Virus record (IMG/VR): IMGVR_UViG_3300048925_000317
Coordinates: 1 to 27,181 of that record
Reading direction: 5' to 3' (one strand)
Length of the DNA stretch: 27,181 nt
Source of the DNA: a virus
Within the stretch, counting starts at the first letter, position 1, and each line of letters begins with the position of its first letter. Shown one piece after another: positions 1 to 27,181 of this stretch. Below the pieces are notes generated by a model that saw nothing but the letters and a program-made list of their open reading frames with translations, did no database searches and had not been told where the DNA came from. The translations under genes were made by a program, and so were the position numbers.

Positions 1-116
1 GGGGACACGGGAGGTTCAGGTGCATTGGAAATGCGGCGATTCTACATAAATGATACCTATTCTCAATTTGTACAAAGCCTCACCTCAAGATGCAGATTGG
101 GGGCAGGTTGCGAATC
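1..116. other. Probable host DNA flanking the prophage
   Basis: If the phage right end is at 117, this stretch is bacterial chromosome. Plus-strand frame 1 is open from the window edge through position 116 and on to a stop at 136-138, while the other frames are closed early. It could therefore be part of a host gene broken by the insertion, but 39 open codons are weak evidence. The peptide is not recognised. Bases 112-116 (GAATC) would be the 5-bp target duplication expected of a Mu-type insertion; the other copy is outside the window. Confidence 0.45.
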
Positions 117-166
117 TGAAGCGCGGCGCGATAAGTAGGTGTGCTGAGGTGCGATAAATGCGCTTA
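117..166. other. attR: Mu-type right end with two transposase-binding repeats
   Basis: The end begins TGAAGCGCGGCGCGATAAG and is followed by a second site with CGATAAATGCG at 152-162. The heptamer GCGATAA occurs at 128-134 and 151-157, 23 bp apart. From memory, the Mu R end also begins TGAAGCG and its R2 site contains the same 11-mer CGATAAATGCG, ending 45 bp from the terminus against 46 bp here. The match of terminus, repeat content and spacing supports paired MuA-like binding sites R1 and R2. The position at the far end of the late genes, after the com-methylase module, is where Mu has its right end. The left end is not in the window. Confidence 0.75.
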
Positions 167-195
167 CCTTTCATTTCAGCAGGCGTAAGAGAATT

Positions 196-780
196 TCAGC
201 TTTTGTACCGACTCGGCTCAATGCGGTCTGAGAATCGAAGATATGGCGCTAACACCTCGTGCAGAGTCTCGGAATGCTGCTTGAAGGTGTGCCAATAGTT
301 ATTTCGCTCTAGAACAAGCTTCTTTCGCTCTTCAGGATCCGGCTCAACCTCCAGTAGCTCGCCGATACGGACAACTTCGAAAGCATCAGAAAAAAGGGTG
401 TCAGTGATGAATCGAGCAGTTGCCTCATCGAAAAGCCAAGTCGCGGCCCTCGAATCTTGCAGTAGGTTAAGCCGGTGACCGTTATCTAGTTTCGCATTCC
501 TTATAACCATAGTTATGAACGTATTGGCAGCTTCGTAGACAGCCAAACGCCTCTCGAAAAGATCTAGGCGTAGCTTTTCGCGATTGGTGGCCATTGCTTG
601 AGCTGCTGTGTCCGCTTGACGGCGACCGATCTCAGCTTGGATGTGGCCAAACTTACTAGCCACATAGAACGCAGCGGCAGGGGCAGCCAGCGGAAGCACA
701 TACGATTTAAGGCCCTCTCCAAGCACGGACCATGGCCAGCTTGCTATCCAGTTGCAAGCTGATTGCACATATTCAACCAT
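196..780 (-). CDS. Membrane-anchored accessory protein of unknown function (right-end moron)
   Basis: A 194-residue protein with one hydrophobic segment near residues 25-42, followed by a long, charged and probably helical cytoplasmic part (KLRLDLFERRLAVYEA around residues 69-84). Proteins with this plan are common as unnamed hypotheticals; I do not recognise a named family. The start at 780 is supported by a strong AAGGAG ribosome binding site 5 bases upstream. It begins 12 bases after the methyltransferase stop, so it is probably co-transcribed with it. Base composition differs from the structural genes: 23 of 60 bases in 481-540 are G or C. As the last gene before the phage end and of foreign composition, it fits a moron with a role in host fitness or exclusion of other phages; that role is inference. 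Confidence 0.8.
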   Translation of the reverse strand: MVEYVQSACNWIASWPWSVLGEGLKSYVLPLAAPAAAFYVASKFGHIQAEIGRRQADTAAQAMATNREKLRLDLFERRLAVYEAANTFITMVIRNAKLDNGHRLNLLQDSRAATWLFDEATARFITDTLFSDAFEVVRIGELLEVEPDPEERKKLVLERNNYWHTFKQHSETLHEVLAPYLRFSDRIEPSRYKS

Positions 781-792
781 TCCCTCTCCTTA

Positions 793-1584
793 TTAGAACA
801 AGCCCGCAGGCTCTGCCTCTCTGTTCCAACTATAGATGACCAACTCTCCTCTCTCGACGCGGTTGGCGGCGCCTCCGACGGTGTAGTCAAGCTTGAGCGC
901 CTCCATCTCGTAATCCTTGAAGCATTCCCGGATGGCTGGGTGATCGTTGATGCTGATGACCGCCTTGCCTTTGATGGTCTTGAGCTTCCTGGCCATCAGC
1001 TCGTACTGCTCCCAGGGAAACGGTACGCCGTAGCCCTCGGTCTCCCAGTACGGTGGGTCTAGATAGAAGAGCGTGTGCGCGCGGTCGTAGCGGTCGACGC
1101 ATGCAGCCCAGTCCAACTGCTCTATATATGTGCCGGCTGCCAGGCGCAGGTGCGCGGCCGAGAGGTTCTCTTCGATGCGCAACAGGTTGATGGCTGGGGC
1201 CGTGGTGGCAGTGCCGAAGGTCTGGCCGGCCACCTTGCCACCGAAGGATTGCTGCTGCAGGTAGAAGAACCTGGCAGCCCGCTGGATGTCGGTCAGCGTC
1301 TCCGGCCTGGTGTCCTGGAGCCACTTGAATACCTGGCGTGACGTCAGAGCCCATTTGAACTGCCGCACAAATTCCTCCAGGTGATGGGTGACGACCCTGT
1401 AAAGATTGACCAGGTCGCCGTTGACGTCGTTCAGCACCTCGACGTCAGCCGGATGCCGTGCAAAGTAGACGGCAGCACCGCCAGCAAAGACCTCGACGTA
1501 GCAGCTATGCGCCGGAAAACGTTTGAGAAGCATGTCGATGAGCCGGCGCTTGCCGCCCATCCAGGGCACGATAGGGTTTGACAT
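793..1584 (-). CDS. dam: D12-class DNA N6-adenine methyltransferase
   Basis: A 263-residue protein that should transfer methyl groups from S-adenosylmethionine to adenine in DNA. The family marks are in order: PWMGGKRRL (residues 7-15), AdoMet-binding VFAGG (32-36), and the catalytic DPPY (176-179). Length is typical of Dam/D12 enzymes. The recognition sequence cannot be read from the sequence. No restriction endonuclease lies beside it, so it is an orphan enzyme, likely protecting phage DNA from host restriction or altering regulation. The start overlaps the last 80 bases of the com-like gene in another frame. The start codon has no Shine-Dalgarno sequence at normal distance (the nearest, GGGAG, is about 20 bases upstream) and lies in the loop of an inverted repeat, which suggests regulated translation. 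In Mu the same place is held by mom, an unrelated modification gene. Confidence 0.93.
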   Translation of the reverse strand: MSNPIVPWMGGKRRLIDMLLKRFPAHSCYVEVFAGGAAVYFARHPADVEVLNDVNGDLVNLYRVVTHHLEEFVRQFKWALTSRQVFKWLQDTRPETLTDIQRAARFFYLQQQSFGGKVAGQTFGTATTAPAINLLRIEENLSAAHLRLAAGTYIEQLDWAACVDRYDRAHTLFYLDPPYWETEGYGVPFPWEQYELMARKLKTIKGKAVISINDHPAIRECFKDYEMEALKLDYTVGGAANRVERGELVIYSWNREAEPAGLF

Positions 1585-1738
1585 TGGTATCAGCTATCGG
1601 CACTCCCTGGTGCTCTTGTGGGGCGCTCTGGGCGCTCAGCTGATTGAATGCCCCACAGCGAGGGCATTTGATCGCCAGCCGGGTGAACTCACCTTCTGCC
1701 AGCTTGCGGCGGCACTGGCCGCAGCGGATTTCATTCAT
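1505..1738 (-). CDS. com: Com-like zinc-finger translational regulator
   Basis: A 77-residue protein whose first 30 residues carry two CxxC knuckles (C6/C9 and C25/C28, the latter as CPRC), the pattern of the Mu Com family. Mu Com (62 residues) is a zinc protein that binds mom mRNA and opens its translation start. Here the downstream gene is an adenine methyltransferase whose start lies inside the 3' end of com, so by analogy this protein may control that gene; this is inference. The start at 1738 follows AAGGG with a 6-base spacing. The tail after about residue 50 is proline- and histidine-containing and is encoded where the two genes overlap, so it may be under little constraint. A small inverted repeat covers the ribosome binding site. 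Confidence 0.88.
   Translation of the reverse strand: MNEIRCGQCRRKLAEGEFTRLAIKCPRCGAFNQLSAQSAPQEHQGVPIADTNVKPYRALDGRQAPAHRHASQTFSGA
1561..1610 (-). promoter_or_regulatory. Inverted repeat enclosing the dam start codon
   Basis: Read on the plus strand: CCAGGG (1561-1566), 2 bases, CGATAG (1569-1574), a 19-base loop, CTATCG (1594-1599), 5 bases, CCCTGG (1605-1610). Both 6-bp arms are perfect. In the mRNA this forms a two-part stem with a 5/2 internal loop; the dam ATG (1582-1584) is in the apical loop and the only upstream GGGAG is in the 5' arm. This is the arrangement expected of a translation-inhibitor stem that Com might open. Function is inferred. Confidence 0.6.
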
Positions 1739-1744
1739 TGCAAG

Positions 1745-1765
1745 CCCTTTTCAACTATTGAAAGG
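1745..1765 (-). promoter_or_regulatory. Inverted repeat over the com ribosome binding site
   Basis: TTTCAA (1749-1754), CTA, TTGAAA (1758-1763) is a perfect 6-bp inverted repeat that extends with CC/GG if one base is bulged. In the mRNA the 3' arm includes the AAAAGGG Shine-Dalgarno of com. It could be an RNA hairpin limiting com translation or a protein-binding dyad in DNA. Confidence 0.4.
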
Positions 1766-1878
1766 TGATAGGCTCACCGCACTCTGATCAGGGTGGCGGG
1801 TCTTGCCGGCTTGCAGGTCTGTTCTGCAGGGTGGGGCCAGGCCAGGTGTGACAGCACCTGTCCTGGTCGCCCGTCTTT

Positions 1879-2385
1879 TTATGCTGGCCAGCCTTGTGTC
1901 TCGTCGTATTCATCCAGCGCGGCCTGGCGCTCAGCCGGATCTTCGATCGAGGCAATGTCGTCGATGGCCTCATGGTGCGCACACTCTGCAGCGAAGCACG
2001 CCTGCACATGCAGGGCGATGGCTGCGGCAATGCCTTCCACCTCGGCCACCGCCAGCGTGGCCCAGCCGGATGCGGCCTTGAACTTGACCTGCGCCAGCCC
2101 GGCCAGGCGCGCATTGGCCACGACGGTGGTGATGCGGTTCTGGTCATCCAGTGCCGTGGCCACTTTGATGCCGCCGGGCAGAGTGATGCCGCCTGTTTCG
2201 ACTTCCCAGCGGTAGCGGGTAACGATCTCTTTCAAGTCGTCGGTGGTGATGGGTGGCGGAGGTGGATTGAGGTACGCCTCGACCTCCTTGGGCGTCATTG
2301 CCACAAGGCCGGGGCGCATCTGAGATTCAGGCACGCCATCGTCGTATTCCCAAGGGTTCCCCTCAGCGTCTTTGAAGTACTTCAT
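1879..2385 (-). CDS. Tail fibre assembly-type protein, DUF4376-like
   Basis: A 168-residue protein beginning MKYFKDAEGNPWEYDDG, a typical opening of tail-fibre assembly and fibre-associated proteins. A proline run near residue 40 separates it from a helical region (TTDDLKEIVTRYRWEVETGG) characteristic of DUF4376 proteins, which often contact or fold the tail fibre. The start at 2385 was chosen because it forms an ATGA overlap with the stop of the fibre gene; upstream codons in the same frame lie inside the fibre gene. Position directly after the fibre matches P2 gene G. It likely acts in the cytoplasm as a fibre chaperone. The assembly role rests on family and position. Confidence 0.75.
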   Translation of the reverse strand: MKYFKDAEGNPWEYDDGVPESQMRPGLVAMTPKEVEAYLNPPPPPITTDDLKEIVTRYRWEVETGGITLPGGIKVATALDDQNRITTVVANARLAGLAQVKFKAASGWATLAVAEVEGIAAAIALHVQACFAAECAHHEAIDDIASIEDPAERQAALDEYDETQGWPA

Positions 2386-4244
2386 TGCTTTGTTGTCTCC
2401 AGCCATGTGCTGATAGATGAAAAGATGCCGGAGGGGACTTTGTAAGTCTTCCACGGCGGCACAGTCGCTGTCACGGCCAGACTCAGACCCACCGTCGCCT
2501 GCGATGAGCCGACAAATGACTTCCCGTCAACTTCAAGGACAGCGGTTGCCTGGGGAACTGCGGCAGGACCAGACACATTGACCTCAATGTCATCGTCCGT
2601 GGAGTTCGTGTATGTGGTCCCCAGAATGCGTGTCGCAGCCAAATTGCGTGGGGCACGCTTGGATGGCTTGGCCTCAAGGCTTGACACCCGCGCGTCGATC
2701 ATGTCCATGCGCGCATTCAGTGCTGGCGCATTCAGATCACCCGCGTTTGTGACGCGGCCGTACATGCGGATCATCCAGATGCCGTACCAAGTACGGGGAC
2801 GGAACTCTCCTGTAACGGGGTCTGTCGTCGTTCCTGGTGGCAGGGCGGCTGATGCGTCCAATTGCAGAGAGGCGCCCTGATTTGTACCGCTGGTCGCATC
2901 CGGGAACGCGTTTGCAGTACGGAGCTTCACGGAGAGAGCACCACTTGCCGATAGACTCCCTTCGCCCAAAAATTGGTAGGCTGCACCTGGGTCTGATGAC
3001 ACCGAGCCCACGATGTTGCGCATCGCATCAATGACCGCGGTGCCTGGCTTTGCACCCGCAGGGTTGGCGCCAACACCGTAGAAGGCGCCCACGTTCCCCG
3101 GCTGCACGCCGTTCTTGTCCGGCGGCCGCATCCAGCTGGCGCCGTCGCCCAAGCTCCAGTGGGTCACGCGCTTGTAGGGGTCGGCCTGCCAGACAGCTTC
3201 CGTGCACGTGAACTGCGTTGCAGTCACTTGTGCCCGCATCGTGGGGTACATCAGGTCTGTCAGCTGCTGGCCGCTGGACTGCGTGTCACCTTCTGGCATG
3301 GCTGCTGCGAGACCAGCCCAAAGATAGGGGGTAAACCGTGGCATACCCGCTGCCGCCAAAGCACGGTCTACATACGCTGTGTTTGCAGGGCTCCGGCCGT
3401 TATCACCTTCCGGACGATCTGGGACGTTTTGCCCTCCAGTCCACTGGAATACGAGGGGCGTCGTGCCTACAACCACTTGGCCATCGGTTTTCAGCGTCCA
3501 CTGGGTGTCTGCGTTGACCGTCCCACTTTCCACCGGCACAGTGGCACCAGGATTGAGCTTGGAGCCACTGTCTGCATCCACCGCACGAGTCCACACCCCC
3601 GCTGCTGCAACGTAAACGCCATTGGCGGCCGTTGCAGCCTGGTCTTTCACCAGCACTCGATCGCCAGAAATAACGGCTATGCCGTCAATACTTTGCTCTC
3701 CTGAAAGGATGATCGGCGCCACCGTGGCTACACGCACGCTTTGTTTGTGGTCGCGCTTGGCCAGCTCGTCGCGGACATGGTCAATGACGAAAGACCGGGG
3801 AGCCATCACAACCGAGTTGTCGACCAGCAGCGTCACGCTGGCAGCATTGCTGGTCTGGAAAATAACCCGCACGTAGAACTGCTTACCGCTGCCGCTGGCC
3901 AGCAACGGCTTCACGCTTTCTGCGCATTTGGCCACGGCATAGAGGATGCCTGTATCCGTAAAGATGCCCATCGCACGGATCGTCCAGCCGCCAACGTCAT
4001 CCGGCAGCAAGCCTTCCGCCACCAGCCAGGTGGGGTTGTTGGGGTCTTGCAGCAATGCGTTGAGTGGGCGCCGGGGTGTGACCTCACGGCGCAATGCTGT
4101 CATCGCCGGGTCAGGGTTATAGACAGCGCCATTGCCGTCACAAATCCCGTAATGTGTGAGCGTGATAGGCTTGTTCTGGGCCTTCTGCTGAGCTTCATAG
4201 GCAAGCCCAGCATTTGTCAGAATGGTGTAGTAGTCCTGCGCCAC
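2382..4244 (-). CDS. Tail fibre protein (P2 gpH-like)
   Basis: A 620-residue fibre that should bind the host surface. Residues 1 to about 165 resemble the tail-collar/DUF3751 module that attaches P2-type fibres to the baseplate. Residues about 168-272 form a recurring phage-fibre module (SIDGIAVISGDRVLVKDQ, then NGVYVAAAGVWTRAVDAD). The middle is specific to this phage, and the C-terminal end (from about 505) starts with a short coiled coil and a beta-rich tip that probably carries receptor specificity. Translation starts at a GTG at 4244 with GGAG 7 bases upstream, one base after the gpI stop. The fibre assembly gene follows with a 4-base overlap. The host receptor cannot be predicted. Confidence 0.9.
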   Translation of the reverse strand: MAQDYYTILTNAGLAYEAQQKAQNKPITLTHYGICDGNGAVYNPDPAMTALRREVTPRRPLNALLQDPNNPTWLVAEGLLPDDVGGWTIRAMGIFTDTGILYAVAKCAESVKPLLASGSGKQFYVRVIFQTSNAASVTLLVDNSVVMAPRSFVIDHVRDELAKRDHKQSVRVATVAPIILSGEQSIDGIAVISGDRVLVKDQAATAANGVYVAAAGVWTRAVDADSGSKLNPGATVPVESGTVNADTQWTLKTDGQVVVGTTPLVFQWTGGQNVPDRPEGDNGRSPANTAYVDRALAAAGMPRFTPYLWAGLAAAMPEGDTQSSGQQLTDLMYPTMRAQVTATQFTCTEAVWQADPYKRVTHWSLGDGASWMRPPDKNGVQPGNVGAFYGVGANPAGAKPGTAVIDAMRNIVGSVSSDPGAAYQFLGEGSLSASGALSVKLRTANAFPDATSGTNQGASLQLDASAALPPGTTTDPVTGEFRPRTWYGIWMIRMYGRVTNAGDLNAPALNARMDMIDARVSSLEAKPSKRAPRNLAATRILGTTYTNSTDDDIEVNVSGPAAVPQATAVLEVDGKSFVGSSQATVGLSLAVTATVPPWKTYKVPSGIFSSISTWLETTKQ

Positions 4245-4245
4245 G

Positions 4246-4881
4246 TCAGTTCTCCAGAGGGTAAGTCGTCGTCGTTTCTATGGTGTGCAGGCCATAGCCG
4301 ATGTAAATGGCATCGCTTTGCTGGACACCGTCCAGTTGCAGCGGGTACACCGTGGCTAGCTCCCCACACAGCAGCGCAGCAGCGATGACAGGCACGGGGC
4401 TGCGCACCGTCAACGCCAAAGTCAGCGCCTCCAGGTGGCTGCGCACGTTCTTGTATTCGTTGACCAGCTGGAGCAGCGTTTCGTAGGTCGACTCGTCAAT
4501 GCCTCGGTCCGACAGATCCACGTCGATCCGAAAACGAAACGGCGCGCCGCCGTACTCGAACCATTCTTTGATCTGGCCGGACAGAGAGAGCGTCTCCAGC
4601 ACTTGCTGAACTGCCCACTTGGTGCCTTTGTGCCGATGTAGCTCAATGGCCCGCTTGATCAGCTTGCGGCGCTCGTCTTCACTGCGCGCAAATTGCCAGC
4701 CCTCACCCAGTAGGTGAAACTGGTCCGCCAGCTGTGGCAGTGCCGATGCCGGCACGGTGTCCACCAGGTAGACCATCAGTGGCTGCAGGTCCAGGTGGCT
4801 CAAGCGCTGGGCTATGGCTCCCATGGCCTGCATGCGTGGGTCGCCGGCCAGCGCGGGCGGCAGCAGCAGATCATCAGCCAT
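4246..4881 (-). CDS. Baseplate protein I (P2 gpI-like)
   Basis: A 211-residue tail protein of the P2 gpI family, with the typical arrangement of an N-terminal LLPPALAGDPRMQAMGAIAQR segment, an RKLIKRAIELHRHKGTKWAVQQVLE helix region and a C-terminal beta part. In P2 it belongs to the baseplate, between gpJ and the fibre. The start at 4881 has AGGAGAAG three bases upstream; it overlaps the end of gpJ by 8 bases. The gene lies in the conserved order W-J-I-H. Confidence 0.92.
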   Translation of the reverse strand: MADDLLLPPALAGDPRMQAMGAIAQRLSHLDLQPLMVYLVDTVPASALPQLADQFHLLGEGWQFARSEDERRKLIKRAIELHRHKGTKWAVQQVLETLSLSGQIKEWFEYGGAPFRFRIDVDLSDRGIDESTYETLLQLVNEYKNVRSHLEALTLALTVRSPVPVIAAALLCGELATVYPLQLDGVQQSDAIYIGYGLHTIETTTTYPLEN

Positions 4882-5980
4882 CGGCTTCTCCTGCCACCAC
4901 CACATTGATGCCCGTGCAGTGGGCCCACTGGTGCGCCGCAAGCACTATCTTGCTGGGCTGCTGTCGCGTAATGTCGTAGACCCCAGCTACCTTGATGGCC
5001 GACTCCAGCTGCACCGGCACGATGTCTCGTCCCAACCCGGCAGCGCGCTCCGCTTTGTAGGCCTCTGCAGCTTCCCAGGCCAGCGTCTTGACCGAGTCGG
5101 CGTCGGTCTCCTTGTACAGTTCCAGTTGCAGGTCGATGGCGTAATCCACCGACTCCGGCACCTTGGCCTTCACGTTGTCGGTCAGTGGCCGGACTTTCTC
5201 GCCAGAGCATTTGGCCTCAACCAAAGACAGGATATTGGCGTCGGGCAGCCCAGTGGCCATGAGCGGGTACAGGTGCACCACGCCAGGCTCTGGCGAAATC
5301 ACTGCCACATCCACAATGTCCTGGTGTGCGCTTTTGGCGTGGAACACATAAGCCAGACGGCTTCCTGCCGTCGAATAGGCCTCGGGGGCCAGCTTGATGC
5401 GCTCGCGCAGCCTGTCGTCCAGCTCCTCGGCCGCGCCTGCGCTTGTGACGGCCGTATTGGCCACCGCCAGGTCAACCCCATCAATTTCGTCCACCAGGTT
5501 GGCGATTTGCCCAGGCTGCCAGCCATTGCCATCGGCGCCAGGCTCTTCACACGTCGCAGCGGCGTCCACGGTCAGCGCACCGGCGGCCAGCGTCACGGCC
5601 TGGTCGGTGGCAAAGGTCACCTTGCCATCGGCACCGTCCACACGCGTACCAGCAGGGATCAGCAGGCTGGTGGCCAGCGGGGCCTTCAGCGTGAATTGCA
5701 ATGGGGCTCGCGCCGCGATTGCCGGCAAGCGGGTTACACCCACCAGCTCGCCCAGGTAGTCGATCATCGGCGCCCGAGCAAACGCCAGCAGGTTTTGCTT
5801 GGCCGCCTCCTGGATGCCAATACGCACCAGCGTCTCACGGTAGGCAATCACGTCAACCAGTACGCGCTCCACCTGAGCGGGGTACAGCGTTTTACCCGTC
5901 AACTGCTCATAGTGGGCAATGATCTCTTGGGTGATCGCCTGTGGGTCGCGGGCGATGAAGTCTGGCTCAGGCAAGCTCAC
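4874..5980 (-). CDS. Baseplate wedge protein J
   Basis: A 368-residue member of the baseplate J family (P2 gpJ, Mu gp47 relatives), a wedge component. Family features include the N-terminal RDPQAITQEIIAHYEQLTGK region, the AIAARAPLQFTLKAPLATSLLIPAGTRV beta domain and the TSAGAAEELDDRLRERIKLAPEAYSTAGS helix. Translation starts at GTG 5980, which overlaps the gpW stop as GTGA and has GGAGGT 6 bases upstream. It is coupled at the other end to gpI. Length fits the family. Confidence 0.93.
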   Translation of the reverse strand: MSLPEPDFIARDPQAITQEIIAHYEQLTGKTLYPAQVERVLVDVIAYRETLVRIGIQEAAKQNLLAFARAPMIDYLGELVGVTRLPAIAARAPLQFTLKAPLATSLLIPAGTRVDGADGKVTFATDQAVTLAAGALTVDAAATCEEPGADGNGWQPGQIANLVDEIDGVDLAVANTAVTSAGAAEELDDRLRERIKLAPEAYSTAGSRLAYVFHAKSAHQDIVDVAVISPEPGVVHLYPLMATGLPDANILSLVEAKCSGEKVRPLTDNVKAKVPESVDYAIDLQLELYKETDADSVKTLAWEAAEAYKAERAAGLGRDIVPVQLESAIKVAGVYDITRQQPSKIVLAAHQWAHCTGINVVVAGEADG

Positions 5981-6330
5981 AGGCCCACCTCCAGCTCACG
6001 CAGCACGCCGTCAGCCAGCTTCCAGCGAATGCGCAGCTTGATGTGCGCTTCGTCAAACTGGGGGATAACCTTCTCCACCGAGGCGCGGGGCTCCCATGCC
6101 GCAATCGCATCCACTGTTTCGCGCACCAAGTGCGGCACTACCGTGTTAACCGGGTGGTCTGTATAGAGGTGGACATTGGAGCCAAATGTGGGCCGGTGCG
6201 GATCACTGCCGCGCGGGGTGCGCAAAATCAGGCGCATGGCCTGTTCAACGTCTTGTACGCCTTCCACCACCCCATCGCCGTTGAGCGCGGGCTGCCAGTG
6301 CATGGAAGAGATGGCGGTCACCAAAGTCAT
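5977..6330 (-). CDS. Baseplate protein W (gp25-like)
   Basis: A 117-residue protein of the P2 gpW / T4 gp25 lysozyme-like baseplate family, here structural and not enzymatic. The segment DVEQAMRLILRTPRGSDPHRPTFGSNVH, with arginine and proline-glycine turns before the conserved PxFG, is diagnostic. It joins the wedge to the sheath initiation ring. The ribosome binding site is weak. A four-codon frame ATG CCT GCA TGA ends on the W start codon, so some coupling from there is possible. A 61-base gap with inverted repeats separates it from gpV. Confidence 0.92.
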   Translation of the reverse strand: MTLVTAISSMHWQPALNGDGVVEGVQDVEQAMRLILRTPRGSDPHRPTFGSNVHLYTDHPVNTVVPHLVRETVDAIAAWEPRASVEKVIPQFDEAHIKLRIRWKLADGVLRELEVGL

Positions 6331-6351
6331 GCAGGCATGGTGCCCAGCTGA

Positions 6352-6389
6352 CCGCCAGGGGGCTATTAAACTGCTTTAAGTCTTGGCGG
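6352..6389 (-). promoter_or_regulatory. Nested inverted repeats between V and W genes
   Basis: CCGCCA (6352-6357) pairs with TGGCGG (6384-6389), and inside it TTAAA (6366-6370) pairs with TTTAA (6375-6379) around a 4-base loop. There is no T-run, so it is not a typical terminator. It may be an RNA processing or stabilising hairpin. Confidence 0.3.
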
Positions 6390-6391
6390 CT

Positions 6392-7024
6392 TCAATTTAC
6401 GGGCCCAACATTGCCGCCGTGGGGGTCGGGGTGGGTGTGCGGCAAGAACTTCTTACCTTGCACCTCCACATCGCCACTGGTCACATTGACGCCTCCAGCG
6501 ATTTCGGCACCCACCCCATCAGCACCAGCCTTGCCTGCCAAGCCGCCATTGAAGGTCAGCTTTTTCTGCACCGTCACATTGCCTGTGAATTCCGCCTCTG
6601 GTGCATCCACAGTCACCTTGGCAGCAGCCTTCAGCACAATTTCTGCCTTGGCATCCACCTCCACGCGCTGCACGCCTGAGACCGTCAATACGCCTGACCC
6701 CCGGTCGTACTCCAGCAGAGCCCCGTCCTTGAATTTGACTGCGAACTTGTCCGAGCTGGTGACCGGCGGGATGTCTGCCTCCGAATACACCGCACCCAAT
6801 ATCACCCCATCCTCGCCCCGGCTGTCCAGCAGCACAGCAACCTGCTCGCCGTTGTCATAGGTCCAGCAGGCTTGGTCGTTTTGGGTCTTGGGGTACAGGA
6901 TAGGCAGCCACATGGTGCGCATGTTGTCTGCCTCGGGCAAGCGCACACGGGCAAAACCCGGTTTGCTCGCGCTCACGGTGCCAAATTTGATGGTGGCGCC
7001 AGCCTCGTTCAGGGTGTCCATCAT
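6392..7024 (-). CDS. Baseplate spike protein V
   Basis: A 210-residue protein of the P2 gpV family, the trimeric needle that punctures the outer membrane. An N-terminal OB-fold region (GFARVRLPEADNMRTMWLPIL, then NGEQVAVLLDSRGEDGVILGAVYS at about 58-81) is followed by repetitive beta-helix sequence rich in valine, lysine and threonine. The tip carries H196-T-H198 and a further H202; the HxH pair in P2-type spikes binds an iron ion. It overlaps the gpD stop with tandem ATG codons at 7024 and 7021; either may serve. Confidence 0.93.
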   Translation of the reverse strand: MMDTLNEAGATIKFGTVSASKPGFARVRLPEADNMRTMWLPILYPKTQNDQACWTYDNGEQVAVLLDSRGEDGVILGAVYSEADIPPVTSSDKFAVKFKDGALLEYDRGSGVLTVSGVQRVEVDAKAEIVLKAAAKVTVDAPEAEFTGNVTVQKKLTFNGGLAGKAGADGVGAEIAGGVNVTSGDVEVQGKKFLPHTHPDPHGGNVGPVN

Positions 7025-8259
7025 TTCTTCTTGCTCGCCTGGCTGGTTCCCACCACGGCCACCTGGCCATCTTTCATACCGTAAACGGCAAGCCCCTTGC
7101 TGGACTTCTTCGCTGCCGTACCCGCACCGTTGCCGCCCAAGCGCACCGGAAGCTCCACGCGCTTGATATCCAGCGTCGTGGAGTAGCCTCCGCTGCGGCC
7201 AATCTGGTGTCGGGCCTGGCCCACCAGGTACTTGCCCGACAGGCGGCCAAAGCCGGCCAGGTTGATGGTGATGCCCGCAACCAGCCGCTGATCTCCCGGT
7301 AAAGCGATGGAGCCTGCGGTCTGCTCCATATTTGCTGTATCCAGCGCTGCCTGGGCCTTCACCTGTGCAGTGGCCTTTGAACCCGATCGTGCAGTTATCT
7401 TCAGGGTGTCTGCGCTTGCCTGGCGCCCGCCGCTCTTGCCTTCGGCCGTCGTGCTGCCCACTACCTGAACTTCGCCGTCCTTGGCGCCGTACACCACCAG
7501 CTTCTTGGTCTTGGGGTTCTGGTATTTGACCTTGGCCTCCTGGTAGACCTCCTTGAGCTTGTCACGCAGTTGAATGCTGGTGCAGTCCGTGCGCTCAATG
7601 GTGATCGTGGCCTCTGTCTCCCGCAGGTCTGCCATTTCCGTGAACACCAGCTTGGTGCCGGCGATCTTGAAGGCGTAGCCAAACTCTCGGCCCAGTCGAG
7701 TCAAGAACTCGACATCACGTTCCTGGTACTGCGTCACCCGGTCGATTCGCACCTCCCGGATCTTTCCCACCAGCGTCAGCTTGTTGCGCTTTGCAATGCG
7801 CTGGGCGATCGCTGCCAGGGTGGTGTTCTCGTAAGCACGGCCCACGCGGGTGCGCACCGACTTCTTGATGCCCGTGGCCAGGGCCTTGATCGTTACGACC
7901 GAAGGTGGAAACGAGAACTCTGGCTCATCAATCTCAAAGCTACCGCAGGGCAACAGCGGAGCGGTGTCATAGCCGATATCGACCGACAGCGTGTCGCCCT
8001 TATCCGGATACCAGGCATCCAGCCATCGCCCATCCGTATCCTCCAACTCCAGCGACAGCTCGTCCGATTGCCCAGAGAGGTAGTCGGTATAGGTGACACC
8101 CGTCACAAAGGGGGTGATATCGCTGGTGATGTCCTTGTGCCCATAGCGCACCACAAACACGGGCTTGGGCACCGCCATGGCCACTGGCGTCTTGTACTCC
8201 TGCCCGTCCGCTGCCGGCGTCACACCATCCAGCAGGTCATTCAGCGTCAGCGCTTCCAT
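7021..8259 (-). CDS. Baseplate hub / late control-type protein D
   Basis: A 412-residue protein of the P2 gpD (gp27-like hub) family, which sits at the centre of the baseplate above the spike. Recognisable stretches are VRYGHKDITSDITPFVTGVTYTD (about residues 34-56), ELEDTDGRWLDAWYPDKGD, and RVTQYQERDVEFLTRLGREFGYAFKI (about 173-198). The C-terminal portion is rich in alanine, lysine and glycine and somewhat longer than P2 gpD. The start at 8259 overlaps gpX by 13 bases. Confidence 0.92.
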   Translation of the reverse strand: MEALTLNDLLDGVTPAADGQEYKTPVAMAVPKPVFVVRYGHKDITSDITPFVTGVTYTDYLSGQSDELSLELEDTDGRWLDAWYPDKGDTLSVDIGYDTAPLLPCGSFEIDEPEFSFPPSVVTIKALATGIKKSVRTRVGRAYENTTLAAIAQRIAKRNKLTLVGKIREVRIDRVTQYQERDVEFLTRLGREFGYAFKIAGTKLVFTEMADLRETEATITIERTDCTSIQLRDKLKEVYQEAKVKYQNPKTKKLVVYGAKDGEVQVVGSTTAEGKSGGRQASADTLKITARSGSKATAQVKAQAALDTANMEQTAGSIALPGDQRLVAGITINLAGFGRLSGKYLVGQARHQIGRSGGYSTTLDIKRVELPVRLGGNGAGTAAKKSSKGLAVYGMKDGQVAVVGTSQASKKK

Positions 8260-8453
8260 GGTGGCAAATCCAGCACAGTTTGAGACTCCTCGATCACGGG
8301 GATCAGCACACGCACGGCCCCAGGCAGTGTGGGCGCCAGCGGCACATGAGGGTTGGCGACCACAATGCGCTCGTAGCCCATGGGGTCGCCGTAGTACTTC
8401 CAGGCCAGCTGGTCCCAGCGCTCGCCTTCTTTGGTGATATGGGTCAGGTACAT
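8247..8453 (-). CDS. Tail protein X, LysM-like
   Basis: A 68-residue protein of the P2 gpX family, a small LysM-like domain (THITKEGERWDQLAWKYYGD followed by ERIVVANPHVP) that helps assemble the tail. The ATG at 8453 overlaps the gpU stop as TGATG; a TTG three bases further upstream is an unlikely start. Confidence 0.92.
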   Translation of the reverse strand: MYLTHITKEGERWDQLAWKYYGDPMGYERIVVANPHVPLAPTLPGAVRVLIPVIEESQTVLDLPPWKR

Positions 8454-9364
8454 CAAATCAGCCTGGTCACGACCTTGCCGGCCAGTTTGGTGATGGCCGG
8501 AGCGGCCGAAGACAATGCATCGCTGGCCGTCGAAACCTGGCCCGCCAGGTAGTCGATGCGGCCCACCACCGAAGTCACATTGCTCAGCGACAGCGAACTC
8601 TGTCCGCTGCGGATAGCTCCCAGCGCGTTTGTGGCCGACCGCACGATCCCAGCGGCTTCCGGCAACTGGCTGCTCAGCCCAGCCAACGCGGGGGTAAGTG
8701 AGCCCAGAGGCTTGGCGATCTGCCCCAGTCCTGCCATAAGCGATGGCACCCGACCCAGTGCAGCCACGGGATTGCTACTCAGTTGTTGCGCCAGGCGCAC
8801 CCCATCGGTCACTACGCGCAATGCACTCTGCGCCTGGTTGGCCATAGTCACAGCCTGTCGAACGCCATCCCGCACGGTGCTGGCCACGCTGGCCAGACCT
8901 GATACAGGAGAAGCGCTCAGCAGACCAGAAACTGCACCGGCGGGGGCCAGCTTTGGCCTTACGGCAGGAGGCGGGAGCGGGTTCAGCTTGTCTCCCACGT
9001 ACTCACGCAAGGTAATGCTGGCGTCCAGGCTCAGCAGCGTGCCGGCTTTGTCGGTCTCCCGGCTGGTGGCTTGCACCTCGGTCAACACAAACCAGCCCTT
9101 GTAGTCCCCATTACCCAGCACAAATGCCATGGCCATGTGCGACTTCTTGGCCGCCTGCAGCTTGATCAGCTCGGCCTCAGGGTCGCAGTAGAAGACGTGA
9201 AAGCACAGGTCAATCCGAAACTCGTCCAGCTTTTCGCCAATGAACTGCAGCCGCGGCTTTCCTTCAATCAGCGCATGCTCAGCATAGTCCGCGCCAAACT
9301 GCACCTGCATGCCATCAAAGTAGGTGATCAGGTCGAACTGGATATCTCCCAGCAGCGCATACAT
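8453..9364 (-). CDS. Tail protein U with extended C-terminus
   Basis: A 303-residue protein. Residues 1-140 match the P2 gpU family (MYALLGDIQFDLITYFDGMQ, then KPRLQFIGEKLDEFRIDL), a tail terminator or completion protein. P2 gpU is about half this length; here a C-terminal extension rich in alanine, serine, valine and leucine follows a proline linker (PLPPPAVRPK). Such long U-like proteins occur in BcepMu-like tails. The ATG at 9364 has GGAGGAG 6 bases upstream and overlaps the tape measure stop by one base. The role of the extension is unknown. Confidence 0.88.
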   Translation of the reverse strand: MYALLGDIQFDLITYFDGMQVQFGADYAEHALIEGKPRLQFIGEKLDEFRIDLCFHVFYCDPEAELIKLQAAKKSHMAMAFVLGNGDYKGWFVLTEVQATSRETDKAGTLLSLDASITLREYVGDKLNPLPPPAVRPKLAPAGAVSGLLSASPVSGLASVASTVRDGVRQAVTMANQAQSALRVVTDGVRLAQQLSSNPVAALGRVPSLMAGLGQIAKPLGSLTPALAGLSSQLPEAAGIVRSATNALGAIRSGQSSLSLSNVTSVVGRIDYLAGQVSTASDALSSAAPAITKLAGKVVTRLI

Positions 9365-11832
9365 CAATAGCTCCTCCGCGCCTTTCGCTCCACCACCCGG
9401 TCAATCAGCCGCTCCAGCTCCTGCAGAGACATCTGCACGCCCTCATTCAGTTGGCTGCGAACCGCTTCTGGGGTTCCGGCCGCCAGCTGGATGTTCGGGC
9501 TGAAGTGAATCACCATCCCACCGCCACCTCCCATGCCTGCAGTACCGCCACCTCTCTGAGTAGGTGTCAACTTCTGATAGGACTGCTGCGTCGAGCTGGC
9601 CAGATCCATTTGCCAGGCCCCGGCCGCCTGCTTGGCCATGCCACTCACGGCTTTGCCGGCCAGGCTGGCCGAACGGTTCACGCCCAGCGCTGCGCCCTGG
9701 GCGATGTTGTCGCCAAAGCCCATGAACACCCGGCTGGGCGACTTGATGCCAAGGGTGCTGGTGAACCAGCCCTTGATGCTGCTGCCCATGCCCACAATGG
9801 CATCCCGCGCCGCCGTGAGCTTGGAGGTCACCCCGCTGACCAGGCCGTTGATCAGGTCCGCTCCTGCAGACATGAACTTGGTTTTCAGGCCTACCAGCCA
9901 GTTGTAGCCCGCCAACGTGGCAGCCTTGACCTTGTCCCAGTTCTTGTAGACGAGAAATGCTGCCACGCCGATCGCTGTCACCGCCAAGCCAATCGGGTTC
10001 ATCAACATCGCCCGGCCGAGCCACAGCACTGCCTGGCCGGCCAGGCGCAATCCGGAGAGAAGTGCACCACCAAGCACGCGGCCCAGCAGCAGCGCGCCTT
10101 GGCCTAGCAGCTTCAGGGGCCCCAGAAACGTCATGGCCAGGCCTTTGCCAAACAGTAAGGCATATCGGCCCACCGTCATCAAGCCACTGACGACCGACCT
10201 CAAGCCGGCGATCGCAGGCGCAAATGCCCCGGCTTGCCACAGTCCGCGCAGCATGGTCCAGCGTGCACTGGCTCCCAGGGCAACAGTGCGCATCGCCGTC
10301 AGCGGGCTCAGTACCAGGTTCAGCCCGTATTTCAGCCCGATGAAGCCCAGCTTGCCGGCCAGTAGGCCTGCCGTCAGACCGATCACCCCTTTGATCAGGC
10401 CAGGGTGCTCTTTGGCCCAGTTGCCAAACGCGGTCACCACCGGGCGGATTTCCTGGCCGAATTCAATCAGCGGCGGCAACAGTACCTCGCCAATGGTCAG
10501 GCCAACATCGGTCAGTCCAATCTTGAAGGCCTTGAACTGCTCCGTGGCAGTCTCCATGCGCTTCTTGTAATCCTCGTCCAGCAGCCCTTTATCCGCCGCG
10601 CCCATCGCGCCGTCCTGGATGTCCTTCATCTCGCCCATGTTGGCGATCGCTGGCTTGATGAAGTTCATGGCCTGCATATCCTGGAACAGGTCACCCAGTT
10701 TGTAGGCCTCGGCCAGGCGCTGCACAGCCGCCTTGCGCTCGCTCTCGTCTTTGATAGCCAAGGCTTTCTGCATCTCGCCCGCAGCAGCAGGCGACTTCTT
10801 CCCCATGTAGTCGGTGATGATGCTGAGCATGGACTGCATGGGCGTCATCCCCTGCTCACGCAGGTTCATCATGCTTTTCTTGAGGTCAATGCCCGCCTTC
10901 TCAAAGTCCTTCAGTGTTTCCGGGGCGGTGAGCTTTGCCAGGAAGTTGCGAAAATTGTTGGCTGCCTCGTCATTCGAGCCAGCGCCTTTGCGGGCAATCT
11001 GCAGGGCAGCGCCGATCTCGGCCACAGCCTCCTTGCCCGTGACACCCAGTGCTTGAAACGATGGAGAAAGCGACGGCAGCCACTTGGCCATGTCCCGGAT
11101 CTCAAACTGTCCACGCTTGCCGGCGTAGGCCAGCATATTCAGCGCGCCTTCAAATCCGTCTTCACCGATTTGGAGGTTGTCTTTGAGGGCCAGGGCCACG
11201 CTTCCCAGGTCGTCCATGCTGGCCCGAGTGCCCGTTGCAGCTTTGGACATGATGGGCGCATACCGCTCCAGCGCATTGGCATCCTGAATACCACCAGCTA
11301 CCAGGACGCCAATGCCACGCTGGATATCCGACTGGGTCTGATTCCACTGCACGGCCGACTCACGGATGGCTCCGCCAAGCTTCGCTTCCTGCGCTGCGCT
11401 GAATTCGCCTGTGATTGCCGTGTCCCGCAGCTTGTCCTGGAAGTCGGCGGCCACCATGACCGATTTCACCACTGGGGCGCCAATGGCTGCAGCCGTCCCG
11501 ATGGTCTCCATCGCTTGGCTCCGCATTTCCGACCGGCCATTGCGCAAAGCGTCCCCTCTGGCCATGGAGGCAGTCAGTTGATCCTGCTTCAAGCGCAGGC
11601 GGTCCATGGTCAGGCCCAACTGGTCATACTGCCGGCGCAAATCGCCAAGGCTTTTCCCTGGACGCGTCAGCGCTTGGGCCATGATCATGCCCAGGCGCTG
11701 CTGCTTGCTGCTCAGTTGCTCTGTGACCGAGCCGATGCGCTCCAGTGTCGAACGAGCCGAGCCGAAGGCTGCATTGAAGCTGCTGGCCAGCACTGAGCCA
11801 ATCTTGACGCTGATGAGCAATTCATTGGCCAT
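9364..11832 (-). CDS. Tail tape measure protein
   Basis: An 822-residue protein, the longest in the window, which sets tail length and helps DNA entry. It opens with a helical and coiled region (LSSKQQRLGMIMAQALTRPGKSLGDLRRQYDQL), contains a TP901-type core (AAATGTRASMDDLGSVALALKDNLQI and the following region, about residues 190-400), and has strongly hydrophobic segments at about 470-660 including WLGRAMLMNPIGLAVTAIGV. The C-terminal part has a glycine-rich stretch. At about 0.15 nm per residue a tail of about 120 nm is expected. The start at 11832 has AAAGG 9 bases upstream. The chaperone gene precedes it, but separated by an unusual 260-base gap that holds a gene on the other strand. Confidence 0.95.
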   Translation of the reverse strand: MANELLISVKIGSVLASSFNAAFGSARSTLERIGSVTEQLSSKQQRLGMIMAQALTRPGKSLGDLRRQYDQLGLTMDRLRLKQDQLTASMARGDALRNGRSEMRSQAMETIGTAAAIGAPVVKSVMVAADFQDKLRDTAITGEFSAAQEAKLGGAIRESAVQWNQTQSDIQRGIGVLVAGGIQDANALERYAPIMSKAATGTRASMDDLGSVALALKDNLQIGEDGFEGALNMLAYAGKRGQFEIRDMAKWLPSLSPSFQALGVTGKEAVAEIGAALQIARKGAGSNDEAANNFRNFLAKLTAPETLKDFEKAGIDLKKSMMNLREQGMTPMQSMLSIITDYMGKKSPAAAGEMQKALAIKDESERKAAVQRLAEAYKLGDLFQDMQAMNFIKPAIANMGEMKDIQDGAMGAADKGLLDEDYKKRMETATEQFKAFKIGLTDVGLTIGEVLLPPLIEFGQEIRPVVTAFGNWAKEHPGLIKGVIGLTAGLLAGKLGFIGLKYGLNLVLSPLTAMRTVALGASARWTMLRGLWQAGAFAPAIAGLRSVVSGLMTVGRYALLFGKGLAMTFLGPLKLLGQGALLLGRVLGGALLSGLRLAGQAVLWLGRAMLMNPIGLAVTAIGVAAFLVYKNWDKVKAATLAGYNWLVGLKTKFMSAGADLINGLVSGVTSKLTAARDAIVGMGSSIKGWFTSTLGIKSPSRVFMGFGDNIAQGAALGVNRSASLAGKAVSGMAKQAAGAWQMDLASSTQQSYQKLTPTQRGGGTAGMGGGGGMVIHFSPNIQLAAGTPEAVRSQLNEGVQMSLQELERLIDRVVERKARRSY

Positions 11833-11854
11833 AGACCCAGACCTTTGCTATCCT
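11825..11854 (+). promoter_or_regulatory. Candidate promoter for the antisense membrane gene
   Basis: TTGGCC (11825-11830) and TATCCT (11849-11854) are each 4 of 6 to the sigma-70 consensus, with an 18-base spacer. Transcription would start near 11861, on the ATG itself, so the message would be leaderless. The -35 box overlaps the start codon of the tape measure gene on the other strand. No Shine-Dalgarno sequence is present, which agrees with leaderless translation. Confidence 0.35.
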
Positions 11855-11860
11855 TGAAAC

Positions 11861-12112
11861 ATGTTTGCAAAAACCGCACTCACCACTAGCCGGACGCTCT
11901 ATGTGCTCCTGGTTGCCCTCGGCCTGATTTGGCTGGCTTGGGTGTGCCTGGCTAATATGTCGCTGGGCATGGCTGCAGCGGTGTTTGTGGTGGCAGGGCT
12001 GCTGATGGTCGCCGTCCTGGCGCCTGTGGCTGCTGCACTGGCCGGCCTGGTGGGAGTGCTGGTGGGCGCGGTAGCTGCACTGCTGCAGCTGGCTACCCGG
12101 CGCGGCGCTTGA
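11861..12112 (+). CDS. Small two-helix membrane protein, antisense in the tail operon
   Basis: An 83-residue very hydrophobic protein: helix 1 about residues 13-33 (LYVLLVALGLIWLAWVCLANM), helices 2/2' about 36-77 (alanine-, valine- and leucine-rich), with a basic end (ATRRGA). It is the only convincing plus-strand gene and fills the gap between chaperone and tape measure, which are normally adjacent in P2-type tails. Its last 20 bases overlap the E' frame on the other strand. The opposite frame across the same DNA reads as a histidine/glutamine/serine-rich peptide without structure, so the plus-strand reading is preferred. Family unknown. A small membrane protein with its own promoter in a structural operon fits a moron, for example superinfection exclusion; this is inference. 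Confidence 0.6.
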   Translation: MFAKTALTTSRTLYVLLVALGLIWLAWVCLANMSLGMAAAVFVVAGLLMVAVLAPVAAALAGLVGVLVGAVAALLQLATRRGA

Positions 12113-12486
12113 TTTCGCGCTCAGCGCATTCAACCCAACGCCAGTAGTCGTCCATCTCCAGCGCGTCGATCTCAGACGGTTGGATTTTTAGAATCACCAG
12201 CAGAATTTCGTCCATCTGCTGCAGGACTTCCCCCGCTCTCGCCTCGCATGCGACGAAAGCAATCGGTCAATTGAGTGTTGTCTTCGATATCCAGCAAGTC
12301 CAGATCTTCCACCGGCACGCCGGTCAGACGGGAGAACAGCAAGTCCTCTATCTCAACGTCGTCCTTACCGTGTTTCTGCGCCAGTTTCATATCCTTTCGT
12401 GTGGCACGGCGCATCGTCAGCTTGCTGATCGTCTCGCCTGTGGCGCTCGTGAAAGGATGCTTGAGTGTGATTTCGATATCGCTCAT
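12093..12486 (-). CDS. Tail assembly chaperone, frameshifted long form (E+E')
   Basis: The short chaperone frame overlaps a second frame that is open from before the G-run at 12230-12234 to a stop at 12093-12095. The extension contains MDDYWRWVECAERE and a basic end, as expected of a phage E'-type extension that binds the tape measure. Going from the first frame to the second needs a -2 (or +1) shift. The site reads AGC GGG GGA AGT in the zero frame: after GGA, slipping back two bases re-pairs on GGG, or GGG may slip forward one base. The product would be 131 (-2) or 130 (+1) residues. Mu is known for a -2 shift at the equivalent gene, so -2 is preferred. Confidence 0.8.
12172..12486 (-). CDS. 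Tail assembly chaperone, short form (E, Mu gp41-like)
   Basis: A 104-residue protein of the phage tail assembly chaperone family found in Mu and P2 relatives (SDIEITLKHPFTSATGETI, LTMRRATRKDMKLAQKHG, then LFSRLTGVPVEDLDLLDIED). It keeps the tape measure soluble while tube subunits polymerise around it. The start at 12486 is preferred over an in-frame GTG at 12522 because AGGA lies just upstream. The end of the protein after residue 80 (GESGGSPAADGRN) is low in complexity and is replaced in the frameshifted product. An inverted repeat ends directly at the start codon. Confidence 0.9.
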   Translation of the reverse strand: MSDIEITLKHPFTSATGETISKLTMRRATRKDMKLAQKHGKDDVEIEDLLFSRLTGVPVEDLDLLDIEDNTQLTDCFRRMRGESGGSPAADGRNSAGDSKNPTV

Positions 12487-12523
12487 GGTGTGTCCTGCGG
12501 TTGATGAAGAAATAAGACACACC
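12487..12523 (-). promoter_or_regulatory. Inverted repeat abutting the chaperone start codon
   Basis: GGTGTGTC (12487-12494) and GACACACC (12516-12523) are perfect 8-bp arms around a 21-base loop. In the mRNA the 3' arm ends at the ATG of the chaperone, with the AGGA Shine-Dalgarno at its edge. Pairing would reduce chaperone translation. Confidence 0.5.
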
Positions 12524-12533
12524 GGAGTCTGAG

Positions 12534-12550
12534 CGCCGAATCTCTCGGCG
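12534..12550 (-). promoter_or_regulatory. Short hairpin downstream of the tail terminator
   Basis: CGCCGA (12534-12539) and TCGGCG (12545-12550) form a 6-bp stem with a 5-base loop, between the terminator and the hairpin at the chaperone start. There is no T-run. Confidence 0.4.
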
Positions 12551-12572
12551 TCAGTTAACCCCCTTTAAAGAC

Positions 12573-12601
12573 AAAAAGGCCCACCGAAGTGGGCCATTTT
12601 T
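12573..12601 (-). terminator. Rho-independent terminator after the tail tube gene
   Basis: In the mRNA GGCCCAC-TTCG-GTGGGCC forms a perfect 7-bp stem with a UUCG tetraloop (12578-12595) followed by five T. On the other strand the stem is followed by ATTTTT, so it may work both ways. It lies 14 bases after the tube stop and should reduce transcription into chaperone and tape measure, matching the need for many more tube and sheath subunits. Confidence 0.85.
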
Positions 12602-12615
12602 GGAAGTGTTGCCTA

Positions 12616-13137
12616 TCAGCCGCCGATGTTGCTTCGATAGGTTGCCAGTACATCTTCCCCGTTGACACGGAAGATGTTGGCCATGTAATCCAGCTCCAAT
12701 GCCTCGCGACCATTGATCACCTGCTTGATGTAGGTGGCGGTGAAGGCGCTTGCAAACTCTGCCGGGTCATGCTGTTTGAAAGTACCCATGGGGTTCTTTT
12801 TGAACATCACGGTCAGGTACGTGACCATGGGCTGCTCTTCCATGCGTCCCTGGCTGCCGTAGGTTTCAATGCTGGAACGGCACTGGAGCTGCAGCGCCTT
12901 GTAGGGGTTGGCCATTTGGGCGGCAACGTCCTCGTACAGGGAGTTCCATTTGATCTCGCCCTCCAGCTTGTCAAAGCCCACCGGCAATTCGATCTTGCCA
13001 ATCATGCCCAGCGCCTTGCGCTCTTGCATCATGGCCGACACATCTGGCAGCTTGATTTCCTCGGCACGCCCCAGCATGGAAACACCTTCCAGGTAGATGC
13101 CAGCGTTGGTGATGGAGTTGATCTGGATTTTGCTCAT
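12616..13137 (-). CDS. Major tail tube protein (P2 FII-like)
   Basis: A 173-residue protein of the P2 FII tube family: it opens MSKIQINSITNAGIYLEG, with LPVGFDKLEGEIKWNS in the middle and EALELDYMANIFRVNGEDVL near the end. It polymerises as the inner tube of the contractile tail. It follows the sheath gene with a two-base gap and is followed by a strong terminator. Length matches the family. Confidence 0.95.
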   Translation of the reverse strand: MSKIQINSITNAGIYLEGVSMLGRAEEIKLPDVSAMMQERKALGMIGKIELPVGFDKLEGEIKWNSLYEDVAAQMANPYKALQLQCRSSIETYGSQGRMEEQPMVTYLTVMFKKNPMGTFKQHDPAEFASAFTATYIKQVINGREALELDYMANIFRVNGEDVLATYRSNIGG

Positions 13138-13139
13138 GG

Positions 13140-14570
13140 TTATTCACCACCCTTCAGGTTCACCAGGTATTCCGAGGTGATTTCGGTTTCGTAGGTCAGG
13201 CGCTCCATGGGTGGCGGCACCGTGTACTTGTAGCTGACCAGCAGGTGGCCGGCTGCCAGCTCGGTTTCTTCATTGCGCTTCGGGTCAAACCAGGCTTTGA
13301 AACCCAGCAGTGCGCCGTCACCAATCAGTTTGCGGCCGTAGCTGTTGACCGACTCCACCAGGGCGTCGATCAACGCCTGATTCAGCGGCATATCCACGTA
13401 CTGCAGGCTGTAGTAACGGATGCTCTCGTTGATCACGTCGCCCGTGCGGCGCACGTTCTCGAAGTTGCGCATGTGTGTCACCGTCGGCCAGGCTGCCGTG
13501 CGGTTGCCCCACAGACGCAAGCCGGTTCCGAAGCTGGAGAACACGGTGGTGATACCGACTTCGTTGAGCAGATTCACTTCAGACTGCGGGTCGTCGATCA
13601 TGGCGCTGAGCTGGCGCTCCACTCCCGTCACCCCCAGCAATTCCTGGTTGGAGTGAGACCACCAAAAGCCCTTTTCCAAGTCCACTTTGGCGCGCAAACC
13701 GACAGCACGGGCACTCAACGGCTCCAGGCGGTCGGCGTTCAGCACTGGGTCGTAGACTTTCACATGGGGATAGCAGAGCCTCGCGCGACCGCTGCTTGTG
13801 TTGAAGTTGATGGTGCCCTGAGGGCCTCGGCCCGCAATGGCCTGGGCAAAGGTCGTACCAATCGGTGCGTCGATATAAGCGATTGCCCCCAACTTGTCGG
13901 CCATGGCGAGAAGCTCTGTGGACACAGAGGTCAGCGTCCCAAATGCTGGGGAAATCAAGAGCTTGGCAAAGAAGCCAAACTGGTTGTAGGTGTCAGCCAG
14001 GGCCTTCAGCCCTGTGCGCATGCCTGCTGCGTTCACCGCACCGATGATGTCGGCGGGTGTTACCTTGGTGGGGTCGGCATACTCGTAGGCAGCCTGTGGC
14101 TTGGCTCCCACAGGAATGGAACCGGTGCGCACCCGAGTCAGCACCCCGCTGGCCAGGTCCACGGTGTAGTCTTCGCCCAGCTTGTAGGCAGCACCGCCCC
14201 CTGCAGGTTTCAGCGTCAGGCTGATCACCGCGCCAAACGCCAGCTGCGCGCGGTCGTTCGATGCATCAAACGTCACTTCTTCGGTGGGCACCGCCGTCTT
14301 GTGGATGGAGGGGTCCAGCACATTGATAACGATCACCGTGCCAGCACCGTGGTCGTAGATGGCATCCAGCGCCTGGGGAATGGTGAAGCCAGGCAACTGG
14401 CTGCCAAAGGCCGCAGCGTCTTTTTCCGACAGGCTCAGCGTGGCCACATTCACCGGCCCCATGGGCGCAGTGCCAATCAGGCCAATCACGGCCGACTTGA
14501 CGGTCTTGACCGGCCGCGCGCCACGCTCGACTTCAGTGGTTTCGACACCATGCAGGTAGTTGGCTGCCAT
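13140..14570 (-). CDS. Tail sheath protein (P2 FI-like)
   Basis: A 476-residue contractile sheath subunit. The N-terminus (NYLHGVETTEVERGARPV then KSAVIGLIGTAPMG) and the C-terminal region with GLRLWGNRTAAWP and the NSYGRKLIGDGALLGFKAWFDP segment are characteristic of the P2 FI family. The middle (about residues 120-170) is a variable surface domain. It begins one base after the gp38-like stop (TGA-C-ATG) and runs into the tube gene, the usual high-expression pair. Confidence 0.96.
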   Translation of the reverse strand: MAANYLHGVETTEVERGARPVKTVKSAVIGLIGTAPMGPVNVATLSLSEKDAAAFGSQLPGFTIPQALDAIYDHGAGTVIVINVLDPSIHKTAVPTEEVTFDASNDRAQLAFGAVISLTLKPAGGGAAYKLGEDYTVDLASGVLTRVRTGSIPVGAKPQAAYEYADPTKVTPADIIGAVNAAGMRTGLKALADTYNQFGFFAKLLISPAFGTLTSVSTELLAMADKLGAIAYIDAPIGTTFAQAIAGRGPQGTINFNTSSGRARLCYPHVKVYDPVLNADRLEPLSARAVGLRAKVDLEKGFWWSHSNQELLGVTGVERQLSAMIDDPQSEVNLLNEVGITTVFSSFGTGLRLWGNRTAAWPTVTHMRNFENVRRTGDVINESIRYYSLQYVDMPLNQALIDALVESVNSYGRKLIGDGALLGFKAWFDPKRNEETELAAGHLLVSYKYTVPPPMERLTYETEITSEYLVNLKGGE

Positions 14571-14571
14571 G

Positions 14572-14802
14572 TCAGGCTCCCTTGGTCACTTTGGCTGCCT
14601 TGGCAGCCGTGGTTTGATCGGCAGATACGGACTCCGCCTGCTCTTGGTCTGGCGTCAAATGACCCAAGGCCACCAGCGTCTTCACGTATTCGTTGCTTTC
14701 GGGCAGCTCAACGTCCTTGCCCGTGTGCAACATGACTTCCTTCGGTTTGCCATCCACATTCAGCGTCACGCCGCTGGTGGGGCCGCTATAGCGGTATTTC
14801 AT
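14572..14802 (-). CDS. Small protein before the sheath, Mu gp38-position (DUF2635-like)
   Basis: A 76-residue protein with a short beta-type N-terminal half (VTLNVDGKPKEVMLHTGKDVELPE) and a lysine/alanine-rich tail (TTAAKAAKVTKGA). Small DUF2635-type proteins occupy this place before the sheath in Mu-like phages; their role is not known to me. It overlaps the gp37-like stop as ATGA and the sheath begins one base later. Confidence 0.8.
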   Translation of the reverse strand: MKYRYSGPTSGVTLNVDGKPKEVMLHTGKDVELPESNEYVKTLVALGHLTPDQEQAESVSADQTTAAKAAKVTKGA

Positions 14803-15266
14803 TCAGTGAACTCCTCAGGTCCAATAGATTTCAGGGGTGCGCCATCGCCCAGCTCCGTGTCTTCCACCACCATGGACTGGGCTGTAAAGTCCACGGCGTA
14901 CTGCCAGATTCCAGCAACCTCGCCCAGGAACTTGTCCGAGGCGATATGGGTCTTTCGGCAGTCTGGTGCCCGCCAACCCAGCAATGCACGGCGCACGCCA
15001 TCCACTACGTCAACGGCACCACCACGGCCATTCAATTGCCGCATCAGCACCGTGACCGTGAGGCGCAGGCCACGCGGCTGGGTGACAAAGCCAGCGTCCT
15101 TGGTGGCTTCGTAGCGGCTGCCGGAATAGCTCACAAGCAAAGCACCACGTGGGTGATTCAGGCGGTAATCGGCGGCTTTCTCTGGGAAGTACTCCACAGC
15201 CAGAAAGGGCAGCTTGACCTTGAGCTGCTGCACCACGGCATCAATGATTTCGTTCGTGCTGGCCAT
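14799..15266 (-). CDS. Mu gp37-like protein (DUF1834)
   Basis: A 155-residue protein of the DUF1834 family: an N-terminal helix (STNEIIDAVVQQLKVKLPF), a PRGALLVSYSGSRYE motif and an RLTVTVLMRQLNGRGGAVDVVDGVRRALLGW region. In Mu-like phages it lies between gp36 and the sheath and is thought to act in joining head and tail or completing the tail. It starts 7 bases after the gp36-like stop and overlaps the following gene by 4 bases. Confidence 0.9.
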   Translation of the reverse strand: MASTNEIIDAVVQQLKVKLPFLAVEYFPEKAADYRLNHPRGALLVSYSGSRYEATKDAGFVTQPRGLRLTVTVLMRQLNGRGGAVDVVDGVRRALLGWRAPDCRKTHIASDKFLGEVAGIWQYAVDFTAQSMVVEDTELGDGAPLKSIGPEEFTE

Positions 15267-15273
15267 GGGCGTC

Positions 15274-15711
15274 TCAGCTAAAGCGGTCCAGCAAGCTGGT
15301 GCTGAAGCGCGGTGGGCGCGACCGTACTCTCATCTCTCCGGGCTCCGGGGCTGCAGGCCCGGCGCTTTCGCCAATGGTCAGCAGCCCATCGCGCACCTGC
15401 TCCAGCATCTTCAGTGCCGCCTTGTAGGTGCGTGTCACAGCATCCGGTAGCTCACTGCCCTCTGGCCGACGCGCGTACAGCCAGTGCCGCGCCAGGTTGA
15501 CCGACATGTCCTTGACAACAGTGGGCACCGGCAGCAGCGGCAGGTTGTAGCGGCCACGCAAATGCGCATCCACCAGCTCATGCGCCTGGCGCAATGCCTC
15601 GTCCACCACTGTCTGGTTCACGACCACAGCAGCGGGGTCGTCGTTGGACAGCCAGATCAGCGTTTGCTGGGGAATGGCCAGTTGCAGGTCGGACAGGGAG
15701 CAGTAACCCAT
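15274..15711 (-). CDS. Mu gp36-like head-tail connector protein (DUF1320)
   Basis: A 145-residue protein with the DUF1320 plan: MGYCSLSDLQLAIPQQTLIWLSND, then VDEALRQAHELVDAHLRGRYNLPL and VKDMSVNLARHWLYARR. It resembles head-completion adaptor proteins and should sit below the portal. The start at 15711 was chosen because it overlaps the preceding stop as TGATG; an earlier in-frame start lies inside the decoration gene and gives an implausible peptide. Confidence 0.92.
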   Translation of the reverse strand: MGYCSLSDLQLAIPQQTLIWLSNDDPAAVVVNQTVVDEALRQAHELVDAHLRGRYNLPLLPVPTVVKDMSVNLARHWLYARRPEGSELPDAVTRTYKAALKMLEQVRDGLLTIGESAGPAAPEPGEMRVRSRPPRFSTSLLDRFS

Positions 15712-16043
15712 CAGATGCCCCGAGCCACGCGAATCACATCGCCAGCAGCCGTGGCAGCGTCCATGGCCCAGCCATTGCTGATGCCCGTGGTCTTGGCCAC
15801 CGCGCAACCATTGGCATCGGACTCCACCTCAGCGCCCACGGTGATGGGGCCAGCGGCTTCGACCAGGAGGGCCCCGGCCATGTTCACGGGGGCTTGCTCC
15901 CCCACACTGGTGGTGGCCTCACAAGTGCCCAAGGCCTTGGCACCGGCGGTGCATACACCGCCGTTAAAACCCACCAGGCGCATGCGGCTGAGTGCCGCAG
16001 TAGCCAGGATGGATGTGGTCAACAGAACTTGCTGGGTCTTCAT
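15711..16043 (-). CDS. Capsid decoration protein (DUF2190-like)
   Basis: A 110-residue alanine-, glycine- and threonine-rich protein with the look of DUF2190 capsid cement proteins: a turn-rich beta pattern with GALLVEAAGPITVGAEVESDANGCA and a GDVIRVARGI end. It would bind the outside of the capsid to stabilise it. Overlaps at both ends (ATGA before, TGATG after) show coupling. Mu itself has no such gene at this place. Confidence 0.8.
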   Translation of the reverse strand: MKTQQVLLTTSILATAALSRMRLVGFNGGVCTAGAKALGTCEATTSVGEQAPVNMAGALLVEAAGPITVGAEVESDANGCAVAKTTGISNGWAMDAATAAGDVIRVARGI

Positions 16044-16339
16044 GCTTTTTCTCCGGTCTTGGCCTTACGACCTCGGGCATTAACTGCCTTGGGTGCAGCG
16101 GCTGGGGTATCAGTCGCAGATTGGGGTGCTGCATTCGCAGAGGCAGCCTCGACCACCGGTGCTTGCACGGTCGTCTGCGCAGCTGGGGCAGTCGCACGGG
16201 GCTGTACAGGGTCCAGCGATACGTGGTCCTGCAGTGCCTCGGCTTCTTCGTCCGTCAGCGAAACAGGCTCGCCAACATCAAAGAATCGGCCGTTGTGCCG
16301 GATCGGCGTAGTGCCGACCCGATAGCTAAGCTTTTCCAT
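16040..16339 (-). CDS. Small protein downstream of the capsid gene, Mu gp35-position
   Basis: A 99-residue protein with a conserved-looking first third (YRVGTTPIRHNGRFFDVGEPVSLTDEEAEAL) and a long alanine-, proline- and glutamine-rich, probably unfolded tail ending in basic residues (NARGRKAKTGEKA). Similar small proteins follow the capsid gene in Mu-like and related phages; the function is unknown. It begins 14 bases after the capsid stop and overlaps the decoration gene by 4 bases. Confidence 0.8.
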   Translation of the reverse strand: MEKLSYRVGTTPIRHNGRFFDVGEPVSLTDEEAEALQDHVSLDPVQPRATAPAAQTTVQAPVVEAASANAAPQSATDTPAAAPKAVNARGRKAKTGEKA

Positions 16340-16353
16340 CGGGCTGCTCCTGG

Positions 16354-17274
16354 TCAGGCGTTGGTGTCGCCAATCAGGAAGCCGGCTTCGGCGCCCAGCA
16401 GGTAGGGGCGGAAGATGTCGGTGTTGCGCACCAGTTCCACCTTGCCGTCCTCGGTGCGGGTGTCAACCACCGGCTGGCCACGCTTGCGCAGGGTGTAGCC
16501 AAAGCTGGGTTCAAACTCGCTGCGCTGCTCCGCTTTGTTCTGCGGCACATAGGCCAGGACGATGTTGTCGCCCCAGATGTCGCTGGTTGCGCCACGGTCG
16601 TCGGCCTTGATGGCCTTGCCCACCACGATGTTTTCGATCTCGAAAATTTCGCGCAGATCAGCCAGTTGCACCAGGCGGGAGCGGTCATCGCTCAGGATGG
16701 CCTTGAGCTGGGGGTGGCGCTTGAGCGCACGCCAGGCCGACTTGCCGATCACCATGGTGTTGGGATCACGGGCAATCTTGGCGCTGACTGCGTCCTTGGC
16801 ATCGTCCACCACGCCTTCAGGGTCGCTGTCCTTGTGGGTGAACTGGCTGGTGCCGCTCAGGATCAGCTTGTTGCCCGCACCGTAGCTGGCTGGGTTCTGC
16901 ACCATGGCCGCCACCATGGCCTCGTGGCGCAGGCGGATGGCTTCCGTCACCGTGTTGACGGCCAGGCGCTGCAGCGGGAAGGCGCTTTCTGCCGCTTCAC
17001 GGTAGTCGATCGGGTATTCCAGGTCATGCTCATCCAGGACCACGTCCACGCTGCCGATGTCTTCGGGGTTGATGCGGTTGGACCTGGCGCGCAGCGCGCG
17101 CTCGGTCTGGTACAGCTTGAAGGCTTCCTTGCCGAATTTCGGAATCTTGCCGCCTTCCTTGTCGGTATAGACAAAGGGCATCAGGACCTCGGCCACCAAC
17201 TGGGCGTTGGAATAGCCAATGGCCAGGCTGGTCAGGATAGGGTCAACGACCCGCAGGTTAGAGAGGCGTCCCAT
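16354..17274 (-). CDS. Major capsid protein
   Basis: A 306-residue protein in the capsid position, between protease/scaffold and the connector genes. It has a mixed alpha/beta sequence with no signal peptide, an N-terminal LSNLRVVDPILTSLAIGYSNAQL region, KDAVSAKIARDPNTMVIGKSAW in the middle, and a C-terminal EPSFGYTLRKRGQPVVDTRTEDGKVELVRNTD segment common to HK97-fold phage capsid proteins. It does not obviously look like the Mu gpT sequence family, so its family within the HK97 fold is uncertain. AAGGAG lies 10 bases before the ATG. It starts 19 bases after the scaffold stop. Confidence 0.85.
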   Translation of the reverse strand: MGRLSNLRVVDPILTSLAIGYSNAQLVAEVLMPFVYTDKEGGKIPKFGKEAFKLYQTERALRARSNRINPEDIGSVDVVLDEHDLEYPIDYREAAESAFPLQRLAVNTVTEAIRLRHEAMVAAMVQNPASYGAGNKLILSGTSQFTHKDSDPEGVVDDAKDAVSAKIARDPNTMVIGKSAWRALKRHPQLKAILSDDRSRLVQLADLREIFEIENIVVGKAIKADDRGATSDIWGDNIVLAYVPQNKAEQRSEFEPSFGYTLRKRGQPVVDTRTEDGKVELVRNTDIFRPYLLGAEAGFLIGDTNA

Positions 17275-17293
17275 GTTTGTGGTGCTCCTTGGG

Positions 17294-17764
17294 TTACTTC
17301 ATGACGTGGGTAGCGGCCGTGGCGTAGTCCACGCCGTGGGTCTGCATGTGCTGACGGATCTCGCGGTCCTTGGCCAGGCGGCCCTGGTCCACGTTCTCGC
17401 CAAAATCCACCGTGCCGGTAGCCGCAGCCTGGCCCGCCTTGTCCTTGGTGGCGTGCTCGCCAAAGTCCACAACCTTGGGCAAATCGCTCAAAAAGGCCTT
17501 GAAAGCCGTGGCCAGAGGCTGCTTGGCGTCGCCTTCGCCGAACTCCAGCGTGGTGTTGGCCTCGCTGAAGTCCAGAAAGGCCACCACGGCTGCCTGGTGC
17601 TTGGGGGCCAAGGTGCCGCCACTGATCAATCCCTCGGCAAAACTGACGTTTTGCGTATGGCGCTTGGTGGCCTGCTCGGCTTCACGCTGGGCCTGGGCAT
17701 CGGCCAGCTGCTGCTTGAGCTGGGTGTTTTCGGCCGTCAAAGCAGCCGCTTCTTGCTCGTTCAC
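17294..17764 (-). CDS. Nested scaffold protein (Mu Z-like), internal in-frame start
   Basis: Inside the protease gene a GTG at 17762-17764 is preceded by AGGAG (17771-17775) with 6 bases between. It lies exactly where the protease linker ends and the helical region begins (NEQEAAALTAENTQLKQQL). The 156-residue product would be the scaffold without protease, as Mu gene Z is nested in gene I. The first residues form a heptad coiled coil. Seen directly: the ribosome binding site and start; inferred: use of the start. Confidence 0.65.
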   Translation of the reverse strand: MNEQEAAALTAENTQLKQQLADAQAQREAEQATKRHTQNVSFAEGLISGGTLAPKHQAAVVAFLDFSEANTTLEFGEGDAKQPLATAFKAFLSDLPKVVDFGEHATKDKAGQAAATGTVDFGENVDQGRLAKDREIRQHMQTHGVDYATAATHVMK

Positions 17765-18418
17765 ATGGTTCTCCTGGGAGGGTTCTGCGGTGGACGCGAC
17801 CGCAGGCGCTTGAGAGGTTTCCGCAAAGGCAACGCGGAGCGCGGTGTCGGCCGGCTGCTGCGCTGCTTCGCGGATGGATTCGATTTGCCAGTCCGGTACG
17901 ACCTGGTCGGCGGCTTCCTGGCCAAACTTGGTCAGCAGCCATTCGCGCATGCGGCGCCACAATCCGGCATTCACGTCGTGGCCCCAATCGCCAAACTCGA
18001 CCACACCGTCTTCCTGCTCTGCAAACGAGACTTCGCGCAAGCCCTTCACAGCGGGCGGGAGCGCGCCCAGAAAGCCCACATGACGCAGGTAATACACGCC
18101 AGGCACAGGGTTGTTGGGGGCGTCAGGGGTGTAGAAGGAGGCGCTGATCTTCTTGAAGCTGCCCTTGTCCACCAACTCGGCAAACTGGGCGTCAACCTGC
18201 TGGGGCTCCGCGCTCAGCCCGTCCTTGCCTGCAGACAGTGACTTGACCCAGCCATAAGCCGGACCGTCATGCTTGGGATGGCCAATGACCAGCGGTGCTT
18301 CATGCAATGCAGGGTCATAGGCCTGCGCGCATGCAGCCAGGTCGGATTCGCTGAAGTCCAGCGTGGCACCAGACATAGCAGTCTGGCGGCCGGGTTTGAA
18401 GATGTGCAGGGAGGGCAT
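17294..18418 (-). CDS. Mu I-like head maturation protease with scaffold domain
   Basis: A 374-residue protein of the Mu-like protease family. The protease half includes APLVIGHPKHDGPAYGWVKSL (about residues 40-60) and SFKKISASFYTPDAPNN. Residues about 219-374 are a glutamine-, alanine- and lysine-rich helical scaffold. As in Mu gene I, the protease should cut scaffold and capsid proteins after prohead assembly. The ATG at 18418 lies within the repeated element 18415-18468 and has no clear Shine-Dalgarno sequence, so translation may depend on a short leader. A second internal start gives the scaffold alone. Confidence 0.9.
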   Translation of the reverse strand: MPSLHIFKPGRQTAMSGATLDFSESDLAACAQAYDPALHEAPLVIGHPKHDGPAYGWVKSLSAGKDGLSAEPQQVDAQFAELVDKGSFKKISASFYTPDAPNNPVPGVYYLRHVGFLGALPPAVKGLREVSFAEQEDGVVEFGDWGHDVNAGLWRRMREWLLTKFGQEAADQVVPDWQIESIREAAQQPADTALRVAFAETSQAPAVASTAEPSQENHVNEQEAAALTAENTQLKQQLADAQAQREAEQATKRHTQNVSFAEGLISGGTLAPKHQAAVVAFLDFSEANTTLEFGEGDAKQPLATAFKAFLSDLPKVVDFGEHATKDKAGQAAATGTVDFGENVDQGRLAKDREIRQHMQTHGVDYATAATHVMK

Positions 18419-18468
18419 GCCGCCATGGTCGGCAGCAGCGGGGCGCGGGTCTTTTAATCTTGTTTAGA
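18415..18468 (-). repeat. 54-bp repeated element, copy before the protease/capsid block
   Basis: This copy shares with 26391-26444 the 19-mer GCATGCCGCCATGGTCGGC (18415-18433), then at identical spacing GGGTCTTTTAATC (18447-18459) and GTTTAGA (18462-18468); 43 of 54 bases agree. The 19-mer contains an imperfect palindrome, GCCGCCATGGTCGGC. The element overlaps the start of the protease gene. Placement before two late gene blocks suggests a late promoter or operator. Confidence 0.7.
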
Positions 18469-18492
18469 TACTGCGACAGCCCCTGATACGGG

Positions 18493-18554
18493 CCTGCATG
18501 CGGATGTGCAGGTTGCCCAGGCCTGCCAGCAAGCCCAAGCACCCCTTTATAAAG
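18493..18554 (-). promoter_or_regulatory. Leader region with hairpin and CTTTATAAAG palindrome
   Basis: In the 217-base gap between the G-like gene and the protease gene, CCTGCA/TGCAGG (18493-18498/18507-18512) forms a 6-bp hairpin and CTTTATAAAG (18545-18554) is a 10-bp palindrome that contains a -10-like TATAAA. No good -35 box lies 17 bases before it, as would be expected of an activator-dependent late promoter. Role uncertain. Confidence 0.3.
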
Positions 18555-18635
18555 CCCACAGTGCGCCGATCGCGTTGCGCCGGCATCCTTGCGCACCCCG
18601 GGCGCCCACGATGCGTCAGCAGCCCGATTTTGCAA

Positions 18636-19115
18636 TCAGCGCTGTGCAGCGCTGCGCAAGTGCCGCATCACGGTGTCCAACACCTCGTCACCGGCCTCTG
18701 GCTGCAGCTTGCCATCCTCATCCACAGGCAAGTAGGGCCGCGCCGGAATTTCCACCTTCTGCCCACGCCCGGCCATGCCGCCGAACTGCTGGATGCGGGC
18801 GTATGCCAGGTTGGAGCCAATGACCGCATGGTTGCCGCCGTAGTCTGTCGTCACCGAGCTGGCCAACTGGCCACTGTCCTGGAGGATACGGAATCCGCCT
18901 TCGCTCTTTCCCTTGGCCGCTTTGGTGCGGTTGGCCAGGGTGACGTCAGCCAAAGGCTTCCAGCGCGGCTGGCCCTCGGCTTCGAAGTTGTCATCCGTGA
19001 TCAGTGCCAAGGCTCCGGCAATCTTGCGCATTGCGGGTGTCAAGTCGCCGCCGGCGCTCTGCAGCTGATTTAACGCTTGGCGAACCTGGCTGTCGTTCAG
19101 AGTGATATAGCTCAT
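18636..19115 (-). CDS. Virion morphogenesis protein (Mu gpG-like)
   Basis: A 159-residue protein of the gpG/phage virion morphogenesis family (related to P2 gpS tail completion proteins). Marks are AGALALITDDNFEAEGQPRWKPLADVTLANR, a GRILQDSGQL-type motif (here FRILQDSGQLASSVTTDYG) and AYARIQQFGG followed by IPARPYLPV. It joins or completes the tail at the head end. It overlaps the F-like stop as ATGA and is the last gene before the 217-base gap. Confidence 0.92.
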   Translation of the reverse strand: MSYITLNDSQVRQALNQLQSAGGDLTPAMRKIAGALALITDDNFEAEGQPRWKPLADVTLANRTKAAKGKSEGGFRILQDSGQLASSVTTDYGGNHAVIGSNLAYARIQQFGGMAGRGQKVEIPARPYLPVDEDGKLQPEAGDEVLDTVMRHLRSAAQR

Positions 19116-19948
19116 CGCAGCTCCCTGCCGGCCAGGTCAGCCAAAGGCCCCGAGTAGCGCGACAGGTCAGGGGCCCAGCTGGCCGCGCCGGGGTTGTAGC
19201 TCCAGCCCACATCAGGAGACACAGTGATTTCCTTGCGGGTCACCGGGTCCACGGCCCGGAACGTGGCCACCTCGCGCTCTTCACCGATGCGCACGAGGCG
19301 CATGGCGGTGCCCAGCTTGCCGGCAGACGATTCCGCCACCAGGCCCCGGCGCTGCAGGTTGCTACCCGACAGCGCTTTAACGCGGCAGCGGCAGCCCCAG
19401 CCGTTCGGTGGGTAGAACGCGCCCCAGAAAGGGTCGTCGTAGCGGAGCACCTTGCCATTCATAGCACGATGGCTGGGCCGGGTTTTTCCATCCAGGATGG
19501 CGATGTACTGCCAGTAGGGCCGATCGTCGGCATTCTCCAGCTGCTCCTGAAAGCGGCCGGCCTGGTAGGCGGTCTGGATGTTGGTGCGGTAGATGGTCTT
19601 CAGTCGCCAGGGGCTGCCCAACTGCACTAGGTCAACTTCACCCGTCACCTCGTTGGTGACCTCCTGCTTACCCCACCAGCCTTTGGCATGCAGCACCGGG
19701 GTCAGCTCTTTTTCAAACCATGCAAGCGTCTTGCCATCTTGCAGGGCCTTCTCCACGGCGTCGCGGATGTCTTGCAGGATGTCCAGTCGCGAGGCCTTTG
19801 CCACGGTGAAAGCCTGGGCTTGAGCGTCTTGCCACAGCTCTTCCCAGTCCCAGGTGATGGCGAAGCCCTTGCTGCGCATGTACTCCACCGCCTGCTTGGG
19901 CGGCAAGGTCATGCAGTAGGCCAGGTCGATGGCGTCAGTCGATGGCAT
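19112..19948 (-). CDS. Mu F-like head morphogenesis protein
   Basis: A 278-residue protein with the phage Mu F domain in its C-terminal half: TIYRTNIQTAYQAGRF, then YWQYIAILDGKTRPSHRAMNGKV and the cysteine-containing PPNGWGCRCRV motif. It is a minor head protein near the portal. The start at 19948 is chosen for GGGGA 8 bases upstream; it overlaps the portal gene by 14 bases. Order portal-F-G is that of Mu. Confidence 0.94.
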   Translation of the reverse strand: MPSTDAIDLAYCMTLPPKQAVEYMRSKGFAITWDWEELWQDAQAQAFTVAKASRLDILQDIRDAVEKALQDGKTLAWFEKELTPVLHAKGWWGKQEVTNEVTGEVDLVQLGSPWRLKTIYRTNIQTAYQAGRFQEQLENADDRPYWQYIAILDGKTRPSHRAMNGKVLRYDDPFWGAFYPPNGWGCRCRVKALSGSNLQRRGLVAESSAGKLGTAMRLVRIGEEREVATFRAVDPVTRKEITVSPDVGWSYNPGAASWAPDLSRYSGPLADLAGRELR

Positions 19949-21437
19949 GCACACGTCCCCACAGGTTGGCCACAAACAGCATGCGCGCCAGGCGCTCTTG
20001 CAAGCCGCGCGCATCCATCTTGGGGTAAAGCTCAGCCAGCTTGCCTAGCAGCACATCAGGAGCCGCCCCTTGCCGCACCAGGGCCAGCAGCGGTGCCAGC
20101 AGGGTCTGGGCATCTGCATTCAGTGCGTCTGCACTGATGGCGTCCATGGCAGCGTCCAGGGCATCCTGGTCGAGGGCCTCTTCGTCCGCCTCGGCAAAGT
20201 CCACCGGCAAGGTGGGTGCCGCAGGCACGGTGGCAGGTGAGGCTTCCTCCACCAGGTCGCCAGGCTGCAGGTCATATTGGCGCTGGAAGTACGCAATGGT
20301 GAACTTGGCCCCGGCCTTGGTGAGCGTTTCGTCGCGCTCGGCCAGCACCTTGTCCACTTCCTCCTGCTCCCACATGTCAAACACTGGGCGGTCCACATCG
20401 CCGAAGTTCAGGTCGCAGGTCCAGCGGATCAGCTCATTGATGGTTGCACTGACGATGGAAGCATCCCCATCGCGGATGTCCTTTGTCACTTCCAGGCCAG
20501 CCTGGGCGCTGGCCTTGTTCGCGTTGGCCTCGGTGGTCTGGTTCTGCCCCAACAGCGCGATCGACACTTCAGAGCGGCAAAAGTGCAGCAGGCGCTCGTA
20601 GACATCCGCGCTGCCCGTCTTGCCGGCCGCTTCCTTGATGTCGATGCTGGAATCGTCGGGAATCACCGCAATGGCGTCCTGCACCATAGCCTCCAGGCTG
20701 TCCAGCAGCTTGTCGGTCTCGCTGTCCGGGGTGCCGCGTGGGTGCTTGCCGATCACCCAGGGACTGCCGTACTTCTCGGTGAACTGTACCCAGAACTTGA
20801 GCCCGCCTTTCTTGAACGTGGTGGGCCAGAAGCACATGGAGAGGTCGGCAAAGCCATAAGGGTTGTCGTAGCTGGCGTCCTGGCGTGCTACCAGGAACTT
20901 GCGCTCCGGCACGTCTTCGCCCTGGGCCAACGCCTGGCGCGACCGAAAGCGCAGCTTGTTGTCGGTGCCGTACAGGAACCAGTCGGCCGGCTTGCCCACA
21001 ACGTCCACCGGCACGATATAGCTACCCACCTTGCCCCAGATCACCTCAAGTGGCTGGTAGCCGAACATGGGCGCATCCAGCGCTTCGGTGATCACGCGGT
21101 GCATGTCCAAGTCGGCCAGCATGTTTTCGATCGACTTGGCCACGCGGCTTTTGGCCTTGTCGCGGTCCAGCCCCCACTCAAGGGCCTTGACCGCGCTCTT
21201 GCGGCGGCGCACACAGCCGCCCACATGGGGGTCAGACCGCAGCTCCTTGTAGACCGTGATGTCCCGGCCCAGGGCCTTGAGCACCCGATCGGGGTTGGGC
21301 AAATACATGCCCAGGCTGGCAAAGTCCGGGCTGCGGTCGCGGGTGGCAATCTCGGCAGACAGCGAGCCCTTGGAGGACTCGCCAAACGCGACAAACTGGG
21401 TTGGGCTCACATAGATGCCCCGTGCTTTGCTGTTCAT
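19935..21437 (-). CDS. Portal protein (DUF935, Mu gp29-like)
   Basis: A 500-residue portal of the DUF935 family, the dodecameric ring through which DNA is packaged. Recognisable parts include YLPNPDRVLKALGRDITVYKEL, DPHVGGCVRRRKSAVKALEW, DAPMFGYQPLEVIW and the SEVSIALLGQNQTTEANANKAS segment. The C-terminal 100 residues are acidic and alanine-rich. The start at 21437 forms an ATGA overlap with the terminase stop; the open frame continues upstream only as an implausible arginine/glycine-rich peptide inside the terminase gene. Confidence 0.95.
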   Translation of the reverse strand: MNSKARGIYVSPTQFVAFGESSKGSLSAEIATRDRSPDFASLGMYLPNPDRVLKALGRDITVYKELRSDPHVGGCVRRRKSAVKALEWGLDRDKAKSRVAKSIENMLADLDMHRVITEALDAPMFGYQPLEVIWGKVGSYIVPVDVVGKPADWFLYGTDNKLRFRSRQALAQGEDVPERKFLVARQDASYDNPYGFADLSMCFWPTTFKKGGLKFWVQFTEKYGSPWVIGKHPRGTPDSETDKLLDSLEAMVQDAIAVIPDDSSIDIKEAAGKTGSADVYERLLHFCRSEVSIALLGQNQTTEANANKASAQAGLEVTKDIRDGDASIVSATINELIRWTCDLNFGDVDRPVFDMWEQEEVDKVLAERDETLTKAGAKFTIAYFQRQYDLQPGDLVEEASPATVPAAPTLPVDFAEADEEALDQDALDAAMDAISADALNADAQTLLAPLLALVRQGAAPDVLLGKLAELYPKMDARGLQERLARMLFVANLWGRVHAID

Positions 21438-23041
21438 TGAAATGCCTCGGTAATGCGGGTGCCTGTCCGGCGGCGGCGGGATTTGGCGATGACCGGCCCT
21501 TTGTTCAGCTCCCGGCTGGCGTAGTGCGCCAGGGCCAAGGCGACGGCCATATCCCCGTGGCGCTTGCCCTTGTCGGCGCCCGTGGTACGGGTTTCTGGAA
21601 TGCGCGGCACACCCTTGATGACTTCGACCAGGCGCAGATCGCCCAACACATCGGCATGCTTGGGCAGCTCGTCCAGCGTGCCGTCTTCCAGGGCAGCTTT
21701 GACGGGCGGCATGTTCTCCCGGTACCACGCCTCGGTCAGCATCACTTGCTGGATACGGCTGGCACCAAATTTCTGCATGGCACGCTCAGCCAGGTACTGG
21801 CCATTGCCGCGGGCATCGAAGGCCCCGCCCCGAAAGCGCGGCAGTCGCTCCAGCAGATAGATGCAGATTTGCTCCTGCTGCTGGAACGGCACATTGCGCA
21901 GCTCCAGGATGAAGGGCACCGTCAGCCGCAGGTTCTCGCGCTGGATCAACGGCACATGAACCGACAAGTCGCCCGTGCGGCCAAAGTCTTCCCCGTTGTA
22001 GCTGATGGCATCCTGGGGCAGCTTGTCCAGCAAGGGTTTGAGCTGCTCCTCGATCCAGGTTTGGCACTCTGCCTGGCGAACGTGGTCAGGCAGCACTTCA
22101 AAGCCCGGCTCGCACTCCCAGCGAATGATGGGCGTGTCGGGCGACATGCGTAGTTCAATCAGCGCACGGCTGAGCCAAGCACCCCCGCTGTTCTTGGGCA
22201 CGCAACCGTACTCTTCCTCGGCGCTTTCGATGTTCGGCGCGTTCTTGTACAGGTCGTCGCGCCACTTTTTCTCGGCCTCGGGACTCCAGTTTTGGCCTGT
22301 CACATAACAAATGCGCTGGTACAGGCCATCGGCAATGGCGTCGTCTAGGGTGATGCGGTGGACGCTGTAGTCCTTTTTGCCCTCACGGGCGTCCTTGATG
22401 TAGTCGTTGAACGGGTTGTCCACACCGTTGTGGGTGCTGATCAGGCGGACCTTGTTGCCCCACATGGTCAGGGCCAGTGCGGCCTTGAGCAGCTCTTCCA
22501 GCGATTCATGGAAAGCAGCTTCGTCAATTACTACGTCACCCTGCAGGCCGCGCAGATTGGATGGCCGGCTGGACAGGGCCTGGATCTTGAATCCCGACTT
22601 GGGGAAGCGGATCATGTAGGTGAGGATTTCTTCCTGCTTGCCTTCGTCCCAGAACGTCTGCTCGTACACATCGGCCTGGGCCAGCTCGTTGAATGCCTTG
22701 GCAAACAGAGCACAGGCGGCGATGTATTCCAGCGCCATTTCCTTCTTGCTGCCCACATAGAAAGTGTTGCAGCCCTGGCGGCGGCGTGGGCGGGCGGCCT
22801 TGACCACGTTGCGCCCAGCTTCTGCCCAGGTCAGACCCGTGCGGCGGCTTTTCTCCGCAATCATGATTTGGGACTCGTCCTCAAACCAGCGCTGCTGATA
22901 CGGCAGGAACACGGCTTCTTCGGCGGGGATCGCGGCACCCACCTCCTGCGGCACCACCACGCCCGCCAGCTCCATCTCCTCAGCAAGGTCTATCTTGCGG
23001 GGGGCGCCTACGGGCTTCAGCGGCGGTTCTTTGCTGGCCAT
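21434..23041 (-). CDS. Terminase large subunit (Mu gp28-like)
   Basis: A 535-residue packaging motor. The ATPase has a Walker A-like EKSRRTGLTW (about residues 63-72) and a Walker B GDVVIDEAAF with the catalytic DE at about 173-174. The nuclease half includes DFGRTGDLSVHVP and FDARGNGQYLAERAMQKFG with its metal-binding acidic residues, and ends near HGDMAVALALAHYAS. The ATG at 23041 is preferred over GTG 23047 since AAGGGG lies 5 bases before it. For a Mu-type phage the motor should package host-flanked integrated copies by the headful. Confidence 0.96.
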   Translation of the reverse strand: MASKEPPLKPVGAPRKIDLAEEMELAGVVVPQEVGAAIPAEEAVFLPYQQRWFEDESQIMIAEKSRRTGLTWAEAGRNVVKAARPRRRQGCNTFYVGSKKEMALEYIAACALFAKAFNELAQADVYEQTFWDEGKQEEILTYMIRFPKSGFKIQALSSRPSNLRGLQGDVVIDEAAFHESLEELLKAALALTMWGNKVRLISTHNGVDNPFNDYIKDAREGKKDYSVHRITLDDAIADGLYQRICYVTGQNWSPEAEKKWRDDLYKNAPNIESAEEEYGCVPKNSGGAWLSRALIELRMSPDTPIIRWECEPGFEVLPDHVRQAECQTWIEEQLKPLLDKLPQDAISYNGEDFGRTGDLSVHVPLIQRENLRLTVPFILELRNVPFQQQEQICIYLLERLPRFRGGAFDARGNGQYLAERAMQKFGASRIQQVMLTEAWYRENMPPVKAALEDGTLDELPKHADVLGDLRLVEVIKGVPRIPETRTTGADKGKRHGDMAVALALAHYASRELNKGPVIAKSRRRRTGTRITEAFQ

Positions 23042-23043
23042 GC

Positions 23044-23613
23044 TCACCCCTTCCCAAGCAGGATGCGCTTGATGCGCGCTTCCATCTGCTCGCTCAGGCC
23101 GTCCGAGCCACGCAGCTCCTGCAGTTTTTCCTCCTGTTCGGCCAGCAGTTGCTCGCGTGCTTCCTTGGCAATGCGGGCTTGTTCGTCCAGGCGGAATTTC
23201 TTCTGATTGACCGAGGCACGGGCAAGCGTGGCAATGTTCTTGGCTGCTGCCGAGAGCATGGCGAGGCGCTCACCCGGGTCCACCTCCTCATCACCGGCTT
23301 CTTGCAGGTTGAGGATGGACTCGAACAGCTCGGTCTGCACCAACGCGATCACGGCTTCGGAGCGTGCGTCCTGGTCGTCGGCCGCGCCCTCGGTCAGCAT
23401 GCGCGCCGCTTCTGTGCTGGCCTTGATGGCCTGGTAGCGGCGCTCAATCTTCTGGCCATACCGGTGGATGGCGGACTTGCTGATTGCAAAGCCCTTGTCC
23501 TTGAGCATGGCCTCCAGCGCCTGGTAGCCGCTGAATTTGGAGTCCGTGAGTGCGCGTTCCAGCCAGCGGCGCACGTCCTCTGGCAAGCCCTCAATGCTGG
23601 AGCGGCGGGCCAT
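23044..23613 (-). CDS. Small terminase-type protein (DUF3486, Mu gp27-like)
   Basis: A 189-residue protein of the DUF3486 family. It starts MARRSSIEGLPEDVRRWLERAL, then a helix-turn-helix-like part (GYQALEAMLKDKGFAISKSAIHRYGQKIERRY) and a long charged helix with coiled-coil character near the end (AKEAREQLLAEQEEKLQEL). It lies directly before the large terminase and is taken as its DNA-recognising partner. It begins on the preceding stop as TGATG. Confidence 0.92.
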   Translation of the reverse strand: MARRSSIEGLPEDVRRWLERALTDSKFSGYQALEAMLKDKGFAISKSAIHRYGQKIERRYQAIKASTEAARMLTEGAADDQDARSEAVIALVQTELFESILNLQEAGDEEVDPGERLAMLSAAAKNIATLARASVNQKKFRLDEQARIAKEAREQLLAEQEEKLQELRGSDGLSEQMEARIKRILLGKG

Positions 23614-23930
23614 CAGTCGCCAGCCCAGTACTTCACAGGGCGGGCAATGCCGGGCTCACACGCAATCGTGTACTCGGCAATGTCCACGCCATAGCGCGCC
23701 AGGTCAGCAAACCAGGTGCCAGAGGGCTCTTTGTTCAGCTCCAGCAGGTCGCGGTCGGACAAGTAGTCCAGCTCGCGGCGGATTTCCAGCGCCGTCACAT
23801 CGGGGTAAATGTGGCGCATCACATCCAGCAAGAACTGCTCATTGGTGGTGTACGGCCGCGCCTTGTTCAAGGTGTTGATCAGATGCCAGCGCATGGCTTC
23901 GCGCCGGATCTTGGTGATGTCAACCGACAT
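23613..23930 (-). CDS. Small winged-helix-like Mu-type phage protein
   Basis: A 105-residue protein seen in many Mu-like phages just before the gp27 gene (the VpaChn25_0724-type group, assigned from memory). The pattern REAMRWHLINTLNKARPYTTNEQFLLDVM, VTALEIRRELDYLSDRDLLEL looks like a winged helix with a recognition helix. Function is unknown; DNA binding is possible. It overlaps the DUF2730 gene by 11 bases. Confidence 0.85.
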   Translation of the reverse strand: MSVDITKIRREAMRWHLINTLNKARPYTTNEQFLLDVMRHIYPDVTALEIRRELDYLSDRDLLELNKEPSGTWFADLARYGVDIAEYTIACEPGIARPVKYWAGD

Positions 23931-24279
23931 TGCGTTCTCCCTTCAGCTGGACCACTTCCAGCTTCTCGTAAACCTTGTCCAGCTTGGCTTCCAGCACGGC
24001 CTGACCCAGGATGTAGTCCTCCCGGCGTACGTACTCTTTGGCCATCTCAACCTTGATTTGCAGCAGCTCGCGCTCCAGCTGGTTGGTCTTGGTAGCTGCG
24101 TCTCTGTTCGCTGCATCAATCCCATCCAGTCGCTGCAGCACTTGGGCCTGGGACTTCTCCTGCGTAGCCTGAGCCTGAGACAGCCCCATTCGGACCAGCG
24201 TCCAGAGCACAGCGGCAAAGGTACTCAGACCTGCCGCGCACATGCCCACCAGCTGCCAAAACTCAATCTGCAGCATCAT
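23920..24279 (-). CDS. Membrane-anchored coiled-coil protein (DUF2730-like)
   Basis: A 119-residue protein with one N-terminal membrane helix (about residues 8-30, WQLVGMCAAGLSTFAAVLWTLV) and a long coiled coil (about 45-110) ending in basic residues. DUF2730 proteins hold this place in Mu-like phages. It might belong to lysis or to assembly at the membrane; function unknown. Tandem ATG codons at 24279 and 24276 overlap the previous stop. Confidence 0.85.
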   Translation of the reverse strand: MMLQIEFWQLVGMCAAGLSTFAAVLWTLVRMGLSQAQATQEKSQAQVLQRLDGIDAANRDAATKTNQLERELLQIKVEMAKEYVRREDYILGQAVLEAKLDKVYEKLEVVQLKGERNVG

Positions 24280-24491
24280 TTCCGTGGGCTCGCTTTCTCC
24301 AGGATCGACTGGCAGCCAACGCAGCGCTGCACACCCGGCACGGCCAGCCGGCGCGCTTGCGGGATGGGGGCGTCGCAGTCTTCACAGACCTCGGCCGAGG
24401 CCCGGGTGGTCAGGCTCTTGGCACGGGCGGCCTGCAAGGCGCGCTCACGTTCACCGGCTTCGACCAGGTAGGCCAAATCAATGATGTCCAT
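24276..24491 (-). CDS. TraR/DksA-type C4 zinc-finger protein
   Basis: A 71-residue protein with an N-terminal helix (DIIDLAYLVEAGERERALQAARA) and a C4 zinc finger CxxC-N17-CxxC (CEDC and CVGC) with the PIPQARR sequence typical of TraR/DksA proteins. TraR-like factors bind the RNA polymerase secondary channel and mimic DksA with ppGpp. Such genes are frequent in Mu- and P2-type phages next to lysis genes. GGGAGG lies 4 bases before the ATG at 24491, and the gene overlaps the Rz-like gene by 14 bases. Confidence 0.9.
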   Translation of the reverse strand: MDIIDLAYLVEAGERERALQAARAKSLTTRASAEVCEDCDAPIPQARRLAVPGVQRCVGCQSILEKASPRK

Positions 24492-25134
24492 CGGACCTCC
24501 CAGCTTCGCCCGCGATGTCGTCCAGCAGCCCATTCACTTGGGCGCTGAGGTTTCGGCAGTACTCCCCGTAGTCGCCTGCGTGGGCCAGGATGTCGACTTG
24601 GCTGAGCCCTGATTCGCGTAGCCAGGCTTCAGTGCTGGCGGCGGTGCTGGGCGCTGGGCCAGTTGCGGCGGCAGCGGCGCCTTGGGCAGGTCCTGGCAGA
24701 TCGGTGGCGACTCCGATGGCGGCGTTGAATTCGCGCACGAAGCCAGCAGTGAACACGCAGCGAGGCAGAGGCTCAGGCGCTGCGCCAGGCGACGGGACAT
24801 AGACAGTGGTGACATCGGTGATCCTTTGGAGAAGGGCTTTCTTTTCCTTGGCGTGCTGCGCCTTGGCGTTGCTGAGCTGGGTTTCCAGTGCATGAGCGCG
24901 CAGCACCTGCTGGGCCAGGCGGCCAGAGGCCACCACGGCCTGGCGTGCACGCTGTTCTGCAGCAGCTTCATGCTCTTGGGCGCGTGCTGCCTCGGCCGTA
25001 GCCAGCGCTGTGGCCCCCTGGGCAGCGGCGTAGAGATAACCACCTGCAGCACCCAGGCCGATGCAGATGCAACACAGCACCAGCATTGCCAGTAGCAGAT
25101 TCAAACGGGATGGAGTTGTGGTCTTAGCCAGCAC
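24478..25134 (-). CDS. Rz-like i-spanin
   Basis: A 218-residue inner membrane protein: one membrane helix at about residues 12-35, then a long alanine-, glutamate- and arginine-rich coiled coil (about 40-110) reaching into the periplasm, and a C-terminal part with GLSQVDILAHAGDYGEYCRNLSAQVNGLL. This is the plan of Rz-type spanins, which fuse inner and outer membranes in the last step of lysis. Translation starts at GTG 25134 after AAAGG. Its likely partner is encoded inside it in another frame. The stretch around residues 155-170 (alanine/threonine/proline) corresponds to the proline-rich part of the embedded gene. Confidence 0.85.
   Translation of the reverse strand: MLAKTTTPSRLNLLLAMLVLCCICIGLGAAGGYLYAAAQGATALATAEAARAQEHEAAAEQRARQAVVASGRLAQQVLRAHALETQLSNAKAQHAKEKKALLQRITDVTTVYVPSPGAAPEPLPRCVFTAGFVREFNAAIGVATDLPGPAQGAAAAATGPAPSTAASTEAWLRESGLSQVDILAHAGDYGEYCRNLSAQVNGLLDDIAGEAGRSDGHH
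24534..24815 (-). CDS. Embedded Rz1-like o-spanin lipoprotein
   Basis: A 93-residue protein encoded wholly within the Rz-like gene in a different frame. It has a basic start, a hydrophobic segment (LSLCLAACSLLAS) and a lipobox L-A-S-C with the lipid-bearing cysteine at residue 27. The mature part is proline-rich (TPPSESPPICQDLPKAPLPP, then RPAPPP), as Rz1 proteins are. AAAGGA lies 6 bases before the ATG at 24815. An alternative ATG at 24800 would remove five residues. It should be anchored in the outer membrane and bind the i-spanin. Confidence 0.85.
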   Translation of the reverse strand: MSPLSMSRRLAQRLSLCLAACSLLASCANSTPPSESPPICQDLPKAPLPPQLAQRPAPPPALKPGYANQGSAKSTSWPTQATTGSTAETSAPK

Positions 25135-25336
25135 GGCGGACCTTTCTCTGGTTGCGGCGTTTACGCGCCGTGCGCTTCACAGCACGCACACCGGAGACAC
25201 GCCCCTGGCGCATCAGCGGAATGAGCTGGACATCGCGTGGATCAGGCACCGGGCCACGGACCATGACCGGCATGGGCATGCCCAGAGCAATCAGGTCGCC
25301 CAACCCGTGGAGGAGAGACAGCAAGCGGCGCATCAT
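25124..25336 (-). CDS. Small basic protein in the lysis cassette, unknown
   Basis: A 70-residue protein starting at tandem ATGs (25336, 25333) that overlap the transglycosylase stop. Residues about 5-30 are moderately hydrophobic with several methionines and prolines; the last third is strongly basic (VKRTARKRRNQRKVRRAG). It overlaps the Rz-like start by 11 bases. No family recognised. Its couplings on both sides support that it is translated. Confidence 0.65.
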   Translation of the reverse strand: MMRRLLSLLHGLGDLIALGMPMPVMVRGPVPDPRDVQLIPLMRQGRVSGVRAVKRTARKRRNQRKVRRAG

Positions 25337-25977
25337 GGGCAGCTCCCAGGGCCCCAACCAGCAGCCACATAGAGGGGCTCCAGGCGCAGGAGGATGCGGC
25401 GTGGGTAGTCGCGGTTTTCGTGCCAATTGGCGGTGCTGCGGCCAGCGTTGACGGTTTCCACAGCAGCCCACCAGGCCAGGGAATCCAGCCCTTCGCGGGC
25501 TGCCAACGACTTGTCACGCTGCACCCAGCCCAGGCCGCCGTTGTAGCCAGACAGCACCATGGCCATGCGATCACAAGGCGTTGCAGCTGCCACGCGGGCA
25601 TGAATCCAGGCGTCGTACTGCACCAGGGCGCGCAGCGACCAGCTGGGGTTGAAGGGCTCATTGGCGGCCAGTGCTGGGTACAGGCCGGCAATCCACTGCG
25701 AGGTGCTGGGCATGAACTGAGCTAGGCCCTGTGCCCCCACGCGGGAGACGGCTCCTGGTTTCCAGGCGCTCTCTTGGTGCACCTGGGCAGCGAAGGTCGC
25801 CACGGGTGCATTCAAGCCCCAAATAGCGCGGGCGTTGCGCACCAGCTCGGTACGGTAGGGTTGGGCCGCTTGGGGTATCTGGCTGGCTTGCGCCCATGCC
25901 GGCAAGGGCATCAGGCCCGCCAGCACAGCGGCGGAAGCCACCAGCAGCAGCGCGCAAAAGAAGTCTTTCACGCGCAT
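25333..25977 (-). CDS. Exported lytic transglycosylase (endolysin)
   Basis: A 214-residue murein-cutting enzyme of the SLT/LysM-type transglycosylase fold. A signal peptide spans residues 1-29 with cleavage after AWA. The catalytic glutamate is in HQESAW (E69), followed by GAQGLAQFMP (81-90) and LSGYNGGLG (142-150), the standard motif order. The signal peptide suggests Sec export, so the holin-like protein may only set timing. The start at 25977 follows the holin stop by two bases (TGA-GC-ATG). An upstream in-frame start lies within the holin gene and would spoil the signal peptide. Confidence 0.92.
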   Translation of the reverse strand: MRVKDFFCALLLVASAAVLAGLMPLPAWAQASQIPQAAQPYRTELVRNARAIWGLNAPVATFAAQVHQESAWKPGAVSRVGAQGLAQFMPSTSQWIAGLYPALAANEPFNPSWSLRALVQYDAWIHARVAAATPCDRMAMVLSGYNGGLGWVQRDKSLAAREGLDSLAWWAAVETVNAGRSTANWHENRDYPRRILLRLEPLYVAAGWGPGSCP

Positions 25978-25979
25978 GC

Positions 25980-26321
25980 TCACAGCCCCATGGCCACGCC
26001 AATCACCACACCGGCGACGATGATGGCCCGACGCAGCATGGCCGCGCAAAACGCCTGCATATACCCCGGCACCACGCGGTAGTCGGCGTCGAAAAGAGGC
26101 TCCTCGGTGCCCAGCCGCCAGTCATGCTCTAGGTAGGAGTCCGGCCGGGCATAAGGAAACAGGGAGCGGTCCAGCCAGTAGGCCACCACGGCGGCCAGGC
26201 TGATCAGGGAGAGTTTGTAGGCAGCAACCGGCAGTTGCTGGGGGGAAATCAGCGCAATCGCGGCGACCAGGACCACAGCCATCAGCAGCCAGCCGGTCAT
26301 GCGCGGAATAGAACGAAACAT
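25980..26321 (-). CDS. Putative holin with three membrane segments
   Basis: A 113-residue protein with hydrophobic segments at about residues 9-25, 33-50 and 98-113, and a charged loop (RPDSYLEHDWRLGTEEPLFDADYR) between the second and third. It resembles the 2/3-helix holin-like proteins of Mu- and P2-type phages. It begins the lysis cassette with a strong GAGGAG ribosome binding site and is followed directly by the transglycosylase. Holin activity is inferred from topology and position. Confidence 0.8.
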   Translation of the reverse strand: MFRSIPRMTGWLLMAVVLVAAIALISPQQLPVAAYKLSLISLAAVVAYWLDRSLFPYARPDSYLEHDWRLGTEEPLFDADYRVVPGYMQAFCAAMLRRAIIVAGVVIGVAMGL

Positions 26322-26387
26322 GCAAACTCCTCAAGGTGAATCGGTGGTGCGCCGATCACGCCTGGGAGTTAGATGCCCAAAGCAATC

Positions 26388-26420
26388 AGCGCATGCCGCC
26401 ATGGTCGGCGGGCATGCGCT
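26388..26420 (-). promoter_or_regulatory. Strong hairpin in the leader of the lysis operon
   Basis: AGCGCATGCCGCC (26388-26400), loop ATGGTC, then the complementary arm (26407-26420) with a single bulged G give 13 base pairs. It includes the 19-mer of the repeated element. There is no T-run after it on the minus strand; on the plus strand TCTTTT follows five bases later. It may be an mRNA leader structure or a weak plus-strand terminator. Confidence 0.5.
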
Positions 26421-26444
26421 GTGGGTCTTTTAATCCGGTTTAGA
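26391..26444 (-). repeat. 54-bp repeated element, copy before the lysis/packaging block
   Basis: This is the second copy of the element at 18415-18468: the same 19-mer at 26391-26409, GGGTCTTTTAATC at 26423-26435 and GTTTAGA at 26438-26444, with equal spacers of 13 and 2 bases. It lies in the 144-base gap before the holin gene. On the transcribed strand it reads TCTAAAC, then GATTAAAAGACCC, then the palindrome. Confidence 0.7.
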
Positions 26445-26465
26445 GAGGTGTCCCGAGTTTAGGTT

Positions 26466-27005
26466 TTAGCCTTTCACCTGGGAAAGCAGTCGACGCCAAA
26501 GCCAGGGTCTGTTCACGTGGCCCGGGTGACCATCCATGCATGACTGTTCATGTTCGCAAAGCAGGGTTAGGGTTTTGAGCGGCGGCGGAGCCTTGGCACA
26601 GAAACGAGCGTACTGTCCGGCCCATTGGGCAATCCCATCAGGCGTGAGTTTGGCCACTGACATGTCTTCAATAGAAGCTGCAAGGCCAGCAGCCTGCTCG
26701 GCCAGTTCCTTGTGGAGTTGCTTTCTGTCGCCATAGCCAAACACAAGAGCCATCAACCCCAGGGCAGAGATACCAGTGGCCACCCAGTTGAGCGTTTCCA
26801 GGTGCTTGCCAAACAGCGATGCGCCCAGCAGCAAGGTTGTGGCCTTGGTTCCCTTATCTACCATGTCAAAAAAACGCTGGCGACGTCGGTGATAGCGCAC
26901 TTGCACCCATGCCTTGTAGAGCAGACCGCAGCGCTGCTTCCACATGTCGTCCATTAGCTCAGCACTGAACTGCTCCAGGGCAGGTGGATTGGATTGTGGC
27001 TGCAT
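26466..27005 (-). CDS. Two-helix membrane protein, SLATT-like
   Basis: A 179-residue protein: a basic amphipathic lead (WKQRCGLLYKAWVQVRYHRRRQRF), two membrane helices at about residues 53-67 and 75-90 with a short turn, then a long helix (DRKQLHKELAEQAAGLAASIEDM) and a cytoplasmic end. This plan resembles SLATT proteins, two-helix membrane effectors known from defence systems, but the match is from memory and shape only. The gene lies 23 bases after a gene for a proline-tailed protein and before the repeated element. It may be an accessory membrane gene of the phage early/late border. Confidence 0.75.
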   Translation of the reverse strand: MQPQSNPPALEQFSAELMDDMWKQRCGLLYKAWVQVRYHRRRQRFFDMVDKGTKATTLLLGASLFGKHLETLNWVATGISALGLMALVFGYGDRKQLHKELAEQAAGLAASIEDMSVAKLTPDGIAQWAGQYARFCAKAPPPLKTLTLLCEHEQSCMDGHPGHVNRPWLWRRLLSQVKG

Positions 27006-27028
27006 GGAAACGATTGTGATATCTCGAA

Positions 27029-27181
27029 TTACTTGCTCGGAGGTCGAACCGGCGCTGGAGGCGGCGGTGAAAACGCAACAGTAGATTCGCTTTTGAAATT
27101 ATCACGCGCCCCTCGCTCAGACCAATGCGCTGAGTCCATCGTTGGAACTGACTTTGATGGTGGCGGTGGTGGTGGTGGTGG
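27029..27181 (-). CDS. C-terminal end of an unknown protein with proline-rich tail (partial)
   Basis: The frame is open from the window edge to TAA at 27029-27031 (50 residues). It begins with eight prolines encoded by a CCA/CCG run, continues with SVPTMDSAHWSERGARDNF and ends PPPPAPVRPPSK. No family is recognised. Codon-phased proline coding and close spacing to the next gene (23 bases) support a real gene; the start lies outside the window. Confidence 0.6.
   Translation of the reverse strand, partial: PPPPPPPPSKSVPTMDSAHWSERGARDNFKSESTVAFSPPPPAPVRPPSK

Follow-up and report, generated by a model that had tools for sequence, protein, structure and literature searches.

The window analysed here, the whole 27,181-base stretch of an IMG/VR virus record, carries on its minus strand two overlapping genes, com and dam, which probably form a translational switch of the Mu type, in a variant where two Com operators are closed by a helix masking the start of the target gene. 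At the level of sequence this is supported by the operators themselves, by covariation, by their match to the Com motif selected in vitro and by the masking helix kept in close relatives. We infer that Com of this phage binds both operators, HP1 and HP2, and through them activates translation of dam, as well as the late timing and the purpose of such control. As the target belongs to PF02086 and is not Mom, the locus would be a variant of the com-mom switch, not the mom operon itself.

The com-dam locus and its tandem operator hairpins

The minus strand carries a myovirus late region (tail sheath, tape measure, baseplate and head proteins, terminase and endolysin, by PHROGs; ten ORFs scanned) followed by a tail-fibre protein, DUF4376, com and dam. 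The com gene (1505..1738, minus strand; 77 aa) matched PF10122, Zn_ribbon_Com, at 48.8 bits (cut-off 22.9), while a profile search gave no NCBIfam match for its protein; a Com zinc-ribbon protein is thus encoded directly upstream of dam, as expected of a Mu-type switch. The dam-like gene (793..1584, minus strand; 263 aa) codes for a D12 class adenine DNA methyltransferase (PF02086, 78.1 bits, cut-off 22) with a DPPY motif present as FYLDPPY; its score against TIGR00571, 100.5 bits, is under the cut-off of 114.85 that defines the Dam subfamily. The two reading frames share 80 nt (1505-1584), so that dam begins inside com, at a start codon (1582..1584, minus strand) read from the sequence and the ORF. 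None of 4227 Rfam models matched positions 1400-1800 up to an E of 1.

The comparison set comprised 190 dam-matching loci (the window among them; some contigs occur twice): 58 with a Com-like ribbon upstream and 132 without; 8 of 66 matches in the first com search were false, having no ribbon. The dam start lies 70 nt past the last ribbon Cys codon in 32 of 47 distinct com-dam junctions. These 32 could be aligned without gaps, the 15 with other spacing being left out; the 31 sequences other than the window are the close relatives referred to below.

SELEX with Com of Haemophilus sputorum yielded the motif NGAGNNCC(N)2-3GAGNNCC, the loop CC(N)2-3GAG being a requirement of Com (available part of PMC6483171). 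Two hairpins in the 3' half of com, within the codons of the C-terminal tail, fit this motif, each with a C-G pair closing the loop: HP1 (1622..1637, minus strand; GAGCGCC-CA-GAGCGCC, stem 1635-1632 with 1626-1623, loop CCAGA) and HP2 (1599..1615, minus strand; GAGCACC-AGG-GAGUGCC, stem 1613-1610 with 1603-1600, loop CAGGGA). They are the only two strict matches in the whole window. A hairpin with the CC(N)2-3GAG loop is thus present between the com ribbon and the dam start, a Com site as predicted from sequence. All four pairs of HP1 form in 30 of 31 close relatives, and so do all four pairs of HP2 (30 of 31). The usual places of the hairpins are +17 and +39 nt past the last Cys codon, with strict matches in 71 and 43 of 99 unique regions, respectively. 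In the window itself HP1 and HP2 had a predicted probability mostly <0.1 (Vienna, contexts tested).

The strict motif was present near the dam start in 41 of 48 distinct com-bearing loci (window included) vs none of 122 com-less dam loci, with a single match in the remaining 1.22 Mb of dam loci. In a protein-blind scan of IMG/VR, 37 of 38 matches to the tandem motif had a Com ribbon no more than 150 nt upstream; all 19 matches to a variant with a shorter loop came right after such a ribbon. Outside com the strict motif occurred in 11 of 181 contexts: five matches fell, by eye, in com genes missed by the ribbon pattern (L256, L280 twice, L283 twice), three belonged to operators that precede a second methylase (L205 twice, L275), and three look like chance (L016, L228, L234). 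In some com-less dam loci, e.g. L029 (CCUGU/ACAGG), L035 and L077, a GC-rich inverted repeat of another kind lies a short way upstream of the dam start.

By a structural rule devised post hoc (a 4-bp stem, a closing C-G pair and a loop C...GA or C...GC in the 70 nt after the ribbon), 161 distinct com segments, which are related sequences, were scored: 152 had at least one hairpin, 107 had two and nine had none. With the loci of the motif scans removed, the counts were 113 and 79 of 122. As for controls, 2-mer shuffled segments (n = 3220) gave at least one hairpin in 86 cases and two in one; reverse complements (n = 161) gave one and zero; com-less dam loci (0/106) and dam interiors (0/189, not deduplicated) had none. 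In L004, L085, L090 and L091 both operator loops carry GC instead of GA, the dinucleotide tied by SHAPE to Com contact. We considered a concerted change from GA to GC as a sign of shared specificity of the two loops; GC was present in both hairpins in only 4 of 107 segments, in HP1 only in 12 and in HP2 only in 2, so the change is not clearly concerted.

Covariation was counted in stem columns that the motif scans had left unspecified, 20:30 in HP1 and 43:52 in HP2, over the same related segments. The pair 20:30 is of Watson-Crick type in 138 of 161 segments (2000 shuffles: mean 67.9, maximum 86), with C-G, G-C, U-A and A-U all present. The pair 43:52 is so in 105 of 140 segments (shuffles: mean 57.1, maximum 73); in the 21 segments with a shorter HP2 loop, counted apart, 43:51 pairs in 15 (mean 7.6, maximum 14) and 42:52 in 10 (mean 7.4, maximum 14). 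The signal persists in the 122 loci outside the motif scans. For 58 representatives of ribbon clusters, 20:30 of HP1 paired in 41 of 58 vs 27.0 (maximum of 5000 shuffles, 37) and 41:54 of HP2 in 28 of 49 vs 15.9 (shuffle maximum 26), while 42:53 (31/49), 43:52 (30/49) and 44:51 (32/49) of HP2 stayed within the shuffle maxima. The com tree had too few supported branches for contrasts of paired changes. Amino acids, compared by eye, shift together with the stem pairs (Ser-Ser to Arg-Pro or Lys-Leu; His-Val to Pro-Gly or Arg-Ala); such linked changes would make little sense for the protein alone. On this comparative evidence HP1 and HP2 work as RNA elements.

A covariance model, R1, was built from 26 sequences whose identity to the cluster of the window did not exceed 73.3% over the 60 nt after the ribbon (31 candidate rows with at least three of four pairs per hairpin, from which L007, L008, L110, L250 and L257 were dropped). 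It recognised the tandem operator of the window as a single element (1597..1639, minus strand) with 49.5 bits and an E of 8.8e-10; the next best match in the window had 10.0 bits (E 0.51). One match, inside a dam ORF (E 0.0021), was found in 100 of the 132 com-less loci. Among 20 chosen loci R1 matched 17 at E ≤1 and 14 at E ≤0.001; it missed Mu and Chuche, which have one site by a relaxed motif, and Moraxella Mcat1, which has one hairpin by a looser rule with stems from 3 bp.

Structures around the dam start

Furthermore, the foot of HP1 can pair with the region just before the dam start. The 5' arm of this putative masking helix, UCAGCU (1638..1643, minus strand), and its 3' arm, AGCUGA (1590..1595, minus strand; 5 nt before the dam AUG), form all six pairs in 29 of 31 close relatives; a seventh pair is private to the window. 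In relatives the 3' arm overlaps an SD-like CUGAG or CUGGA before dam. RNAalifold, applied to the 32 close sequences, gave HP1, HP2 and the closing helix unprompted. In a three-helix model of these sequences 97.8% of cells are paired (46.4% at the best slide); its covariation, 0.227 vs 0.087, was reached by none of 500 shuffles, whereas 35 of the 500 had at least as many further pair types. The helix is compensated in L006 and L087 (CCAGUU:AACUGG) and in L107 (UCAGUU:AACUGA), so that compensation among close relatives rests on three sequences and about two events; L007 and L129 are without the helix, and in L208 and L220 it extends into the 5' arm of HP1. Pairing of the start codon beyond this helix (UCA:UGA in relatives, CAUU:AAUG in the window) was also considered and dropped, as it had practically no covariation.

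In a cognate test, 14-nt windows along com (24 in all) were paired with the downstream start region, beginning after HP2, of their own locus and with that of others. Of 152 loci, 51 had no usable operator or start and were left out; 37 representatives of the remaining 101 were taken. Windows +8 and +12 favoured their own partner (z of -3.8 and -4.0; p of 0.0002 and <0.0002), with weaker dips in six other windows (-12, -8, 0, +16, +28 and +32; p 0.01-0.04). With 64 representatives the best z, -4.97, was at the foot of HP1. An earlier scan, with HP2 included in the partner region, gave -1.09 at the HP1 foot but -1.27 at +42 to +46, a dip that is probably HP2 itself in loci with shifted spacing. 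Many single loci of the wide set lack strong pairing at the HP1 foot; the position of the pairing is thus better conserved than its sequence, though not in all loci. Over ten contexts the masking helix had a mean predicted probability of 0.39-0.92 in relatives, with the lowest values when the longest stretches were folded; in the window the helix was dominant only in some contexts without both arms of the hairpin described next, and not in longer stretches.

The original prediction had placed the control of dam in a hairpin at 1561..1610 (minus strand), inside com, that would present the dam start codon in its loop. Both of its perfect 6-bp repeats are real, CCAGGG (1610-1605) with CCCTGG (1566-1561) and CGATAG (1599-1594) with CTATCG (1574-1569), and the dam ATG (1584-1582) does sit in the 19-nt loop, which can fold into a 5-bp hairpin of its own (UGAUA/UGUCA) pairing part of the AUG. 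The GGGAG assigned to the 5' arm overlaps the end of the arm (1607-1603) but is not contained in it, and lies 18 nt before the AUG. This hairpin is the dominant Vienna fold of the window, with a probability of 0.58-1.0 in all 40 contexts that hold both arms (16 of the 56 contexts lacked one arm). It is also seen in minimum-energy folds of the coding strand.

The pairing had been thought to be kept in spite of two overlapping reading frames. We saw that relatives do not keep it: the inner stem forms in 0 and the outer stem in 4 of 31, and instead of compensatory change there was no covariation, 55.5% of cells (window included) being paired vs 55.1% in shuffles. The mean predicted probability of the inner stem in relatives was 0.00-0.01 (eight contexts with both arms); that of the outer stem was high also in L006, L007 and L129. 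Homologues with com and dam intact are thus without the pairing, which refutes the hairpin as a conserved device. Nested perfect repeats of 6+6 bp occurred three times on the minus strand, while 12 Markov-1 random strands of equal length had 2.4 on average (range 0-5), and folding z-scores of six coding-strand sub-windows, -0.76 to -2.18, were only mildly better than those of shuffles; the repeat by itself is therefore no more than chance. The hairpin competes with the masking helix and with HP2; since CCAGGG minus its first C is the HP2 loop, it and HP2 are mutually exclusive. Being the favoured predicted fold in this phage, it may act here as a private extra barrier. In sum, the original prediction had the place and the analogy right and the hairpin wrong: Com logic as in Mu, applied to a D12 methylase, is supported, by elements other than this hairpin.

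Proposed switch and competing explanations

The switch that we propose would work as follows. In the overlapping com-dam mRNA the tandem operators HP1 and HP2, in the 3' half of com, would be closed by the helix UCAGCU (1643-1638)/AGCUGA (1595-1590), which would mask the ribosome-binding region of dam in a three-way junction. Without Com, dam would be poorly translated; in this phage its start is perhaps masked also, or instead, by the hairpin at 1561-1610. Com accumulated late in infection would bind the CC-N2-3-GAG loops of both operators, the masking helix would open and dam would be translated. Phage DNA would thus become methylated late, presumably against host restriction.

One could also take the hairpin at 1561-1610 for the inhibitory structure proper, to be opened by Com. 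Its arms are perfect, it dominates the predicted folds of the window when both are included, its outer stem is highly probable in three relatives as well, and, because its 5' arm is the HP2 loop, Com sitting on HP2 would block it. We nevertheless consider this explanation unlikely, given the absence of the inner stem and near absence of the outer one from relatives, the lack of covariation, a repeat at chance level and an outer 3' arm that belongs to conserved Pro-Trp codons of dam. Com might also act with the opposite sign: HP1, HP2 and the masking helix are compatible in one junction, so binding of Com need not open it. Com could then lock both hairpins, stabilise the closed junction and lower translation of dam, perhaps also of com, as an autogenous brake on a potentially harmful methylase; the location of the operators within com itself would suit such a role. 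Com of Mu, on the other hand, is an activator (PMC6483171, available part), and in L208 and L220, whose masking helix reaches into the 5' arm of HP1, formation of the hairpin should open the helix, which argues for activation. Repression is a quite improbable explanation.

Finally, the hairpins could be a by-product of coding, arising from Ser-Ala/Pro repeats in the Com tail and having no role as RNA. They do fall within codons of com, whose tail has a rough repeat (SAQSAP), and even in L205 the second operator, translated in frame, would give a peptide resembling a com tail at the beginning of the methylase ORF. Yet paired positions change together at the cost of altered amino acids, the operator of L275 lies between two methylase genes with no ribbon (R1, 27.6 bits), and reverse complements and dam interiors yielded practically no hairpins. 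Operators away from com, the R1 match and the control counts led us to reject a coding origin, which we hold to be extremely improbable. Activation of dam by Com through HP1 and HP2 stays the explanation that we prefer.

Other targets and known systems

Profile searches of 58 genes downstream of com (window and Mu included; one gene may match several families) found D12 methylases in 36, N6/N4 in 15, C5 in 4 and Mom in one. In two contigs a second methylase is preceded by a further operator. L205 carries one com ribbon, a C5 methylase, a second tandem operator and a D12 ORF (10179-10221, 10237-11106, 11126-11168 and 11111-11980); the second operator follows after ∼0.95 kb and sits at the beginning of the D12 ORF. 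It is possible that L205 holds a two-gene Com regulon or, instead, a remnant of a second com, since the operator reads in frame like a com tail and the true start of the D12 gene is uncertain. L275 carries, on the minus strand, com, a C5 methylase, an operator outside com and an N6/N4 methylase (1683-1642, 1648-788, 778-737 and 723-4). In this contig, judged by eye, CUUGA:UCAAG would mask the start region of the N6/N4 methylase.

By a looser rule (stems from 3 bp), 11 of 15 named loci had at least two hairpins, some with spurious thirds or 3-bp stems; the 11 include B3, AP3, the mom-like locus JD024, two levansucrase plasmids and DVM-2008. In DVM-2008 (L388/L397, EU982300) the last part of another com ribbon, absent from the annotation and read by eye, lies with hairpins at about 3500-3621, directly before a colicin-M-like bacteriocin gene; the R1 match there has 31.9 bits. 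In L374 and L375 com and such hairpins precede GH68 levansucrase genes on Pseudomonas plasmids. R1 matches to the levansucrase loci are weak (E 0.022 and 0.09). In Chuche (L383) one Com site is followed by CCCCAC...GUGGGG around the methylase start, by eye the layout closest to that of Mu. One genome, G187 (one locus, L266), gave five Com matches of equal score on a single contig, each of the same open-frame length.

We lean slightly towards the idea that Com with its tandem operator is a portable cassette for translational control and forms a small RNA regulon. If so, the targets that have acquired the operator, often with a start-masking helix, would include DNA methylases of at least three families, a mom-like gene, levansucrases and a colicin-M-like bacteriocin; in some phages one Com would serve two methylases via an operator away from com (L205, L275), and the single site of Mu would represent a reduced version. 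Com has until now been mainly a one-example case, that of Mu mom. In the loci compared here, the motif obtained by selection in vitro turns up as a conserved natural element after the Com ribbon, with covariation supporting a role as RNA. This offers a testable operator for the whole Com family and predicts Com-controlled methylases, bacteriocins and enzymes; the natural operator variants should be of use in learning how one zinc ribbon reads RNA.

In the open-access literature searched, no paper listed described Com sites in tandem or upstream of other methylases. The available part of PMC6483171, where SELEX with Haemophilus sputorum Com concerns mom while the hairpins of the window fit the same motif, describes several overlapping motif copies and a possible second Com site in the mom region; it makes no mention of tandem hairpins in other com genes or before other targets. 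As in the window, com directly precedes and overlaps a DNA methylase gene in Pseudomonas phage B3 (AF232233, L379), and an N4/N6 methylase gene in Burkholderia phages AP3 (KP966108, L378) and KS5 (PMC3091744, available part); we found two hairpins in B3 and two in AP3. In all three com was annotated by similarity, and the annotations and the accessible text name no RNA element.

A com-like gene also stands before another gene in the case of Pseudomonas lectin-like bacteriocins and levansucrases (PMC6240691 and PMC3899960, available parts); unlike here, these targets are not DNA-modifying, and in each of the three records examined com is complete before the target begins. In P. syringae a stop codon in com left expression of the levansucrase gene lscB unchanged (PMC3899960, available part). 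This counts against a general role of Com, though the target is a levansucrase; other com homologues upstream of other genes may have masked an effect on lscB. The general role of the Com family is said to remain open to exploration (PMC6240691, in its available part).

The closest comparison is that with com-mom of Mu (AF083977, L293). Both systems have a Com zinc ribbon and a com gene overlapping its target; the start region, masked nearby in Mu, would be masked nearby in the window as well. The Com-type hairpin of Mu, GAAUGCC-UGC-GAGCAUCC, comes 20 nt past the last Cys codon vs 17 nt here. Mu combines this single hairpin with a local inhibition stem, CCCAC/GUGGG (by eye), that holds the GUG start, whereas the window has two hairpins and a putative masking helix spanning both; the target is Mom in Mu and a D12 methylase here.

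Follow-up and report, generated by a model that had tools for sequence, protein, structure and literature searches.

Among described systems, gp15 of phage HK97 is the product of a known exclusion moron and is predicted to reside in the inner membrane (PMC10883804). It has 62 residues with one hydrophobic segment, falls in phrog_5031, and is encoded between a frameshifted chaperone pair and the tail tape-measure protein (TMP) gene, on the same strand as the late genes; the tail of HK97 is non-contractile. Imm of the lytic phage T4 has 83 residues and two hydrophobic stretches, its gene lies beside replication genes, and its annotation states that superinfecting DNA is left in the periplasm. 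Tab of phage JBD26 and Tai of phi80, also small phage-defence proteins encoded by prophages, act on tail assembly; Tab, again of 83 residues, targets the tape measure and is encoded between terminase genes (PMC10884400), and Tai is mostly encoded upstream of the packaging module. Exclusion morons of this small size are an already known kind of prophage gene.

The locus described here lies in a 27.2-kb virus record, the whole of which was analysed and is referred to as the window. Genes for the head, for lysis and for a P2-type contractile tail are present, almost all of them on the minus strand, and a short gene runs against them between the tail chaperone and the TMP. The relevant features are:

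9364-11832, minus strand: TMP gene, 822 aa (phrog_28, phrog_5690, PhageMin_Tail), the divergent neighbour
11825-11830, plus strand: TTGGCC, earlier candidate -35, with an 18-base spacer to TATCCT
11846-11854, plus strand: extended -10 promoter element TGCTATCCT; transcription is predicted to start on the A of the ATG at 11861
11861-12112, plus strand: gene for a very hydrophobic 83-aa two-helix protein of the phrog_18301 family, antisense to the late operon
12093-12215, minus strand: E' part of the tail chaperone (phrog_8286)
12172-12486, minus strand: E tail chaperone (Phage_TAC_7, E=5.3e-21; phrog_166)
12578-12595, both strands: hairpin flanked on either side by T-runs, situated between E and the tube gene and terminator-like on both strands

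The sequence-only reading had drawn attention to an 83-residue plus-strand frame in a 260-base gap, overlapping the end of E'. Its coordinates are correct: the gap between the TMP gene and E' runs from 11833 to 12092, is filled by the frame at 11861-12112, and the frame shares 20 bases with the 3' end of E'. In phage P2, E+E' and T overlap and there is no gap at all, so P2 has no such slot. E and E' overlap at 12172-12215 in different frames, as expected for the chaperone frameshift of P2-type phages; the ATG of E was read at 12486, and its longest ORF begins at a GTG at 12522. With a GC content of about 58% over 11800-12049, the gene does not stand out from its surroundings (52-65%). A DNA methyltransferase gene (phrog_56; 796-1584, minus strand) is present in the distal tail region, near a tail fibre gene (2385-4244).

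The window gene resembles that of HK97 gp15 in encoding a small predicted membrane protein between a frameshifted chaperone pair and the TMP, but differs in its strand, in the contractile tail type and in a product of 83 residues with two helices. Imm shares its length and its two hydrophobic stretches but is more charged and less hydrophobic. No homology to a characterised exclusion protein was found in the comparisons with gp15 and Imm: gp15 gave no BLASTP alignment with the 83-aa protein, and the hhalign probability was 0.1% in both cases.

The 83-aa protein matches phrog_18301 (E=6.8e-14) over residues 1-80, aligned with positions 1-80 of the 85 in the profile; no function is recorded for this family, and its PHROGs entry does not give the genome position of the members. 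A profile built from 15 members, with ATG preferred where present, was run over viral contigs, a single phage record and bacterial genomes from several genera. This gave 47 distinct genes including that of the window, i.e. 46 further homologues, with Pseudomonas, Burkholderia, Chromobacterium, Dechloromonas and Comamonadaceae/Acidovorax among the host genomes. In the genome loci that were checked the gene was antisense and, wherever the two neighbours could be identified, flanked by the TMP and by E'; E' homologues adjoin it in nine of these loci. The frame is kept in place in related phages, so the sequence-only reading passed the one check among its refuting conditions that could be computed, a frame lost from relatives. 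The homologues span phages of several host genera, and the neighbours, where examined, were always of the same tail type. The median pairwise dN/dS was 0.27 and all 203 usable pairs, which are not independent of one another, gave values below 1. Invariant residues in the family include Y14, W27, C29 and P55. There can be hardly any doubt that the 83-codon frame is a real gene. It is a rare one per genome: a census of 400 genomes from the family of the Acidovorax relative found it in that one genome only.

In the aligned family residues 12-75 are uncharged and both ends are positive. AlphaFold2, run with an alignment of 37 sequences, gave a two-helix hairpin (helices 2-32 and 35-82; mean pLDDT 81, pTM 0.47), in which the second helix, with 48 residues, is rather long to cross a membrane just once. 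The protein is probably located in the inner membrane with both charged ends in the cytoplasm. The conserved frame, the dN/dS and this model all agree with the original description of an antisense gene for a two-helix membrane protein. A fold search returned nothing from the PDB and nothing significant from BFVD, defence models did not match the protein, and NCBIfam and Pfam gave only weak, chance-level matches to unrelated membrane families.

The promoter first put forward for the gene, TTGGCC and TATCCT separated by 18 bases, survived only in its second half. TATCCT, at 11849-11854, is followed by 6 nt and then the ATG at 11861, so it would occupy -12 to -7 of a transcript that starts on the A of the ATG. 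When 28 distinct 40-nt upstream sequences were compared, TATCCT was found to belong to a conserved extended -10, TGCTAYSCT (TGNTANNNT), which in 27 of them is separated from the ATG by exactly 6 nt; in the other (L091) TATGCT lies 7 bases before the next in-frame ATG. TTGGCC was discarded as a -35, as it is not conserved in relatives and is the complement of TMP codons 1-3 (Met-Ala-Asn). No conserved -35 was seen in the 28 upstreams, conservation falling sharply beyond about -18, and a simple -35/-10 consensus scan of the window misses the promoter of the 83-aa gene.

The -10 lies at a constant distance from the ATG (6 nt, or 7 in L091), while the interval between the ATG and the TMP start varies from 18 to 38 nt. 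This spacing, fixed to the ATG of the 83-aa gene only, indicates that the element belongs to that gene and not to the TMP, and the suggestion that it is solely part of the ribosome-binding region of the TMP was rejected on the same ground. A Shine-Dalgarno match of at least four bases at usable spacing was found in none of the 28 upstreams, and the combination expected of a leaderless gene, a -10 at -12 to -7 and no Shine-Dalgarno, was present in 27. Leaderless initiation generally requires ATG. The start codon is ATG in all 47 homologues, which is weak evidence because the profile search favoured ATG. From these sequence features the gene is very probably transcribed without a leader, its RNA starting on the AUG, as the sequence-only reading had proposed. 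Expression in the lysogen also seems likely.

The hairpin at 12578-12595 sits 465 nt downstream of the gene and is a possible end for the antisense RNA; terminator-like sites in the window numbered two, with 1.1 expected by chance. It possibly sets the ratio of tube to chaperone expression, and in HK97, too, a putative terminator follows the major tail gene. A simple terminator downstream of the gene was found in only 8 of 45 loci. A further antisense moron is found among the tail genes of HK97 (NC_002167, 14715-14975): it encodes Gp23, annotated as a 'reverse moron product', and has a putative terminator to itself.

To survey the slot, TMP sequences were used as bait and 100 distinct TMP-start neighbourhoods were collected, which are related and do not represent 100 independent cases. 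The slot was counted as filled by an antisense ATG ORF that encodes 65-120 aa, includes two or more hydrophobic segments and starts 10-75 nt upstream of the TMP. This was the case at 57 of the 100 TMP starts, compared with 0.8% at random positions in the same loci. At least three groups of proteins occupy the slot: the window type, a Burkholderia type and an enterobacterial type.

The Burkholderia-type group matches phrog_20219, which is classed 'moron, membrane protein', and has a profile link to the window type (hhalign 91%). Like the window gene, the phrog_20219 group is of the two-helix type and in the same antisense slot; unlike it, the group forms a separate PHROG, and in some members a Shine-Dalgarno-like site is present but a -10 beside the ATG is not, although much of the Burkholderia-type group is leaderless-like. 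The enterobacterial-type group has a partial match to phrog_25743 and no convincing profile link to the window type. Most of its members have Shine-Dalgarno-like sites and TANNNT about 27-35 nt upstream, i.e. a leader. Its E. coli A35 representative is annotated as a hypothetical protein (WP_032217816.1), and this counterpart was found in 2 of 5,426 E. coli genomes. Alignment-based scans of the enterobacterial and Burkholderia-type groups revealed no conserved stretches. A conserved start codon and a hydrophobic protein persist in the slot even where the sequence has diverged.

The slot is also empty in some relatives. The phrog_20219-type gene is cleanly present in three loci (L034, L036 and L053) and cleanly absent from two others (L035 and L038), where about 284 bases are replaced by about 10; L034 and L035 share about 87-93% identity in their flanks, whereas L038 is more distant (81-85%). 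Among 298 Pseudomonas genomes there were 12 close TMP loci, eight with a window-type gene and four without. The eight carriers are the genomes with the closest TMPs (55-57% identity); the four gene-less ones (51-55%) have a gap but no gene. In two of these four (L155 and L156) a TACGCT remnant was seen beside the TMP. We read this as a deletion scar, although it could also reflect a role of the motif in TMP expression. Promoter-like (TACGCT) or start-region-like sequence next to the TMP, as if the gene had been deleted, was noted in the gene-less loci L026, L029, L155 and L156. An explanation of distant gene-less Pseudomonas TMPs as tailocins, with no DNA to inject, was dropped after a capsid gene was found beside the tail genes in one of two loci checked; the other was not decisive.

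The criteria for prophage morons listed in PMC2920897 include insertion between adjacent phage genes with absence from some relatives, and transcription control of their own. The gene lies between E' and the TMP gene and is absent from some relatives. Such optional presence is moron behaviour. As candidate signals for transcription control of its own there are the conserved extended -10 fixed to its ATG and the hairpin downstream.

The best functional reading, to which we give an even chance, is that the 83-aa protein is a prophage moron for superinfection exclusion. This is based on a small protein probably in the inner membrane, a promoter opposing the late operon, the optional presence of the gene, the slot shared with HK97 gp15, and the length shared with T4 Imm. 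In the lysogen, the extended -10 promoter at the TMP start would fire away from the late operon, and the RNA, beginning on the AUG, would be translated without a leader to give a very hydrophobic helical hairpin in the inner membrane. There the protein would most likely stop the DNA and/or the TMP of a related superinfecting phage from crossing. The tape measure would be the likeliest determinant of which phages are excluded. During lytic growth, opposing late transcription across the locus would override the promoter.

That the TMP is the target we consider somewhat less likely than not. Distances between the 83-aa proteins follow those between the N-terminal 160 residues of the TMPs (r 0.93 over 25 loci, with a partial correlation of 0.83 once sheath and tube are controlled for). 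The partial correlation was 0.61 with the distant C-terminal part of the TMP (22 loci; controls sheath, tube and U) and 0.31 with E', which is short and noisy. This tracking of the TMP fits recognition of the TMP, but much of it can be accounted for by linkage, since the gene adjoins the part of the TMP gene that encodes the N-terminus.

Long antisense ORFs are common in the window, which has 202 ORFs of at least 50 aa, so a frame of 83 codons is by itself unremarkable and might be a spurious product of GC-rich DNA. However, it fills a gap and is not inside another gene; frame, dN/dS and promoter are conserved, the slot is occupied far above the random level, and the E. coli counterpart in the same slot carries a protein annotation. 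A spurious ORF is, on this evidence, scarcely credible. The locus could instead act mainly as a cis-antisense RNA or an opposing promoter that lowers expression of E/E' or the TMP from the prophage, the protein being secondary. The promoter does overlap the TMP start region, and a transcript could run through E' and E as far as the hairpin, but selection acts on the amino-acid sequence, the start codon and a hydrophobic protein are retained despite divergence, and simple downstream terminators are scarce. Since purifying selection acts on the product as a protein, the antisense regulator that the sequence-only reading had offered beside exclusion is disfavoured as the main role, and is very improbable. 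As a side effect, E/E' may be subject to antisense regulation, since read-through would reach the hairpin.

The protein might instead block a later step than DNA entry, such as tail assembly through binding of the TMP, in the manner of Tab. Tab is constitutively expressed from its prophage has the same length, and targets the tape measure (PMC10884400), and the tracking of TMP variation would suit such a blocker; on the other hand, a protein without charge over residues 12-75 is expected in the membrane and not in a cytoplasmic assembly pathway, and the window gene adjoins the TMP whereas Tab is encoded elsewhere. We consider this improbable. A different role in the membrane, in lysogenic fitness, as a stress- or toxin-like peptide, or as a lytic helper of lysis or injection, is unlikely but carries more weight, small hydrophobic proteins having many roles and the chance-level database matches being to unrelated membrane families. 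It would leave unexplained the position beside the TMP in many phages and the optional presence; the antisense orientation speaks against joint expression with the late genes, and the holin, endolysin and spanin genes are located elsewhere in the window.

The exclusion reading can be extended, though we regard this as tentative and rather doubtful, to the whole slot as a general immunity locus of contractile-tailed temperate phages. Many of the divergent two-helix proteins there would inhibit the TMP-dependent DNA entry of their own phage and be linked to their target; betaproteobacterial and Pseudomonas phages would express them without a leader, enterobacterial phages with one. In the open-licence literature that was searched, no description was found that treats as a system the antisense slot, the broad range of two-helix proteins in it and a promoter fused to the start codon. 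The mostly unannotated slot can now be recognised as one where contractile-tailed phages carry membrane morons, and its natural variants, some with gene-less relatives, are suited to tests of TMP recognition and of the block to DNA entry by small membrane proteins. With its promoter fused to the start codon, the gene appears to be a natural and conserved example of leaderless expression, for which the seemingly leadered enterobacterial versions provide a built-in comparison. The gene is easily missed: the deposited annotation of Pseudomonas phage Komp_PAO1_1 omits the homologue and has in its place a 42-aa ORF on the wrong strand (L001 4039-4167, equivalent to PQ287647.1 11850-11978).
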